From Brachyspira pilosicoli (GTDB lineage: Bacteria; Spirochaetota; Brachyspiria; Brachyspirales; Brachyspiraceae): a DNA stretch of 64,000 nucleotides. The position numbers and the translations under genes were made by a program. The DNA is taken from the NCBI RefSeq assembly GCF_036997485.1, contig NZ_JAWLPU010000002.1, positions 496,001-560,000 on the forward strand, written 5' to 3'. Position 1 is the stretch's first letter. Each line of letters starts with the position of its first letter. This document shows, piece by piece, positions 1 to 64,000 of this stretch. The notes under the pieces were generated by a model that saw nothing but the letters and a program-made list of their open reading frames with translations, was not told the origin of the DNA and did not search any database.

Positions 1-324
1 AACACTGTCCCACCATGATTTTGTTAATATATATTCTTTTAATTTTTCAATATGAGTTTTATTTAAATATTTTTTCTTTAAACTTAAATAATCAATAGCA
101 CAATATTGAAACTCTCTATATTTACTCTTAAAACATTTATCTGTAAAACAAAAATCAATATTCTCTGTTTTTCTGTATTCTTTAAAAATGTTATTTTCTA
201 TATTTTTTCTGCTTTTAGAATCCACACCAAGAAACTCAAATTTATTTTTCATGTATGCAGACATCTCTTTAGATTTTTGATTGTTTTGTAATTTTGTTAA
301 TTGTTCAAATATATCATCTAACAT
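1..324 (-). CDS. DNA alkylation repair protein (AlkD-like), N-terminal part only
   Basis: The 108 visible codons start at an ATG (complement of 322-324) and run off the window edge without a stop. The protein begins MLDDIFEQLTKLQN and continues with KEMSAYMKNKFEFLGV, then REFQYCAIDYL and TKSWWDSV. This order (amphipathic start, the MxxYMK..F..LGV stretch, a helix with REFQY, then SWWDSV) matches the HEAT-like repeat family that removes alkylated bases from DNA (AlkD/AlkC-type glycosylases). The catalytic Asp that usually follows the WWD motif lies at or beyond the edge. It sits 12 nt downstream of the radical SAM gene on the same strand, so the two may be co-transcribed. The family call rests on motifs only. 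Confidence 0.75.
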   Translation of the reverse strand, partial: MLDDIFEQLTKLQNNQKSKEMSAYMKNKFEFLGVDSKSRKNIENNIFKEYRKTENIDFCFTDKCFKSKYREFQYCAIDYLSLKKKYLNKTHIEKLKEYILTKSWWDSV

Positions 325-336
325 AATTAAATATAT

Positions 337-1794
337 TTACTCAAAATCTTTTAAATGCCCTTTTGACACTTTTTTAAATGCTCTTAAATAATATTTTATA
401 TCGTCCAAATCTCTAATTGAAAATACTTTATGCATTAAAAACTGAGGAGTAAAACTCAAATTATAAAGCTTCTGTATCCAGCATTTTATTTTCTCTTCGC
501 CGACATCGGTTTTCATTATAGCCTTACGCATATCATAATCTTCCCAATTTTCTGTGGTAAGCCAATTTTCTCTTTTACACTGATTAAATAATTCTGTACC
601 AGGATATGGAATTATAATTGTAGCCTGCATTGTTTTAGCATAACCTTTTAGAAGAAGTTTTTTAGTAAGCTCATAAGTTTTCTCAATATCTTCTTCAGTT
701 TCCCAAGGATATCCAAGCATTACTGTGATATGAGGAGATAACCCTGCATCAGATGCCGCTTTACAAGAAGGAAGTATCTCTTCTACTTTATTGCCTTTTA
801 CAAGTCTGTCTAAAGTGTTTTGACTTGCTGATTCTAAACCAAATAACAAGAATCTAAAACCTGCCTTTTTCATAAGTCTGTATTCTTCTTCATTGCAAGC
901 CCCAAAACGCATGTTACAATCAATATTCACTTTTTTGTTAAGCTTTTTGTCTATCATGAGATTACAAAAATCATTAAGCCATTTCTTTACAGGAAAGCAG
1001 CCAGTATCATCCATTATCTCTCTTATATTGTATTTGTTGTAAAGAAAGTCCACTTCATTAACTACGTTCTCTGCAGTCCTCGCACGGAAGTTTGTATATA
1101 TACCCGTCCAAGAGCAGAAAGTACATCTATGATGCCAGCAGTCACGCCCAGCCATTATATAAGTGCCTGGAATGCGTTTAAAATTTCCATTGTCATAAGC
1201 ATACCTTTTCCACTCTGTTAAATCTCTGTCTATAAACGGCAGAGTTTTTAAATCATGTCTTAATTCAAAAAAGCCTGTATTTTTTATATTGTTATTTTCT
1301 CTATAGTATATGCCTTTTTCTAATTGTGTTTTTCCGTTTAAATATTCTATTAAGTTTAAAAGCAAAAAGTCATAATCGCCCCCTGTAAGCAAATAATCAA
1401 CCTTACAGTTATTCATTGTTTCATTAGGCATAGCAGTAACATGGTCGCCTGCAATAACTACTATCATATTTTTGTATTTCGCTTTCAAATCATCAACTAT
1501 TTTCCAAGCCTTATATATAACAGGAGTCTTCACTTCAAAAAATAACAAATCAGGTGTATTAGAATCCAAATACTCATACCATTCTTTAGTAGTCATATTC
1601 CTTGCAATAGCGTCAATAAAATCCACTTTATAGCCTGCATTTTTTATCATAGTTGCAGCAGTGGCAGGCACAACAGGATAAATATATGTAGGACTCTTGA
1701 ACCATTGAAATTGTCTATTTTGTGAAAGTAATGCCACTCCCCTATCGCTTTCAAATGGAGGATAGCCTATATATATTCTGTTTATTTTATTCAT
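337..1794 (-). CDS. B12-binding-type radical SAM protein
   Basis: 485 aa. The N-terminal half (about 1-150) looks like a cobalamin-binding Rossmann domain, with PATAATMIKNAGYKVDFID and VIAGDHVTAMP stretches. The second half is a radical SAM barrel with cysteines at 219, 224 and 227 in DCWHHRCTFCSW. Further support comes from LFGLESAS and from GYPWETEEDI, a common COG1032 motif. Such enzymes use SAM and a 4Fe-4S cluster for methylation or rearrangement; the substrate cannot be predicted. The cluster motif is CX4CX2C rather than the canonical CX3CX2C. It precedes the AlkD-like gene on the same strand. Confidence 0.85.
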   Translation of the reverse strand: MNKINRIYIGYPPFESDRGVALLSQNRQFQWFKSPTYIYPVVPATAATMIKNAGYKVDFIDAIARNMTTKEWYEYLDSNTPDLLFFEVKTPVIYKAWKIVDDLKAKYKNMIVVIAGDHVTAMPNETMNNCKVDYLLTGGDYDFLLLNLIEYLNGKTQLEKGIYYRENNNIKNTGFFELRHDLKTLPFIDRDLTEWKRYAYDNGNFKRIPGTYIMAGRDCWHHRCTFCSWTGIYTNFRARTAENVVNEVDFLYNKYNIREIMDDTGCFPVKKWLNDFCNLMIDKKLNKKVNIDCNMRFGACNEEEYRLMKKAGFRFLLFGLESASQNTLDRLVKGNKVEEILPSCKAASDAGLSPHITVMLGYPWETEEDIEKTYELTKKLLLKGYAKTMQATIIIPYPGTELFNQCKRENWLTTENWEDYDMRKAIMKTDVGEEKIKCWIQKLYNLSFTPQFLMHKVFSIRDLDDIKYYLRAFKKVSKGHLKDFE

Positions 1795-2242
1795 ATATTA
1801 AACCTTTTAAGAATTTTAAACTATATTAACATAATTATAAATTATTACTTTATTAAAAGCAAATTGTAAACTATTTCAATTAATCTTTTTGCTGCGGGAA
1901 AAAAGAACAATAATTTTTTATATTTTTTATTTGCGGGGACTAGCCCCCCTGCGAAGCGTGCCCTTAGGGTACACACCCCCACTTCTTTTGCGACCGTAGG
2001 AAGTGCCTGTGGCGTGACCCAAAGAAGCAAAAGGACTGCATTTTTTTACTCAAATTTAGGTTTTAGGCTATATCCTAACATATAAAGTAAAAACACTTGC
2101 ACTTTCGCGAAGCGTGCCCGTATTTTAATTATTTGCATGGCTTTACACCGCAAACAATAAATTTAAAAATCCCAAAATGACAAAACGTAAAATTCTTAGT
2201 ATATTTAAGTTATTAAAATAAAGGTTCGGCATATAAAGCCAT
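1795..2242. other. Intergenic region holding repeat copy A
   Basis: The stretch contains no convincing gene. A small open frame at 1845-2030 lies wholly inside the repeat and has no ribosome-binding site or family resemblance. Besides repeat copy A it holds a second short GC-rich patch at 2103-2119 (CGCGAAGCGTGCCCG) that echoes the repeat. The rest is AT-rich. Confidence 0.7.
1885..2047 (-). repeat. Dispersed composite repeat, copy A
   Basis: Read on the minus strand it starts with AAATGCAGTCCTTTTGCTTC, then TTTGGGTCAC, AAAAGAAGTGGGGGTGTG, CCTAAGGGCACGCTTCGCAG, and ends with a TTCCCGCAGCAAAAAG block. The same blocks occur in the same order at 27930-28262, 30393-30672 and 30689-30812. GC content is clearly higher than in the surroundings. 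Confidence 0.8.
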
Positions 2243-3967
2243 TTAATATTTAAACTCCACAGTATAATGAGTAACAGCATCATGAGGCATAATGTACTCT
2301 CTGTTACTTTTCATAAGCTCAATCATATCAGCCATAGCATCAAGCTCCATTCCTCTAAGTACATTTTTTACATATCCGCCTTGTCCAAAATTGACATTAG
2401 GATCCCAATAAGTTCCATCTCTCAATTCTTTTGCTGTTTTTTTCAAATAATTTATTACAATAGAATATTCTTGAATAGTATTATACATATTTTCTATTTG
2501 CCTATAGTCCACAAGCTGCACTGCCTTATTATTAATATTAAGCATAACTTTCTCGCCTCCGCTCTGCCATACCATTAATTTATCCGTATAATCTATAGGA
2601 GTTATTACTGTCCAATCTTCATCTTTATTCGGCTCTTTATCTTTAATTAAAAACTGATTAAGCCCAGCTGTTTTTATATGTTCTTCTGTAATAGTAAAAT
2701 ATTCCTGCCCTCTGTCATAAACTGCTTTTATCTCTTCATAAGGAGGCATAGGCACATAATAATATTTATTATTAATTTTATAAGTTGAATAAGGAGAGTT
2801 GTCTGATTTATAATATCTGCCGTCATTTAGTTTTATCCAATTAGGCTCTTCAGGTGTTTCTATCTTATTTGGTATATAAGGTAAATCTCCTCCTAATGAA
2901 GATATTTCATTTGCCTTGTCATAAGCTGAAGAATTAGGCTCTGTATTCCAATTTACGCCATCGGTAGTTGACCATATAGTATTATCATTGTCAAAAAATT
3001 CATAATGAATCCACCAAATATTATCCGAAGAGTCCCATTCATAATATCCTCTTCTACCTTTTGTAACATATATTTTATTTTTATCATAGCGAACAGTAAG
3101 ATTATCTCTTTGTCCCCAAGGAGTATTTCTTTTTTCCCAATTATCACCTATAGAACTATCTTTATTTTTATGTACTCTATAATAAACATCCTTACTTACT
3201 GTAAATGGCCCTAAACTTATATTTCGGCATCCAGTTGGATTTTGCTCAAAAAAATCTTCTTCTAAACCTATTAAATATATATAATCTTTAAACTCAACAG
3301 TTCTATAACCACTAGCTCCAAATCTTCCTTGAAAGCTCGCATTAGGGTCTTCACTCACTGGAGGAAAAGTTTTATAAATATTACCACCATTCCCTTCAAA
3401 TTGCCAATTTATTAAATCTGATGATGTTTTTATCATATTATCAAAAGTTATTTTTGTGCGAAATGTATGAGTTCTTTCTTCATTTTCACAGTTTCTAGTA
3501 ACAAAAGAACTCGAAGAATATTTATAACTTCCATAAGAATAATATTCATACAAAACTCTATCTTCTTCTATTACATTCATTCTTAATAAATCATCATATC
3601 CTTTGCTGTTTTTATCATAAACTATTATATTTCCATTATCATCTATTTGAAGTATTATTTTTTCAGCTTTTTTATTTAATGTTTTGCTTTTAGGGTCATA
3701 ATCATACATATAATAAGCTAATATATACCATTTGCCTTGATATTTAAACTTCCTTCTAAAGCTTCCAAATACTTCGCCGTTTTTGGCAGGCACTGGATTT
3801 ACATCAATATGGCCGGGTATTGTGTCTTCCGGCAATCTAAAATCTGTTTCAGGCGGTATATAGGTTGGACCTAATATATTAATCTTTTCACAAGATACAA
3901 TTAATACTATTACGATAATTAATAAAGCAGATATTAAGCATAGTTTTTTATTAAATTTCTTCTTCAT
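2243..3967 (-). CDS. Asp-box-like lipoprotein, paralogue 1
   Basis: 574 aa. The lipobox LIVSC puts the lipidated cysteine at residue 26, so it is a membrane-anchored, exported protein. A proline-rich linker (TYIPPETDF) follows, then FGSFRRKFKYQGKWYILA and a long body rich in Tyr, Trp and Asp. It contains WSTTDGVNW, which resembles the Asp-box of sialidase/BNR beta-propellers, and ends DAVTHYTVEF. Two other proteins in the window share this architecture (11365-13128 and 17940-19676). A propeller fold and surface role are inferred; there is no sign of a catalytic site. It stands alone, with a gap on both sides. Confidence 0.75.
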   Translation of the reverse strand: MKKKFNKKLCLISALLIIVIVLIVSCEKINILGPTYIPPETDFRLPEDTIPGHIDVNPVPAKNGEVFGSFRRKFKYQGKWYILAYYMYDYDPKSKTLNKKAEKIILQIDDNGNIIVYDKNSKGYDDLLRMNVIEEDRVLYEYYSYGSYKYSSSSFVTRNCENEERTHTFRTKITFDNMIKTSSDLINWQFEGNGGNIYKTFPPVSEDPNASFQGRFGASGYRTVEFKDYIYLIGLEEDFFEQNPTGCRNISLGPFTVSKDVYYRVHKNKDSSIGDNWEKRNTPWGQRDNLTVRYDKNKIYVTKGRRGYYEWDSSDNIWWIHYEFFDNDNTIWSTTDGVNWNTEPNSSAYDKANEISSLGGDLPYIPNKIETPEEPNWIKLNDGRYYKSDNSPYSTYKINNKYYYVPMPPYEEIKAVYDRGQEYFTITEEHIKTAGLNQFLIKDKEPNKDEDWTVITPIDYTDKLMVWQSGGEKVMLNINNKAVQLVDYRQIENMYNTIQEYSIVINYLKKTAKELRDGTYWDPNVNFGQGGYVKNVLRGMELDAMADMIELMKSNREYIMPHDAVTHYTVEFKY

Positions 3968-4271
3968 AATAAAAATATAAACCGCAAATATATTCTTAAC
4001 AATCTTAATAAAACAAATAAAACATACGGCTATTCTATATTACAAATATAATTTTTCAAGATAATTTTATAATTTTCTTTCAAAATTATGAGTTTCTGTG
4101 ATGTTTTAGCACAAAAAAAGCTGCTATTATTAAATACACATTATTGCTTACTTTAAGAATTAAAAATATTATGATAGAATTATTTATAAAATTTCTATGT
4201 TTATAAAAAAGCATAAGGCCCACAAAAAAACCTTATGCTTTATATAAAAGATTATTTATTAAAAAATACCA
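3968..4271. other. AT-rich intergenic region
   Basis: Apart from the hairpin at 4208-4241 no gene, RNA or repeat is seen. It should hold the promoter of the lipoprotein gene to its left. Confidence 0.5.
4208..4241 (-). terminator. Hairpin terminator after the cupin gene
   Basis: Perfect 11-bp stem AAAGCATAAGG (4208-4218) and CCTTATGCTTT (4231-4241) with a 12-nt loop, about 30 nt past the cupin stop, with A/T runs on both sides. Confidence 0.75.
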
Positions 4272-4595
4272 TTATGGCTTCACCTGTATAACAACTACCT
4301 TAAAAGATTCTATCGCCTTTAATGAATGTTTGGCATTAGCAGGTATTAAAATAGATTCTCCTTCAGACAACACATAAGCATCATTTTCTATAGTCATCTC
4401 AAACTTACCGTCTATAGTGATAACCAATACATCTCCTGTACTGCTATGAGTTGGTATAGCTTTATCTTTGTCTACAGAGAGTATTTTTATTGCTAAATTA
4501 TCTCTGTCTACTAAAGTTAATGCAGAGTTAATCTCTACAGTGTCTTTTAATGATAATACTTTTTTATAATCTATATTATTAATAAAATTTGGCAT
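4272..4595 (-). CDS. Small single-domain cupin
   Basis: 107 aa, a single cupin beta-barrel. The first cupin motif is degenerate (AIPTHSSTGDVLVITIDGK: one His, with Asp in place of the usual second His). The second motif is complete (EGESILIPANAKHSLKA). The fold is a good match, but function ranges from sensor to isomerase across the family and cannot be assigned. An AGGA ribosome-binding site precedes the ATG. The gene is followed by its own hairpin terminator. Confidence 0.75.
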   Translation of the reverse strand: MPNFINNIDYKKVLSLKDTVEINSALTLVDRDNLAIKILSVDKDKAIPTHSSTGDVLVITIDGKFEMTIENDAYVLSEGESILIPANAKHSLKAIESFKVVVIQVKP

Positions 4596-4676
4596 CGCAA
4601 TATCCTTTTAATTTTTTTGAATTATCCAATATTTATTTATAAAAGTCTATTGCCATAGCAACAAAGAATAAAAAAA

Positions 4677-5564
4677 TTATCTTTTTCTTTTTAATGTAAT
4701 AATAACTACTTCAGGATAAGCAAAGAGTCTAAAAGGAAGCAGCACTACCCCAACCCCAGATGTAACATATATTTTTGTATTATATGCATTCATTTTGCCG
4801 TATATGCTCATTAAAGGATATTCTCTATTTTTGTTTATAAACTCTATTAGTTTTATAGGCATAAAACTTATTTGAAATCCATGAGTATGCCCAGCAAGAA
4901 AAAAATCTATTAGCTTATTGTATCCGCCTTCTCTTGCAATTTTTAATGGGAAAAGAGGCTCATGAGACAACAGTATATGAAAATTATTTGTTTCAACTCC
5001 TTTGGTTGCACTATCAAAATCTACTTTATCTGTTAAAAAATCTCCAACACCGCCTATAGAAATATAATCTCCTGCTTCATTTGTGATAAACACTATATTA
5101 TTATCTATAGTTTTAAATCCGTTTCTTATCAAACAATTAGATACATCAGTAGTACTCTCCCAATTATCATGATTGCCCATAACGGAATATTTTCCAAACT
5201 TGGCATTTAAATCTTTTATTCCTTCATCAAATTTTCGAACATTATTAGAATCATAATAATGAAACCATCTCGGAGCACTGTAAATATAATCCCCAGCAAA
5301 TAATATTAAATCAGGATTATTTTTTCTTATAATATCAGACATTTTTTTTATATGAGAAGTTGGTATATAAAGCCCCGCATGCATATCTGCCGCAAATGCT
5401 ACTTTTGTACCTTCAAAACTATAAGGTAAATCATCAAACTCTAATTCAATATATCTTACTCTTAAAGATCTTGAAAAATAAAACATATACAAACAAAGAA
5501 GTAATATTATAAATAGCAAAAATATTATAACTTTTTTCTTTTTTTTAAATATATTTTTTATCAT
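4677..5564 (-). CDS. Membrane-anchored metallophosphoesterase (YkuE/YaeI type)
   Basis: 295 aa. A Lys-rich N-terminus and a single membrane helix (about 12-29) tether a calcineurin-like phosphoesterase domain. The metal-site motifs appear in order: AADMHAG, FAGDYIY, MGNHDNWES, LLSHEP and LAGHTHGFQ. Relatives hydrolyse phosphoesters at the membrane, some acting on lipid A precursors such as UDP-diacylglucosamine; the substrate here is unknown. Its start overlaps the stop of the upstream FtsX-type permease by 4 nt (ATGA), so the two are translationally coupled. Confidence 0.88.
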   Translation of the reverse strand: MIKNIFKKKKKVIIFLLFIILLLCLYMFYFSRSLRVRYIELEFDDLPYSFEGTKVAFAADMHAGLYIPTSHIKKMSDIIRKNNPDLILFAGDYIYSAPRWFHYYDSNNVRKFDEGIKDLNAKFGKYSVMGNHDNWESTTDVSNCLIRNGFKTIDNNIVFITNEAGDYISIGGVGDFLTDKVDFDSATKGVETNNFHILLSHEPLFPLKIAREGGYNKLIDFFLAGHTHGFQISFMPIKLIEFINKNREYPLMSIYGKMNAYNTKIYVTSGVGVVLLPFRLFAYPEVVIITLKRKR

Positions 5565-7417
5565 ATATCACTGCCTAATAAAGAAATTACAGTTAAAGCA
5601 AAAGACAAAATAAAAATTATTACTAAAAATATTATAAAATTAAATACTATATCATAAAGCAATAAAATTAATATTAATGATAAAATTATAGAAATAATAA
5701 ATGATATAGCGTATCTTTTAATAGTGTCATTTTTATTAATATTGTTAATATTGCTTGCTTTACAAAAAACAGACAATAAAAAAGAATTAAACAAAGAAAC
5801 AGATATAAGAAATAAACCCATAAATATAAAGCTAAATATTTTTATATTATTATTATCATCATATCCTTCTATATAAAGTTCATCTAAATTATTATCTTTT
5901 AATTTTTTATTTAGATATGAATATATATTATCATCTGACTGTATTATTATTTTTTCGTTGTATGGGGTTTTGTCGCCGCCTCTAAGATGCAAAAAATCAT
6001 ACATTGTTTTTAAATTGGCATATATATTATAATTATCTATATCATATATTCCAACAACCTTAAAATACATAGTGTCCAAAATACTGCGAGAGTTTTTTGC
6101 TATAAGAGAAACACTGTCTCCTACTTTAATATTTAAATATCTTGCTAAATGCTTACCAATAACAATTTCTTTATTTTCTCCTTCAAACATCTCTCCAGAT
6201 AAAATGTTATACTTAATATTTAAATTATCATAAGCATACACTTTAGATTGAATGCTTCCTGTTCTAATAACAACACCCACCGGAAATGATATAACCCTCG
6301 AAACATCATTGTTAATAATATTTATATCTCCAATAGAACCATTCAATAAAAAAGTGTTATCAGAAGTATTTTTTTTAGCAATATTATAAACATTATTATT
6401 TGAAGATGTTCTTTTTTGGGCTGTTTCCAATAAATAATCATAAGAAACTACAAAAGCAAAAACATACACTATAATAAAACCAAATAGAATTAACAAATTA
6501 GAAAATTTTACACTTTCTAAAAACATCTTTTTTATTGAAAAGACTTTTAATTTTGCAGACAACACAGAAACAATATTTACTAACAATACTATTAAATATA
6601 TTTTATCAAAATAAAAATTATTTTTTAATATATATTTCATAATTATAAAATAAGCTGCCAAAGAAAGTATAAATCCAATAATAGAAAATATTACACTATA
6701 AAACAAATTATTATTATTTACAAATATAAAACTAAAAAATACAATAAAGAAATAAGCTAAAATAAAATATAAATTATTATTGTTATTTGTTTTTTCATTT
6801 AAAGAATAATATCCAAAACCATCGCCAAACACTTGCTTAACTATATTCTCATCTACACTATTATTTCTTATATATACTTCACTAGCACAATCATTAAGTT
6901 TCACAAAATTATTTAAATTATCTATATCAACTAAAGCATAATTATATTTTAAAGCGTCTGATATAGTTAAAACCTCATATTCTTCAGCATTATAATGACC
7001 ATCTTTAGTAATTAGTTTTAATATAACACTGTCCCCAATTTCTATATTTAAATTCTTTGAAGTTTTCTCACTTATTATAACACCGTTACTTTTTTTAGAA
7101 ATATTAATATCAAAAATATTATTATTTTCTACGCCGTTTAATACAATCTCTTCTTCACCCAAATAAGAAATAATAAGTGCTTTATATTTTAAGACAGCGG
7201 ACACCTCTCTCTCATCAAACACTTTTGAAAGATTATCCTTTTTTTCACTATAATTATCAATAAAATATTCAGGAGGAGCTTCATCTCTCACAGCCATATA
7301 ATTAGTATTCATAATGCTTGTATAATTTGAATACGTTTTTTTATTACTAAGATTAAAATATAATATTAAAGAAGCAATAAATGAAATAAATACACAAAAT
7401 ATAACTTTCTTTTTCAT
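5561..7417 (-). CDS. FtsX/MacB-type permease
   Basis: 618 aa. An N-terminal helix is followed by an extracytoplasmic domain (about 25-210), a block of helices (about 215-330), a second extracytoplasmic domain (about 335-505), and three C-terminal helices. Both extracytoplasmic domains carry the same pattern (ISEKTSKNLNIEIGDSVIL and IGKHLARYLNIKVGDSVSL), typical of MacB-like periplasmic cores, so the protein is an internal duplication. Such permeases normally pair with a LolD/MacB ATPase for lipoprotein or peptide export, but none is encoded in this window. It is translationally coupled to the phosphoesterase. Confidence 0.78.
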   Translation of the reverse strand: MKKKVIFCVFISFIASLILYFNLSNKKTYSNYTSIMNTNYMAVRDEAPPEYFIDNYSEKKDNLSKVFDEREVSAVLKYKALIISYLGEEEIVLNGVENNNIFDINISKKSNGVIISEKTSKNLNIEIGDSVILKLITKDGHYNAEEYEVLTISDALKYNYALVDIDNLNNFVKLNDCASEVYIRNNSVDENIVKQVFGDGFGYYSLNEKTNNNNNLYFILAYFFIVFFSFIFVNNNNLFYSVIFSIIGFILSLAAYFIIMKYILKNNFYFDKIYLIVLLVNIVSVLSAKLKVFSIKKMFLESVKFSNLLILFGFIIVYVFAFVVSYDYLLETAQKRTSSNNNVYNIAKKNTSDNTFLLNGSIGDINIINNDVSRVISFPVGVVIRTGSIQSKVYAYDNLNIKYNILSGEMFEGENKEIVIGKHLARYLNIKVGDSVSLIAKNSRSILDTMYFKVVGIYDIDNYNIYANLKTMYDFLHLRGGDKTPYNEKIIIQSDDNIYSYLNKKLKDNNLDELYIEGYDDNNNIKIFSFIFMGLFLISVSLFNSFLLSVFCKASNINNINKNDTIKRYAISFIISIILSLILILLLYDIVFNFIIFLVIIFILSFALTVISLLGSDI

Positions 7418-7511
7418 AAATAAAACTCAATAAAAATGTATAAAAAATTATATACTATTAAGCATTTTTGTAAATACTTAATGATTATGGTTAGAATATA
7501 TAAAAAAGCTA

Positions 7512-7539
7512 TTGACATTATATAAACATAATATACAAT
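7512..7539 (+). promoter_or_regulatory. metK promoter
   Basis: A -35 TTGACA at 7512-7517, 16-bp spacer, and -10 TACAAT at 7534-7539. This predicts a short leader of about 25 nt, too short for a SAM riboswitch. An AGAGG ribosome-binding site precedes the ATG. Confidence 0.65.
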
Positions 7540-7569
7540 AAAACGATTATTTTAAAAAGAGGTAAAACT

Positions 7570-8757
7570 ATGGCTGAGATAAAAAATTATCATTTCTCTT
7601 CTGAGTCGGTAACAGAAGGCCATCCTGATAAGATTTGCGATGCTGTAAGCGATGCAGTCTTAGACGAATGTTTAAAACAAGATCCTAACTCTAGAGTTGC
7701 ATGTGAAACTTTAGCAAAAACAGGAATGCTTATCATTGCCGGAGAAATCACTACAAAAGCTAGATTGGATTATCAAAAAATCGCTAGAGATACCGTAAGG
7801 CGAATAGGATATACAAGCAGCGATATGGGATTTGATGCTGATACTTGTGCTGTAATGGAAGCTATTGCAGAACAATCTCCAGATATAGATATGGGTGTTA
7901 GTGCTGGTAAAGGATTATTTAATTCTGAAAGCTCAAATGTTTCTGAAGGTGCAGGCGACCAAGGTATAATGTTTGGTTATGCTATAAACGAAACTGAAAC
8001 TTTTATGCCTTTAAGCATACATTTAGCTCATAGATTGGCAGAACGTTTAACAAAGGTTAGAAAGGATAAAATTGTTGACTATTTAAGACCAGATGGAAAA
8101 AGTCAGGTTACAATAGAATACAAGGACGGTAAAGCTGCTAGAATAGATGCTGTTGTTATTTCTACTCAGCATGCTGCAGGAGTTGAGCATAAACAAATAG
8201 AAGAAGACATAAAAAAACATGTAATCAATGAAATATGTCCTAAAAACATGCTTGATGAAAATACAAAATATTATATTAACCCAACAGGTTCATTTGTAGT
8301 AGGCGGGCCTATGGGTGACTGCGGATTAACAGGAAGAAAAATTATAGTAGATAGTTACGGCGGACATGGTGCTCATGGAGGCGGTGCTTTCTCTGGTAAA
8401 GACCCTACAAAAGTAGATAGAAGTGCTTGTTATATGGCTCGTTATGTTGCTAAAAATATTGTTGCTTCTGGAATTGCTGATAGAGCTTTAGTTCAATTTG
8501 CTTATGCTATTGGTGTTCCTGAGCCTCTATCTGTATATGTTAATACTTTTGGTACATGCAAAGTTCATGATGAAGTATTAGCTGCTATTATTTCTAAACA
8601 AATTGATTTAACTCCAGCAGGCATAATCAAAACATTAGATTTAAGAAGACCAATATACGAGAAAACTACTGCTTATGGACATTTCGGAAGAGAGCTTCCA
8701 GAATTCACTTGGGAAAAAACAGATATTAAACATCTATTTGCTAATCCAACAAAATAA
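7570..8757 (+). CDS. metK: S-adenosylmethionine synthetase
   Basis: 395 aa, full family length. MetK makes SAM from ATP and methionine in the cytosol. Diagnostic motifs are present: [14 protein letters not shown] at the start, [14 protein letters not shown], and the loop [22 protein letters not shown], which binds ATP and triphosphate. The start has a good ribosome-binding site and matches the usual N-terminus. It is monocistronic, with its own promoter and terminator. SAM from this enzyme would feed the radical SAM and methyltransferase proteins encoded nearby. Confidence 0.98.
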
Positions 8758-8781
8758 TTTTTAATTTAATAAATTTTAATC

Positions 8782-8817
8782 AAGGCTTGTTAATATTTAT
8801 ATGTGTTAGCAAGCCTT
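8782..8817 (+). terminator. metK terminator
   Basis: Stem AAGGCTTG (8782-8789) and CAAGCCTT (8810-8817), then TTTATTT, starting 24 nt after the metK stop. Confidence 0.75.
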
Positions 8818-8877
8818 TTATTTATAATAGTGTCACTTTTATTAATATATAGTTTATTTTGAATTAGTCATTACTGA

Positions 8878-9615
8878 AGTATATCCTATTTACCTTTCTT
8901 TAGATTTTTTATGTCACGTATTTTCTATCTCTATGGTATTATATATATTTCCACTCTATTGATAAATACATTTTTTATTGTTTTTATATTCTGTCAAAAA
9001 TATAGCACTATTGAAGCGTTTAATTCTAACATATTAAATTTCATTAAAATTATCTTCATCACTTGATGCCTCAATATATATATGCAAATTATATTTATCA
9101 TTTTGTAAAATAAATCTATAATTTTTTATCTGTTATAAAGTTTAATATATACAAACTTAAAAACTTACTTCTTCTAATAAAAAATAAATGATTTAAATAT
9201 ACTATTACAAATGATAAAGTATTAGCAATTTGGTTATTTATATTTATTATTCCAGCATTCTATTTCATTCTTTTTAACATATTCAATTATTTCTTTAAGT
9301 TAATAGTAGATAAAAATTATTTTCATAATCCTGAAATATATAAGGCAATTTTTTCTAAATACCATATTTCCTTATTTTTTTCTGAAGTTTTTTATAATTG
9401 TTATATATAAAATATTTTTAACATTTATTATAGAGTTTTATATATAAAAAAATCATAAAAAATTTAGAGATGATAAAAAAACTACAAATTGTCTTAAATG
9501 TATAAAAACGTTTGCTCATTACATACTAATCTTTAGTTTATTTTTTAACTATATAGTTAAAATAAACAGAAATTCTTTAATAAATATCTGTTTTGAAAAA
9601 TATATATTAAATTAA
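8878..9615 (+). pseudogene. Decayed gene for a small membrane protein
   Basis: This roughly 940-bp gap has no intact gene but holds three plus-strand open stretches in three different frames. The first is 8911-9066 (51 codons, starts MSRIFYLYGIIYIS). The second is 9192-9410 (72 codons, no start codon, containing AIWLFIFIIPAFYFILFNIF). The third is 9463-9615 (50 codons, containing AHYILIFSLFFNYIV). All three encode hydrophobic helices with charged linkers, as expected for one multi-helix membrane protein broken by frameshifts and stops. AT-rich noncoding DNA could mimic this by chance, so confidence is modest. No family was recognised. Confidence 0.4.
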
Positions 9616-9649
9616 ATAATAAAACCAATTTATTATTGTTATAATTCAC

Positions 9650-9678
9650 TTGATATTTTTTTATATTAAATGTAATAT
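9650..9678 (+). promoter_or_regulatory. Rubrerythrin promoter
   Basis: A -35 TTGATA at 9650-9655, 17-bp spacer and -10 TAATAT at 9673-9678. This places transcription start near 9685, about 65 nt before the preferred start codon. Confidence 0.55.
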
Positions 9679-9749
9679 TCTTATATAAGAAGTATTTTTT
9701 TATGAACACATTAAAAAATATTAAATACTATTTTGAAGGAGTTATTTAT

Positions 9750-10289
9750 ATGGCTGTAAAATCTCTTGAAGAAGTTTTATTTTCTATTTTTCAAGGGGAA
9801 TCTAATGCTGCTAATAAATATTCTCAATTTTCTAAGGCATCTAAAAATCCGGCTGTTCAAAAAGTATTTTCCACTACAGCATTAGCAGAAAGAATACATG
9901 CTGAAAAAATGAGAAAGTTAGCATTAAGAAATTCCTTAGATATGGCTAAGTTTGTTCCTCAGTTACTTAATGTTGAAATTGAAAATGATAAAAGTAATTT
10001 AGAGGTAGCTATTAAGGGAGAGGTATATGAGTCTACCATTTTATACCCTCAATTGGCAGAGGTCATGCTTGAGCAACAAAATAAATTAATAAGCTCTACT
10101 GTTACTTCGCTTGGTAAAGTGGAAGTAGAACATGCTAAATTATTTGAATTAATTAAAGATAAATTTCTAAATACAAATGCTGATATTTCTCTATATTTAT
10201 GTCCTAACTGTGGAAATATTTATCTTGATAAATTCCCAGAAACATGTGAGACTTGCGGAGGAGCATCTAAAATGTTTCAAAAATATTAA
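9750..10289 (+). CDS. Rubrerythrin-like protein
   Basis: 179 aa from the preferred ATG at 9750, which has GAAGGA 9 nt upstream; an in-frame ATG at 9702 lacks a ribosome-binding site. A ferritin-like four-helix domain has di-iron ligand motifs (FQGESNAANKY, AERIHAEKM, ESTILYPQLAEV, EVEHAKLF). A C-terminal rubredoxin-like site follows (CPNCGNIY and CETCGG). Rubrerythrins reduce peroxide in anaerobes, which fits an oxygen-sensitive host. The gene ends just before the TPP riboswitch of thiM. Confidence 0.93.
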   Translation: MAVKSLEEVLFSIFQGESNAANKYSQFSKASKNPAVQKVFSTTALAERIHAEKMRKLALRNSLDMAKFVPQLLNVEIENDKSNLEVAIKGEVYESTILYPQLAEVMLEQQNKLISSTVTSLGKVEVEHAKLFELIKDKFLNTNADISLYLCPNCGNIYLDKFPETCETCGGASKMFQKY

Positions 10290-10297
10290 TAGAGATT

Positions 10298-10384
10298 ATA
10301 TCTGGGGAGCTTTAGAAGGCTGAGAGTAAGTTTAAAACTTAGACCCTTATAACCTGTTGGATAATGCCAGTGTAGGGAAATAAT
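10298..10384 (+). promoter_or_regulatory. TPP riboswitch aptamer (THI box)
   Basis: The conserved THI-box segments occur in order: GGGGAGC, GGCTGAGAG, GACCCTTATAACCTG, and GGATAATGCCAG-TGTAGGGAA. They form the three-way junction that binds thiamine pyrophosphate. It lies between rubrerythrin and thiM and is followed by an intrinsic terminator, so it is expected to switch thiM off by premature termination when TPP is abundant. Confidence 0.96.
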
Positions 10385-10399
10385 TTTGTGTTAAAAAAT

Positions 10400-10435
10400 A
10401 CGAGATCAGTTTTCTTAAATTGGTCTCGTTTTTTT
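10400..10435 (+). terminator. Riboswitch-controlled terminator
   Basis: A 12-bp stem (10400-10411 with 10418-10429, two G-U pairs), 6-nt loop, then a run of T. It sits 16 nt after the TPP aptamer and ends 25 nt before the thiM start. Confidence 0.88.
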
Positions 10436-10460
10436 ATAATTTTTTAGAGGTGTTATTATT

Positions 10461-11255
10461 ATGTATGATTTACAACATGAAATATCTAATGCTATAAAAA
10501 ATATGAAAGCTAAAAGTCCATTAGTACATAACATCACAAATTATGTTGTTATGCAAATTACTGCTAATGCGCTGCTTGCGGCGGGGGCTTCTCCTGTGAT
10601 GACATTTGAAAAAGAAGAGTTTGAGGATATGCTTTCTATTGCTTCATCGCTTGTTGTTAATATTGGAACCTTGACAAAAACTTCTATTGAGGCTATGCAT
10701 AGTGCATGCGAAATAGCCAATAAAAAAAATGTACCTTTTGTGCTTGACCCTGTGGGAGCGGGTGCTACAAAATTAAGGACTAAAACAGCTATTGATTTAA
10801 TTAAAAATTATAATCCTAAAGTTGTGAGAGGAAATGCTTCCGAAATAATGGTGCTTGCAGGAGAGAGCATAAAAACTAAAGGGGTTGACAGCAGTGCTAA
10901 TGTTAATATGGCATTAGAGTCAGGGAAATATTTGGCTAAAGAATATAATACAGTTGTGAGCATAAGCGGTGAAACTGATATTATCACAGACGGAGATAAA
11001 GTTTTATATGTAAGCGGAGGTTCCACTTTAATGCCTTTAAATACTGGTATGGGGTGCACATCTACTGCTATAACTGGAGCTATGCTTGCTGTTGCTGAGC
11101 CTTTAATTGCTGCTGCTTCTGCTATGTGTATAATGGCTTCTGCTGGTGAAAAAGCTTCAAAAAAAGCTGAAGGTCCTGGCAGTTTTGCAGTTGCTTTTAT
11201 AGACGAGCTTTATAAACTTAATATTGATGACGCTTCAAAAAGAGTTAGTTTATAA
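10461..11255 (+). CDS. thiM: Hydroxyethylthiazole kinase
   Basis: 264 aa. It phosphorylates 4-methyl-5-hydroxyethylthiazole to salvage the thiazole half of thiamine. Motifs match ThiM: KSPLVHNITNYVVMQITANALLAAGASPVM at the N-terminus, PFVLDPVGAGATKLRT, RGNASEIMVLAGE, and NTGMGCTSTAITGAMLAV with the catalytic Cys in GCTST. A GAGGTG ribosome-binding site precedes the ATG. It is the only thiamine gene in the window, and the TPP riboswitch upstream confirms the pathway. The product normally passes to ThiE, which is not encoded here. Confidence 0.97.
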   Translation: MYDLQHEISNAIKNMKAKSPLVHNITNYVVMQITANALLAAGASPVMTFEKEEFEDMLSIASSLVVNIGTLTKTSIEAMHSACEIANKKNVPFVLDPVGAGATKLRTKTAIDLIKNYNPKVVRGNASEIMVLAGESIKTKGVDSSANVNMALESGKYLAKEYNTVVSISGETDIITDGDKVLYVSGGSTLMPLNTGMGCTSTAITGAMLAVAEPLIAAASAMCIMASAGEKASKKAEGPGSFAVAFIDELYKLNIDDASKRVSL

Positions 11256-11308
11256 TTCTTACTTTTTTTACAAATAATATTAAATTTTATCAGAATAAAA
11301 AATGTTTG

Positions 11309-11348
11309 AAAATGATATTAATATAGTGTATTATATTAATATCATTTT
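11309..11348 (+). terminator. Long AT-rich hairpin between thiM and the lipoprotein operon
   Basis: A perfect 17-bp inverted repeat (11309-11325 and 11332-11348) with a 6-nt loop, followed by TGTTTTT. It lies 54 nt after the thiM stop and 17 nt before the lipoprotein ATG. It may terminate thiM transcription, or be a structured leader or operator of the next operon. The stem is A/T-rich, so it would be a weak terminator. Confidence 0.55.
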
Positions 11349-11364
11349 TGTTTTTGGGGTGGAT

Positions 11365-13128
11365 ATGATAAAAAAAATAGCTATTATGTTTTTTATTTTG
11401 ATATTAATAGTATCTTGTAAAAAAATAAATTTACTGCCCCCAACATATATACCGCCTCCAACAGCATTTCCAAATATAGGCGAAGAATTGCCAGACTATC
11501 CAACACCCTCACCAATACTCCCCCCTCCTGAAATAACAGAAAACATTACAATCGAAATAAAACCAGAAATAGTTCAAAATGGAACAGTATTTGGAGGATA
11601 TGGAAGAAGATTCAAATATAAAAATGAATGGTATGTGTTAGCTACAAATGAATATGAATACAAACCTGAAACAAAAACTCTTAATCCTACAGGAAAAGGA
11701 GCTTTATTAAAAATAGGCAGTGATGGAAGTACAATAACAAAAATACATAGCCTCTCATTAAGTGATGATTTAGAAAAATTTGAATATTGGACAAATTTAA
11801 ATTCACAAAAGTTGCTAATAGAAGAAAATAAACTCAGCATACCATCAAAATCTAAACAGAAAGTAGAATGTTTTGACACTTATCCCCGCAGATTAGAGGT
11901 TGGTAATTTTTATTATAATAATCTTTTTATATTTGGCTGTTATCGTCAATTATTTATCTATACTCAAAACAGAGAAACTTCTGATTTAATAAATTGGTTA
12001 GACTCTGCAAATGAAATAGAAAAAACAGTTTATGATATTCCACTCCCTGATGATTTTAATTTATCTATACAAGGTGTATATGGTATGGATACTTTAGAAT
12101 TTTCTGCTTTATTTTATATAAAAGGTAAGTTATTTATTGTAGGACAAAAGTCTTTCGCAGATGACAATAGATATGGTTATAGAGATCCTCAAGCATCTAT
12201 ATATACTGATGATTCAAATGAATATTATGTAGTAGATATAACAAAAGATGTTTCTGATAATGATAATTGGGAAAAATATGAAATTCCTTTTCCTCAAAAA
12301 AGACAGCAGTTTAAAATATTGTATGATAAAAATAAATTAGATAAAATATACGTATACGGCGGAATATCAGTAGATTATGAATATAAATATGGAGATGGAC
12401 ATAATTTCAAAGCTTGGCTACCTAGTACTAATGCTTTTTATAGTGAAAAAGATGGAATATGGTCTACAGAAGATGGAATAAATTGGAAAGAAGAAAAAAA
12501 TATAGATATAAGCAAACTCGATAATTACTATTATAATAATAATAAAAATAAAATTGATATAGTTGGAAATTATGACTTTGAAGATGGCACACCTTTAGAG
12601 CCTTCTTATACAGAATTAAACGGTAAATATTACAGAACCTTTAACAGCACTTATCCTATTCCCCCTATTAAAGAAATTAAAGAAACTGTTGATAGATTAG
12701 AAACTAATTTTACAGTTACAGAAGAGCATATTAGAAAATCTGGTTCTTATCAGCTGCAGGTGTCTTCAGTGCCTCCTGATAAAGCTCAGGAATCTGACTG
12801 GGTTAATATTGTACCAAATAATGAAATAACTTCTATTATAGGCTGGGAAAGCGGAGGAAGTGATTTGTTTACTTTCAACAACAAAATAGTTCGTTTAGCT
12901 GATTATGACAGAGAGTTTCAACTTGATGCTCAATATGAAACAGCTTTGAATCTTGCAGAAAAATATTATAATTTACTTTTAACATCACCCATATCAGAGT
13001 TTAAAAAATATGATTATTATTTTCTATATTATAAAGCTATGGCTGATATGTTAAAAATAATTAAAAATAATGGCAGCGCTTATTTCCGACCTGATGAGGC
13101 TGTTACGCATTACACTTTTGAGCTTTAG
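11365..13128 (+). CDS. Asp-box-like lipoprotein, paralogue 2
   Basis: 587 aa from the ATG at 11365, which has GGGGTGG just upstream; an earlier in-frame ATG at 11302 would bury the signal peptide. Lipobox LIVSC gives lipidated Cys18. A proline-rich linker (PPTYIPPPTAF...SPILPPPE) follows, then FGGYGRRFKYKNEWYVLA, TSDLINW, and WSTEDGINW, an Asp-box-like motif. It ends EAVTHYTFEL. It is closer to the copy at 17940-19676 than to the one at 2243-3967. It is the first gene of an operon with a barrel-like protein (3-nt gap) and an OmpA-domain lipoprotein. A surface-exposed propeller is inferred; no enzyme site is evident. Confidence 0.8.
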   Translation: MIKKIAIMFFILILIVSCKKINLLPPTYIPPPTAFPNIGEELPDYPTPSPILPPPEITENITIEIKPEIVQNGTVFGGYGRRFKYKNEWYVLATNEYEYKPETKTLNPTGKGALLKIGSDGSTITKIHSLSLSDDLEKFEYWTNLNSQKLLIEENKLSIPSKSKQKVECFDTYPRRLEVGNFYYNNLFIFGCYRQLFIYTQNRETSDLINWLDSANEIEKTVYDIPLPDDFNLSIQGVYGMDTLEFSALFYIKGKLFIVGQKSFADDNRYGYRDPQASIYTDDSNEYYVVDITKDVSDNDNWEKYEIPFPQKRQQFKILYDKNKLDKIYVYGGISVDYEYKYGDGHNFKAWLPSTNAFYSEKDGIWSTEDGINWKEEKNIDISKLDNYYYNNNKNKIDIVGNYDFEDGTPLEPSYTELNGKYYRTFNSTYPIPPIKEIKETVDRLETNFTVTEEHIRKSGSYQLQVSSVPPDKAQESDWVNIVPNNEITSIIGWESGGSDLFTFNNKIVRLADYDREFQLDAQYETALNLAEKYYNLLLTSPISEFKKYDYYFLYYKAMADMLKIIKNNGSAYFRPDEAVTHYTFEL

Positions 13129-13131
13129 ATT

Positions 13132-14403
13132 ATGGATTCACTAATGAAAAGATTATTATTTGTATTTCTATTAGTTATTTTTAATTCGTTTAATTTATTT
13201 TCGCAGTTTTTTCCGCCTGTAATACCTGATATTAATTATGGAACTTTTATTAATGCTTATGTAAAATCAACTGGAAGATATAATAATATTCCTGAAGAAA
13301 CTTTGAATATTTTAATTGAAAGCGAACAAATGAATAAACTTTTTGATGACGGTATAAAAACATTTACATTTGGAGAACTTATAACCATAGCTCAAAATCC
13401 AGAAAAAATTCTTGATACTACTACAAACGAATCTGTAATATTATTAGTTGGAACGACTTTAGGTTTCTTAGAATTAGCTAATATGCAGCAAGGTACAGCA
13501 ACTGCAGTTATAAATGCATTAAAAAAGAAAACAGCTTTTAATGCGGCATCTGGTAATAATACAGGTCTTCTTATACCAATGCATACACCTATAGGAAGTT
13601 TTGGAATTAATTTATATAGTGATGTGCCTTTATATTCTGCAGAAAAAATAAAAAATTCTACAAAAAATGATTATGAATCATTATCAGACTCTTTAGAACT
13701 TCTTCCCATTCCTCATATTAATGCCTATTTGCAAGTGAATCTTGGTCCTATACCTTTAGCTCTCACTATTAGGGGTGGGATTTCTTTAGGGTTTAAGGAT
13801 ATTTATGGCATAGTTGTAAATGATGTTGAAATAGAATCTTTAGGCTATAATATAGGGGCTTCTTTAAAGGCTTATCTTTTTAGAACTAAATATTTCTTTG
13901 GTGATGTAAGAATGGATTTTAATTATGATGAAGGCAATTTAAAAATGTCTGCTAACAATAGAAATGTATATGTTCCTCTTTATCTTGGTTATAATGGAGG
14001 GACAGACACTGGAGTGGTATTTAATGGAAATGCATTTTTAGAATCCAAATGGAAAACTTTTGCTTTAAGCCCAAAGATTGTATTTGGTTTTAAAATGAGA
14101 GATAAAGTTCCTGTTATACAATATTTAGATGCTTATTTTTCTGTTGGGGCTGATATTGTATTTGGAAGTTTAGATTCAAAAGTGGGCGTTAATGGCATAG
14201 GAAGTTATGCTAATATTGTTGGGCATGAGATAACTGTTAATGATTTGTATATGCCAAATTCAGAAGATAAAATGTCTTATAAGCTTTATGATATGAGAGT
14301 GGGTTTTCATTTTGATATATTCTATCAATCTTTTTCTATAGAATATGGTATATTTACAAAGCAGCTTGCTATTTCATTTATACCAATTAATATAAGGTTT
14401 TAA
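13132..14403 (+). CDS. Probable outer-membrane beta-barrel protein
   Basis: 423 aa. The signal peptide is about 1-25 (KRLLFVFLLVIFNSFNLFSQ), with a second possible start at codon 5. The N-terminal third is helical and polar; from about residue 150 onward it alternates polar and hydrophobic residues in short strands (INAYLQVNLGPIPLALTIR, YFFGDVRMDFNY) and ends in a strand finishing with Phe (FIPINIRF), as outer-membrane barrels do. No family was recognised. Its position between two lipoproteins suggests a shared envelope complex. Confidence 0.65.
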   Translation: MDSLMKRLLFVFLLVIFNSFNLFSQFFPPVIPDINYGTFINAYVKSTGRYNNIPEETLNILIESEQMNKLFDDGIKTFTFGELITIAQNPEKILDTTTNESVILLVGTTLGFLELANMQQGTATAVINALKKKTAFNAASGNNTGLLIPMHTPIGSFGINLYSDVPLYSAEKIKNSTKNDYESLSDSLELLPIPHINAYLQVNLGPIPLALTIRGGISLGFKDIYGIVVNDVEIESLGYNIGASLKAYLFRTKYFFGDVRMDFNYDEGNLKMSANNRNVYVPLYLGYNGGTDTGVVFNGNAFLESKWKTFALSPKIVFGFKMRDKVPVIQYLDAYFSVGADIVFGSLDSKVGVNGIGSYANIVGHEITVNDLYMPNSEDKMSYKLYDMRVGFHFDIFYQSFSIEYGIFTKQLAISFIPINIRF

Positions 14404-14420
14404 GAGTTTAAGGGGTTAAT

Positions 14421-15011
14421 ATGAGTTATAAAATATTTTTGTTCGTTTTAATTCCTTTTGTTTTAATTTCTTGTTTTATACCAGAGAGAAGAATGTATTT
14501 TTCTTGGGATAAACCTAAAAATATTGAAAGTGAATGTAATTATAATTTTGTTTTAAGCACTAATATGAGTATTATTCAAACTGAAAGAGGATATTTACTT
14601 AACACAGATAGAGAAATATATTATAAAGTTGGAGCAAAAAAGGCATATAATATAGAAGATTATACTTATGTAATGAATGAAATGATTAGCTTTATGAGTA
14701 ACAATAGAAATGCTATATTAATAGTAGAAGGGCATGCTGATGAGATAAGCAAAGAAAAATTAGATTTAAATATGAGGCTTTCTCTTCAAAGGGCAAGTGT
14801 TATAAGAGATGTCATAGTTTCTTTTGGTATTTCTCATGAAAGAGTAAAGATTTATCCGTATAGTTATTTTGCTCCTAAATACACTACTAATACTTTTCAA
14901 AATAGAAGAGTTGATTTTGTGGCATTGAAATGTGAAAATCAATTAAGCAATTATAATTATTATTACAGCAACTATTATAGTAATTATTATATTAATAATA
15001 CAAATTATTAA
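14421..15011 (+). CDS. OmpA-domain lipoprotein
   Basis: 196 aa. Lipobox VLISC gives lipidated Cys18. The C-terminal half is an OmpA-like peptidoglycan-binding domain: ILIVEGHADEIS, LSLQRASVIRDVIVSFGI and NRRVDFVAL. These correspond to the conserved GHAD, R..AV...L...G and NRRV motifs that bind diaminopimelate. The protein ends in an Asn/Tyr-rich tail (SNYYSNYYINNTNY). It is third in the operon, 17 nt after the barrel gene, and would anchor the complex to the cell wall. Confidence 0.85.
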   Translation: MSYKIFLFVLIPFVLISCFIPERRMYFSWDKPKNIESECNYNFVLSTNMSIIQTERGYLLNTDREIYYKVGAKKAYNIEDYTYVMNEMISFMSNNRNAILIVEGHADEISKEKLDLNMRLSLQRASVIRDVIVSFGISHERVKIYPYSYFAPKYTTNTFQNRRVDFVALKCENQLSNYNYYYSNYYSNYYINNTNY

Positions 15012-15015
15012 AAAA

Positions 15016-15043
15016 GGCTTAGTAAAATATTTATTACTAAGCC
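15016..15043. terminator. Bidirectional terminator
   Basis: A 10-bp stem GGCTTAGTAA (15016-15025) and TTACTAAGCC (15034-15043), between the ends of two convergent units (the lipoprotein operon and clpB). Confidence 0.78.
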
Positions 15044-15063
15044 CTTAATATTTTTATTTAATA

Positions 15064-17643
15064 TTATTTTTCAAAAACCAAACCATCACCTTCTTTTACA
15101 ACTTTTATAGTATCTCCTTCTAAATATTTTCCAGCAAGCATTTCTTTAGCTAAAGGATTTTCTATATAATTCTGTATCGCTCTTTTTAATGGTCTTGCTC
15201 CAAACTGTGGATCATAACCAATATCAGCAATATAGTCTATAGCCTCATCGCTTACATCTAAAGTTATTCTTCTGTCTTTAAGTCTGTTAGCAACTCTTGC
15301 TATTTGATTTCTTACTATCTCAGCAATATATTTTTTGTCAAGTCTAGTAAATGTTATTATCTCATCTATTCTGTTTAAGAACTCTGGTCTAAATGACATT
15401 TTTAATAGTTCCTGAATCTTTTCTTTGATATCATTAGTATCATTAGCTTCAAGAATTAAATCAGAGCCTAAATTACTTGTCATTATGATAATAGCATTTT
15501 TGAAATCTACTATTCTTCCTTGTCCGTCAGTAAGTCTTCCATCATCTAATACCTGAAGTAAAACATTAAATACATCAGGGTGAGCTTTTTCTATCTCATC
15601 AAATAATATAACAGAATAAGGTCTTCTTCTAACTGCTTCAGTTAATTGTCCTCCTTCATCATAACCTACATATCCAGGAGGGGCTCCTATAAGTCTAGTA
15701 ACAGAAAACTTCTCCATATACTCACTCATATCGATTCTTGTTAAAGCTTTTTCATCGCTAAACAAGAAATCAGCAAGAGTCTTAGCAAGTTCAGTTTTAC
15801 CAACCCCAGTAGGTCCTATAAATAAGAAACTTCCAAGAGGTTTGTTTTCATCAGAAAGACCTGCTCTGTTTCTTCTAATAGCATCAGCAACTGAAGTGAT
15901 AGCTTCATCTTGTCCTACAACTCTTTTATGTAATACTTCTTCAAGCTGTAAATATTTTTGTTTTTCACTTGTAAGCATTTTACTTACAGGTATTCCAGTC
16001 CACACAGATATTACTCTTGCTATATCATCTTCAGAAATCTCTTCTCTTAAAAGTCTTTTCTTATCAGAGTTTTTAGCTTCTTCCATAGCTTTTGCTGCTT
16101 CTTCTAATTTTTTCTGTAATTCTGGTATTTTACCATATTTTATTTCAGCAGCTTTAGCTAAATTGCCTTCTCTTGTATATTGAGTTTCTTTTATATTTAA
16201 AGCTTCAAGTTCTTCTTTTAATTTTCTACTCTCTTCAATTCTTCCTTTTTCATTATCCCATTGAAGTTTCATAGCATTACGTTCTTCAGAAAGTTCAGAT
16301 AATTCTTTTTCAAGTTTTTCTAATCTTTCTTTAGATGCTGCATCATTTTCTTTTGAAAGAGCTTGTTTTTCTATATTAAGCTGTAATATTTTTCTTTCAA
16401 TTTTATCAAGTTCTGTAGGCTGACTGTCTATCTCTATTTTTAATTGGCTTGCAGCTTCATCTACCAAGTCAATAGCTTTGTCTGGTAAGAATCTGTTAGT
16501 TATGTATCTATTAGATAAAACAGCAGCAGCAACTAATGCATCGTCTTTTATTCTAACACCATGATGAACTTCGTATTTATCTTTTAAACCTCTTAATATT
16601 GAAATAGTATCTTCAACAATAGGCTCTTTACAATAAACTTGTTGGAATCTTCTCTCAAGTGCTTTATCTTTTTCAATATATTTTCTGTATTCATCTAAAG
16701 TAGTTGCACCTATTGCCCTTAATTCCCCACGTGCTAATGCAGGTTTTAATAGATTAGAAGCATCCATTGCTCCCTCTGTAGCACCAGCTCCTACAAGAGT
16801 ATGAAGCTCATCTATAAATAATATAATGCTTCCTTCAGATTTTTCTATCTCTGTAATAACAGCTTTTAATCTCTCTTCAAACTCTCCTCTGAATTTTGCA
16901 CCAGCTACTAATGCACCTAAATCTAAAGCTAATAGCCTTTTATCTTTAAGTCCCTCAGGTACATCTTGAGAAACTATTCTTCTTGCAAGTCCTTCAACAA
17001 TAGCAGTCTTACCAACACCAGGCTCACCTATAAGTACAGGGTTGTTTTTTGTTCTTCTTGACAACACCTGCATAACGCGTCTTATCTCTTCATCTCTTCC
17101 TATAACAGGGTCAATTTTTTCAGCCTCTGCTAATGCTGTTAAATCACGGCAATATTTATCAAGTGCCTGCATTTTTGCTTCTGGGTCTTGGCTATTTACG
17201 CTTTGACCTTTTCTTAAATCTTTTAATGCACTTAAAACTTCTTTTTTGCTTATACCGCTTTTTCTAAGCATGTCACCTGCTTTGTTGTCTGCTTCAACAA
17301 GTGCTAAAAATATATGCTCTGTTGATACATATTGGTCTTTTAAAGCACTCGCTTCTTTTTCTGCTTTTGCTAAAACTTTACCAGCATTAGTAGAGAGATG
17401 TAACTGTACATTTTCGCCTGTAACCTTTACATTTTCATCAACTAATCTTTGGGTTTTATCTATTAATGTGTTTATAGGAACGCCTATTCTTTCAACTAAT
17501 GGCTGAATAAGTCCGTCCTCTTGTTTTAATAATGCAAGAAGTAAATGCTCGCTTTTTATTTCGTTATGGTCTTCACCATTAGCTATATTAGCAGCTTCAT
17601 TTACTGCCTCTTGGGCTTTTATTGTATATTTATTATAATCCAT
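15064..17643 (-). CDS. clpB: ClpB disaggregase chaperone
   Basis: 859 aa, full length. An N-terminal Clp repeat domain (about 1-145) is followed by AAA-1 with Walker A GEPGVGKT at 206-213 and [16 protein letters not shown]. The long coiled-coil middle domain spans about 390-530, and AAA-2 carries GPTGVGKTE. ClpB threads aggregated proteins through a hexameric pore with DnaK. The middle domain and the lack of a zinc finger distinguish it from ClpA and ClpC. The start [14 protein letters not shown] is the usual one. No CIRCE operator was found upstream, but a short GC-rich imperfect hairpin lies in the leader near 17655-17673. Confidence 0.97.
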
Positions 17644-17939
17644 ATTCTAATTAATTGACGGCTCTTAAACCGCCTAACTCCTTTATAAATTAATTATTTT
17701 TATTAAATAATTTTGTTTCAGCATTCAATTGCTGTACGCTTATATATATGCAAAAAATATGCCAAACAAATATATAAAAATGTGTTGTTTTTATACGTTG
17801 TAACTATATTTTTATATTTGTTTTTATGTTTCAATTAATATAATTGTATAAATTTTATATATAAAAAACAAGTATATTGTATAAAAATAATACTATAAAT
17901 TTATATTCTCTATCAATATAGCATATTAATTCTTATTTT

Positions 17940-19676
17940 TTAATTCAACTCAAATGTGTAATGTGTAAAAGCTTTCTCTGGTTTGAAATAATTATTGCTT
18001 TTATCTTTAATTATTTTAATCATATCTGCCATAGCTTTATAGTATAAGAAGTAATAACAATTCTTTTTATACTCTGATATAGGAGAGTTTATAAGTAAAT
18101 TATAATATTGCTTAGATAAATTCAATGCTTCTTCATATTGAGTGTTTAATTTGAACTCTCTGTCATAATCTAGCAAACGTACTAATTTGCCATTAAAATT
18201 AAATAAATCTCCTCCACCGCTTTCCCATGCTGTAGATGAGGTTATTTGATTTTTAGGAACTATAGTAATCCAATCTGTTTCTTTGGCATTATCAGGGTGA
18301 ACAGATGATACTTGAATTTGATAAATGCCTGAATTTTTTACATGTTCTTCTGTAACTGTGAAATTAGTTTCAAACCTTTCAGCAGCCTCCATAATTTCTT
18401 TTACAGGAGGAATTGGATAGGTTGTATTGAAAGTTCTGTAATATTTGCCGTTAAGTTCTGTATATTTAGGTTCAAAAGGAGTACCATCATCAGAGGCTAT
18501 ATATGTAATTAAAGGATTTATTTTAAGATAGTTTACAATCTCTCCAGCATACCTAAAAGGATACGGTGTTTTTTCTAGCTCCCAATTAATACCATCTTCA
18601 GTAGACCATATTCCATCTTCCATAGTAGGTAGATAGGCTTTTAATATATCAAGATACCAATATCCTTCAGAAGCTTTATATTTATATGCGTATGAATTTC
18701 CTCCTGCCATATACATTTTTTTACCGTCATAACGATAATTATCAATCCTAGTTCTTCTTCCCCAAGGTGTTTCATTGGTTTGCCAATTTTTAGGGTCAGA
18801 TGTATCTTTTCCAACATCTATACTATAATAATATTTTGAATCCAAATAAAAATCTTCACTTGACGGAGGAATAAATCCATCTGTATAATAATCATATACT
18901 GTAGGGTGAGTAAATAATAAAAATTTACCTTTAAAATACATTAATGTAGTATCAGCATGTCCTGAACCGATTCTTCCTTGGAAATTCGGATTATCAAAAT
19001 CTAATTTAGGCAAAATATATTCCTTTTTATAAACATCAGGAGAGTCAATCCAATTTATCAAGTCTGAAGTTTCCTTGCCTCTTAAATTAAGGAAAACAGA
19101 TGATATATATTTAAAATTAGTATTATAATATTTTATGTTTTTATATTCATATTTTTTCTCTGTTTTTGTATATATTGATCCATAGTCACCAGATGTAGGA
19201 ATTCTTACTTTGCTTTCTTCTATTAAAACTTTTCTTGAATTAAGATTAGTCCAATATTCTATTTTTTCCAAATCATCATTTAATGAAAGACTATATATTT
19301 TTGTTATAGTTTTTCCATTATTATCTATTTTTAGTACAGCCCCTTTACCTGTTGGAGTTAATATTTTAGTATTAGGGTCATATTTATATTCATTAGTTGC
19401 TAATATATGCCATTCATTATTGAATTTAAATCTTCTTCCATATCCTCCAAATACTATTCCGTCTTTCACAATTTCTGGAGTAACGATGATATTTTTTTCT
19501 TCTGTTTTTTCAGGAGGTATAGGAAGCACTGGACTTGGTGTTGGATATTGAGGAATTTTTTCATTGTTTTTAAATTCAGTAGGGGGAGGTATAATAGAAG
19601 GAGTTAATAAATTTACTTTTTTACAAGATATTAACAGATTTAGAATAATTAAAAGTAAAAGTATTTTATTTTTCAT
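17940..19676 (-). CDS. Asp-box-like lipoprotein, paralogue 3
   Basis: 578 aa. Lipobox LLISC gives lipidated Cys18, followed by a proline-rich linker (PSIIPPPTEF, SPVLPIPPE). It shares FGGYGRRFKFNNEWHILATNEY, NPTGKGAVLKI-like and TSDLINW stretches with the 11365 copy. It carries WSTEDGINW, an Asp-box-like motif, and ends FTHYTFEL. It is not linked to a barrel or OmpA gene; clpB lies about 300 nt downstream on the same strand. A role in the outer membrane or at the surface is inferred. Confidence 0.78.
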   Translation of the reverse strand: MKNKILLLLIILNLLISCKKVNLLTPSIIPPPTEFKNNEKIPQYPTPSPVLPIPPEKTEEKNIIVTPEIVKDGIVFGGYGRRFKFNNEWHILATNEYKYDPNTKILTPTGKGAVLKIDNNGKTITKIYSLSLNDDLEKIEYWTNLNSRKVLIEESKVRIPTSGDYGSIYTKTEKKYEYKNIKYYNTNFKYISSVFLNLRGKETSDLINWIDSPDVYKKEYILPKLDFDNPNFQGRIGSGHADTTLMYFKGKFLLFTHPTVYDYYTDGFIPPSSEDFYLDSKYYYSIDVGKDTSDPKNWQTNETPWGRRTRIDNYRYDGKKMYMAGGNSYAYKYKASEGYWYLDILKAYLPTMEDGIWSTEDGINWELEKTPYPFRYAGEIVNYLKINPLITYIASDDGTPFEPKYTELNGKYYRTFNTTYPIPPVKEIMEAAERFETNFTVTEEHVKNSGIYQIQVSSVHPDNAKETDWITIVPKNQITSSTAWESGGGDLFNFNGKLVRLLDYDREFKLNTQYEEALNLSKQYYNLLINSPISEYKKNCYYFLYYKAMADMIKIIKDKSNNYFKPEKAFTHYTFELN

Positions 19677-19735
19677 GATAGTTATAATTCTATATTATAA
19701 ATTTTATTTTTCAAGTTATTTACTATTATTTATAA

Positions 19736-19763
19736 TTGACTTTGAATTAGTATACTATATAAT
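19736..19763 (+). promoter_or_regulatory. Promoter of the aldo/keto reductase gene
   Basis: A -35 TTGACT at 19736-19741, 16-bp spacer, and a perfect -10 TATAAT at 19758-19763. AAAGGAG ribosome-binding site follows before the ATG at 19797. Confidence 0.7.
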
Positions 19764-19796
19764 TTATATACAATAATAAAGGAGTAGTATATAAAT

Positions 19797-20648
19797 ATGT
19801 TTTCTAATTTAAATAATACTTTTACATTAAATAATAATTATAAAATTCCTTGTATAGGTTTTGGTACTTGGCAGACTCCAGACGGTGAAACTGCTGTAAA
19901 CTCTGTAAAAGAGGCTATAAAGTTAGGCTACAAACATATTGATACTGCTGCCGTTTATGGAAATGAAAAAAGCATCGGCAAGGCTATAAAAGAAAGCGGC
20001 ATAGACAGAAAAGAATCATTTATTACAAGCAAAGTTTGGAACAAAGATAGAGGATATAATACAACATTAAAAGCATTTGAAAAAACTCTTAATGATTTAG
20101 AGCTTGATTATCTTGACCTTTATTTAATACATTGGCCTGCATCAGAAAATCAATTTAAAAATTGGGATAATATTAATTTAGAGACTTGGAAAGCTATGAC
20201 AGAGCTTTATAAAAAAGGCAAAATAAAATCAATAGGCGTTTCTAATTTTATGCCACATCATTTGAAATCTTTAATGCAAACAGAAATTAAACCTATGGTA
20301 AATCAAATAGAGTTTCATGTTGGTTTTATGCAAGAAGAAACATTAAAATATTGTAGAGATAATAATATACTTGTTGAAGCTTGGAGTCCGCTTGGAACTG
20401 GTAAAATGCTTGATAATGATTTATTAAAAGAAATTGCTGGTAAATATAAAAAGTCTACGGCTCAGCTTTGCATAAGATGGTGTTTACAAAATAATACTCT
20501 CCCTCTTCCAAAATCAATTACTGCTTCAAGAATAAAAGAAAATAGCGAAGTTTTTGATTTTAATATTAGTGAAGAAGATATGAATACTATAAACAATATA
20601 GAATATTTTGCAGGTTCAGGGCTAAATCCAGATAAAATAGATTTTTGA
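19797..20648 (+). CDS. Aldo/keto reductase
   Basis: 283 aa, the usual length. An NADPH-dependent (beta/alpha)8 barrel reducing aldehydes or ketones. The catalytic tetrad is visible: Asp49 and Tyr54 in HIDTAAVYGNE, Lys79 in TSKVW, and His112 in LYLIHWP. The cofactor-binding end has PLPKSITASRIKEN. It belongs to the 2,5-diketogluconate reductase-like group (AKR5), but its substrate is unknown. The next gene is a convergent flavin reductase, so the two are not co-transcribed. Confidence 0.92.
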   Translation: MFSNLNNTFTLNNNYKIPCIGFGTWQTPDGETAVNSVKEAIKLGYKHIDTAAVYGNEKSIGKAIKESGIDRKESFITSKVWNKDRGYNTTLKAFEKTLNDLELDYLDLYLIHWPASENQFKNWDNINLETWKAMTELYKKGKIKSIGVSNFMPHHLKSLMQTEIKPMVNQIEFHVGFMQEETLKYCRDNNILVEAWSPLGTGKMLDNDLLKEIAGKYKKSTAQLCIRWCLQNNTLPLPKSITASRIKENSEVFDFNISEEDMNTINNIEYFAGSGLNPDKIDF

Positions 20649-20707
20649 GTTTCTATTATTTACAGAAAATTTATTTTGTTATTTTAGCATATTACTATTT
20701 CATTATT

Positions 20708-21397
20708 TTACCATGGGCGTTTATTATCAATCCAGCCTTTTTCTTTCCAATAGTTATAATCATTTTCTGTAATTTTCTTTTTTTGATGTAATTTTCTCAT
20801 CAAATAAAAAAGCATTTTGGTTTTTATAGAAGGCTTTATATGTCCATAATCTTTTTTTATTTTGTCAGCTAAAGAATATATTTGCTTTCTTATTTTTTCT
20901 TTTATATCTTCGCTTACATCATTCCAAGTTACTTCCCTTACAGCAAAGCCAATTCTATATGTTTTAGCTACACCCCAAAAAAATGTACTGTCAGCTATAT
21001 CTTTGGTTGTCTCTTTCATTCCGCCTCCTGCTGCAGTAGAAATGCACACAACTTGTTTTCTAAACATACTCTCTTCTGGTCTATGTATCATCCATCTATA
21101 ACCGTAATGGTCTAATAATGTTTTCATAGCAGCTGTTACATGATATACATACACAGGGCTTGCAAATATTATTATATCAGCATTATCCATAGCTGAAGTG
21201 ATTGGAGTTAATGCTTCATAATGCGGGCATAATTTCTCTGACTTTTTAAAACAATTATTACAGCCCACACAAAAAGAATTAAAATCTCTTGGGAGAAAAA
21301 ACTCTGTAACATCGCCTTCTAATTTATCATAAAGCATTTTAGCAGCATTATAGGTAGAGCCCTTATGATTTTGACCATGTATTACTGTTATTTTCAT
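20708..21397 (-). CDS. Flavodoxin-fold NAD(P)H-dependent oxidoreductase
   Basis: 229 aa. The FMN-binding loop GQNHKGSTYNAA is near the N-terminus, followed by FASPVYVYHVTAAMKTLLD, typical of NADPH-dependent FMN reductase and iron-sulfur flavoprotein families. Cysteines 43, 46, 49 and 57 (FCVGCNNC...LCPHY) could hold an iron-sulfur cluster, as in iron-sulfur flavoproteins. The substrate is unknown. It lies upstream of nothing else on its strand and about 140 nt downstream of the MarR gene, so it may belong to the same regulatory unit. Confidence 0.85.
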   Translation of the reverse strand: MKITVIHGQNHKGSTYNAAKMLYDKLEGDVTEFFLPRDFNSFCVGCNNCFKKSEKLCPHYEALTPITSAMDNADIIIFASPVYVYHVTAAMKTLLDHYGYRWMIHRPEESMFRKQVVCISTAAGGGMKETTKDIADSTFFWGVAKTYRIGFAVREVTWNDVSEDIKEKIRKQIYSLADKIKKDYGHIKPSIKTKMLFYLMRKLHQKKKITENDYNYWKEKGWIDNKRPW

Positions 21398-21534
21398 TTT
21401 TTATATCTCTTAAATAAATAATTATTTTTTAATATTATAATGAATAGAAATTAAATTGTAAAGCATTTTTATTTTGCTTAGAATATTAGTATTTTATTTT
21501 TTATATATTTTTTTATTCAAAGTTTATAAGCAGT

Positions 21535-21993
21535 TTATATTTTTGATATATTCATTCTAATAAGCTCTAATATTTTTACAAACTTATCAATATCTTTTGA
21601 ATCAATATTTTTTATTATATTATCTAACACCTCATTTTCATAACTCTCTATAATTGGAAGTTCTTTTTTGGCCTTTTCTGTAAGAAACAATGAAAAAGCT
21701 CTTTTGTCTGTTTTATTTTCTTGCCTTCTAATTAAAGTTTTTCTTTCTAATTTATCTATTATTGCTTTAACTGTATTTTGGTCTTTATCGAGTTTTACAG
21801 AAAGCTCTTTTTGGGATATACCCTCTTCTCTTGATAACTCTTTTATTACTATTAATTGTTCAGGTGTAATATCAAAATCAATTATCTGTTTGCCTATATA
21901 TTGATATATTTTTCTTGCAGTATAGCAAACATCATATCCTATGTTATTAATAATAGACTCCTCAAATATAAAAAATGCTATCATAACAATCAA
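21535..21993 (-). CDS. MarR-family transcriptional regulator
   Basis: About 140-152 aa depending on the start. It has a winged helix: TPEQLIVIKELSREEGISQKELSVKLDKDQNTVKAIIDKLERKTLIRR, then a wing with DKRAFSLFLTEKAKK. MarR proteins are dimeric repressors that sense small molecules. The longest frame starts at TTG 21993; an ATG is at 21984. Both lie within the hairpin of an intrinsic terminator and lack a ribosome-binding site. A strong GAGGAG lies slightly downstream, followed by an in-frame ATT, so the start is uncertain. It follows the beta-lactamase-fold gene by 47 nt on the same strand. Confidence 0.85.
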   Translation of the reverse strand: MIVMIAFFIFEESIINNIGYDVCYTARKIYQYIGKQIIDFDITPEQLIVIKELSREEGISQKELSVKLDKDQNTVKAIIDKLERKTLIRRQENKTDKRAFSLFLTEKAKKELPIIESYENEVLDNIIKNIDSKDIDKFVKILELIRMNISKI

Positions 21994-22007
21994 TATTATG
22001 ATAGCAT
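21975..22007 (-). terminator. Hairpin terminator overlapping the MarR start
   Basis: A perfect 12-bp inverted repeat (21975-21986 and 21996-22007) with a 9-nt spacer. On the minus strand it is followed by TTTTTT, as an intrinsic terminator for the beta-lactamase-fold gene. It could alternatively bind a MarR dimer. Confidence 0.65.
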
Positions 22008-22040
22008 GTATTTTAATTTTTGTTAATGTATTTTTAAAAT

Positions 22041-22871
22041 TTATTTTGCTCTATCTATCAATGAATTAAGATATTTTTCCATATTTTCTCTATTCATAAT
22101 AAAAGGATTCTGCTCTCCTTCTTTAAGATTTGAAACTTTTTCTAAATTAGCATAACCATTATCAGCAAAAAGGTGAGCAGTTAAAGAAACAGAAGCATTT
22201 CTTGAAAGAGCTTCTTTTTTAAAATATTCTGCCGACTGCTTATATTTTTTTACTAATTCTTTATCTTTAGGAAGCCCTGTTCCTCCCCATAATACTGCAG
22301 TATATTCTTTGCCTTTATACTTTACTGGAAATATGTAAGAGCTGCATCCTGGAGTGTGCCCCGGTGTTTCCAATATAGTTATGCTTACATCTCCTAATGT
22401 TATCACATCTTTATTTTTAGCATAAATATCTACTTTAGTTTTAGGAGAACGAGGAGAATTAGCACCTGTATTTAAATTGTACATTAAATCTGTATCTGTT
22501 TTTGTAAGTACAGTTTTAGCTCCATATTTGTTTCTTAAGTAATTAGCTCCGCCATAATGATCTCCATGACCATGACTAATCAATATATATTTTAAGTTTT
22601 TAGGGTCTAATCCAAATTCTTTAATGCCATCTTCTATAAGTTTAGCATCTCTGTCGTCCCACATAGAATCTATTAAAATAAGCCCATCAGAAGTATTAAT
22701 TACCCAAGCAACAACACTCACCGTTCCTATACAGTATACATTATCAAATACTTTTGTAGGTTTTAGAGGAGTATTGTCGTTTAGATAATCCATAGGCGTT
22801 TTTTCAGCAGCAAATGCTGAACAAACAGAAATAAAAAAAATGAAAAAGACTTTCTTTAACGAATTAACCAT
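22041..22871 (-). CDS. Secreted metallo-beta-lactamase-fold hydrolase (B3-like)
   Basis: 276 aa. The signal peptide is about 1-21 (ending AFAAEK). The fold has GLILIDSMW, the zinc motif HGHGDH, TPGHTPGCSS, and a final His in SLTAHLF. This His set fits subclass B3-type metallo-beta-lactamases and their non-lactamase relatives; actual beta-lactam hydrolysis is not shown by sequence. It is preceded by AAGGAGGT and a near-consensus promoter carrying a 12-bp palindrome, and followed by a MarR gene. Confidence 0.87.
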   Translation of the reverse strand: MVNSLKKVFFIFFISVCSAFAAEKTPMDYLNDNTPLKPTKVFDNVYCIGTVSVVAWVINTSDGLILIDSMWDDRDAKLIEDGIKEFGLDPKNLKYILISHGHGDHYGGANYLRNKYGAKTVLTKTDTDLMYNLNTGANSPRSPKTKVDIYAKNKDVITLGDVSITILETPGHTPGCSSYIFPVKYKGKEYTAVLWGGTGLPKDKELVKKYKQSAEYFKKEALSRNASVSLTAHLFADNGYANLEKVSNLKEGEQNPFIMNRENMEKYLNSLIDRAK

Positions 22872-22899
22872 TTCTTACCTCCTTGAAATAATTTATTTA

Positions 22900-22928
22900 A
22901 TATTACTACGTATACGTATTATTGTCAA
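22900..22928 (-). promoter_or_regulatory. Promoter with embedded palindromic operator
   Basis: On the minus strand: -35 TTGACA (22923-22928), 17-bp spacer, -10 TAATAT (22900-22905). The spacer contains the perfect 12-bp palindrome TACGTATACGTA at 22907-22918. It lies 29 nt upstream of the beta-lactamase-fold ATG. A repressor bound here would block RNA polymerase, and the downstream MarR protein is the obvious candidate. Confidence 0.72.
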
Positions 22929-23084
22929 TATGAATAACTATTTTTTATATCAAGATTATAAAAAACAATAATTAATTTATTTCAATTATCGTTTATTGAT
23001 ATCATATATCAAAAATAATAAACAAAATATTTAATTTTTAAAAATACATATTTTTTTACTAAATAAATAATAATTTTTAATATC

Positions 23085-23113
23085 TTGACTTAATATTTCT
23101 TTACAGTTAAAAT
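23085..23113 (+). promoter_or_regulatory. RNase J promoter
   Basis: A -35 TTGACT at 23085-23090, 17-bp spacer, -10 TAAAAT at 23108-23113, about 40 nt before the start codon. Confidence 0.6.
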
Positions 23114-23151
23114 AAAAAAATTAAAAATAATATACTAAAAGTAGTAAATAG

Positions 23152-25008
23152 ATGAACAATAACGATAAGATAAGAATCATACCTTTAGGCGGTGTACAAG
23201 AAATAGGTATGAATATGACTGTTATAGAATATGGAAATGAAGTATTAATCATTGATTGCGGATTTATGTTTCCTAAATATCATATGCTTGGCATAGATTA
23301 TGTTATACCAGACACTTCATATTTGGAAGATAAAAACATAGTTGGATTAGTGCTAACTCATGGACATGAGGACCATATAGGAGCTATACCTCATTTCTTA
23401 AGAAAATTTCCAAATATACAAATTTATGGTTCAAGATTAACAGCAGCTTTTTTAAGGGCAAAACTCAATGATTATAAGAATGAATATAAAGATGTTGATA
23501 TTTATGAATTAGAGCCAAGAAATAAAATAAAAATAGGAATCAATTTTGATATAGAGTTTATAAGAGTTAATCATAGTATACCAGATGGTGTTGGTGTTGC
23601 CATCACTACTCCGCTTGGTGTTATAATACATACGGGAGATTTCAAAGTTGATTTAAATCCTACTACTGATAAATTTATAGACCTTTATAAGTTTGCAGAA
23701 TATGGTGAAAATGGAGTATTGCTTCTTTTGGCAGATTCTACTAACTGTCATAAGAATGGGTTTTCTATGAGTGAAAGCTTAGTACAAAATACTATGACTC
23801 CCCTATTTGCTTATGAAGATGGTATGATAATTGTTGCTGTTTTTGCAAGCAGTATAGAAAGGATACAAGATTTGGTAACTGCTGCGAAGATTAACAATAA
23901 ATATGTAGCTTTTTCTGGAAGAAGTTTACTCAAATATACAAAAATAGCACAAGAGATGGGATATTTAAATTTATATGATATAGTAATACCTATAGACAAA
24001 TTAAACAGATACCCAAGAGAAAAGATTGTATGCATAACCACAGGCACACAAGGAGAGCCTTATTCTTCTCTTTCATTGATAGCTGCTGAGGCTCATAAGC
24101 ATATAAAAGTAGAAGATGGGGATATGATTATATTTTCTTCAAGTGTTATACCTGGAAATGAGATGTCTGTTACAAGGATGATTAATAATCTCTATGATCT
24201 TGGGGCTAAAATGGTTGGGGAAGACAAAAAGCTTCTTCATGTATCTGGACATGCTTCAAGTGAAGATTTGAAACTCATGTATAGATTAGTAAAGCCCAAA
24301 TATTTTATACCTATACATGGAGAGAAAAGACATTTAATCAGCCATATAAAATTGGTAGAAGAACTTAATGGGCTTAATTCTAAAGGATTTTTACTATATA
24401 ATGGTAATGTACTTGAAATAGATAGCTCTTTAGAAGCAAAAATCGCTGAACCTATAGAGATAAGAAACATTTATGTTGATGGTAAAGGTGTTGGTGATTT
24501 GGAAGATAGCATATTCTTCGACAGAGAACAATTATCATTAAATGGAGTTGTAGTTGCTAATGTGGTGGCTAAAAAAAATAAAACTGGCAACTATGATATA
24601 AATATAGACATAGAAAGCAAAGGTTTTACATATAATGGAGCAGAAAAATCTTCTATAATAAGTAAAAATGAAGAGCTTATTAAAGAAGGCAAAAATGCTG
24701 CCACAGAAGCTGTTAGAAAATTATTAAATAGAAATAAAAGAACACCATCTACCATAAAATATGAAGTGCGCGAGGCGTTAAGAAAAAAGTTTATACAAAT
24801 AATAGGAAGAGAGCCTGTTATATTTGTATCACTTTATATAGATAATGTTTATATAGAGTTAGAGGAAAATAAGACAAATATGGAGGAAATATGTACGAGC
24901 AAAACAACCAAGAACAAGAAAACAGTACACAAGAAGAAAATAAGGAATATACAAATACCATCAAAAAAAATGAAATTAAAGAAAATAAAGAAAACAAAAG
25001 ATTTATAA
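23152..25008 (+). CDS. rnj: Ribonuclease J
   Basis: 618 aa. A metallo-beta-lactamase/beta-CASP RNase for 5'-3' exonucleolytic and endonucleolytic RNA decay. The zinc motif HGHEDH is at 70-75, followed by RVNHSIPDGVGVAI, HTGDFKVD, TTGTQGEPYSSLS, VSGHASSEDLKLM and a closing FIPIHGEKRHL. A C-terminal dimerisation domain ends near VIFVSLYIDNVYIELEEN. After that a roughly 40-residue Lys-rich tail is read from DNA that also encodes the start of SppA in another frame. It heads an operon with sppA and probably the next two genes. Confidence 0.95.
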   Translation: MNNNDKIRIIPLGGVQEIGMNMTVIEYGNEVLIIDCGFMFPKYHMLGIDYVIPDTSYLEDKNIVGLVLTHGHEDHIGAIPHFLRKFPNIQIYGSRLTAAFLRAKLNDYKNEYKDVDIYELEPRNKIKIGINFDIEFIRVNHSIPDGVGVAITTPLGVIIHTGDFKVDLNPTTDKFIDLYKFAEYGENGVLLLLADSTNCHKNGFSMSESLVQNTMTPLFAYEDGMIIVAVFASSIERIQDLVTAAKINNKYVAFSGRSLLKYTKIAQEMGYLNLYDIVIPIDKLNRYPREKIVCITTGTQGEPYSSLSLIAAEAHKHIKVEDGDMIIFSSSVIPGNEMSVTRMINNLYDLGAKMVGEDKKLLHVSGHASSEDLKLMYRLVKPKYFIPIHGEKRHLISHIKLVEELNGLNSKGFLLYNGNVLEIDSSLEAKIAEPIEIRNIYVDGKGVGDLEDSIFFDREQLSLNGVVVANVVAKKNKTGNYDINIDIESKGFTYNGAEKSSIISKNEELIKEGKNAATEAVRKLLNRNKRTPSTIKYEVREALRKKFIQIIGREPVIFVSLYIDNVYIELEENKTNMEEICTSKTTKNKKTVHKKKIRNIQIPSKKMKLKKIKKTKDL

Positions 25009-25991
25009 TATTTTCTCTATTAATAATTGTTTCTATAGTGATAGGTATTGTTTCTATATTTACTAAACCAAAAAACACAATTTCTTCTGTTATTATAAAA
25101 GGAACAACAACAAATATTAATTCTATACAAAATAAAGAAGGCATTGCAATTATAGATTTAGTTGGTGTAATATCGCATGTAGCAAGAAAAAACTCACTTG
25201 GAATAGAAGAAAAATCTGTTACAGAAAAATTAATTGATGATTTTGAATATTACATGAAAGATGATAATGTAAAAGCTATAGTATTACAAGTAGACAGCCC
25301 AGGAGGAGCTTTAACTTCTTGTGAAGAGGCATTAAAATATTTGCAGGAATTAAAGAAAAAATATCCAAAGCCAATAGTAGCTTCATTTAGAAGTATGGCA
25401 GCAAGCGGAGGATATTATATTTCCATGATAGCTGATAAAATATATGCTAATGAATCAACACTTACTGGAAGTATAGGTGTAATATCTCAGTTTGTTAATG
25501 TATCTAATTTAATGGATAAATATGGAATAAAAATGTATACAATAAAAAGCGGAAGAAATAAAGATTCATTATCTCCGTTTAGAGAGCCAAGAGAAGATGA
25601 ACTTGCTTACTGGCAGGATATGACTTATGAGTTTGTTGCTCAATTTACTAATGTGGTAGAAACTTCAAGAGGTGATAAAATAAAAGGAAACAGAGAAGAT
25701 TTATTTGATGGAAGAGTATTTAGCGGGAAAAAAGCTTTAGAAGTAGGTTTAATAGACAATATTGGCACACTTCAAGATGCTATAAAAGATGCAGCTCAAA
25801 TGGCTGATATAAAAGATGAAGAACCTTATATTATACAAAAACCAGAAAATAAAAACTTTATAAATCTAATATTATCAAGTATGCCTTTTATTTATAAACC
25901 TCAAGCTTTAATACCTTATGAGGAATTAATAAATACTAAATATATAGGTGTGCCTATGTATATATATATTCCTAATTATATTGGAGAGTGA
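24891..25991 (+). CDS. sppA: Signal peptide peptidase SppA
   Basis: 366 aa. A cytoplasmic Asn/Glu/Lys-rich head (1-36) is followed by one membrane helix (38-57) and an S49 peptidase domain. The catalytic Ser is 172 in MAASGGYY and the Lys is 224 in SGRNKD, the same 52-residue spacing as in the Bacillus subtilis enzyme. DSPGGALTSCEEA and LTGSIGV also fit. It cleaves signal peptides left in the membrane. The start at 24891 has GGAGG 6 nt upstream and is needed to include the membrane helix; it overlaps RNase J by 118 nt out of frame. Confidence 0.93.
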   Translation: MYEQNNQEQENSTQEENKEYTNTIKKNEIKENKENKRFIIFSLLIIVSIVIGIVSIFTKPKNTISSVIIKGTTTNINSIQNKEGIAIIDLVGVISHVARKNSLGIEEKSVTEKLIDDFEYYMKDDNVKAIVLQVDSPGGALTSCEEALKYLQELKKKYPKPIVASFRSMAASGGYYISMIADKIYANESTLTGSIGVISQFVNVSNLMDKYGIKMYTIKSGRNKDSLSPFREPREDELAYWQDMTYEFVAQFTNVVETSRGDKIKGNREDLFDGRVFSGKKALEVGLIDNIGTLQDAIKDAAQMADIKDEEPYIIQKPENKNFINLILSSMPFIYKPQALIPYEELINTKYIGVPMYIYIPNYIGE

Positions 25992-25992
25992 A

Positions 25993-26556
25993 ATGAAAAT
26001 ATATGAAGCTATATATTATTATATGTTATCTCCTAAAGAGGCTATAAAAAAAGAATTAAAATTTGAATATGCTTTAGTAATATTTTTAATGGCATCAATC
26101 AGTATATCGATATCTGCTTTAATAACCATTGGAAACAAAGGTTCTATATTTAAACTTTTAATATTTACTTTTGGAATATCAGCATATATTGCAATTTCTA
26201 ATATAATAAAAATAGCTATTATTAATTTAGCTACTACCCTATTAAATGTATATAATACAAACTATATTAAAAAATTTATTAAAAATTATTTTGCAATATA
26301 CGGCATATTTATTTTTATTTTACCAATAAGCTTAATTTTTATAAAAAACAGTGCCTTATTTTTTATACAAGCCATTAGCTTTATAATATTTCAAATATAC
26401 TATTTTTTTCTATCATACCATAATATAAAAACATCTTTTAATATAAATAGCAGTTCAAAAGCTTTTATGGTTTTACTTTCTCCTATTATAATAGATTATT
26501 TAACATATATATCTTTAATTATATTAATATTTGGAGTTTTTATAAATAGTTTATAA
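25993..26556 (+). CDS. Yip1-like multi-helix membrane protein
   Basis: 187 aa from ATG 25993, which has GGAGAG just upstream and lies 1 nt after the SppA stop. The first residues (MKIYEAIYYYMLSPKEAIKK) followed by about five hydrophobic helices resemble the YIP1 domain of bacterial membrane proteins. The role is unknown; co-transcription with sppA and lptF suggests envelope quality control or lipid traffic. Confidence 0.65.
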   Translation: MKIYEAIYYYMLSPKEAIKKELKFEYALVIFLMASISISISALITIGNKGSIFKLLIFTFGISAYIAISNIIKIAIINLATTLLNVYNTNYIKKFIKNYFAIYGIFIFILPISLIFIKNSALFFIQAISFIIFQIYYFFLSYHNIKTSFNINSSSKAFMVLLSPIIIDYLTYISLIILIFGVFINSL

Positions 26557-26565
26557 TTTATTGTT

Positions 26566-27861
26566 ATGAAAAAAATAAAGAAATATATTATATTAGAAGC
26601 TATAGGTCCTTTTATAGCAGGTGTATTATTTTTTACTTTCATATTTGTAATACAACTTTTACCAGAATTATTTAAGCTTATATTAAATAATGGTGCTCCA
26701 ATATCTACTTCTTTAGAAATATTTGTTTATATGCTTCCATTCAACGTGGCAATTACTATACCAATGTCTATACTAATGGCAGGAATTATGGGGTATGGAA
26801 GACTTTCTTCTGACAATGAGATAATTGTAATGCGTGCTTTAGGTTTCTCTCACATGAGAATATATGCCCCTATTATAATACTTGGTTTTTTTACATTTTT
26901 ATTTTCTTTATTTTTTAACAATGTTGTTATGACAGAAGCAAATTATAGATATAGAGCTTTATTTTCTTATATAATCAATATAAGACCTTCTATTGCGGTT
27001 GGAAAATTAGAGTTTGCCTATATATCTGACATTAATTTATCTATTGGAGCATATTATAGTGATAATAGCGGCATGTCTAATGTTGTTATATACGATGGAA
27101 ATTCTCAGGCTAGAAGGATAATTACTGCTAAAACTGGAAAATGGAAAAACAATGAGGCCAATTCTAAAGTTATTACTTTAACTTTATATGATGGAATAGT
27201 TCAAGAGATGCCTGTATATGGTTTTGTAACTAATGATTTTACAGCATTTGATGCCATGGATATTAATATAGTTAGAAATGTAAGTAAATTAAATGACCAT
27301 GAAAGAGGGCTCAGAGAAATTCCTGCTTGGAAGATAAGAAAAAAAATCAATGATTCAATGTCCAACTCGCTTCAAACAGTAACCAATCAAATAAGTAATA
27401 TGATAGTTACCGCCTATTCTAATTCATTTATAACCAATATAGATGGCACAACAAATATAATACTAACAAATGCTAATATATCTTTTTCATCGTTTTCAAA
27501 CACTTATGTTACAACAAACTCTGTAGAATTAGATAAATTAATAGAAACAACCAAAAAAGAAGCCGTACCGTATTTTTATTATGTAGAGTTTCATAAGTTT
27601 ATATCAATACCAGCAGCATGTTTATTTATGGTATTTATTGGGGCACCTTTGGGAATAGTGGGTAAAAGAAGCGGAAGGGGATTTGGATTTGGTCTTTCTG
27701 TAATAGTTGTAGTAATATATTATATTCTTATCACTGTAGCAGAAATTATAGCAGGAAATAGGACTGTACCTGGTTTTGTTGCTATGTGGTTTCCTAATAT
27801 AGTACTGGCTGCTATAGGGGCTTTCCTTATGATACGTTCATTCTTTAGTAAAGGAAAATAA
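26566..27861 (+). CDS. lptF: LptF/LptG family permease
   Basis: 431 aa. Six-helix YjgP/YjgQ architecture: three N-terminal helices, a jellyroll periplasmic domain (about 120-330), and three C-terminal helices. The conserved coupling stretch is MAGIMGYGRLSSDNEIIVMRALGFSHMRIYAPI, and PLGIVGKRSGRGFGFGLS opens the C-terminal block. LptFG with LptB lifts lipopolysaccharide-like molecules from the inner membrane. Its partner and the ATPase are not in the window. LptF versus LptG cannot be decided by eye. No clear ribosome-binding site precedes the ATG, 9 nt after the Yip1-like gene. Confidence 0.88.
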   Translation: MKKIKKYIILEAIGPFIAGVLFFTFIFVIQLLPELFKLILNNGAPISTSLEIFVYMLPFNVAITIPMSILMAGIMGYGRLSSDNEIIVMRALGFSHMRIYAPIIILGFFTFLFSLFFNNVVMTEANYRYRALFSYIINIRPSIAVGKLEFAYISDINLSIGAYYSDNSGMSNVVIYDGNSQARRIITAKTGKWKNNEANSKVITLTLYDGIVQEMPVYGFVTNDFTAFDAMDINIVRNVSKLNDHERGLREIPAWKIRKKINDSMSNSLQTVTNQISNMIVTAYSNSFITNIDGTTNIILTNANISFSSFSNTYVTTNSVELDKLIETTKKEAVPYFYYVEFHKFISIPAACLFMVFIGAPLGIVGKRSGRGFGFGLSVIVVVIYYILITVAEIIAGNRTVPGFVAMWFPNIVLAAIGAFLMIRSFFSKGK

Positions 27862-27929
27862 AACTACTTATAGCAAAATTAATAAATATTTTTATTGTTT
27901 TAATTTTATTGATTATAAATATATATTAA

Positions 27930-28262
27930 ATAATGATATATGTTTGTAGTTATATTCTATAAAAATGCAGTCCTTTTGCTTCTTTGGGTCACCAAAAGAA
28001 GTGGGGGTGTGGGGGCAAAGCCACCACAAACAAAAAAACCTAAAAAATATTTTCTGACAAACTAAAATCAATATATTCTAAAATAACTATATTTTGTTAT
28101 ATGATTTTTTTATTCAACTTTTTCCGTAACAAAAAGTTTTTGCCATCAGGGCAGGCTTCTCAGGAGAAAAGTCACCACAAATAAAAAACATAAAAATTCT
28201 ATTGTTCTTTTTCCCGCAGCTACACGCTGTGGATTTCGTCAAAGAACCAAAAAGTGCAAATT
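27930..28262 (+). repeat. Dispersed composite repeat, copy B
   Basis: It begins AAATAATGATATATGTTTG, continues TATAAAAATGCAGTCC, TTTTGCTTCTTTGGGTCACC, AAAAGAAGTGGGGGTGTGGG and GGGCAAAGCCACCACAAA, then has a second half with a TTCAACTTTTTCCGTAAC block, another CACCACAAATAAAAAAC and TTTTTCCCGCAGC. Shared blocks are found at 1885-2047, 30393-30672 and 30689-30812. It ends 187 nt before the restriction endonuclease gene. Confidence 0.8.
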
Positions 28263-28413
28263 AAGAAAATAATACTAATTATATTTTATATGTATATAAA
28301 TTATTAAATTAAGATTAAAACAATACAAATATTTATTTATAGTTAATAATACAAAATCATAAAAAAATATAATAATATAGATAATCTTATTAAATAGCTT
28401 TGAAACAACTCTA

Positions 28414-28442
28414 TTGACAATATTATTGTTTTAAAATATATT
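28414..28442 (+). promoter_or_regulatory. Promoter of the restriction-modification operon
   Basis: A -35 TTGACA at 28414-28419, 17-bp spacer, -10 TATATT at 28437-28442. The predicted transcription start coincides with the endonuclease ATG at 28449, suggesting a leaderless mRNA. Confidence 0.6.
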
Positions 28443-28448
28443 ATTGCA

Positions 28449-29150
28449 ATGCTTAAAGATATATTTATAGATATAAAAAATAATAAAAAAGAGTGGCTTA
28501 AAAGTAAAAAAGGTAATGAATTTGAAGACCGATTTGAAGCTTCACTAAAACGTTATGGCTTTAATAGAAGAGTAAAAGAAGATATTAACGACATACTCTC
28601 TTCTATTAAAAAAAATATTATAGATAAGAAAAGTGATTTATTGCTCGATAATACTTATGCAGTTAAAGATAAAAGCATGGAAAACTGTTTTGTATGCCAG
28701 CCTTATGGAAGTCAGGAATTCCCAGATTTTCTAATATTTGCAAATAAAAAAATTATATCTATAGAAATAAAATATAGCAGCGGAAAATCTTCAAAACCTA
28801 TGTGGAATAGTAATTTACCTAAAGCTAATGCTATTTACATATTTGGTTCTTATGGACTTTCTGACGTTACATTTTTCTTAGGAAGAGATGTGCTTAGCAT
28901 GGAAGAGAGAATAGAGCTTATAGGTTTTTTTGAAAATAATGCTAAAAGATTAGAAGAAGAATTTAGAAAAGAAATGAGAAATAAATTAGATAATATAAAT
29001 TATAAATTTGATAGAGGATTTGATGTTTATATTAGAACAGCTTATGAACAAAATAAAAACATAAATAAAGATGCTAATGTAGATTATTTTTCTCATATAG
29101 ATAGAATAAAATGTGAAGAAAATGTTATAGGATTTTGTGAGAGTTTATAA
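28449..29150 (+). CDS. Probable type II restriction endonuclease
   Basis: 233 aa. A PD-(D/E)XK-type core is visible: QEFPDFLIFANKKIISIEIKYSSG, with PD followed by EIK. The N-terminal part is helical and basic, and the C-terminus has charged helices (RLEEEFRKEMRNKL). Immediate linkage to a DNA adenine methyltransferase, 17 nt downstream on the same strand, supports the call. The recognition site cannot be predicted. No ribosome-binding site precedes the ATG. Flanking repeats suggest horizontal acquisition. Confidence 0.78.
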   Translation: MLKDIFIDIKNNKKEWLKSKKGNEFEDRFEASLKRYGFNRRVKEDINDILSSIKKNIIDKKSDLLLDNTYAVKDKSMENCFVCQPYGSQEFPDFLIFANKKIISIEIKYSSGKSSKPMWNSNLPKANAIYIFGSYGLSDVTFFLGRDVLSMEERIELIGFFENNAKRLEEEFRKEMRNKLDNINYKFDRGFDVYIRTAYEQNKNINKDANVDYFSHIDRIKCEENVIGFCESL

Positions 29151-29167
29151 GAGAGATAAAAAGTATA

Positions 29168-30385
29168 ATGCAAAAAGAGTACACAAAAGAAAGCATAGAT
29201 TATTTAAAAAATACTAATATAGAAAAAAGAAAAAAATTAGGTCAATATTTCACACCTAAAACTATAAGGGATTTGCTTTTAAAAAAATTAACAGATATAT
29301 CATCAAAAAAAGATAATGTAAAAATATTAGACCCAGCCTGCGGAAGCGGAGAGTTTCTTTTATCTTGCAACGAATACTTTAATAATCCAAAACTCTATGG
29401 ATTTGACATTGATGATGAGTTAATTAATATATCTAAAAAACTTATAAAAAATGCTGATATAAAATGTATAGATACTCTAAAATTAAACATTGATAACTCT
29501 ATTAAATATGACTATGTTATAGGGAATCCCCCATATTTTGAGTTTAAATTAGATAAAGAACAAAAAACAAGATTTAAAGATATCATAAATGGAAGAGTTA
29601 ATATATTTTCATTATTTATCAAAATAGGATTAGAACTTCTTAATGAGGAAGGATATTTAGCTTATGTTATACCTCCTTCAATGAATAATGGAGCATTCTT
29701 TTCTAAATTGAGAGAATATATAATAAGTAATAGCAGCATAGAATATTTACACATAATAGAAGGCTCTGATAAGTTTTATATGGCAAATCAGAAAGTAATG
29801 CTTTTAATATTAAAAAAAACGAATACACAAAAAAACAAAAAATATATATTTGAAAAAAACGGCATTACAATATTTACAGAAAATAAATTATTTTTAAATA
29901 AAGCATACAAAGATACCATTAGTTTAAGAGAAATAGGATACTGTGTAAAAACAGGAAGCATAGCATGGAATTTCAACAAAGATAAATTAACTAATGATAA
30001 AAATAATGCTATACCTTTAATATATTCTTCTAATATAGTGGATGGAAAAATTATTATACCAAATAAAAGAGAATTACAATATATAAAAAATATTTCAGAG
30101 GATTTAATAATAAGAGAAGAGGTAATAGCAGTTAATAGAATAACGGGTTCTAATAAAAGCATTAATATAAAATCAGCAATAGTAAAAGAAAAAGAGTTTG
30201 TATGCGAGAATCATGTTAATGTTATATATCAGTTAAAAAATTATAATAAAAACTACTCTTTAGAATATATCTATAATGCTTTAAATGACGAAAACAATAT
30301 AAAAACATTAAGCCTTATAACAGGAAATACTCAAATCTCTAAAACAGAATTAGAAAGGCTTCTTCCCATAAAAGTTAAAAGATGA
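29168..30385 (+). CDS. DNA adenine-N6 methyltransferase
   Basis: 405 aa. SAM-binding motif I is ILDPACGSGEFLLSC (about residues 55-69) and catalytic motif IV is YVIGNPPYFEF. Motif I preceding IV and an NPPY motif place it in the gamma class of N6-adenine methyltransferases, with a C-terminal target recognition region. It begins with KLGQYFTP, typical of this class. It would protect host DNA from the endonuclease encoded just upstream. The stop is followed within 8 nt by repeat copy C. Confidence 0.92.
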   Translation: MQKEYTKESIDYLKNTNIEKRKKLGQYFTPKTIRDLLLKKLTDISSKKDNVKILDPACGSGEFLLSCNEYFNNPKLYGFDIDDELINISKKLIKNADIKCIDTLKLNIDNSIKYDYVIGNPPYFEFKLDKEQKTRFKDIINGRVNIFSLFIKIGLELLNEEGYLAYVIPPSMNNGAFFSKLREYIISNSSIEYLHIIEGSDKFYMANQKVMLLILKKTNTQKNKKYIFEKNGITIFTENKLFLNKAYKDTISLREIGYCVKTGSIAWNFNKDKLTNDKNNAIPLIYSSNIVDGKIIIPNKRELQYIKNISEDLIIREEVIAVNRITGSNKSINIKSAIVKEKEFVCENHVNVIYQLKNYNKNYSLEYIYNALNDENNIKTLSLITGNTQISKTELERLLPIKVKR

Positions 30386-30392
30386 TTAATAA

Positions 30393-30672
30393 AATAATAC
30401 TATATGTTTTTGGCTATACTTCATAAAAATACAGTTCTTCGCGAAGCGTATCCGAAGGATATGAGGTTCTTTTATACCAATACCGAAAGGTATCTACTCG
30501 GTAAAAGAACTGGGGTGCATAACCTAAGGGCACGCTTCGCAGGGGCAAAGCCACCACAAATTACAAACTTAAAAAAAATTGTCATATAAGTTTTTATTTT
30601 ATTCAACTTTTTCCCGTAGCAAAAAGTACAAATTATTTCGCTTATTCGTATACATTTCGCGAAAGTGCAAGT
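30393..30672 (+). repeat. Dispersed composite repeat, copy C
   Basis: It starts AATAATACTATATG, then TTTTTGGCTATACTTCATAA and AAATACAG. The middle contains nested short palindromes (CTTCGCGAAG, ATCCGAAGGAT, ATACCGAAAGGTAT) and CCTAAGGGCACGCTTCGCAG, also present in copy A. It continues GGGCAAAGCCACCACAAA and ATTCAACTTTTTCCCGTAGC. A small open frame inside (30404-30589) is not credible as a gene. Confidence 0.8.
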
Positions 30673-30688
30673 ATTTAAAATATATATG

Positions 30689-30812
30689 AATAATACCATA
30701 TATTTTTAGCTATACTTCATAAAAATGCAGCCTTTTTGCTCCTTTGTGGCAACAAAAGAAGTGGGGTGCGGGGCAAAGCCCTGCAAATAATAAAAAACAA
30801 AAAGTGCAAGTT
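30689..30812 (+). repeat. Dispersed composite repeat, copy D (short form)
   Basis: It starts AATAATACCATATA, then TTTTTAGCTATACTTCATAA and AAATGCAGCC, AAAAGAAGTGGGGTGCGGGG, CAAAGCCCTGC and AAAAAGTGCAAG. It lacks the nested palindromes of copy C and follows C directly in the same orientation. Confidence 0.78.
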
Positions 30813-30852
30813 GACAAAGTTAAAAATTATATTTTTTTTATATTTCTAAATT

Positions 30853-32955
30853 TTAAGGCAATATAAATCCAGATTCCTCTTCTCCAGACATATCTCTATA
30901 ATTAACTCTAATTTTTAATGATCTATACTGACCTTTTTCTAAATTATTCTTAAAACTATTGAAATAAATAAAATATCTTCCAAAATTAATATTTTTTATA
31001 TTCATAAGCTCATTAGCATAATTAATAGAATTATCAGCATTTATAGTATAACCATAAGTAGACTTAGTCATTAAATCATAGAAGTAGTTTGTTTTATTAG
31101 CTCCAATATAAACCTGATTCAATGAAACAGCATTATTTTTTGCATAATTATAAAGGTCTGTAAAATCCATCATAGAAAATACTGTGTCATCAGGATCGCT
31201 TACTGAGAAGTTAATAATAGCAGTCTTCTTAAAACTATTTGCAGAAAGTCTTATAGCCTCATAATAAGCATTATCTAAAGCTGATATTCCTCCTACAAAT
31301 CTAAAATTATTAGCATTTTCTAATATTCTTAAATTAGCAGCAGAATATCCATCAGATTTATAAACCTCATCATTATAATGTATAACCATTACTTCATCAT
31401 TATTAGTTAAACTCAAAGTAAAATTGCTAATCTCTTCTTTTATTCTGTTTTCATAAGGCTTAGCAGCAGCACTGTCTTCAATCAAAAATATAAATCTATA
31501 CTCATGAAGCTCAGGGGCATCATACATTCCAACTTTCTTATATAAATTGTCATTTTCTATAACCTCAAAATTTTCAGCAGTAAGTCCAATAATAGGGTTA
31601 GTAAGTCTATCACGTACAGTCACAGAAGTTACAACAACAGGATATTTATTTAAATATTGTCTATCAACAAATACGTCTAAATTAGCATAATACTCTTCTT
31701 TTCTTGTATAAACATCTATTTTTCCAGATAAAAAATCTGTAAGATAAATTGTCTTATTAGCATCTTCTGTTACAGAAGTAGGAGTAGCAGTATATCTCTC
31801 AGAATTGTTAAACAAAGTAAAAATATCATTATTTATGTCATAATAATAAACTTTACTTCCATCAGCTATAAATAAATTTCCATCGGAAGCAAAAGATAAT
31901 CCCCTAGGCTCATTAAATAATTCATGCTTAATAGTAGAAACATAATTTCCGTTTAAATCAAATTTCTGAACTCTTTTATTTCCCATATCAGCAACATAAA
32001 TATAATTATTATCAACAACTATTCCAGCAGGGGAAAAGAACTCTCCATCATTTTCACCCATCTTACCAAAACTATCTAAATAATTTCCATTAACGTCAAA
32101 TACTACAATTCTATTATTTCCAGTATCAGATACATATAGCCTTCCTCCATTATCAGCATATAAAGATGAAGGACCAAGCAGCTGACCATTGCTTATACCA
32201 GTGTTTCCTATATTTGTAATATAATTTCCGTTATTATCATATTTAAATATTTTATCTCTTTTAGTGTTTGCTATATATATATATCCATCATTATCAATTG
32301 TAAAGCCTCTTGGATTTTCTAATTTCTCATAAGGATAAACTCTTGTTACAAACTGTATAGCCTTTCTCCACCAACTATTTTGCTGCTCTTCTAACCTTTT
32401 ACCATTTGATATTTTTCTTATTAAGTTTCCATTTACATCAAATTGCTTTAATGAAGAATCACTATAATCTAACACATACAAAGTACCATCTTCGAGCATT
32501 TCTATTTGTATAGGCTGATTAATATTTTTTAAGAAATTAGCATTTGTAGAGAAGTTTTTAAGGTAAATAAAATTGCTTAAAGTATCCTTAGTATCTTCAG
32601 AAACATTTGCTGTATAATATTTATTAATTTTAGAGAGTATTATAGGGTCTTGGTATCCCATTCTAGTAATATTCATCCATTCGTTGATAGCGAGATTCAT
32701 ATATCCTGCTTTATATAAAGCTCTGCTATACCAATATCTAATAAACTTATCCATTGGATTTGTATTAAGAGAGGTTCTAAAGCTCGCTATTGCCGCGTCA
32801 TAACGTTCTTGATTATAATAGTGCACACCTCTAATGAGCTCTCTGTAGGAGTCATAGCTATCTGTGTTTACATAATATGGGGTTTTGTCTAGGGGGTATG
32901 AAAGCGATACAGTTACAAAAAAAATAACCATAAACGCTAGAAGTTTTACTCTCAT
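30853..32955 (-). CDS. Exported TPR/NHL-repeat/VWA-like protein
   Basis: 700 aa. The signal peptide is about 1-19. A TPR-like segment follows (about 35-110, YNQERYDAAIASFRTSLNTNP). NHL propeller repeats span about 150-420, with NPRGFTIDNDGYIYIANTKRDKIFKYD, LYVSDTGNNRIVVFD and IYVADMGNKRVQKFD. A C-terminal VWA-like region runs about 480-640 (FIFLIEDSAAAKPYENRIKEE); its MIDAS motif looks degenerate. Propeller plus VWA suggests a periplasmic binding scaffold; the partner is unknown. AGAGGA precedes the ATG. A tRNA gene and the flagellar operon lie upstream on the same strand. Confidence 0.8.
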   Translation of the reverse strand: MRVKLLAFMVIFFVTVSLSYPLDKTPYYVNTDSYDSYRELIRGVHYYNQERYDAAIASFRTSLNTNPMDKFIRYWYSRALYKAGYMNLAINEWMNITRMGYQDPIILSKINKYYTANVSEDTKDTLSNFIYLKNFSTNANFLKNINQPIQIEMLEDGTLYVLDYSDSSLKQFDVNGNLIRKISNGKRLEEQQNSWWRKAIQFVTRVYPYEKLENPRGFTIDNDGYIYIANTKRDKIFKYDNNGNYITNIGNTGISNGQLLGPSSLYADNGGRLYVSDTGNNRIVVFDVNGNYLDSFGKMGENDGEFFSPAGIVVDNNYIYVADMGNKRVQKFDLNGNYVSTIKHELFNEPRGLSFASDGNLFIADGSKVYYYDINNDIFTLFNNSERYTATPTSVTEDANKTIYLTDFLSGKIDVYTRKEEYYANLDVFVDRQYLNKYPVVVTSVTVRDRLTNPIIGLTAENFEVIENDNLYKKVGMYDAPELHEYRFIFLIEDSAAAKPYENRIKEEISNFTLSLTNNDEVMVIHYNDEVYKSDGYSAANLRILENANNFRFVGGISALDNAYYEAIRLSANSFKKTAIINFSVSDPDDTVFSMMDFTDLYNYAKNNAVSLNQVYIGANKTNYFYDLMTKSTYGYTINADNSINYANELMNIKNINFGRYFIYFNSFKNNLEKGQYRSLKIRVNYRDMSGEEESGFILP

Positions 32956-33039
32956 AAATCCTCTTTTTTAGTTTTTATTTTATGGTTTTATTAAATTAAA
33001 AATAATTACAAAAAACAAATATAATAATAATGATAACAA

Positions 33040-33112
33040 AGCCCACTATCGGGATTGAACCGATGACCCTCACCTTACCATGGTGATGCTCTACCTGCTG
33101 AGCTAAGTGGGC
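33040..33112 (-). tRNA. tRNA-Thr (GGT anticodon)
   Basis: Minus-strand cloverleaf of 73 nt. Acceptor stem GCCCACT/AGTGGGC, D arm AGCTCAGCAGGTAGAGC, anticodon stem TCACC/GGTGA with loop ATGGTAA (anticodon GGT), and T arm GGTTCAATCCC. CCA is not encoded; the discriminator base is U. Confidence 0.95.
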
Positions 33113-33171
33113 ACTTTTTCATTTTTATTATAAAATTACAGACTAAAAAAGTCAAGCAAAAAATAATATGT

Positions 33172-33882
33172 TTACTTTATATAGCCTATAATATTTTTAA
33201 CATAATTTTTAGTTTCATCTATATTAGGTATTCTTTGTAATTTATCTACCAAAGAAGGACCCGCATTATAAGCAGATAAAGATAAATCTAATCTGCCGTC
33301 ATATTTATTTAGCATTTGCGATAAATATTTAGTACCAGCCATTATATTAGTGTAAGGGTCTTTAAGCATCTCTTTATCGGTTACACCAAGCCCAACTCCT
33401 GTAGAAGGCATTATCTGCATTAAACCAATAGCTCCCTTGTGGCTAACAGCATTAGGCATGTAGTTTGATTCTTGCTTTATAACTGCTTTAATCAAATCTT
33501 CAGGTACAGAATATTTATTAGCAGCTTCTTTAATTATATCATCATAAGTTGATGGGAAAGATACTTTTTTATATGCATTTAGAGCTTTAGCAAAATTATT
33601 GCTGGCATCATCATACACACCAAAAGAAATTTTACCATTAAATGCTTCACTATTATTAATTTTTTTATTGCTTGCTTCCACTGTTGCAGCATCAGTTTTA
33701 TTTAGTTTATCTAATTGACCATTATTATCTATTTTTGCAGAGCTTTCAGCCATAGCTTCATTTAAATGTTCAGAAAAAGATTTTGTAGGAGGAGTTGTAT
33801 TAAGCGGAGCAAAACCTAATTGATTAAATCTCTCTTGAATCTCCCCTATTCTAACATGTATTCTTTGTACTGACTCTATCAT
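33172..33882 (-). CDS. Lytic transglycosylase, flagellar-operon associated
   Basis: 236 aa. An SLT domain occupies about 110-236, with catalytic Glu138 in IKQESNYMPNAVS, GAIGLMQIMPSTG, and SAYNAGPSLVDKL. It cleaves peptidoglycan glycan strands. The N-terminal 100 residues are polar and lack a signal peptide, so secretion, if any, may be through the flagellar apparatus. It closes the fliF-G-H-I-J cluster, 20 nt after fliJ, suggesting it opens the wall for rod assembly as FlgJ does elsewhere. AAGGA precedes the ATG. Confidence 0.88.
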   Translation of the reverse strand: MIESVQRIHVRIGEIQERFNQLGFAPLNTTPPTKSFSEHLNEAMAESSAKIDNNGQLDKLNKTDAATVEASNKKINNSEAFNGKISFGVYDDASNNFAKALNAYKKVSFPSTYDDIIKEAANKYSVPEDLIKAVIKQESNYMPNAVSHKGAIGLMQIMPSTGVGLGVTDKEMLKDPYTNIMAGTKYLSQMLNKYDGRLDLSLSAYNAGPSLVDKLQRIPNIDETKNYVKNIIGYIK

Positions 33883-33902
33883 AAAAAAATCCTTAAATTA
33901 TT

Positions 33903-34340
33903 TTAATTGACATAATAGTCATTTTTCCATTCATCTAATTTAGACTGCTCTTCTTTGTTCATTAACTTTTTATATTCTAACAATTTTTTCTCTTTTAATA
34001 TTTCAACAGCCCTTCTTTGTCTAGTAGCCTCTTGCAAAATGTCCTGCCTCTTTCTAAGCTCAATTCCTATTTCAGACATTTTTCTATCATGTATCGCTAT
34101 TTGAGAGTTTAGAGCAAGCATATATTCTCCCAAATAAATACTCATATTAATCATCTCACTGCTATCATCAATAGAATCTACTATTTTTATGCCGTCATTT
34201 ATTTTTAAAATGCAATTATCTTTACCCTCTTTTTCTTTATTATATAAAGCAGAAACCTCCGCAACTTCAGCTTGTTTTTTTTTCTCTATGTTTTTTCTAA
34301 GTTTATATAAAGGCTCAAGTTTAAAATCAAATCTTTTCAT
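33903..34340 (-). CDS. fliJ: Flagellar export chaperone FliJ
   Basis: 145 aa, almost entirely a Lys/Glu-rich coiled coil. The N-terminal FDFKLEPLYKLRKNIEKKKQAEVAEV is the usual FliJ beginning. FliJ is the central stalk of the export ATPase and escorts substrates. Position directly after fliI confirms the call despite low family conservation. Confidence 0.88.
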   Translation of the reverse strand: MKRFDFKLEPLYKLRKNIEKKKQAEVAEVSALYNKEKEGKDNCILKINDGIKIVDSIDDSSEMINMSIYLGEYMLALNSQIAIHDRKMSEIGIELRKRQDILQEATRQRRAVEILKEKKLLEYKKLMNKEEQSKLDEWKNDYYVN

Positions 34341-34358
34341 AATCTTCTAACACTTAAA

Positions 34359-35828
34359 TTATAATATTACAACACCCTCTTCCTGTTTAACATTATCGGA
34401 AATTCCTGTATAGTCATTTGCACTTTTTACATCGCCGTTATTAAGCAAATCCTCTTCTATTTCATTTTTAGAATAAAACATAGAAAGCAAATTTTCTTTA
34501 CTGTCTGCAAAAGTAGAAAGTTCATACATATCCTGCTGTAAGTATCTGTCCATCAAAGGTTTATACTCTATAGCCCTATCAACCTCAGGCATGCTCCCCT
34601 TAGCATAACCGCCAATCATAATAAGTTCTTTAACTTCATTATAATCAGCACTCATCTTTAGAAACTCTCTTGCAGCCTTTTTATGCATATTAGAAACTAC
34701 TTCATTCATAATCCTCGATATGCTTTTATTTATGTCAATAGCAGGGAAATGCCCTCTATTAGCTAAATCTCTCGATAAAACAATGTGCCCATCTAATATA
34801 CCTCTCACAGCATCAGTAATAGGCTCGTCCAAATCATCACCTTCAACCAATACATTGTAGAAAGCTGTAATTGTTCCTTTTGAAGAAGTACCAGTTCTCT
34901 CTAATAATTGTGCTAATTCTGAAAAAACACTCGGAGTATATCCTCTTGTAGTAGGAGGCTCACCTCTTGAAAGCCCTATCTCTCTTTGAGCTAAAGCAAA
35001 ACGAGTTACAGAATCAACCATAAACATAACATCTTTGCCTTGGTCTCTAAAATATTCAGCTATTGTGGTAGCAGTATATGCAGCACGCACTCTCAAAAGC
35101 GGAGCATCGTCACTTGTAGCAACAACAACTACACTTCTTTTTAAGCCCTCTTCTCCAAGGTCTCTTTCTATAAAATCTAATACCTCTCTTCTTCTCTCAC
35201 CAATTAATGCAATAACATTAACATCAGCATTAGTGTTTCTTGCTATCATAGATAAAAGAGTAGACTTACCAACACCCGTACCGCTCATTATAGCCATACG
35301 CTGCCCCTTACCAACAGTAAGAAGCCCATCTATAGCACGCACACCTGTTTGTATATTCTTTTTAATTCTTGGTCTATTTAATGGATTTACAGAAGTATGA
35401 TTTATAGGTATAGGGGTTTCATAAAACTTGTGTCCGCCGCCGCTTAAAGGCTTACCCATACCATTTAATACAGTGCCTAAAATTTTATTAGAACAAATTA
35501 TAGATAAAGGCTTATCAGAAGAATAAACCATATTTCCAAAAGTAATACCATTTACACTGCCATAAGTAGAAAGTAAAACATCTTGATTTCTAAAACCTAT
35601 AACTTCAGCATCTATAAATGTATCATCATTTTTATATATACGGCAAATATCTCCAAGCTTTGCAAAAGGTCCTTCACTTATAACAAGAGAACCTATAACC
35701 TCTTTTACCTTACCGCAAAACTTGAGCATTGCAACATCATCAACAACCTTTCTATATTTGTCAAAAGAGTCATGTATCTCTCTAAAAGAATGCTCTCTAT
35801 CGCTTTCTAATCTGCCGCCTTCAAACAT
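34359..35828 (-). CDS. fliI: Flagellar export ATPase FliI
   Basis: 489 aa. Homologous to F1-ATPase beta. The Walker A is GTGVGKST in MAIMSGTGVGKSTLLSM. VIALIGERRREVLDFIERDLG, VMFMVDSVTRFALAQREIGLSRGEPP and GRGYTPSVF-like RGYTPSVFSEL are diagnostic of FliI/SctN. It energises type III flagellar export at the membrane base. The N-terminal 35 residues are polar and slightly longer than usual; AAAGG precedes the ATG. It is 38 nt downstream of fliH. Confidence 0.97.
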   Translation of the reverse strand: MFEGGRLESDREHSFREIHDSFDKYRKVVDDVAMLKFCGKVKEVIGSLVISEGPFAKLGDICRIYKNDDTFIDAEVIGFRNQDVLLSTYGSVNGITFGNMVYSSDKPLSIICSNKILGTVLNGMGKPLSGGGHKFYETPIPINHTSVNPLNRPRIKKNIQTGVRAIDGLLTVGKGQRMAIMSGTGVGKSTLLSMIARNTNADVNVIALIGERRREVLDFIERDLGEEGLKRSVVVVATSDDAPLLRVRAAYTATTIAEYFRDQGKDVMFMVDSVTRFALAQREIGLSRGEPPTTRGYTPSVFSELAQLLERTGTSSKGTITAFYNVLVEGDDLDEPITDAVRGILDGHIVLSRDLANRGHFPAIDINKSISRIMNEVVSNMHKKAAREFLKMSADYNEVKELIMIGGYAKGSMPEVDRAIEYKPLMDRYLQQDMYELSTFADSKENLLSMFYSKNEIEEDLLNNGDVKSANDYTGISDNVKQEEGVVIL

Positions 35829-35866
35829 AAATAAACCTTTTTATATATAGTAGTTTTTTATTATAA

Positions 35867-36766
35867 TTAAAATCCTTTTATAGGCTCTACTTCTTTTATA
35901 GCAGTTTCTATTTCATTTAATTGAGTATTAATTCTAGCGTCAATGTCACCGAAGTCTGTTTCTATCATACAACCGCCCACATCAACATTAGGGTCTTCTA
36001 ATACTGTAACACCTTCAATCTTGTCAAGCATCTGATAAAACTCATCTTTATGCCTTGCAGAAATCTCTAAATCATCAATATTTACTCTTATAGTGATTTT
36101 AGTTCTTCCTTTAATTCTTCTTAATGCCTCTTGAATATTTCTTATTACTATACCTTTGTCTTTTTCTGTGAGCATTTTTACTACTCTCTTAGCAATGAGT
36201 ATAGCAACCTCTATAAGCTGAGCTTCTGCTGTATCTATTATTTCATTTCTTTTATTAATAGTTTCAGCTAATATCTTTTTTAATTTTTCATTAAGTTTAG
36301 TTAAATCATTATTGCCGTCAGCAAAAGATTTCTCAAAGCCCTCATCATAGCCTTTAGCATATCCTTCTTTGTATGCAGCATCTTTTATAGATTCAGACTC
36401 GCTTTGTATTCTCTCTTTTTCAGCATTAGCATCTTGTATGATTCTTGAAGCATCAACTTTAGCCTGTTCAGACATAATATGCACTTCATTTTGCTTAGCT
36501 TTAAAAATTTCAAAAGCCTGATTTTTGGCATCTTCTATAATTCTCTGTGCCTCATCAGCAGCCTTTCTTCTCATGTCTTTTAAATCTTCTTCCCACTGAG
36601 CTCTAAGTCCAGCAATCTCTGCCTCAATCTCCTCTATAGAAGGACCATGATACTCTTCCTGCTCTTCAAAATCTATCTCTTCCTGAAGCTTATGATGCGG
36701 TACAGCTATATTAACCTTTTGAGTAAGTTCAACAATACTTTTAGCCTTAAAAACCTTTTCTGGCAT
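35867..36766 (-). CDS. fliH: Flagellar assembly protein FliH
   Basis: 299 aa. It binds and regulates FliI. A Glu/Gln-rich N-terminus and a long coiled coil (about 60-170, with repeats such as ADEAQRIIEDAKNQAFEI) are followed by a C-terminal domain related to V-type ATPase subunit E (VAILIAKRVVKMLTEKDKG, DPNVDVGGCMIETDFGDIDA). GYAKGYDEGFEKSFADGN resembles the glycine-repeat segment of FliH proteins. It lies between fliG and fliI. Confidence 0.92.
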   Translation of the reverse strand: MPEKVFKAKSIVELTQKVNIAVPHHKLQEEIDFEEQEEYHGPSIEEIEAEIAGLRAQWEEDLKDMRRKAADEAQRIIEDAKNQAFEIFKAKQNEVHIMSEQAKVDASRIIQDANAEKERIQSESESIKDAAYKEGYAKGYDEGFEKSFADGNNDLTKLNEKLKKILAETINKRNEIIDTAEAQLIEVAILIAKRVVKMLTEKDKGIVIRNIQEALRRIKGRTKITIRVNIDDLEISARHKDEFYQMLDKIEGVTVLEDPNVDVGGCMIETDFGDIDARINTQLNEIETAIKEVEPIKGF

Positions 36767-36804
36767 AATTTAAACTCCTAATTAATAATCAAAATAAATA
36801 CACA

Positions 36805-37839
36805 TCAAACAACCATTTCATCTTCACCAGCACGAGCCACAACAATGTCTCCCTGCTCTTCAAGCTTACGAATGATATTAACAATTTTCTGCTGAGCTTC
36901 TTCAACATCTTTAAGACGAACAGGTCCCATAAAGTCCATATCCTCTTTAAGCAATGCAGCAGCACGTTTAGACATATTTCTATATACTTTATCTTGAGCA
37001 TCAGAATCAACACTCTTAAGTGCCTTAGCCAAATCACTAGAGTCAACTTCACGCAAAACTTTCTGTATAGCTCTGTCATCAAGTAAAACAATATCTTCGA
37101 ATACAAACATACGTTTCTTGATTTCTTCTGCAAGTTCTGGGTCGTCTTCCTCCAAACTCTCAATAATACTTTTCTCTGTAGATCTATCAACACTGTTAAT
37201 AATTTCAACTATAGAATCTATACCGCCCGCAGAAGTAAAGTCTTCACTAGCAAGTGTAGAAAGTTTTCTCTCAAGTACCCTTTCAACCTCTCTTAAAACC
37301 TCTGGAGAAGTTCTGTCCATTGTAGCAATTCTCTTAGCAACATCAGGCTGTATTTCTGAAGGCAATGCTCCTAATATGCTTGCTGCCTTTGGAGCTTCCA
37401 AATATGCTAAAATAAGTGCTATAGTTTGAGGGTGCTCACCTTGTATAAAGTTAAGCAAGTGAGCTGGGTCTGTACGGCGTATAAAATCAAACGGTCTTAC
37501 TTGTAATGAAGAAGTAAGTCTATTGATTATATCGCTTGCCTTCTGGCTTCCTACAGATCTTTCAAGCAAGTCTCTAGCATAATCTATACCGCCTTGAGTT
37601 ATAAAGTCTTGAGCTATCATCATCTCTTGGAATTCTCTAAATACAGCATCTTTATCGGCAGATTCAATATTCTCAAGTCTCGCAATATCAAAAGTGATTT
37701 GCTCTATTTCCTCTTCGCGTAAATGCTTGAATATCTCACTAGAAGCTTCCATTCCTAAAGAAACTAAAAATATAGCAACTTTCTGACGTCCGCTTAATAC
37801 GCGTTGTTTTTTTTCTTTTTCATTATTAGCCGTAGCCAT
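36805..37839 (-). CDS. fliG: Flagellar motor switch protein FliG
   Basis: 344 aa, full length. The N-terminal domain (LSGRQKVAIFLVSLGMEASSEIFKHL) binds FliF. The middle domain has EHPQTIALILAYLE, and the C-terminal torque-generating domain has MFVFEDIVLLDDRAIQKVLREVDSSDLAKALKS with the charged stator-interaction residues. FliG couples stator rotation to the rotor. AGGAG precedes the ATG. It is second in the fliF-led operon. Confidence 0.97.
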   Translation of the reverse strand: MATANNEKEKKQRVLSGRQKVAIFLVSLGMEASSEIFKHLREEEIEQITFDIARLENIESADKDAVFREFQEMMIAQDFITQGGIDYARDLLERSVGSQKASDIINRLTSSLQVRPFDFIRRTDPAHLLNFIQGEHPQTIALILAYLEAPKAASILGALPSEIQPDVAKRIATMDRTSPEVLREVERVLERKLSTLASEDFTSAGGIDSIVEIINSVDRSTEKSIIESLEEDDPELAEEIKKRMFVFEDIVLLDDRAIQKVLREVDSSDLAKALKSVDSDAQDKVYRNMSKRAAALLKEDMDFMGPVRLKDVEEAQQKIVNIIRKLEEQGDIVVARAGEDEMVV

Positions 37840-37889
37840 ACTTAAACTCCTATTAAAATTTATAACTCAATATTTTTTATTTAACTTAT

Positions 37890-39587
37890 TTATTTATCAT
37901 CTGCCATCCAAGTACGTAGCAACTGAGCAACATCCTCTGGTCTCTCATGACTTACTCTTATAACCTCTTCCATTAATTTCTTACGAGCTGCATCCTCTAA
38001 ATTAATTTCAGTCATAGGCTCTTCATTAGCATTCATCATAGCTTGTCTACGCATTTCCATTTGCTTACGTTCAAGCTCTTCTTCTCTAAGTCTGCGTCTT
38101 CTAGCAAGCTCTTTCTGTATAGATCTGATTATAAGCACTAATATAAACAATGCTAATAATCCTATCATAGAAATTATAAGAACTCTCTTTATAAAATTGT
38201 TTCTTAATAATCTAGCATCTTCTGCATTAAATCTATCCCAATGGTCAAATTGAATATGTGTTACACTAACTTGGTCTCCTCTTTTTAAGTCATATCCTAT
38301 AGCAGCTTGCACTAATGCTGTAACATTTTTTATCTCATCAGCAGTTACTGGATGATATTCTCTTAAATAACTAGAACCATTAGTTATTATAGCATTACCA
38401 TTAGCATCATAAACCTTTGTCCATCTTCCGTCTAAAGCAACAGCAGCAGATATTTTACCTATCTGGTAGCTTCCTTTCTTTATAGCCTCATATCTTTTGC
38501 TTAATTCATAGTTATCTTGGCTATCTGTTTTTGTGTATGTTTGCCATCTGTCTGTTTTATCTTTATATCCAGGAGGAACATTCTCCTCTGCACCAGCTGC
38601 TCCCTGAGGTATAAATTGCTGACCTTTCCAATCTTCTGTTACTGTACGAGTTGATACTTGAACTTTATTTGTAAATTGACTGTCATCATAAGGTGTTGTT
38701 GGGTCATCTTCTTTAAGTATTATAGGAAGTACCAAATTATTTGTTATACTAATATCGTCCCATATAAGCTCTAATGCTATTGTAGTTTCTACTCTGTTTG
38801 TATATATTCTTCCTAATGTTTGTCTTATTTTATTTTCTATCTTTTTTCTCTCTCTATCAACTATTTTCAATTCTTCCTGAGCTACTTTTAATTTTAAGTT
38901 GGCAGCTTCATCTGTAAAATCGGTTAATACATAGCCTGTACTGTCTGTAATTGTTACAAACTCTGGCTTTAATTTATCAACACCCATAGCTATTAATTGC
39001 TGTAAGCCTCTAACTGTTTTTGGGTCTCTTAAAACTTCTTCTTTAAAAGGCTGTGCTTTGATTACTACTGATGCTGTAACTGGTGAATCTACATCTGTTA
39101 AATATTCTTTCTTAGGAAATGCTAAATCAACTGTAGCTTCTTGTACAAAATCTAATTTAGTTAAAAGCTGTGTTATTGCCTTTGTTAATGACCTTCTTTT
39201 GTTAATATCTAATTCTGCATCTGTAATACCAATGCGAGGAGCATCAAATAATTCCCATCCGTCTACTCCCATCGGCATTCTGCCTTCTTTTACCAATTCT
39301 AATTCGGCTTTAGCTTTATCAGCTTCATTGTTTAATGTAATAAATCCATTTCTATATTGATATTTTATATTATTTGCATCCAAAACAGCTATAACGTTTC
39401 TTGCATCTTCTTGTGTTAGTGCATTTTGAAATAATAATGTGCCTGCTCTTCTCGAAGTAAAAAATACTGTAGCTACTATTGCCCCCAAAGCAACTACTAA
39501 TACCCCTATAAGTATTGCCTTTTGTACTTTTGTAGTTTTTGCGAAAATATTTTTTACTTGCCCAATTAATTTATTCACAAAATCCAT
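37890..39587 (-). CDS. fliF: Flagellar MS-ring protein FliF
   Basis: 565 aa. Two membrane helices, about 24-46 and near the C-terminus (ISMIGLLALFILVLIIRSI), bracket the ring-building periplasmic region with YRNGFITLNNEADKAKAELELV and KEGRMPMGVDGWELFD. The cytoplasmic C-terminus (AARKKLMEEVIRVSHERPEDVAQLLRTWMAD) contacts FliG. It assembles the basal-body ring and houses the export gate. It is first in its operon, with its own promoter upstream, rather than following flgB-flgC-fliE. Confidence 0.97.
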   Translation of the reverse strand: MDFVNKLIGQVKNIFAKTTKVQKAILIGVLVVALGAIVATVFFTSRRAGTLLFQNALTQEDARNVIAVLDANNIKYQYRNGFITLNNEADKAKAELELVKEGRMPMGVDGWELFDAPRIGITDAELDINKRRSLTKAITQLLTKLDFVQEATVDLAFPKKEYLTDVDSPVTASVVIKAQPFKEEVLRDPKTVRGLQQLIAMGVDKLKPEFVTITDSTGYVLTDFTDEAANLKLKVAQEELKIVDRERKKIENKIRQTLGRIYTNRVETTIALELIWDDISITNNLVLPIILKEDDPTTPYDDSQFTNKVQVSTRTVTEDWKGQQFIPQGAAGAEENVPPGYKDKTDRWQTYTKTDSQDNYELSKRYEAIKKGSYQIGKISAAVALDGRWTKVYDANGNAIITNGSSYLREYHPVTADEIKNVTALVQAAIGYDLKRGDQVSVTHIQFDHWDRFNAEDARLLRNNFIKRVLIISMIGLLALFILVLIIRSIQKELARRRRLREEELERKQMEMRRQAMMNANEEPMTEINLEDAARKKLMEEVIRVSHERPEDVAQLLRTWMADDK

Positions 39588-39689
39588 TAGAATACCACCT
39601 TAAAAAGTTCTCTTTATATTGTATCGGTTATAGTTATGTTTACTTTATAAAAAAATTATGTTTATTTCCAAATTTTTTATATCTTTTAT

Positions 39690-39718
39690 ATATTAGTTTA
39701 CATAATTATTTTTGTCAA
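39690..39718 (-). promoter_or_regulatory. Promoter of the fliF operon
   Basis: On the minus strand: -35 TTGACA (39713-39718), 17-bp spacer, -10 TAATAT (39690-39695). It is a housekeeping (sigma-70) type promoter, not a sigma-28 flagellar type, predicting a leader of about 95 nt. Confidence 0.68.
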
Positions 39719-39803
39719 TAAGTAAACATAATATTTTTGACCCTTTATATTACTTTTTTCACTTTTTAAAGGTTTTACTATCATTTTTTATAATTTTCAC
39801 AAA

Positions 39804-40289
39804 TTAAAGATTTTGTATATAATTTTCAACCAAATCTAAAGAAAATAATACGCTTAAGCTTCTAATATTATCTCTGTCGCCATAGAATATATTTTTATAA
39901 GCTTTTATATAATTTTCTGCAGCTATGCATACAAATACCAACCCAACAGGCTTATCTTCAGTACCTCCATTTGGACCTGCTATTCCGCTTATCGCTATTG
40001 ATATATCACTATTCATTATTTTTCTGCTGTTTTCTGCCATTTCTAATACGCACTCTTCACTAACTGCACCATATTTTGACAAAGTTTCTTCTCTTACACC
40101 TATCATTTTATGCTTTACTTCATTAGAATATGTTACAAAAGAGCCTTCAAAGCATTCTGATGAACCACTTACAGACGTTATATAAGAAGAAAAAAGTCCG
40201 CCCGTGCAAGACTCGGCAGAAGTAATCTTTAATTTCTTTTCAATAAGAAGATTAACCACATTTTGAGATTTTATTTTTATTCTATCCAT
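39804..40289 (-). CDS. pncC: Nicotinamide-nucleotide amidase (CinA C-terminal type)
   Basis: 161 aa, consisting only of the CinA C-terminal domain. Motifs are TSAESCTGGLFSSYITSVSGSS, FVTYSNEVKHKMIGV, and ISGIAGPNGGTEDKPVGLV. PncC deamidates NMN to nicotinic acid mononucleotide in NAD salvage. The N-terminal MoCF-like domain found in full CinA is absent, as in stand-alone PncC. It follows azlD by 9 nt, so it is probably co-transcribed. Confidence 0.92.
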   Translation of the reverse strand: MDRIKIKSQNVVNLLIEKKLKITSAESCTGGLFSSYITSVSGSSECFEGSFVTYSNEVKHKMIGVREETLSKYGAVSEECVLEMAENSRKIMNSDISIAISGIAGPNGGTEDKPVGLVFVCIAAENYIKAYKNIFYGDRDNIRSLSVLFSLDLVENYIQNL

Positions 40290-40298
40290 AGTATCATC

Positions 40299-40634
40299 CT
40301 AAACAAAAATAACTTGCACTAAAAACATATATATAATCGTGCCTAAACCTATACTAATAAGTACATTTCTTTTAACAATTTGAAAAACAGCTACTATAAT
40401 TATAGATATTATTTCAGGCAAACCATAAGGGAATTTTATTATATTTATATCTTTTATGCAATATATTACAAGAAGAGCTATCATAGCATAAGGCATTATA
40501 TCACCCAAATATTTAATATATCTTCTCTCAGCAATAGACTTTCTTATTATTATAAAAGGCAAAAATCTTAAAATAGCCGTTGCAAAAACAATTATTAATG
40601 CCGTTATAAAAAGTTCTTTATTAGTCATTAACAT
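40299..40634 (-). CDS. azlD: AzlD-type transport protein
   Basis: 111 aa, about four membrane helices, with the AzlD hallmark TAILRFLPFIIIRK and IKYLGDIMPYAMIALLVIYC. AzlD pairs with AzlC to export branched-chain amino acids. Its start overlaps the end of azlC by 8-14 nt, indicating translational coupling. Confidence 0.9.
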   Translation of the reverse strand: MLMTNKELFITALIIVFATAILRFLPFIIIRKSIAERRYIKYLGDIMPYAMIALLVIYCIKDINIIKFPYGLPEIISIIIVAVFQIVKRNVLISIGLGTIIYMFLVQVIFV

Positions 40635-41343
40635 TTATTTTACCTTCTTTATGCTTATCAAAATTATAACTAACACTTATCACTATAAATATTAAAATCA
40701 TAGAAAGCACTATAAATATATTAGTTTTAAATATCAAAATAGGTATAGAACATACAAGCCCTATAATAGCCCCCTTATGATTATTATCACTATCAAGCCA
40801 CTGCTCTACAAATATCACCACAAATAGAGCAGTTAAAACAAAATCAAGTCCCTTAGTATTAAATTTAACTACATTTCCTATCAAACAGCCAATCAAAGTA
40901 CCCAAAGCCCAATAAATATAATCAAAAAAAGAAACAAAAAATAAAAACGCTTTTCTATTTATATTTTTAGGCACATTGCCGCTGCAAAGTATAGAAAAAG
41001 TTTCATCGCTCAAAGAAAATATTAAAAAAGGCTTTAATAAACCAGTTCCTTTATATTTGCTTACCATTGATATACCATAAAAAGACATTCTTGAATTTAC
41101 TGTTAATGTTAATATAAAAGCATATATAGGGTTAAAAGGAGCTAAAAACAAATAATTTATAGCTACATACTGCATACTTCCGCAATATGCCGCCATACTC
41201 ATAAATATAGCAAGAAAAGTGCTAAAACCCTTTGCCTTCATCAATATGCCATAAGCCATACCCAAAAATAAATACCCTATAAGAACTGGTATAGTCTTTG
41301 GAAGAGCATATTTTAATGTAGAAACTAATTCTTCTTTATTCAT
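40621..41343 (-). CDS. azlC: AzlC-type branched-chain amino acid exporter subunit
   Basis: 240 aa with several membrane helices. AzlC motifs include PVLIGYLFLGMAYGILM, AYCGSMQYVAINYL and NSRMSFYGIS, plus SLSDETFSILC. It forms the exporter with AzlD, encoded immediately downstream. Substrate is inferred from the family (branched-chain amino acids or analogues). Confidence 0.92.
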   Translation of the reverse strand: MNKEELVSTLKYALPKTIPVLIGYLFLGMAYGILMKAKGFSTFLAIFMSMAAYCGSMQYVAINYLFLAPFNPIYAFILTLTVNSRMSFYGISMVSKYKGTGLLKPFLIFSLSDETFSILCSGNVPKNINRKAFLFFVSFFDYIYWALGTLIGCLIGNVVKFNTKGLDFVLTALFVVIFVEQWLDSDNNHKGAIIGLVCSIPILIFKTNIFIVLSMILIFIVISVSYNFDKHKEGKINVND

Positions 41344-41415
41344 ATTTTTATGTTTTTTAATTATTTGTTAAATTATTGAATAGATATCATAATTAAATAT
41401 AAATTTATGTCAATA

Positions 41416-42159
41416 TTATATTTTTGATTTTATATTTTTTACTTTGTTTTCATCAGTATATTTAACGCTAAACTCAGGAGGTCTTAAAGTGGCCCCCATA
41501 AACACATTTTCATTTCTATATTGCATAACACTTTCAACTGTTTTGTTTGCTGTCATATGATATTCATTTGCTTTAACAGTATCTTTTATATATTCAATGT
41601 TTCTTTCATTTATTCCGCTTCCTGGCATTATTATTATTTTATCATTATATTTTTCAACTAATTCTTTTAATTTTATTATACCGCTCATAACATTAGCTTC
41701 ACCGCCTGAAGTAAGTATCCTCTCAAACCCAAGCGATATAATATCCTCGCATGCTTTATTTAAATCAGAACTTACATCTATTGCCCTATGAAATGTTGCC
41801 TTGCTGCTTCCCCATAAATCTAACAATTTAGAACATCTCTCTTTATCAACTTTTCCCTCTTTTGTAAGTATTCCAAACACTATGCCGTCAATTTTTAATT
41901 CTTTCATGAGTTTTATTTCTCTTTTCATTATTTCAAACTCAATATCATTATAACAAAAATCTCCTCCCCTAGGACGTACCATTGCATATATTGGTTTATT
42001 TACCTTTTCTCTTGCTAATTCCAAAACTCCATAACTTGGAGTTGTACCGCCCTCAAACATATTGCCGCAAAGCTCAACTCTGTCAGCTCCCCCTTTTTCA
42101 GCATTAATGCAAGACTCTACACTGTCCACGCATATTTCTATTTTTATATTTTTATTCAT
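41416..42159 (-). CDS. cutC: CutC family protein
   Basis: 247 aa from the ATG at 42159; a longer in-frame start at 42195 adds 12 hydrophobic residues and is less likely. A TIM-barrel with IEICVDSVESCINAEKGGADRVELC at the N-terminus, YAMVRPRGGDFCYND, and FHRAIDV. RILTSGGEANVM and IMPGSGINERNI also match the family. CutC was linked to copper homeostasis in E. coli, but its biochemical role is unsettled. It is a single gene, with azlC downstream after a 72-nt gap. Confidence 0.92.
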   Translation of the reverse strand: MNKNIKIEICVDSVESCINAEKGGADRVELCGNMFEGGTTPSYGVLELAREKVNKPIYAMVRPRGGDFCYNDIEFEIMKREIKLMKELKIDGIVFGILTKEGKVDKERCSKLLDLWGSSKATFHRAIDVSSDLNKACEDIISLGFERILTSGGEANVMSGIIKLKELVEKYNDKIIIMPGSGINERNIEYIKDTVKANEYHMTANKTVESVMQYRNENVFMGATLRPPEFSVKYTDENKVKNIKSKI

Positions 42160-42295
42160 GTTATTTATACCTAATAAATTTATATTTAAAAACATCTAAA
42201 TTATACTAAAAAAATATTAATTGTCAAAAATTAATATTAATAAATTATAACTACATTCAAAAAAATTTAGAAATATATTTATATAATTAAATTTA

Positions 42296-42323
42296 TTGAT
42301 ATTTATTTTTATGGGTTTATAAT
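42296..42323 (+). promoter_or_regulatory. Promoter of the small HExxH protein gene
   Basis: A -35 TTGATA at 42296-42301, 16-bp spacer, perfect -10 TATAAT at 42318-42323, about 30 nt before the ATG. Confidence 0.6.
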
Positions 42324-42353
42324 ATATTAGAGTAATTAAAAAAGGCGGTTTAT

Positions 42354-42755
42354 ATGGAAATAGGTGCTTATAGAAACAATACTATAAATAACATTACAAA
42401 TATTTCAGCTGTTTCAGCAAATAAAAAAACCCCAATAAGTGAAGTAGGTGTATGTAAGACTTGCGCTAATAGAACATATCAAGACGGCTCTAATGATATA
42501 GGAGTATCTTTCAAAACACCAACACATATAAGCCCTTCAAATGCCCCATCAGCTGTAGCCTCACACGAACAAGAGCATGTTGCAAACAATGAAAGAAATG
42601 CTCAAAAGTCTGGAGGTGAAGTATTATTTCAAAATGTTACATTAAACACATCTATATGCCCAGAATGTAAAAGAGTTTATGTTTCTGGAGGCGTAACAAA
42701 ATCAGCAATATCCGCCCCAAAAGATAAGGGGAGCAATGTTGATATTTATGCTTAA
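42354..42755 (+). CDS. Small HExxH protein with two CxxC motifs
   Basis: 133 aa, no signal peptide or membrane helix. It carries CKTC at 34-37, HEQEH at 71-75 with Glu80 downstream, and CPEC at 102-105. HExxH is the zinc-protease motif, and the CxxC pairs could bind a structural metal. The segment around VASHEQEHVANNE resembles the SprA-related family of putative metalloproteases, inferred by eye. Catalytic activity is unproven. It has its own promoter and GGCGG-like ribosome-binding site and is convergent with carB. Confidence 0.7.
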   Translation: MEIGAYRNNTINNITNISAVSANKKTPISEVGVCKTCANRTYQDGSNDIGVSFKTPTHISPSNAPSAVASHEQEHVANNERNAQKSGGEVLFQNVTLNTSICPECKRVYVSGGVTKSAISAPKDKGSNVDIYA

Positions 42756-42756
42756 A

Positions 42757-45700
42757 TTAAGCAATAGGCATTATACTAAAGTTCATTGATTCTATTACTC
42801 TAAGCAAAGCATAAGCTGTATCTAATGAAGTAATACATGATATATTATTTTCAGCAGAAGCACGTCTCAATTCTAAACTATCAGAATGAGTTTTGCTGTC
42901 GGTTGCTATTGTATTAATAACATAATCAACTTTTCCTAATCTTATAGTATCTATTATATCTTCAAATCCGCTTTCATAAATCTTTGAAACTTCTTTTATA
43001 TAAAGACCCTCTTTTCTAAGGAAATTAGCAGTTCCTTTTGTAGCATATATTCCGTATCCTATATTAGAAAATCGCTTTGCCATATCTACAATTTCAGGCT
43101 TATCATCATCTGCTATTGTAAAAAGAACATTTCCTTGAAGAGGTATTTTTATTCCGCTTGCAATTAGTGCTTTATAAAGTGCTTTTTCAAAGTTAATATC
43201 AAAACCCAATGCCTCACCTGTACTTTTCATCTCTGGACCAAGCACAGTGTCTACTTTTCTTAATTTGGCAAAAGAAAATACAGGAGCTTTAACAAATACT
43301 TTGTTAGATTCTTTTTTATATAAATCGTTATACCCTTGTTCTTTTAATGATTTTCCAAGTATGCACATTGTAGCAATATTAGCCATAGGTACATTAGTTA
43401 TCTTGCTTAAGAAAGGTACTGTTCTACTGCTTCTAGGATTAACTTCAAGAACATATACATTATCATCTCTATCAACTATAAATTGTATATTGTAAAGCCC
43501 TATAAAATTAAATCCTTCTCCTATTCTTTTTGTATAATCAATAATACTGTCTTTTACTTTTTTAGAAATAGTTTGAGGAGGGTATACGCTTATAGAATCT
43601 CCAGAGTGAATACCCGCTCTCTCTATATGCTCCATTATGCCTGGTATAAATACATTATGCTCATTGTCAGAAATAGCATCAGTTTCTATTTCTTTTCCTA
43701 CAATATATTTATCAATTAATATAGGAGCTTTATTGCTAACTTCTTTTACAGCAGTCTCCATATATATTTTTAAAGCAGCATCATTATAAACTATCTCCAT
43801 AGCACGCCCGCCTAATACATAACTAGGACGCACCAAAACAGGATATCCTATTTTGTTTGCTATTACTAAAGCTTCATCAACAGTTATAGCAGTTTCCCCT
43901 TTAGGCTGAGGTATATTAAGAGATTTTAGCATCTCTTCAAACTCATGTCTGTCTTCAGCTCTGTTAATATTTTCTAAAGAAGTGCCAAGTATATTAACCC
44001 CATGCATTACAAGTTTTTCAGCTAAGTTAATGGCAGTCTGACCTCCAAATTGAACAATAACCCCTTTAGGTTTTTCAAGCTCCACTATATGCATAACATC
44101 TTCTATAGTGAGAGGTTCAAAATAAAGTTTGTCAGATATTGAAAAATCTGTTGATACTGTTTCAGGGTTATTGTTTATTACTATAGCCTCATAACCTGCT
44201 TCTCTTATAGTCATAACAGAGTGAACTGTAGAATAATCAAACTCAACTCCCTGTCCAATCCTTATAGGTCCAGAACCTAAAACAATAATGCTTTCTTTAT
44301 CGCTTTTTATAGATTCATTTTCTTGTTCATAAGTAGAGTAGAAATAAGGAGTCTCACTTTCAAACTCTCCCGCACAAGTATCAACCATTTTATATACTGG
44401 AACAATACCATTTTCATGTCTTAATTTGTATATATCAATTTCTTCCACTCCCCAAACTTTGGCTATATAACTATCAGAAAAACCTCTCTCTTTAGATTCT
44501 CTTAAAATATCTATATCCATTTTATTTTTAGATAATTTATTTTCTAACTCTATTATATTTTTTATTTTATCTAAAAAGAATTTATCAATATGAGTAATAT
44601 CTATTATGTCTTTTATATCTTCTTTTCGTCTTATAAGTTCGGCTATAATAAATATTCTTAAATCATCTCTTAATTCTATACGCTCCCATAATTTTTTTGT
44701 GGTATATTCAGAAACATCTTTATGAATTATATGGTCGCATTTTATTTCAAGAGAGCGAACAGCTTTTAGAAATGATTCTTCAAAATTACGCCCTATGCTC
44801 ATCACTTCGCCTGTAGCTTTCATCTGTGTGCCTAATTGTCTGTCTGCGTTAGGGAATTTATCAAATGGAAGTCTTGGGAATTTTGTAACTATATAATCAA
44901 TAGAAGGCTCAAAACAAGCAAAACTTTTTTTAGTGATAGGGTTAAGTATTTCATCTAAAGTCATACCCACCGCTATTTTTGCACTTATTTTAGCAATAGG
45001 GTAGCCTGTAGCTTTACTAGCCAAAGCACTTGAACGAGATACCCTAGGATTAACCTCTATTATATAATACTTAAAGCTATTAGGGTCTAATGCAAGCTGC
45101 ACATTACAGCCCCCGCATATTTTTAAAGCTCTTATTATTTTAAGGCTCACATTTCTAAGCATTTGATTTTCTCTGTCGCTTAGTGTCTGACAAGGAGCAA
45201 CAACTATGCTATCTCCCGTATGTATTCCAACAGGGTCAACATTTTCCATATTACATACCACTATTGCATTGTCATTATTATCACGCATAACCTCATATTC
45301 TATTTCTTTGTATCCCGCAATGCTCTTTTCAACCAAACATTCATGAACAGGGCTTATTTTTAATCCAGTCTCGCATATCTCAATTAATTCTTTTTCATTG
45401 CGTGCAAACCCGCCTCCAGTTCCCCCAAGTGTATATGCAGGACGCACAACCAAGTGATATCCTATTTTGTTTGCAAACTCTATTGCCTCTTCAACACTAT
45501 GCACAATCACACTTTCTGGCACTGGCTCGTTTATATCATTCATAAGCTGTTTAAAAAGCTCTCTGTCTTCTGCAGTGTTTATAGCATTCAAGTCCGTTCC
45601 TAATACTTCAACATTGTATTCGTCTAATATACCGCTTTCAGCAAGCTCAACTACTAAATTAAGACCTGTTTGTCCTCCAAGAGAACCTAATATTGCATCT

Positions 45701-45960
45701 GGTCTCTCTTTATAAATTATTCTCTTAGCAAAATCCAAATTAATAGGCTCAATATATACTTTATCTGCTATAGCGGCATCAGTCATTATTGTAGCAGGAT
45801 TTGAATTTATAAGCACAACTTCGTATCCTTCCTCTTTCAAAGACTGACAAGCTTGTGTACCTGCATAATCAAACTCTGCAGCCTGTCCTATAATGATTGG
45901 TCCTGAACCTATTACTAATATTTTTTTTATATCTGTTCTTTTAGGCATTTTTCTCTCCAT
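42757..45960 (-). CDS. carB: Carbamoyl-phosphate synthase large subunit
   Basis: 1067 aa, full length. Two homologous ATP-grasp halves each carry the SGPIxIGQ motif: [26 protein letters not shown] and [35 protein letters not shown] and [12 protein letters not shown] mark the nucleotide sites, and a C-terminal MGS-like allosteric domain ends the protein. CarB makes carbamoyl phosphate for pyrimidines and arginine. It overlaps carA by 20 nt. Confidence 0.98.
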
Positions 45961-47026
45961 AATTGTTATTCATCATATCAATAAATTTATCAAATAAATA
46001 TTTGCTGTCCTCTGGTCCTGGATTAGATTCTGGGTGATATTGAACAGAGAATACTGGGAATTTTTTATGTTTTACTCCCTCGCAGCTTTCATCATTTAGA
46101 GATATATGAGTTAAAATTAAGTCTGTATTTACTAAACTCTCTTTTTCAACGGCATAACTATGATTTTGACTTGTGATGCTCACTTTATTAGTCTCCAAAT
46201 CTTTAACAGGGTGATTTCCTCCTCTGTGCCCGAACTTTAATTTTATAGTATTAGCACCGCATGCCAAACTTATAAGCTGATGCCCCAAACATATTCCAAA
46301 TATTGGCACTTTTCCTATAAGCTCTTTTATTGTATTGATTGATTCATTTACATCTTTTGGGTCGCCTGGTCCGTTTGAAAGCATTACTCCGTCTGGATTT
46401 AAACTCATTATGGTTTTAGAATCTGTATCATAAGGCACTACTATCAAATCGCAATCTCTTTTACTTAACTCTCTTATTATTCCAAGTTTTGCCCCGAAAT
46501 CTATTAGCACAACTTTTTTACCTCTATTTGGTATAGGAAATGCATTTTTTGTGGAAACTCTTTTCACATGGTCATTCATATATGGTGTATCTTTAAGCAT
46601 TTTTACTATATCATCTTTATTTTCTATAGTGTCGCTCATTATAGCTTTTAATGTTCCTAATTTTCTAATCTTTCTTGTTATAGCTCTGGTATCAATATTT
46701 TCTATAGCAGGAATATTTTTTAGTTTCAAAAACTCATCTATACTTTCTGCACTCCTAAAATTATTAGGACTTTTACAAGCCTCTTTTACTATAATACCAA
46801 ATATTGCAGGATTAAGGCTTTCAAAATCATCTCTGTTTATACCATAGTTTCCGATTAAAGGATAAGTCATAACAGTTATTTGCCCGCAGTATGATAAATC
46901 GGATAACACTTCCTGATAACCTGTCATAGATGTATTAAAAACTAATTCACCTATTTTGAAATTATCAGCACCAAAACCAAGTCCTTCATAATGACTTCCG
47001 TCTTCAAGTATTAAATAACGTTTCAA
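45941..47026 (-). CDS. carA: Carbamoyl-phosphate synthase small subunit
   Basis: 361 aa. The C-terminal class I glutamine amidotransferase domain has the catalytic Cys in [10 protein letters not shown] and the His/Glu in [13 protein letters not shown]-terminal [13 protein letters not shown] and [16 protein letters not shown] match CarA. It supplies ammonia to CarB. The start codon is TTG (complement of 47024-47026) with GGAAGG upstream. A strong hairpin with a T-run lies about 55 nt upstream. Confidence 0.97.
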
Positions 47027-47080
47027 ATTTTACCTTCCTATAATTCTAAATTTTTTTTAGATTTTTGCTTAAAATAAAAA

Positions 47081-47119
47081 AAAGATTGGAAATCAACCGA
47101 AAGTCAATTTCCAATCTTT
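47081..47119 (-). terminator. Terminator or attenuator upstream of carA
   Basis: A perfect 13-bp stem (47081-47093 and 47107-47119) with a 13-nt loop, followed on the minus strand by TTTTTTTTATTTT. It lies about 170 nt after the upstream gene and 55 nt before carA. A TATAAT on the minus strand (near 47132-47137) would start transcription just ahead of the hairpin, making it a possible leader attenuator. Confidence 0.7.
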
Positions 47120-47288
47120 TTCTAAGATTATTATAAAACTGCTTAACTCGCAGAATTCTTTTTATTTGAAAATGTTTAAAAATCATAACTTTATTTTATT
47201 TTTTATTTTAAATAACTATAACATATATAATTAATATTACAATCATTTTTTATAAAAACAAAATAAAAGCCTATATAATTATTTTAAA

Positions 47289-48065
47289 TTATTTTGTGCT
47301 GGGACCAAACTTAAATCCTACCTGCAAACCTATATCAAAACTAGAATAAGCAATATCTTCAACTATCAAATATCTGCCAAAATTAGGGAAATTATTATTA
47401 TTAAGTAAATCATTATTAACAGAATAAACAGTAGGCTCTAAACCAAAATCATATCCTAAATATAATCCCACATTAATAGCTAAATTTTCCATAAAAAATA
47501 TAGAATAATCAAAAGTTAATTTTATATAAGGTATAACTTTATTATCAAAACCGTTTGAAATATCATTGTAAGTTATTTTTGTATTAGATTTAATATCACC
47601 ATTTTTTGAATAAAGTTTTCCAGCTAAAGGTATCTTCACTCCTCCGCCAATTCCTATAGCAAAATTATAAATATTAAACTTTGGAAGTAGTCCAACTTGA
47701 AGACTTTCAAAAGTATAAGTATCAGAAATATTTTTGTTAAGCTTACTTATATAAGAATAACTATCATGACTATAACCCAATTCTCCAAGAACACTTACTC
47801 CCATATTAGTATTAATAGCAAACATATATCCAATTTGAGCAGACACTCCAGCATCAAACCCTATACCATTATTTTTAGCAACAGCATTTCTCATAACTCC
47901 ATTATTGATATTATCATAATATTGAGCCAAATCAGTAAAGTCATAATCATAAACCCCAAAACTCATACCAATAGGAACATTTAAAATAAATTCAAAACCG
48001 CTATTTGCAAAGCTTGTAGCCGTTATAAAAATAAAAGCAAAAATAGAAAATATAAATTTTTTCAT
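47289..48065 (-). CDS. Probable outer-membrane beta-barrel protein
   Basis: 258 aa from the ATG at 48065, preceded by GGTGG; longer TTG/GTG starts would spoil the signal peptide (about 1-20, ending TSFANS). The mature protein alternates hydrophobic residues in strands: FEFILNVPIGMSFGVYD, GVSVLGELGYSHDSY, YIKLTFDYSIFF and NVGLYLGYDFG. It ends in SFDIGLQVGFKFGP. This fits a small 8-10-stranded barrel of the OmpW/porin kind. No specific family was recognised. Unlinked to its neighbours. Confidence 0.68.
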   Translation of the reverse strand: MKKFIFSIFAFIFITATSFANSGFEFILNVPIGMSFGVYDYDFTDLAQYYDNINNGVMRNAVAKNNGIGFDAGVSAQIGYMFAINTNMGVSVLGELGYSHDSYSYISKLNKNISDTYTFESLQVGLLPKFNIYNFAIGIGGGVKIPLAGKLYSKNGDIKSNTKITYNDISNGFDNKVIPYIKLTFDYSIFFMENLAINVGLYLGYDFGLEPTVYSVNNDLLNNNNFPNFGRYLIVEDIAYSSFDIGLQVGFKFGPSTK

Positions 48066-48182
48066 AAATTTCACCACCAATTTTATAATATAATAATAAT
48101 ATATATATTATTATAACTTTTTCATAACTTTTTTCCATAATTTTATATATTTTTATTTATAAATACAAAAAATAAATATTTT

Positions 48183-49793
48183 CTAATATCCAATAATAGC
48201 AGAATCAGTTCTATAATCACACCCGCCATATAATACATCATTCTCATTTCTAAATACTATCTGCCCTCTTCCAAAATATCCAAAGCCATTTAATTTATCT
48301 TTTTTAACTACATTATGCCCCTTGCTTTGAAGCTCTGATGCTAAATTATTATCAAAATTATGTTCTAACTCTATATTTTTTTCGCCAACCCATTGCCATC
48401 TTGGCTTATCTAATGCACTCTGCGGATTAAGGTTATCATCTATCATATTTCTTAAAACCTGTAAATGTCCCTGAGGCTGCATAAAAGCCCCCATCACTCC
48501 AAATGCACCAATAGGTTTATTGTCTTTGCATAAAAAACCAGGTATTATAGTGTGATAAGGCTTTTTTCTTGGTGCTATAAAATTCGCTGATGATTTATCT
48601 AAAGAGAAATTAGCCCCCCTATTATGCAATGCAATCCCCGTTTCTGGTATTACTATACCCGAACCAAAGCCCATGTAATTACTCTCTATAAAAGAAACCA
48701 TATTTCCATAAGAATCTGCCGCAGCTAAATAAACTGTATCCCCACTATTAAATATATAATTCGAAGGTTCTAATGCTTTATTTTTTGTTATAAGTTTTGC
48801 TCTTTCTTTGGCATATTCTTTTGAAAGCATTTCCTCAATTCTTACTTTCATGTGTTTTTCATCTGCTATATATTTTTTTGTATCTGTGAATGCAAGTTTT
48901 AATGCTTCTATATCATAATGCGTATTTAACTCATCAAAATTACTAAGTATATTTAATGCCATGAGCACTGTTATTCCATGTCCATTGGGAGGTATCTCAT
49001 AAACATCATAACCTCTATAGTTTGTAGTTATAGGCTCTACCCAACTCGGATAATAATCATTTAAATCTTCTTTAGATAAATAGCCTCCATATCTTTTCAT
49101 AAATCTATCTATTTTCTCAGCAATCTCGCCCCTATAAAAACTCTCTGCATAAGTGCTTCCTATTTCAAATAAAGTCTTAGCATGATGAGGAAGCTTTACA
49201 ATACTTCCAACTTCTGGAGCTTTGCCGTTAAAACTGAAAGTATCAAACCAATATTTAAACTCTTCTCTTTTATTGTTATCAGAAACTTTCAAATAATTAT
49301 TAAAAGCAATATTCCAATCGAAAGCTACTTGCGGCTGTAATGCATATCCATCTTCTGCATATCTGATAGCAGGCTCTAAAACTTCTAACAATTTTAACTT
49401 ACCAAATTTTTTACTTAAAGAAGCCCATGTAGCAGGAATGCCTCCAACAGTGATAGGTATTAGTCCATAATGAGGAACACTATCTAAATTAAGCGACAAT
49501 ATTTTATCAACATCTAAATTTTTTGGTGAAAATCCGCTTCCATTTATAGCATGCAATTTATTATCAAAATAAACTATAGCAAAAGCATCTCCTCCAAGAC
49601 CATTAGAAGTAGGCTCTACAACTGTCAAAGCAGCCGCTGCTGCAATGGCACTGTCTATTGCATTTCCGCCTTTTTTTAATATTTCAATACCAGCCTCTGT
49701 TGCTAATACATTACTGCTTGCAACCATCCCCTTACTCCCAAATACAACATTTCGAGTAGAATTATATTCATTATTATAAAAATTAAATCTCAT
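48183..49793 (-). CDS. Gamma-glutamyltransferase-like Ntn hydrolase
   Basis: 536 aa, single-chain precursor. The large-subunit hallmark GGNAIDSAIAAAAALTVVEPTSNGLGGDAF is near the N-terminus. The autoprocessing site is SGDTVYLAAADSYGNMVS, where Thr becomes the catalytic N-terminus of the small subunit. SNYMGFGSGIVIPETGIALHNRG follows. Absence of a signal peptide and the ...NMVSF-SNY pattern suit the cytosolic YwrD-like branch. Likely hydrolyses gamma-glutamyl compounds; the substrate is unknown. Confidence 0.9.
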   Translation of the reverse strand: MRFNFYNNEYNSTRNVVFGSKGMVASSNVLATEAGIEILKKGGNAIDSAIAAAAALTVVEPTSNGLGGDAFAIVYFDNKLHAINGSGFSPKNLDVDKILSLNLDSVPHYGLIPITVGGIPATWASLSKKFGKLKLLEVLEPAIRYAEDGYALQPQVAFDWNIAFNNYLKVSDNNKREEFKYWFDTFSFNGKAPEVGSIVKLPHHAKTLFEIGSTYAESFYRGEIAEKIDRFMKRYGGYLSKEDLNDYYPSWVEPITTNYRGYDVYEIPPNGHGITVLMALNILSNFDELNTHYDIEALKLAFTDTKKYIADEKHMKVRIEEMLSKEYAKERAKLITKNKALEPSNYIFNSGDTVYLAAADSYGNMVSFIESNYMGFGSGIVIPETGIALHNRGANFSLDKSSANFIAPRKKPYHTIIPGFLCKDNKPIGAFGVMGAFMQPQGHLQVLRNMIDDNLNPQSALDKPRWQWVGEKNIELEHNFDNNLASELQSKGHNVVKKDKLNGFGYFGRGQIVFRNENDVLYGGCDYRTDSAIIGY

Positions 49794-50347
49794 TAAAAAT
49801 ACCTTAAAATATTTATTATATAAAATTATACATTATAAAAAAAATATCACCATTTAATTATAAAAATTTATTTATAATTAAATACAAAGATTCTACCCAT
49901 ATTTTTATTCTCCCTCATGCAACTTTAAAAATATAAATTTATTTTCCTTATGTTGCTCAATTATAAACTCTAACTTCCCTATCTTTTATAAAATTTATAG
50001 TCTCCGCCAACGCACGCTAAACTAAACAAAAATATATAAATCAACTAAAAATACAATTTAAACTTATATTGACAAGTTTATTTAACGTGCGGAAAATATG
50101 CTTATATACTAATCAAAGCCTATGTGCTTTTTTAGTTTGCATTATGAAATATAAAAGTCATAATTTTAAATAATACATAAAACTAATAAAAAAGAGCATA
50201 GTATTAAAATACAGCAAAAAATACTATAATAACTATTTCCTAATATTTATCCAAATACTAAACAGATTTTTTTATACTGTAGTATTGACTATATTGTGCT
50301 TTTATTATATACTAATTTCAAAATTATTGTTAACTTTTTTGGAGGAA
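49794..50347. other. Intergenic region with an inverted-repeat element
   Basis: Lies between a divergent gene (gamma-glutamyltransferase) and rpmB. It holds the 81-bp element at 50011-50091 and otherwise only AT-rich DNA. A promoter for rpmB must lie near its end but is not clear. Confidence 0.6.
50011..50091 (+). repeat. 81-bp inverted-repeat element, copy 1
   Basis: Ends are CGCACGCTAAA and TTTAACGTGCG, an 11-bp terminal inverted repeat with one mismatch. The interior is AT-rich with TAAACAAAAATATATAAAT and AAATACAATTT. A second copy in the opposite orientation is at 59933-60014 and shares the interior blocks. It resembles a MITE or other small palindromic element. No ORF inside. Confidence 0.78.
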
Positions 50348-50350
50348 ATG

Positions 50351-50542
50351 ATGGCAAGAGTATGTGAAATATGTGGCAAAGGTAAACAGAATGGACATAG
50401 CGTTAGCCACTCAAATATTAAAACTAAACGCTCATTCAATGCTAACTTGCAAAATATAAAAATTGAACTTAATGGTTCTACTAAAAAAGCTTTAGTTTGC
50501 ACTAAATGTATTAAAGGAAATAAAGTAGTAAAAGCTAAATAA
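50351..50542 (+). CDS. rpmB: Ribosomal protein bL28
   Basis: 63 aa from ATG 50351 ([27 protein letters not shown]...). The usual L28 start, GGAGG upstream and a neighbouring ATG one codon earlier fix the N-terminus. Cys pairs CEIC and CTKC form the zinc-binding type. Conserved N-rich NGHSVSHSN is the L28 signature. It overlaps the ispH fusion start at 50542 by 1 nt, so the two are co-transcribed. Confidence 0.96.
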
Positions 50543-52272
50543 TGAAAGTAGAAATTGGAAAATTCGCAGGTTTTTGTGACGGTGTTAAATATGCAGTTGA
50601 AAAAACTTTTTCGCAAGCTTCTAAAAGCAACGAAGAGATCTATGTAGATGGTCATCTCATACATAATCCTCAAACATTAGATATGCTTGAAAAAACAGGA
50701 GTTAAAACCTACGAAGATACTGATGATATGTCTGTGCTTGATGATAAAACTGTAATTATAAGAGCACATGGCATATCTCCAGAAAGAAGAGAAGCTCTAT
50801 CTAATCATGCAAAAAAAATAGTTAATCTTACTTGCAAATATGTCGCAAAAATACAGGCTTTGGTAAAAAAACACAGTTCATTAGGATACAGAGTTATTGT
50901 TATAGGAAATCCCAATCACCCTGAAATTATTGGGGTATGCGGTTTTGCAAAAGATGTTTATGTTGTTTATAAAGACGAAGATATAGACAAGCTTCCAGAA
51001 GATGATAAAAAAACTCTAATAGTAGCTCAAACAACCCTTCAAAAAGAAACATTTAACAAATTCGTTTCTCAAATACAAGATAAATACAAAAACTCTGAAT
51101 TAATAATAAAAAATACAATATGCGAAGCTACCGAACAAAGACAAAATGAAATATTGGATATAGCTAAAAGAAATGATGTAGTCCTTGTTATAGGCGGAAG
51201 TGAGAGCAGCAATACCAGAAACTTATACAAAATAGCTTCCAGTATAAAGCCTTCATTTTATGTAGAGTTTAAAGAAGATTTGGAAAAAATAGACCTTACT
51301 CCCTACAAAAACGTAGGTATAATGGCAGGTGCATCAACTCCTGATTGGTTAATAGAAGATATTGCTCAAACTATAAAAGATAATTATTCAAGCAGTTTTT
51401 ATAGAAGTATTAATAAAGTATTTGATTTTCTTAATTATGGTTATATATTCTTTTCCTTTGGTGCTTTCTTAATGTCTTATGCTATTTATGATATTTTAAA
51501 TAAACCCTTTCAATATAGAATAGGGGTGATAGTGGCTTTATATTATTTATTTATGAGTTTGGGTAATGGATACAGCAATTATACCATTAAAATTAGCGAC
51601 AAAAGACGTTATCTCTTCTACCAAAAATATAAACCTGCATTTTTAACCATAATTATAGTAAGTGCATTTATTATGTTTTATAATGCTTATAATATAGATA
51701 CAGGAATATTAATGCTCACCATACTATCCACACTTTTAGGTACAGCATATAACATTAGCTTTGAAAAAAATGATAGATTTAATAATTCTTTTTTCTTTAG
51801 GCTTTTTAAAAGATTAGTTCCATTTAAGGCTATAATAATATCTATTGCAGTTACTACTCTTTTAAATGGTTCCATATTACTTCTTAATAGAAACATATTA
51901 AAAGATAATACATTATCTTATTTATTTTCTGTAAGCATAGTTTTTATATTTATGTTTATAAGACAAGCTTTAATAGAAATAAAATTTTCACAAAGTGATA
52001 AAATAGCAGGAGCTGTTACTTTAACTACTTATATAGATTCGGATAAATTGGCAATTATAACAGCTATTATACCAATAATACTATTAATAGGAGTAATTAT
52101 TGCAAATATATTTTTCTCAGATTTTAATAGTATAAAATATTTTATACCAGTTTTATATAGCAGTATAATATCGTTTATAGTAATGAAAAAAAAGATTATA
52201 ACAAGCAGGCATTTATTTTCTATATTGATAGATTCTACATTATATATATTATTTTTAGCGGCATTAATTTAA
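50542..52272 (+). CDS. ispH: IspH (HMBPP reductase) fused to a UbiA-like membrane domain
   Basis: 576 aa versus about 300 for normal IspH. Residues 1-285 are complete: cluster cysteines 12 (FCDGVK), 98 (LTCKYV) and 194 (NTICEAT); active-site residues His41, His76 (RAHG), His126/Glu128 (HPE), and SSN at 222-224 and Ser265 (AGASTP). This makes IPP and DMAPP in the MEP pathway. Residues about 297-576 form 8-9 helices with UbiA prenyltransferase-like features: RLFKRLVPFKA and DKIAGAVTLTTYI. The Asp-rich NDxxD motif is replaced by NGYSNYTIK. The domain is likely a modified or inactive UbiA homologue. Overlaps rpmB by 1 nt. Confidence 0.85.
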   Translation: MKVEIGKFAGFCDGVKYAVEKTFSQASKSNEEIYVDGHLIHNPQTLDMLEKTGVKTYEDTDDMSVLDDKTVIIRAHGISPERREALSNHAKKIVNLTCKYVAKIQALVKKHSSLGYRVIVIGNPNHPEIIGVCGFAKDVYVVYKDEDIDKLPEDDKKTLIVAQTTLQKETFNKFVSQIQDKYKNSELIIKNTICEATEQRQNEILDIAKRNDVVLVIGGSESSNTRNLYKIASSIKPSFYVEFKEDLEKIDLTPYKNVGIMAGASTPDWLIEDIAQTIKDNYSSSFYRSINKVFDFLNYGYIFFSFGAFLMSYAIYDILNKPFQYRIGVIVALYYLFMSLGNGYSNYTIKISDKRRYLFYQKYKPAFLTIIIVSAFIMFYNAYNIDTGILMLTILSTLLGTAYNISFEKNDRFNNSFFFRLFKRLVPFKAIIISIAVTTLLNGSILLLNRNILKDNTLSYLFSVSIVFIFMFIRQALIEIKFSQSDKIAGAVTLTTYIDSDKLAIITAIIPIILLIGVIIANIFFSDFNSIKYFIPVLYSSIISFIVMKKKIITSRHLFSILIDSTLYILFLAALI

Positions 52273-52319
52273 TTTTAAGTAAAACTTTAATTTACAAAAA
52301 AATTTAATACCGCTAATGA

Positions 52320-53261
52320 TTATTCCTTTCTTCTAAAAAGTGAAGAAGATGATGATTGCAAGTGATTTGCTCTTAAATCTATAAGTTCAAATATAGTAGC
52401 AGAAGATAAACTTTCTCTCAAAGCTTTAGGCGTTTTAAGTAATTTAATAATCTCTTCATTTACCATCCACTCTTCATCATAATTACTGCTAATTGAATCT
52501 CTTGGCGCATATATCATATTGCTTCTTGCTAATACAATAAATCTATTATTTTCATCATAATAGCCTAATTCAGCAATAAAATAAGCATGAGGCATAGCTA
52601 AATTAATATATCTATCTCCATAAATTGCATTAACATCAACTTCTCTATGTATTTCGCCATTTGTAATATCATAACCAAACACATGAAATATCCTTACAGA
52701 TATTCTGCGGTTTTTTAAAGAATGATAAGAAACATCGTTATCGGATATATCCCAATAAAAAAAGCACCATTCAGGGTCTCTCATCATCAAAGTTAATTTA
52801 GTTTCATTATATCTATCAGGCAATTCTCTAACAATATCAACATCATCAGGTATATATTGTGGTTTTTCTTCTTCTTCAACTTTTACTTCAATAATTATCT
52901 CTTCTTCTTTAGTTTTTTTGGCAGTTTTTTTTGCTGTTGTTTTTTTAACAGCAGCAGTTTTTTTAGTAGCTGTTTCTTTTTTTGCTGCTGTTTTCTTTAC
53001 AGATGCTGCTTTTTTTACAGTAGCTGATTCTTTTACAGGAACAGCCTTTTTAGATGCAGTTTTTTTTGCAGCAGAAGCAGATGTTGTTTCTTTTTTTACT
53101 AATTCTTTTTTTGCGGTCGTTTTTTTAGGGGCAGATTCTTCTTTTGACACAGATTTTTTTACTGTTGTTTTTTTAGGAGCGGCGGCTACATCTTTTTTTA
53201 CAGCTGCTTTTTTTACAGCGGTTTCTTTTTTAGTGGTAGTAGTTTTTTTGGTTGTGGCCAT
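52320..53261 (-). CDS. DUF4912 protein with a histone-H1-like N-terminus
   Basis: 313 aa. Residues 1-125 are low complexity Lys/Ala/Thr (KKTTVKK, KKAASVKKTAAKK), like bacterial histone-H1 homologues that bind DNA. An acidic hinge (EEEIIIEVKVEEEEK) follows. The rest is DUF4912: LPDRYNETKLTLMMRDPEWCFFYWDIS and AYFIAELGYYDENNRFIVLARSNMI. DUF4912 function is unknown; the W-F-x-Y-W core resembles carbohydrate-binding modules. The Lys-rich part could bind nucleic acid or envelope polyanions. It has a perfect-looking promoter upstream. Confidence 0.82.
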   Translation of the reverse strand: MATTKKTTTTKKETAVKKAAVKKDVAAAPKKTTVKKSVSKEESAPKKTTAKKELVKKETTSASAAKKTASKKAVPVKESATVKKAASVKKTAAKKETATKKTAAVKKTTAKKTAKKTKEEEIIIEVKVEEEEKPQYIPDDVDIVRELPDRYNETKLTLMMRDPEWCFFYWDISDNDVSYHSLKNRRISVRIFHVFGYDITNGEIHREVDVNAIYGDRYINLAMPHAYFIAELGYYDENNRFIVLARSNMIYAPRDSISSNYDEEWMVNEEIIKLLKTPKALRESLSSATIFELIDLRANHLQSSSSSLFRRKE

Positions 53262-53315
53262 AAATAATTCTCCATAGGTGTAGGATTTTTTAAATATGTA
53301 ATAATCGTTATGTAA

Positions 53316-53343
53316 ATTATAGGATAAATAACTATATTGTCAA
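53316..53343 (-). promoter_or_regulatory. Promoter of the DUF4912 gene
   Basis: On the minus strand: -35 TTGACA (53338-53343), 16-bp spacer, perfect -10 TATAAT (53316-53321), leading to a start about 55 nt downstream. Confidence 0.7.
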
Positions 53344-53425
53344 TAACTTTTTTACTTTTTTATTTTTATATTATTTTTATATTTATTACGATAATTATTG
53401 CATATTATTATTTTTAGGGGTAAAT

Positions 53426-53962
53426 GTGAAAAAATATATTATATTAGTATTTACTATTTTTACTGCTATTTTATTAGCTCAAGAAGATTTCTCTGTTCCT
53501 ATGACTCCAAGTAAGGATCAGCAATTAGATATAGTAGCAAAATATGGAAGTTCTTTAAGTAAATTTGATGGAAGCACAAAAGCGTATGCTCAATTAAAAT
53601 ATTGCATCAGTATATTAGATTCTAGAAATAAAAAGGAATTAAAAGAACATCCAGCATATTCAACTTTAGGTGATGTTTATATGTATGGAGCTACATATTT
53701 GCAAAAAGAGTACAAAGAAGAAAAAATCATAGAAATGTATAATAAGGCTTTAGAGTTGAGAAGTGATCCTAATTCTTATTATTCTCTTGCTCTTATATAT
53801 AAAAATAAATATGATAATGCTGTTAAAAAAAATGATGCTGCTAAAGAAGTAGAATATGGTAAAAAAGTTTATGATAATTTTGATAAATTTGTTATCTTAT
53901 CTGGAAGCGGCAATGTAAAAAAATATAAAGATATTTTAGATTATTTTAGAACTTATAAATAA
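53426..53962 (+). CDS. Exported TPR-like protein
   Basis: 178 aa. Starts with GTG; AGGGG lies upstream and an ATG two bases earlier is immediately followed by TGA. Signal peptide about 1-18 (IILVFTIFTAILLAQ). The mature protein is helical, with a TPR-like segment (YSTLGDVYMYGATYLQKEYKEEKIIEMYNKALELRSDPNSYYSLALIYKNK). Periplasmic and of unknown function. The CASTOR-like channel gene starts 6 nt later, so the two form an operon. Confidence 0.75.
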   Translation: MKKYIILVFTIFTAILLAQEDFSVPMTPSKDQQLDIVAKYGSSLSKFDGSTKAYAQLKYCISILDSRNKKELKEHPAYSTLGDVYMYGATYLQKEYKEEKIIEMYNKALELRSDPNSYYSLALIYKNKYDNAVKKNDAAKEVEYGKKVYDNFDKFVILSGSGNVKKYKDILDYFRTYK

Positions 53963-53967
53963 AAAAC

Positions 53968-55707
53968 ATGATTAAAGAAATATTTAAATATTTAAAATAT
54001 AGAATTGATAGAATGCTTAATAAAGGGTTATTCTATCAATTAATGCTTTTAGTTTGTGTTATAATAATTATTCTCTTAATAGTCTCTGCTTTTATAATAC
54101 TTGTTTTTAATTATCCTATAAAAGATGCTTTTTGGGATAGCTTGATGCAATTTATAGATACAGGAAATATATCATCTGTAGATGGAAGTTTTGGGCTTGT
54201 TATTACTTTCTTAATGGTTACTTTTATAGGGGTATGCGGCTGGGGCTCTCTCATTGCTATGATTAACAAAGCATTACAAGATAGAATAAATAATTTGAGT
54301 AAGGGTAATGCTTTCATTATGGAAAAGGGGCATTCTATAATACTTGGATATGGCGAAGAGGCACTTACTATTATAGAAGAGTTCTTAATTGCAAAAATTA
54401 AAAATATAGTTTTACTTTCTGAACATAATGTTGATATTATTAGAAAAAGGGTTTCCTTTATTAAGGGTTATAGAAAATCTAATATTATTATAAGAGAAGG
54501 CTCTACTAGCAGAATAGAAAACATAAAACTTCTTAATATAAAAAAATGCTCTAGTATATCTATTATTAATAATGATGATACTGAGTCATTAAATATTTTA
54601 CTTGCATTGAAAAAGATTCTAAGTGAAGAAAGAGATGCTAATGATGAAAAGATTAATATATGCCTTTTGGTTCATAATGAGGATACTATAGAGATAATAA
54701 AATCTATGGAAGACGAAAATTTTACCGTGCATATACTTTATAAATATGAGTTATTGTATAAACTTATTTCTCAAAGCATTATATATACAGGTCTTAGCAG
54801 TGTGTATGAGGATTTATTTTCTAATGATGGCAATGATTTTAAAATAGAAAGCAATCATAATTTTGAAAATGATATATTTGAAGAAGCTGCTTTAAAATAT
54901 ATGAATAAAGGAATCATACTTGTAGGTATAATAGAAAATGATATGGAGTTTTTAAAAGTACCTGACAGTAAATATACAATAAAGAAAAATGATAAATTGG
55001 TTACTCTTTATAAAAATAATGATAAAAACGATATCATAACTGCAAATAAAAATGATAAGTATAATAATAACATAGTTCATAATATTTTGTTAATATCTGA
55101 AGAGAAAAATAATAATGATGTTGTAAGAGAGATAAAAGAGTATATAGAAAATGCAAACTTAGAATCTTTAAGTTATGATGCTATAAAAATGCATAAAAAT
55201 AAATATCAATTTCTATTAGAAAAAATAAAAAGCTCTAACATAACAAAAATAGTTTTAATATCAGAAGACAGCATAACAGATGCCAAAAGCATAAATATAC
55301 TTCTTATCATAAGACAAATAATAAAAAAAGAAAATATACAATTATCTATATTATCTTTATTAGATTCTATACAGAAAAGAAATTTAATATATTCTGATGA
55401 TGTTAGAGATTTTATAGTAAGCGGTAAATTAATAGGTATGCTTATGGCTCAGGCTTCTATTGATTATAATATATTATATTTATTTTACGGACTTTTAAGT
55501 AAAAATGGAAAAGATATAATAATATCATCATATTCCAAATATTTTAATGAAAACAAAACTTTTAAAGATGCTTATTTTGATTTGCTTGATAGAGGAATTA
55601 TCATAATAGGAATAAAAAGATATGATGATATACTTTTAAATCCTCCTCAAGACTTTTTATTAGAAAGCAAAGATGAAATAATTATAATAACAACAAGTTA
55701 TATATAA
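53968..55707 (+). CDS. CASTOR/POLLUX-like ion channel with RCK domains
   Basis: 579 aa. Two membrane helices (about 22-48 and 72-96) frame a pore segment (AFWDSLMQFIDTGN), as in two-helix ion channels. A cytoplasmic RCK/TrkA-N Rossmann domain follows (GHSIILGYGEEALTIIEEFL), then TSRIENIKLLNIKKCSSISIINND, a CASTOR/POLLUX signature, and a second RCK-like half. The filter differs from the TVGYG of potassium channels, so ion selectivity is uncertain. It is cotranscribed with a periplasmic TPR-like protein. Confidence 0.82.
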   Translation: MIKEIFKYLKYRIDRMLNKGLFYQLMLLVCVIIIILLIVSAFIILVFNYPIKDAFWDSLMQFIDTGNISSVDGSFGLVITFLMVTFIGVCGWGSLIAMINKALQDRINNLSKGNAFIMEKGHSIILGYGEEALTIIEEFLIAKIKNIVLLSEHNVDIIRKRVSFIKGYRKSNIIIREGSTSRIENIKLLNIKKCSSISIINNDDTESLNILLALKKILSEERDANDEKINICLLVHNEDTIEIIKSMEDENFTVHILYKYELLYKLISQSIIYTGLSSVYEDLFSNDGNDFKIESNHNFENDIFEEAALKYMNKGIILVGIIENDMEFLKVPDSKYTIKKNDKLVTLYKNNDKNDIITANKNDKYNNNIVHNILLISEEKNNNDVVREIKEYIENANLESLSYDAIKMHKNKYQFLLEKIKSSNITKIVLISEDSITDAKSINILLIIRQIIKKENIQLSILSLLDSIQKRNLIYSDDVRDFIVSGKLIGMLMAQASIDYNILYLFYGLLSKNGKDIIISSYSKYFNENKTFKDAYFDLLDRGIIIIGIKRYDDILLNPPQDFLLESKDEIIIITTSYI

Positions 55708-55789
55708 AAAATATTTTCTATATTCTGGGAACTTTTAATCATATATATTCGTCTAACAATAATATAAAATACTACTAAGGGGTATACCT

Positions 55790-56218
55790 ATGAAAAGAAA
55801 TATTTTTATTATCTTGGCATTATTAATAACAACAATTATATCTAATGCCCAAACAGCAAAAACTAATGAGATTGTGTACGAGCTTGACAATGTGAAAGTT
55901 GTCAATAAAAATGGCTTGGCTGTCAAAGATTTTATATCTTTATGGAAGTCTGATCCAAACATCGTATTAATTGATGTTAGAACACCAGAAGAGATAAAAC
56001 AAACAGGAACTATCAAAGGTGCTATTAATATTGATTATAGGGCTAAAGGCTATGCTAAAAAAATATTGTCATTAGATAAAAATAAAAGATATATGTTTTA
56101 TTGTAAAAGTGGAGGACGTTCAGGCAAAACAGTTCAATATATGCTTGACAATGGATTTAAAAATGTGAACTATCTTAAAGACGTCGGATATACAGAATTG
56201 AATGCTGCTTTAAAATAA
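55790..56218 (+). CDS. Exported rhodanese-like protein
   Basis: 142 aa. Signal peptide about 1-20. Rhodanese domain with IVLIDVRTPEEIKQTGTIKGAINID and the active-site loop CKSGGRSGKT (Cys105). It may transfer sulfur or act as a phosphatase-like scaffold in the periplasm. GGGG ribosome-binding sequence precedes the ATG. It is monocistronic with a terminator. Confidence 0.88.
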   Translation: MKRNIFIILALLITTIISNAQTAKTNEIVYELDNVKVVNKNGLAVKDFISLWKSDPNIVLIDVRTPEEIKQTGTIKGAINIDYRAKGYAKKILSLDKNKRYMFYCKSGGRSGKTVQYMLDNGFKNVNYLKDVGYTELNAALK

Positions 56219-56245
56219 AAGTAATTTTTCACTAAACAAAATAAA

Positions 56246-56275
56246 GGAGACTGTTTTTATTACAGCCTCTTTTTT
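56246..56275 (+). terminator. Rhodanese gene terminator
   Basis: Stem GGAGACTGT (56246-56254) with ACAGCCTCT (56262-56270), one A-C mismatch, followed by TTTTTT. The same stem with the same mismatch occurs at 58452-58480. Confidence 0.72.
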
Positions 56276-56461
56276 ATTTGTATATAAATCACTTTCTTTA
56301 AATTTGTATTTAAAATAAATCATTAATATAAAAATATTGAGATTTTTATAAATATGCTATACTATGAATATATCAAATATAAAATAAAATATTAAATTTA
56401 ATTATGTTATGAAACTTATAAATAAAGATAAAAGCAAATAAAAAATTATAAGGGAGTATTT

Positions 56462-58447
56462 ATGAAAAGATACTTAATAATGAAGAACTATAGAAATATT
56501 AATCCCGTTATAATAAATAAGGATAATAGAAACATCTATGATGAAGAAAAATATGGCAGATACTATTTAGGTTCTATGGAAAACGGAGATTTAATAATTA
56601 ATATAGGTCAAAATGGTATTGGAAAAAGTAATATTTTAGATGCTGTAAATGATTTCTTTACTTCAAATAATTATCAATATGATAATAAACCAAGAATGGA
56701 TGAATATGCTAATTGTTTACCAGAGTTGGAATTAATAATAGAAGTTGATAGCGGAAACAAATATAAATTAAATCAAAACAATACAATAACAGGATATGAT
56801 AATAATAAAAATTTTGATAATGGATTTATAGGTTGGTTTTTGAAATATTTAAGATTAGAATATGGATATTATGAACAAGAGTTAAAGATTATATTCAATT
56901 ACTTAAAAAACGAGGCAAGTATTCATATACTAACAATGCTTTTAAAATTGTATTTTTATGAACTTAGATTAACTTATTATAATAATAATTATAATAATAA
57001 TTATAATAATAATTATAATAATAATTATAATAATAATTATAATAATAATTATAATATACAGAATATATATAATTACTTACAAAGAAACCATACCGAAAAA
57101 GAATTAATTGAATATATAGAAAAAATATATAATGAAAATACAGATATACAAACAATAGATATAGATATAGATATAGATATAGATATAGTTAGAATGCTTA
57201 CTCAATATGATATTGAAAAATATAAGCTTAATCAAGATAATATTAATGATATTATAAACAGCAAAGTTTATATTCATAATCATAATTATATAAAATCTGA
57301 TGAGCTTAATATACATAAAAATAATATAAAAGAGTCATTATTTTTAAAATCATTATTTAAATCTACAGGAAATAAAGATATTTATAATGAGCTTATTAAT
57401 AATTATGATAGAATATCCTCAGATACTTCATATTTAACTCAAAAAGAAAATGAAATTAATAATTTATTAAAGGAGACCATATCTACAAAATTTAATGAAT
57501 TATACAAGTCAAATAACGAATATGTTTTTAAGATAAGATTAGAAACTGACTATATAAAAATATATTTTAAAAGTAAAAACGGACTTACAAATCTTGATAA
57601 TGAATCAGACGGTTTTCAATGGTTTTTCTCTTTATTTTTCAATACAATAAATCCTAATGAATTAAAGAAAGGAGATATCATTATTATTGATGAGCCAGAA
57701 CTCCATTTATCTGTGCCTTTAATAAAGGAATTGAGGGACTTTTTAAAAACATTTGCTAAAGAGAATTCTATTCATATAATAATGTCCACACAAAATCCTT
57801 ACTTTATAAATATAAACTATTTAGATGAAGTAAGAATAATAAAACCTATAGAAAATTCAGAAGGAGTAAAAATAGAAAATAACTTCTCAGCAATATACAA
57901 GAGGAATCCTGATAAACTTCAGGAAATAATAAATAGCTTCGGAGTTAATCATCGAGATATAACAAGAAACCATAAAATTATATTTGTAGAGGGAATAATT
58001 GATTATGCTTATCTTACAGCTTTTAAGCTTTTAAAAGAATATAAAGAAGGTAAACCAGTAAATATAGCCTTTATTCCTATTGGCGGTCTTGGAAAAAAGC
58101 AGGATACGGAATATAAACAAGATATTATTGATATTTTATGCGAAATAGATAAAAGACCTATGCTATTGATTGATGGTGATAATATGGCAGAAGAATTTGA
58201 AAATTTAGCGAGTGGCACATCATTAAATATTACGAAACTTTCAGATATAGATTCTTCATTTACTGTTATAGAAAATTTATTCTCTGATAATGACAAAAAA
58301 AAATTTAAATCTATGATAGAAAATAAAAATAGCAGAGAGGCTAGTATATTCAAAAATAATATTCTTAAATTAGAATTTGAAGAAGAAACAATAAATAATT
58401 TCTTTGGAGTTATAAATAAATATTCTCATATAGGAGATAATCAATAA
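56462..58447 (+). CDS. OLD-family ATPase/TOPRIM protein
   Basis: 661 aa. Walker A GQNGIGKS at 49-56, a Walker B near 403-412 (IIIIDEPELHL), and after it a D-loop-like MSTQNPYF. The C-terminal TOPRIM has an acidic start (IIFVEGIIDYAYL, about 507-514) and a DxD (LLIDGDN, about 568-572), as in OLD nucleases. This architecture is found in the GajA subunit of Gabija and in stand-alone OLD proteins. The insert carries six in-frame Tyr-Asn-Asn-Asn repeats and an Ile-Asp tract. No GajB helicase or other partner is adjacent. Possible defence role inferred only. Confidence 0.8.
   Translation: MKRYLIMKNYRNINPVIINKDNRNIYDEEKYGRYYLGSMENGDLIINIGQNGIGKSNILDAVNDFFTSNNYQYDNKPRMDEYANCLPELELIIEVDSGNKYKLNQNNTITGYDNNKNFDNGFIGWFLKYLRLEYGYYEQELKIIFNYLKNEASIHILTMLLKLYFYELRLTYYNNNYNNNYNNNYNNNYNNNYNNNYNIQNIYNYLQRNHTEKELIEYIEKIYNENTDIQTIDIDIDIDIDIVRMLTQYDIEKYKLNQDNINDIINSKVYIHNHNYIKSDELNIHKNNIKESLFLKSLFKSTGNKDIYNELINNYDRISSDTSYLTQKENEINNLLKETISTKFNELYKSNNEYVFKIRLETDYIKIYFKSKNGLTNLDNESDGFQWFFSLFFNTINPNELKKGDIIIIDEPELHLSVPLIKELRDFLKTFAKENSIHIIMSTQNPYFININYLDEVRIIKPIENSEGVKIENNFSAIYKRNPDKLQEIINSFGVNHRDITRNHKIIFVEGIIDYAYLTAFKLLKEYKEGKPVNIAFIPIGGLGKKQDTEYKQDIIDILCEIDKRPMLLIDGDNMAEEFENLASGTSLNITKLSDIDSSFTVIENLFSDNDKKKFKSMIENKNSREASIFKNNILKLEFEEETINNFFGVINKYSHIGDNQ
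56978..57049 (+). repeat. 12-bp tandem repeat (TATAATAATAAT)6
   Basis: Six perfect units encoding Tyr-Asn-Asn-Asn inside the ATPase gene. Unit length is a multiple of three, so copy-number change would lengthen the protein without a frameshift. Confidence 0.95.
57155..57184 (+). repeat. 6-bp tandem repeat (ATAGAT)5
   Basis: Five perfect units encoding Ile-Asp inside the same gene. Also in-frame. Confidence 0.95.
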
Positions 58448-58451
58448 AAAT

Positions 58452-58480
58452 AAAAGGGACTGTTTATCACAGCCCCTTTA
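58452..58480. terminator. Bidirectional terminator after the ATPase gene
   Basis: Stem AAAAGGGACTGT (58452-58463) with ACAGCCCCTTTT (58469-58480), one A-C mismatch. It lies between the convergent ATPase and aminotransferase genes. Confidence 0.75.
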
Positions 58481-58492
58481 TAATCTCAAAAA

Positions 58493-59695
58493 TTATTTTT
58501 CTACTTCTTTTTTGTATTTAATTAAGCCCTGTTTCAAAATCTCCATAGCTCTTTTTATGTCTCTTGCCTCTAATGCATAGCACATTCTAATCTCGTCTTT
58601 ACCTAAGCCTGGAGTTGCATAAAAACCTTCACCAGGAGCAAACATAACAGTTTCATTATCAAGATTAAAGTCTTTAAGCAACCAAATAGCAAAATCTTCA
58701 GCATTTTTTACAGGAAGTTTAGCAAGTACATAGAAAGCTCCCTCAGGCTCTTTCATTACAACGCCGTCCATCTTTGTAAGCTCTTCAAACATGATTTTTC
58801 TTCTGTTATCATATTCTTTTCTAGCATCTTCAAAATAGTTATCAGGCAAATCATATAAAGCAGCAGCCCCAACCATCTCAAGTGTAGGAGCAGATAATCT
58901 TGCCTGACATTCTCTAAATACAGCAGTGCTAAATGCCTTATTTTTACTTATTACACATCCAATCCTAGCACCGCAAGCAGAGAATCTTTTTGATATAGAG
59001 TCAACTATAACAACATTATCAGACAAGTCTTTATAAGTACCAAAACTTATAGCCTTTCTGTCGCCGTAAACAAACTCTCTATAAACTTCATCACTTATAA
59101 TAAACATATTATGCTTTTTAGCAAGATAAGCAATATCATCAAGTTCCTCTTTTGTAGATACAACCCCAGTAGGGTTTGAAGGATTTGAAAACATATATGC
59201 TTTGGTTTTTGGAGTAATATGCTTTTCTATCTCATCACGATTTGGAAGATGGAATCCTTGTTCTGCATAAGTGCGAACGGCATTTCTTTTTATATCTAAT
59301 ACATCATAAAAACTGTTATAATTAGCATAATAAGGTTCTGCCACTAATATTTCATCACCTTCATCAAAAATAGCTAATAAAGTAAATAATAATCCCTCAC
59401 TGCCGCCATTAGTGATGTTAATTTCATCTTCTTCATAATGGACGCCTATTTTTTTCTCATAGTATTCTTGTATTTTATTTATAAGCGGTTTCATACCTCT
59501 TGAATGTTCATATTTGAGGGTTTTGCCGTTATATTTACTAATAGCTTCCAAAAATACTTTAGGTGTTTCAATATCAGGCTGACCTATGTTAAGATGATAG
59601 ATTTTTATGCCTTTTTTTACAGCTTCTTCGGCATAGGGGTTTAACTTTCTTACAGGCGAAGTTTTGAGCCTTTGAATTCTTTGTGATATTTCCAT
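58493..59695 (-). CDS. PLP-dependent aminotransferase, class I
   Basis: 400 aa from the ATG at 59695 (GGAG upstream); an upstream frame of 17 hydrophobic residues is unlikely to be translated. PLP-binding Lys is in VDSISKRFSACGARIG. Other motifs are NIGQPDIETPK, NGGSEGLLFTLLAIF, SNPSNPTGVVSTKEEL and APGEGFYATPGLG with EIRMCYALE. It belongs to the aspartate/aromatic aminotransferase-like fold type I group; substrate not assigned. It is monocistronic. Confidence 0.94.
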   Translation of the reverse strand: MEISQRIQRLKTSPVRKLNPYAEEAVKKGIKIYHLNIGQPDIETPKVFLEAISKYNGKTLKYEHSRGMKPLINKIQEYYEKKIGVHYEEDEINITNGGSEGLLFTLLAIFDEGDEILVAEPYYANYNSFYDVLDIKRNAVRTYAEQGFHLPNRDEIEKHITPKTKAYMFSNPSNPTGVVSTKEELDDIAYLAKKHNMFIISDEVYREFVYGDRKAISFGTYKDLSDNVVIVDSISKRFSACGARIGCVISKNKAFSTAVFRECQARLSAPTLEMVGAAALYDLPDNYFEDARKEYDNRRKIMFEELTKMDGVVMKEPEGAFYVLAKLPVKNAEDFAIWLLKDFNLDNETVMFAPGEGFYATPGLGKDEIRMCYALEARDIKRAMEILKQGLIKYKKEVEK

Positions 59696-60146
59696 TTTTT
59701 TCTCCAAAAACTTTATTATATATAGTAATATTAGAGTATATAACAAAAATTGTCAATATACAAAATGCATAACATAAATTACAACTATAAATATTATATA
59801 TTTTATAATCTTTTATCCCCACCTAATAAGCTTTATGCATTATTTATATAACTATTGATTCTATATTCCACTAATATAAAACAAAAAAGTATGCCCCAAC
59901 ACAAGTTGTTATTAGATTATAAATTTATTCTACGCACGTTTAACAGAACTATAAATATAATTAAAAATTGTATTTATAATTAATTTATATATATTTTGTT
60001 TAATTTAGCGTGCGGTGTTTGGATTAAAAACTTAAGCAACAATTAAACACATTATTAAACCTACATACTATAATTTTTTTAGTGTTGTTTTTATTGTCAA
60101 TTTGTAATAGAATATATTATAAATTTAATTTTTGGGGGGATAAATA
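59696..60146. other. Intergenic region with inverted-repeat element copy 2
   Basis: Between the aminotransferase (minus) and a small plus-strand gene. It holds the element at 59933-60014 and AT-rich DNA. A weak promoter-like TTGTCA near 60094 may serve the small gene. Confidence 0.55.
59933..60014 (-). repeat. 82-bp inverted-repeat element, copy 2
   Basis: Read on the minus strand: CGCACGCTAAATTAAACAAA, then ATATATATAAATTAAT, AAATACAATTT and finally TGTTAAACGTGCG. It matches copy 1 (50011-50091) block by block, in inverted orientation. Confidence 0.78.
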
Positions 60147-60302
60147 ATGATTACAGGTATATCATCAACCAGTAATACAAATAAATATGTGCAAAGCATA
60201 GGCGGTATAGAAGTTACAGTTACAACCAACCTTACAGAACAAACTACAACAATAAATGTGGCATCAAAGGTAACTGGTGGAGCTTTAAATACGGAAGCAT
60301 AA
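60147..60302 (+). CDS. Small Thr-rich protein
   Basis: 51 aa, starting MITGISSTSNTNKYVQSIGG and ending TGGALNTEA. GGGGGG precedes the ATG by 8 nt, a strong ribosome-binding site. It is polar, Thr/Val-rich and has no signal peptide. No family recognised. Codon use is like that of its neighbours. It might be a real small gene; lack of homologues cannot be checked here. Confidence 0.55.
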   Translation: MITGISSTSNTNKYVQSIGGIEVTVTTNLTEQTTTINVASKVTGGALNTEA

Positions 60303-60375
60303 AAAACCACTTCTATTATATCGTGTTTTTATTATCGTATTTTAATTTATATATTTTATATTTTTTTGGAGGTAT

Positions 60376-61038
60376 ATGAAAAATATTTTTTGTGTTTTAT
60401 TGCTTATATTCTCTTGTAGGCTTTATTCTTTAACAGATGATGAAGTAAAATTTTTAAAAGCATGCGAGAATGGAAAATATGAAACTGTTATAACTATGTT
60501 AGATAGAAAGGTAAATGTAAATGTTACAACAGAAGACGGACTCACTGGTTTAATGCTTGCTTCGCATAAGGGATACCCTAATATAGTAAAACTTCTAATA
60601 CGTCATAATGCTGATGTTAATATAGTGGATAATGTTGGATATAATGCATTGATATTTGCTGCTTCAGAGGGAAGAAACGATATTGCTAAAATGCTCATAA
60701 AGGCAAAAATAAATATTAATGCCAAAAACAGCTATGGAGAAAATGCTTTGCATGTTGCTTCATACAAACTCTATAGCAATGTTGTTCAAACTTTAATTGA
60801 TGCTGAAATAGATATTAATGCTGTAAATAACGATGGTGATAATGCTTTGATGATGGTTTTTATGTCGGCTGCTACAAGGGAAGAGATGATGCCTACTATT
60901 GAAATATTATGTAAAAATGGAATAGATGTCAATGCTAAAGATAAAAATGGAGAATCTATAATAGCATATATAAGAGCTAACTACAAAAAAGGAGAGGCTC
61001 TAATAGAATATTTAAAGCAATATGGAGCTGTAGAGTAA
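60376..61038 (+). CDS. Exported ankyrin-repeat protein
   Basis: 220 aa. Signal peptide about 1-18. Five ankyrin repeats follow, e.g. DGLTGLMLASHKGYPNIVKLLIRHNADVNIVD, GYNALIFAASEGRNDIAKMLIKAKININAK, GENALHVASYKLYSNVVQTLIDAEIDINAV. Ankyrins mediate protein binding; the partner is unknown. GGAGG precedes the ATG. It is followed after about 60 nt by scpA. Confidence 0.9.
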   Translation: MKNIFCVLLLIFSCRLYSLTDDEVKFLKACENGKYETVITMLDRKVNVNVTTEDGLTGLMLASHKGYPNIVKLLIRHNADVNIVDNVGYNALIFAASEGRNDIAKMLIKAKININAKNSYGENALHVASYKLYSNVVQTLIDAEIDINAVNNDGDNALMMVFMSAATREEMMPTIEILCKNGIDVNAKDKNGESIIAYIRANYKKGEALIEYLKQYGAVE

Positions 61039-61096
61039 TAAAATAATAATAAATAATAAGCTTGAATTTTTGTCTTTTTATTATATTATATCAAAT

Positions 61097-61969
61097 ATGG
61101 AAAATAATATAAATGAAAATATAAATGTTCAGCCTCAGGAACAAAACTCTAATGATGATTCTAATTCAGCATCATTACCTAATAATGAGTTTAAAGTTTC
61201 TCTATCAAGCATAGATTATGAAGGTCCTCTTTCAATACTATTTGACATGCTTAAAAGAAGTGAGAAAAATATATACGAAGTTTCAATATTAGAAATAATT
61301 GACCAGTTTATAGAATATTTAAAAGAGCAAGCTGCATTAAATTTAGATTCTACAGGTGAGTTTTTAGTAGTGGCTTCAGATTTTCATTTATACAAATCGA
61401 AAATGCTGCTTCCTCATGATATGGATGATGATAAGTTTACAGATAGGCTTAAATTTGAAATAGTAGAGCAGATGCTTGAATTTCAAAGATATAAAATGGT
61501 TTCTGAAGAGCTTGACAGGCTTCAAGAATATTCAGATTCTATATTCGAAAGAAAAGATACAGAAAGAGTTAAGTTTTTTCAAAACAATAGCAGCAATGAA
61601 GATAATGAAATTGCTTGGAAAGATGTTACTCTTTATGATTTGGTATATGCTTTTACAAAGGTACAATTTGTACCTGAAACCGATTTGGCTGTGCTTTCTG
61701 GTATGTCTAATTTCCATATAGATAATGCTATTGATATGATAAGAATAAAATTATCTGAAGAAGATGTATTTCCATTTATAGTTTTATTTAAAGATGGAGT
61801 TACAAAAAGGCAGCTTGTTACATTTTTTCTTGCTATGCTTGAGCTTGTTAAGGAAAAAGAAATTCTATTAAAACAAGATATAAAATTCGGCGATATTTAC
61901 GTATTTAAAAGAAAAGATAATAATAATAATAATAATAATGAACCTAATCAGGATTTAAATAATGAATGA
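61097..61969 (+). CDS. scpA: Segregation and condensation protein A
   Basis: 290 aa from ATG 61097; a TTG start at 61070 is possible. After an Asn-rich head, YEGPLSILFDMLKRSEKNIYEVSILEIIDQFIEYLKE begins the ScpA kleisin domain. FLVVASDFHLYKSKMLLPHD follows, and a winged-helix-like C-terminal half has FKDGVTKRQLVTFFLAMLELVKEKE. ScpA bridges SMC with ScpB. scpB and smc are not in the window. It overlaps the next gene by 8 nt. Confidence 0.92.
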   Translation: MENNINENINVQPQEQNSNDDSNSASLPNNEFKVSLSSIDYEGPLSILFDMLKRSEKNIYEVSILEIIDQFIEYLKEQAALNLDSTGEFLVVASDFHLYKSKMLLPHDMDDDKFTDRLKFEIVEQMLEFQRYKMVSEELDRLQEYSDSIFERKDTERVKFFQNNSSNEDNEIAWKDVTLYDLVYAFTKVQFVPETDLAVLSGMSNFHIDNAIDMIRIKLSEEDVFPFIVLFKDGVTKRQLVTFFLAMLELVKEKEILLKQDIKFGDIYVFKRKDNNNNNNNEPNQDLNNE

Positions 61970-62873
61970 AAATAAGTTTAACAATGGCTATATATTTGCT
62001 ATATTAGCAGTCATAATATGGAGTACAAATTTTGTAGCTGCAAGATACCTCATAGGATTATCCCCAATAGAAATATCATTTTATAGATGGCTTGTTACTT
62101 TCTTAGTATTAACTCCTTTTTGTATAGTAAGTTTAATAAAAAATATTCATCTTTTAAAGGGGTTATGGATAAAAATTATAATAATTTCAGTGTTGGGGAT
62201 TACTATTTTTAATACCTTTGTATATTTAGCAGCTCATACTTCTAATGCAACTAATATGTCTTTGATAGCTACATTATCCCCTATTATAATAGCATTAATA
62301 AGCAGAGTTCTATGGAAAAAACATTTAAGCAAAGCTCAAAAATATGGACTATTCATAATTATTTTAGGTGTTATTATATTACTCACTAAAGGAAGCATAG
62401 AAGTTATTAGCAAATTAAAATTTTCTATAGGCGATTTATATATGATTTTCGCTGTAATATTATTTGCAGTATATACTTTAACATTAAGAATAAAACCTAA
62501 AGACTTCCCTCAAACAACTTTTTTCTATCTCATGGTAGCAATAGGTCTTATCCCATTAGCAATATTAATGATCCCAAAATATATTAACAATCAAGCACAT
62601 ATTCTAAACTTTAATTCTGCTATGGTGCTTATATATATTGGTATATTTCCTTCAGCTTTGGGATTTATATTTTGGAATATAGCAGTGTCAAAAATAGGAG
62701 CTATGAAAGCAAGTATAATATATGATTCTGTGCCTTTTTTCTCTACAGTTGGTGCTATTATTTTGCTTCATGAAAAACCATATATAGCACAAATAATAGG
62801 AGGAGCTTTAATATTAATTGGAATTATATATTCATCTCTTGCTAATAATAATAAAAAAATAATTACGAAATAA
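61962..62873 (+). CDS. EamA/DMT-family transporter
   Basis: 303 aa, ten membrane helices as two EamA repeats. Motifs are FAILAVIIWSTNFVAARYLIG, ATLSPIIIALISRVLWKKHLSK and GFIFWNIAVSKIGAMKASIIYDSVPFFSTVGAI. Exporter of metabolites or drugs; substrate unknown. Start overlaps scpA by 8 nt. Its end overlaps the convergent gene by 11 nt. Confidence 0.92.
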   Translation: MNENKFNNGYIFAILAVIIWSTNFVAARYLIGLSPIEISFYRWLVTFLVLTPFCIVSLIKNIHLLKGLWIKIIIISVLGITIFNTFVYLAAHTSNATNMSLIATLSPIIIALISRVLWKKHLSKAQKYGLFIIILGVIILLTKGSIEVISKLKFSIGDLYMIFAVILFAVYTLTLRIKPKDFPQTTFFYLMVAIGLIPLAILMIPKYINNQAHILNFNSAMVLIYIGIFPSALGFIFWNIAVSKIGAMKASIIYDSVPFFSTVGAIILLHEKPYIAQIIGGALILIGIIYSSLANNNKKIITK

Positions 62874-63741
62874 TTTTATGTATTGATTTTTCTATTATAT
62901 CCATTTTCTCTTCATATTCATTAGTATTTTCTATTCTTTGAATGCCGTCATAAGCCTGCCATAATGATACTAATGATATATAATCTTCATCTCTGTCTTC
63001 TTCTTTATAATTACCATACACAATAGATGAAAGTACGCATTCAAAATCACTTGTTATTGACTTATATATATTTATTGCCCTTTCATTATCCTCAATCTCT
63101 TCAAAGCAAATTGCTGTTTTTATCATATCAGGTCCAATCAACGCTCTATAGTCTTGCATAACATTAGCAGTAATATAACTTTTATAATGCATAACCTCTG
63201 CCCTACTTCTCGCATCTCCTGCCATCTCTGAAAACAAAGCAAGTACATCAAATATATTTCTATACACCGAAGAAGATTTTATTATATTAATTTTATCTTT
63301 ATCAAAATTTGAAACTAAATTATGTGATATTACAGATATAGATTCATAAATATATTTTATTATTATATTTAATTCATCTTGATACTTGCCAAAATATAAA
63401 GCAAAAATAAACCTCACAAAATCACCGTATAGTAAAGCATTATTTATATTTGTATCAAAAGAAATATTTTTAATAGAGTTAATAGTTTTGTATTTGAATA
63501 ATTCATCTATAACTTTTATCACACTTCCATCATCATAATAATGAAGTTTTGAATATTCTGATACAAATATCTCTATAGCATTTAGCTCTCTTTTATTATT
63601 ATACGCGCTAAACTCTCTTAAATAAGATTCTATGGTTGATTTAGCCAAAAAAGTATTTGAAGAAGATATTGCTTTTAATATATCAGAATATTCTCCCTCA
63701 AATAACTCTTTTTTTAATTTTATTATATCTTCATTAATCAT
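62863..63741 (-). CDS. Helical repeat protein of unknown function
   Basis: 292 aa, entirely helical, no signal peptide. Segments such as YLREFSAYNNKRELNAIEIFVSEYSKL and AICFEEIEDNERAINIYKSI are TPR-like. No family recognised. It is 5 nt downstream of an Rrf2 regulator on the same strand, so probably co-transcribed with it. Confidence 0.65.
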   Translation of the reverse strand: MINEDIIKLKKELFEGEYSDILKAISSSNTFLAKSTIESYLREFSAYNNKRELNAIEIFVSEYSKLHYYDDGSVIKVIDELFKYKTINSIKNISFDTNINNALLYGDFVRFIFALYFGKYQDELNIIIKYIYESISVISHNLVSNFDKDKINIIKSSSVYRNIFDVLALFSEMAGDARSRAEVMHYKSYITANVMQDYRALIGPDMIKTAICFEEIEDNERAINIYKSITSDFECVLSSIVYGNYKEEDRDEDYISLVSLWQAYDGIQRIENTNEYEEKMDIIEKSIHKIIS

Positions 63742-63746
63742 ATAAA

Positions 63747-64000
63747 TTAATCTCTTATATCATTAAATATATCTTTTAATGTAATTTTTTTTAATTTATC
63801 TTCCATAGCCTTTTGAACAATTTCAAGCTTTGGCTGCAATGCTGACGTAATTTTTTTTCCAACAGGGCATTTTTTATTTGGATTTTCATGAAAACTAAAT
63901 AGATTATCATCGTCTAAACTTTCTACAGCATTAAATATATCAAGCAATGTAATATTTTCTATTTTTCTATTTAATGAAACTCCTCCAGTACCCCTTTTTA
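63747..64000 (-). CDS. Rrf2-family transcriptional regulator, C-terminal part
   Basis: The visible 83 codons lack the N-terminal helix-turn-helix, which lies beyond the window. The start of the visible part (RGTGGVSLNR, then IENITLLDIFNAVES) matches the wing and dimer helix of Rrf2 proteins. One Cys (NKKCPVGKKIT) is present, not the three-Cys cluster of IscR, so it looks like the YwnA-type branch, which lacks an iron-sulfur cluster. Partner gene downstream is unknown. Confidence 0.82.
   Translation of the reverse strand, partial: KRGTGGVSLNRKIENITLLDIFNAVESLDDDNLFSFHENPNKKCPVGKKITSALQPKLEIVQKAMEDKLKKITLKDIFNDIRD

Follow-up and report, generated by a model that had tools for sequence, protein, structure and literature searches.

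A long same-strand overlap of rnj and sppA in Brachyspira and its relatives, in which both reading frames appear to be preserved by natural selection

The rnj–sppA locus

The window (the whole 64,000-nucleotide stretch of Brachyspira pilosicoli DNA that was analysed) contains two co-directional genes, rnj and sppA, the first of which runs out of frame into the second. The features of the pair are as follows.

23152..25008, + strand: rnj, RNase J family ribonuclease, 618 aa, stop TAA at 25006-25008
24847..24891, + strand: fast-evolving linker that follows the C-terminal domain of RNase J, about residues 566-580
24882..24886, + strand: GGAGG Shine-Dalgarno (SD) of sppA, within the rnj coding sequence
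24891..25991, + strand: sppA, membrane-anchored signal peptide peptidase (S49), 366 aa
24891..25008, + strand: dual-coding overlap, 118 nt, SppA in the -1 frame relative to RNase J
24892..25005, + strand: RNase J tail, residues C581-L618, 38 residues, net charge +15
SppA residues 1-38: SppA head, hydrophilic and presumably cytosolic
25005..25061, + strand: SppA membrane helix, the best 19-residue hydropathy window, from residue 39

RNase J was identified by a full-length match to TIGR00649 (527.9 bits, curated cut-off 400, residues 7-559), and the Pfam domain RNase_J_C covers residues 457-559. SppA was assigned by a TIGR00706 match above the cut-off (187.2 bits against 155.45) together with an N-terminal membrane helix (hydropathy 3.11 from residue 39 in the window protein); Peptidase_S49 was also matched. 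The coordinates of the two open reading frames bear out the out-of-frame overlap of 118 nt described in the first-pass annotation, and the RNase J stop coincides with the first codon of the SppA membrane helix. The RNase J frame of the window's genome has no internal stop; the protein is 97% identical to that of B. pilosicoli T010 over all 618 residues, and is 617-619 aa long in four other genomes of the B. pilosicoli group. Stops interrupt the third phase of the overlap DNA in 26 of the 27 genomes with an overlap. On the opposite strand an open reading frame of 108 aa (24818-25144, -) lies across the overlap, probably a by-product of its composition.

The first-pass annotation had placed the end of the RNase J domains near codon 575, with an extension of about 40 codons. 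The extension exists, but the folded part ends nearer to residue 559-564 (the Pfam domain ends at 559, the last predicted strand at 564), and the extension comes to about 54-59 residues, 38 of which are wholly dual-coded. A structure prediction from 15 sequences gave a model that was poor throughout (mean pLDDT 52.7; 297 of 618 residues below 50), in which the tail is coil with pLDDT of about 24-28 and no structural element is predicted past residue 564.

Neither in the window nor in the 27 other genomes checked is there an ATG, GTG or TTG between the SppA start and the membrane helix, and moving the sppA start beyond the RNase J stop would cost 49 codons. In the 28 genomes compared, the sppA start is preceded by a GGAGG- or GAGGA/AAGGAG-like stretch. 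With no alternative start codon and GGAGG upstream, the position of the SppA start is predicted to be forced, in agreement with the earlier proposal that it is fixed by GGAGG and the membrane helix.

Distribution and origin of the overlap

Among 26 Brachyspira genomes searched, RNase J was matched in 25, the remaining one (G003) being a fragmented assembly of 88% completeness. Comparison of the position of the RNase J stop in relatives, which the first-pass annotation had suggested as a check, found the RNase J phase open from the sppA start to the membrane helix in 24 of these 25, with overlaps of 106, 109, 112, 118 or 133 nt, and an overlap in all three genomes of two sister genera (100, 130 and 79 nt), where SppA identity is only 43-49%. 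All overlap lengths are 1 modulo 3, so the relative frame has never changed. As in a true overlapping pair, each of the two open reading frames encodes a known, conserved protein, and relatives have retained the overlap.

The sole exception within Brachyspira is G001, in which RNase J has about 578 codons and ends 16 nt before sppA; the former RNase J phase inside sppA is still readable for 73 nt. This genome, the only one without an overlap among the 28 Brachyspiraceae genomes with RNase J, also lacks the tail, and a basic tail without an overlap was seen in none of the 28. In two of the 24 overlap-bearing Brachyspira genomes the tail phase is intact and the RNase J frame is broken upstream, in the enzyme part: in Brachyspira sp. 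G79 (G015, locus L040) a stop follows 526 codons with the tail phase still open downstream, and in G023 (L035) there is an internal TAA with the overlap intact. These interruptions are either assembly errors or real lesions. G023 also has a second RNase J homologue, 40% identical, on a contig of 4.5 kb (L042, G023:C153), which is possibly contamination.

In the other family of the same order (two genomes) RNase J is about 570 aa long and has no tail, and at both of these outgroup loci an SppA match was absent from the stretch covered around rnj. In a tree built from 28 RNase J core proteins, with G003, G015 and G023 left out, two changes are needed to explain the overlap, apparently a single gain on the stem of the family and a single loss nested within it, in G001. 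The exact position of G001 has support of 86/91; it lies within the Brachyspira clade (100/99), itself within the overlap-bearing family. This distribution indicates that the overlap is ancestral to the family holding Brachyspira and not a recent local accident. The earlier suggestion that loss of an ancestral stop had created a new tail agrees with the tail-less outgroup RNase J in that the tail is derived; as a recent change in this lineage it does not stand, because the overlap is ancestral to the family. The overlap may have arisen either by stop loss or by a rearrangement that placed sppA behind rnj. Outside the order, 55 searched genomes matched RNase J at E 1e-60 or better, with open frames of mostly 554-592 aa; five frames, compared by length only, have 636-664 aa (G040, G103, G171, G215 and G218).

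Composition of the tail and position of its stop

The very basic RNase J tail noted in the first-pass annotation, encoded by the DNA of the SppA head in another frame, is real, and its charge is +15 to +17 across the 24 Brachyspira genomes. The SppA head is rich in E, K, N and Q, whose codons read one base later give K, R, N, T and S. In 12 Brachyspira representatives, where the observed tail charge is +15 to +17, random synonymous recoding of the head yielded means of +14.5 to +17.1; the tails of G026, G027 and G028 are less basic than the mean recoding (8, 8 and 6 against 11.0, 9.6 and 7.0). Because the composition of the SppA head reproduces the charge on recoding, the basic character is a compositional by-product, and we rejected it as a sign of selection.

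The end of the tail has a similarly simple basis. For a stop to arise in the RNase J phase, a suitable base must follow an L, I, V or M codon whose last two letters are TA or TG, and such codons are plentiful in the SppA membrane helix. The RNase J frame closes at the first helix codons because an L or I codon ending in TA creates a stop when the next base is A or G. The distance between the RNase J stop and the start of the SppA helix is at most one residue in 25 of 27 overlap genomes; in G026 and G028 the stop is 3 and 6 residues off. With the stop set by the helix codons, overlap length equals SppA head length. As a measure of chance, the distance to a stop in the same phase, counted from SppA body codons of two genomes, had a median of 4-4.5 and a maximum of 25-30 codons.

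The number of stop-forming codons in the overlap (0/44 against 999/1523) was discarded as evidence, because the first stop is what defines the end of the overlap and the count must be zero. When hydropathy is used to delimit the head, the count is 15/55 against 1011/1539, and 4/15 in ten lineage representatives (P = 0.0024). Isoleucine codons in the overlap of the 27 genomes are 39 ATC, 7 ATT and 1 ATA, compared with 26, 290 and 725 in the rest of sppA. Before A or G, ATA gives a stop in the RNase J phase, ATT there gives Leu and ATC gives Ser, and the informative part of the codon evidence is the use of ATC over ATT. This ratio is 12:1 in the hydropathy-set heads of the ten lineage representatives against 27:292 in the bodies of the 27 genomes (Fisher P = 1.5e-11). 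Among the opening 36 codons of the 44 other ORFs of at least 150 aa in the window there are 8 ATC, 60 ATT and 120 ATA, with no ATC excess (8/188).

Selection in both frames

Selection was compared in 22 genomes in four groups, P (B. pilosicoli, five genomes), H (12 species), A and B; G014, G019, G026, G027 and G028 were excluded because of indels or divergence. Pairwise differences were sorted by their effect on both frames, and omega was taken as NN/NS. Pooled omega was 0.19 in the RNase J frame (95% interval 0.07-0.39) and 0.19 in the SppA frame (0.07-0.45), intervals that are too narrow because the pairwise comparisons share branches. By group, the RNase J omega was 0.35 (0.11-1.00) in P, 0.17 (0.04-0.40) in H, 0.18 (0.01-5.69) in A and 0.29 (0.08-0.83) in B. 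Control point values were 1.21 for the third phase of the overlap DNA, 0.82 for the rest of SppA and 1.14 and 1.09 for its hydrophilic stretches.

Differences that are silent in SppA and change RNase J occurred at 0.40 of the neutral rate when pooled (H 0.35, A 0.41, B 0.73 (0.27-1.38)) and at 0.92 (0.40-1.55) in group P. Those that change SppA and are silent in RNase J reached 0.40 of neutral in the overlap and 0.14 in the rest, which shows the head to be under less constraint than the remainder of SppA. Differences silent in both frames, of which only five were expected, form a class too small to compare. In group H the overlap has an SppA-frame synonymous difference of 41/1357, lower than in any of the 297 stretches of equal length, and the remainder of sppA one of 1423/7597; the overlap ranked 31 of 289 in P, 3 of 294 in A and 99 of 297 in B. 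In three of the four groups this difference is lower in the second half of the overlap than in the first. The RNase J-frame synonymous difference of group B was higher in the overlap (0.30) than in the core (0.144; 20 comparisons).

At the protein level, the tail of group H differs at 268/2310 residues (0.116) and the SppA head, encoded by the same DNA, at 482/2310 (0.209). The corresponding values are 67/380 and 79/380 in P, and 9/36 and 13/36 in B; in group A the tail (8/102) lies slightly above the head (6/102). The linker is more variable than the tail in all four groups (amino acid difference 0.22-0.49; 0.444 in H, from 10 of the 12 genomes). Variable columns in group H are concentrated at RNase J third positions (15/37, against 4/36 and 7/36 at the others), as they are in B (10/38, against 5/37 and 6/37). 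No such excess was found in P (9/40, 7/39 and 8/39 by SppA position) or in A.

Purifying selection in both frames was thus found in the pooled data and is clear in group H, but not in P or A taken alone. Of the groups, H with its 12 species gives the strongest signal, and P, to which the window belongs, a weaker one. Taken as sequence statistics, the comparisons show purifying selection to have kept the tail and both the RNase J and SppA frames, mainly on the evidence of group H, and natural selection appears to be preserving both readings.

Proposed explanation and alternatives

We propose that the RNase J frame was extended into the hydrophilic SppA head on the family stem. Read in this phase, the head would have supplied an open, Lys-rich frame that closes roughly where the codons of the membrane helix begin, and the tail would afterwards have been retained by purifying selection on both RNase J and SppA. 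Translation of sppA would begin at its own SD within rnj during rnj translation; the anatomy of this site is plain and its use we infer. We give a probability of about 0.75 to this reading as a whole: a genuine and old same-strand dual-coding overlap, with a tail kept by selection and likely polycationic, and with SppA made from its own SD.

Several features would equally be expected if the tail were a neutral by-product, the SppA head being constrained, its few aliphatic residues leaving the phase open and RNase J tolerating extra residues. The charge and the stop at the helix follow mechanically from SppA composition, the tail was lost in G001, and in group P changes silent in SppA that alter RNase J run close to the neutral rate (0.92). 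The pooled RNase J-phase omega of 0.19, with controls near 1, argues against it, as do the preference for ATC (Ser in RNase J) over ATA (often a stop) or ATT (Leu), the pooled rate of 0.40 for changes that RNase J alone would register, and an SppA head more variable than the tail in three of the four groups; we consider it unlikely. Constraint on the nucleotides themselves (an sppA initiation region, an RNA structure or an RNA-protein site) would conserve the DNA and not the tail protein. It would account for the pooled suppression of changes silent in SppA and for the most uniform stretch beginning at the sppA ATG in non-pilosicoli Brachyspira. The concentration of variable columns at RNase J third positions in H and B, though not in P and A, speaks for selection on the protein instead, the starts of other genes show no ATC excess, and synonymous difference falls in the second half of the overlap in three of four groups, which makes such a constraint distinctly improbable.

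The case for an artefact (a sequencing frameshift, a lost stop or a wrong start) comes from the available text of a survey by Palleja and others, in which none of 715 annotated co-directional overlaps of more than 60 bp in 338 genomes was judged real (PMC2478687). Against the same architecture in 27 genomes of three genera, an SppA with no alternative start before the helix and constraint in both frames, an artefact is hardly credible here. We give just as little weight to a -1 ribosomal frameshift on A-rich heptamers of the tail that would fuse RNase J to SppA and so anchor RNase J in the membrane. SppA does lie in the -1 frame, and 20 of 27 tails contain X XXY YYZ heptamers in the RNase J frame, but random recoding predicts one with P 0.92-1.00 per tail and 19 of the 24 tails tested had one; G008, G010, G014, G015, G017, G027 and G028 have none. 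A programmed -1 site was rejected, as the slippery heptamer is not conserved beyond this expectation.

In nucleases, a disordered basic tail commonly strengthens binding to RNA. If the RNase J tail is functional, there is about an even chance that it serves as a flexible polycation with which RNase J binds RNA, ribosomes or other polyanions more tightly. It is not strictly required, since G001 lives without it. RNase Y was found above the cut-off in 30 of 31 genomes of the order, and no RNase E/G match reached the cut-off in the window's genome, so RNA decay presumably follows the Bacillus pattern, RNase J being the 5' exonuclease. A tail that substitutes for a missing RNase Y was rejected, given the presence of RNase Y in those genomes. 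It is very doubtful that the Lys-rich tail docks on the Glu-rich N-terminal part of the SppA head and holds RNase J at the membrane; if it did, the overlap would encode, translate side by side and co-evolve a charge-complementary dock.

Comparison with known overlaps

Long same-strand overlaps in bacteria are usually dismissed as annotation errors; that of rnj and sppA is family-wide and about twice the 60 bp limit. With 79-133 nt it passes the criterion of Palleja and others, conservation in orthologues, as far as the available text gives it. The longest overlap described there as real is holD-rimI of enterobacteria, at up to 56 bp (PMC2478687). Like rnj-sppA it is co-directional and terminal, places a C-terminus over an N-terminus and is conserved in the family with a length that varies between genera. 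It measures 32-56 bp (PMC2478687), whereas rnj-sppA has 79-133 nt, a measure of selection for each frame and, as its product, a basic tail of low complexity.

In the available account of Thermus rnpA-rpmH (PMC9841429), a same-strand, out-of-frame overlap likewise involves a ribonuclease protein. There rpmH is nested in rnpA and the two starts share one SD (PMC9841429); rnj-sppA, in contrast, is terminal and sppA has its own SD. Neutral models of unidirectional overlaps, as far as their available texts go (PMC3887535, PMC2542354), share with our proposal the idea that the upstream gene is elongated at its 3' end after loss of its stop. They need no selection (PMC3887535, PMC2542354), whereas the elongated part of rnj has measured constraint. 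RNase J of M. tuberculosis has the same beta-lactamase, beta-CASP and C-terminal domains (PMC10119312); its C-terminal domain comprises residues 471-553, and the available text mentions no basic tail (PMC10119312). The available part of the B. hyodysenteriae genome paper reports 140 overlapping pairs and contains no word beginning with RNase or ribonuclease. Among the matches listed in the literature searched, no title describing the rnj-sppA overlap was found.

What sets rnj-sppA apart is an overlap that is long, terminal, on the same strand and doubly constrained, nested or shared-start cases being already known. Selection can be measured separately on each frame, and a doubly preserved reading of this kind is rare for bacteria. 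The pair suggests a rule by which an upstream gene that enters the hydrophilic head of a membrane protein is halted by the helix codons, which sets the overlap length. It also presents, on an enzyme central to RNA decay, a new part that can be put to the test; the spirochaete family concerned includes gut pathogens of animals and humans.

Neighbouring genes

A metallo-beta-lactamase-fold protein with a hydrophobic N-terminus (22041-22871, -) adjoins rnj on the opposite strand; its best match, subclass B3 (149.6 bits), lies below the curated cut-off of 240. Downstream, the called GTG start of an open reading frame at 25948-26556 (+), for which there is no NCBIfam match, would overlap sppA by 44 nt, and the ATG at 25993, just past the sppA stop, is the likelier start. 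It is followed at 26566 by an LptF/LptG-like permease (match below the cut-off). At 28449-30385 (+), a 233-aa protein without an NCBIfam match precedes a type II-like adenine methyltransferase (TIGR02987, 69.7 bits, below the cut-off), and the two are possibly a restriction-modification pair.
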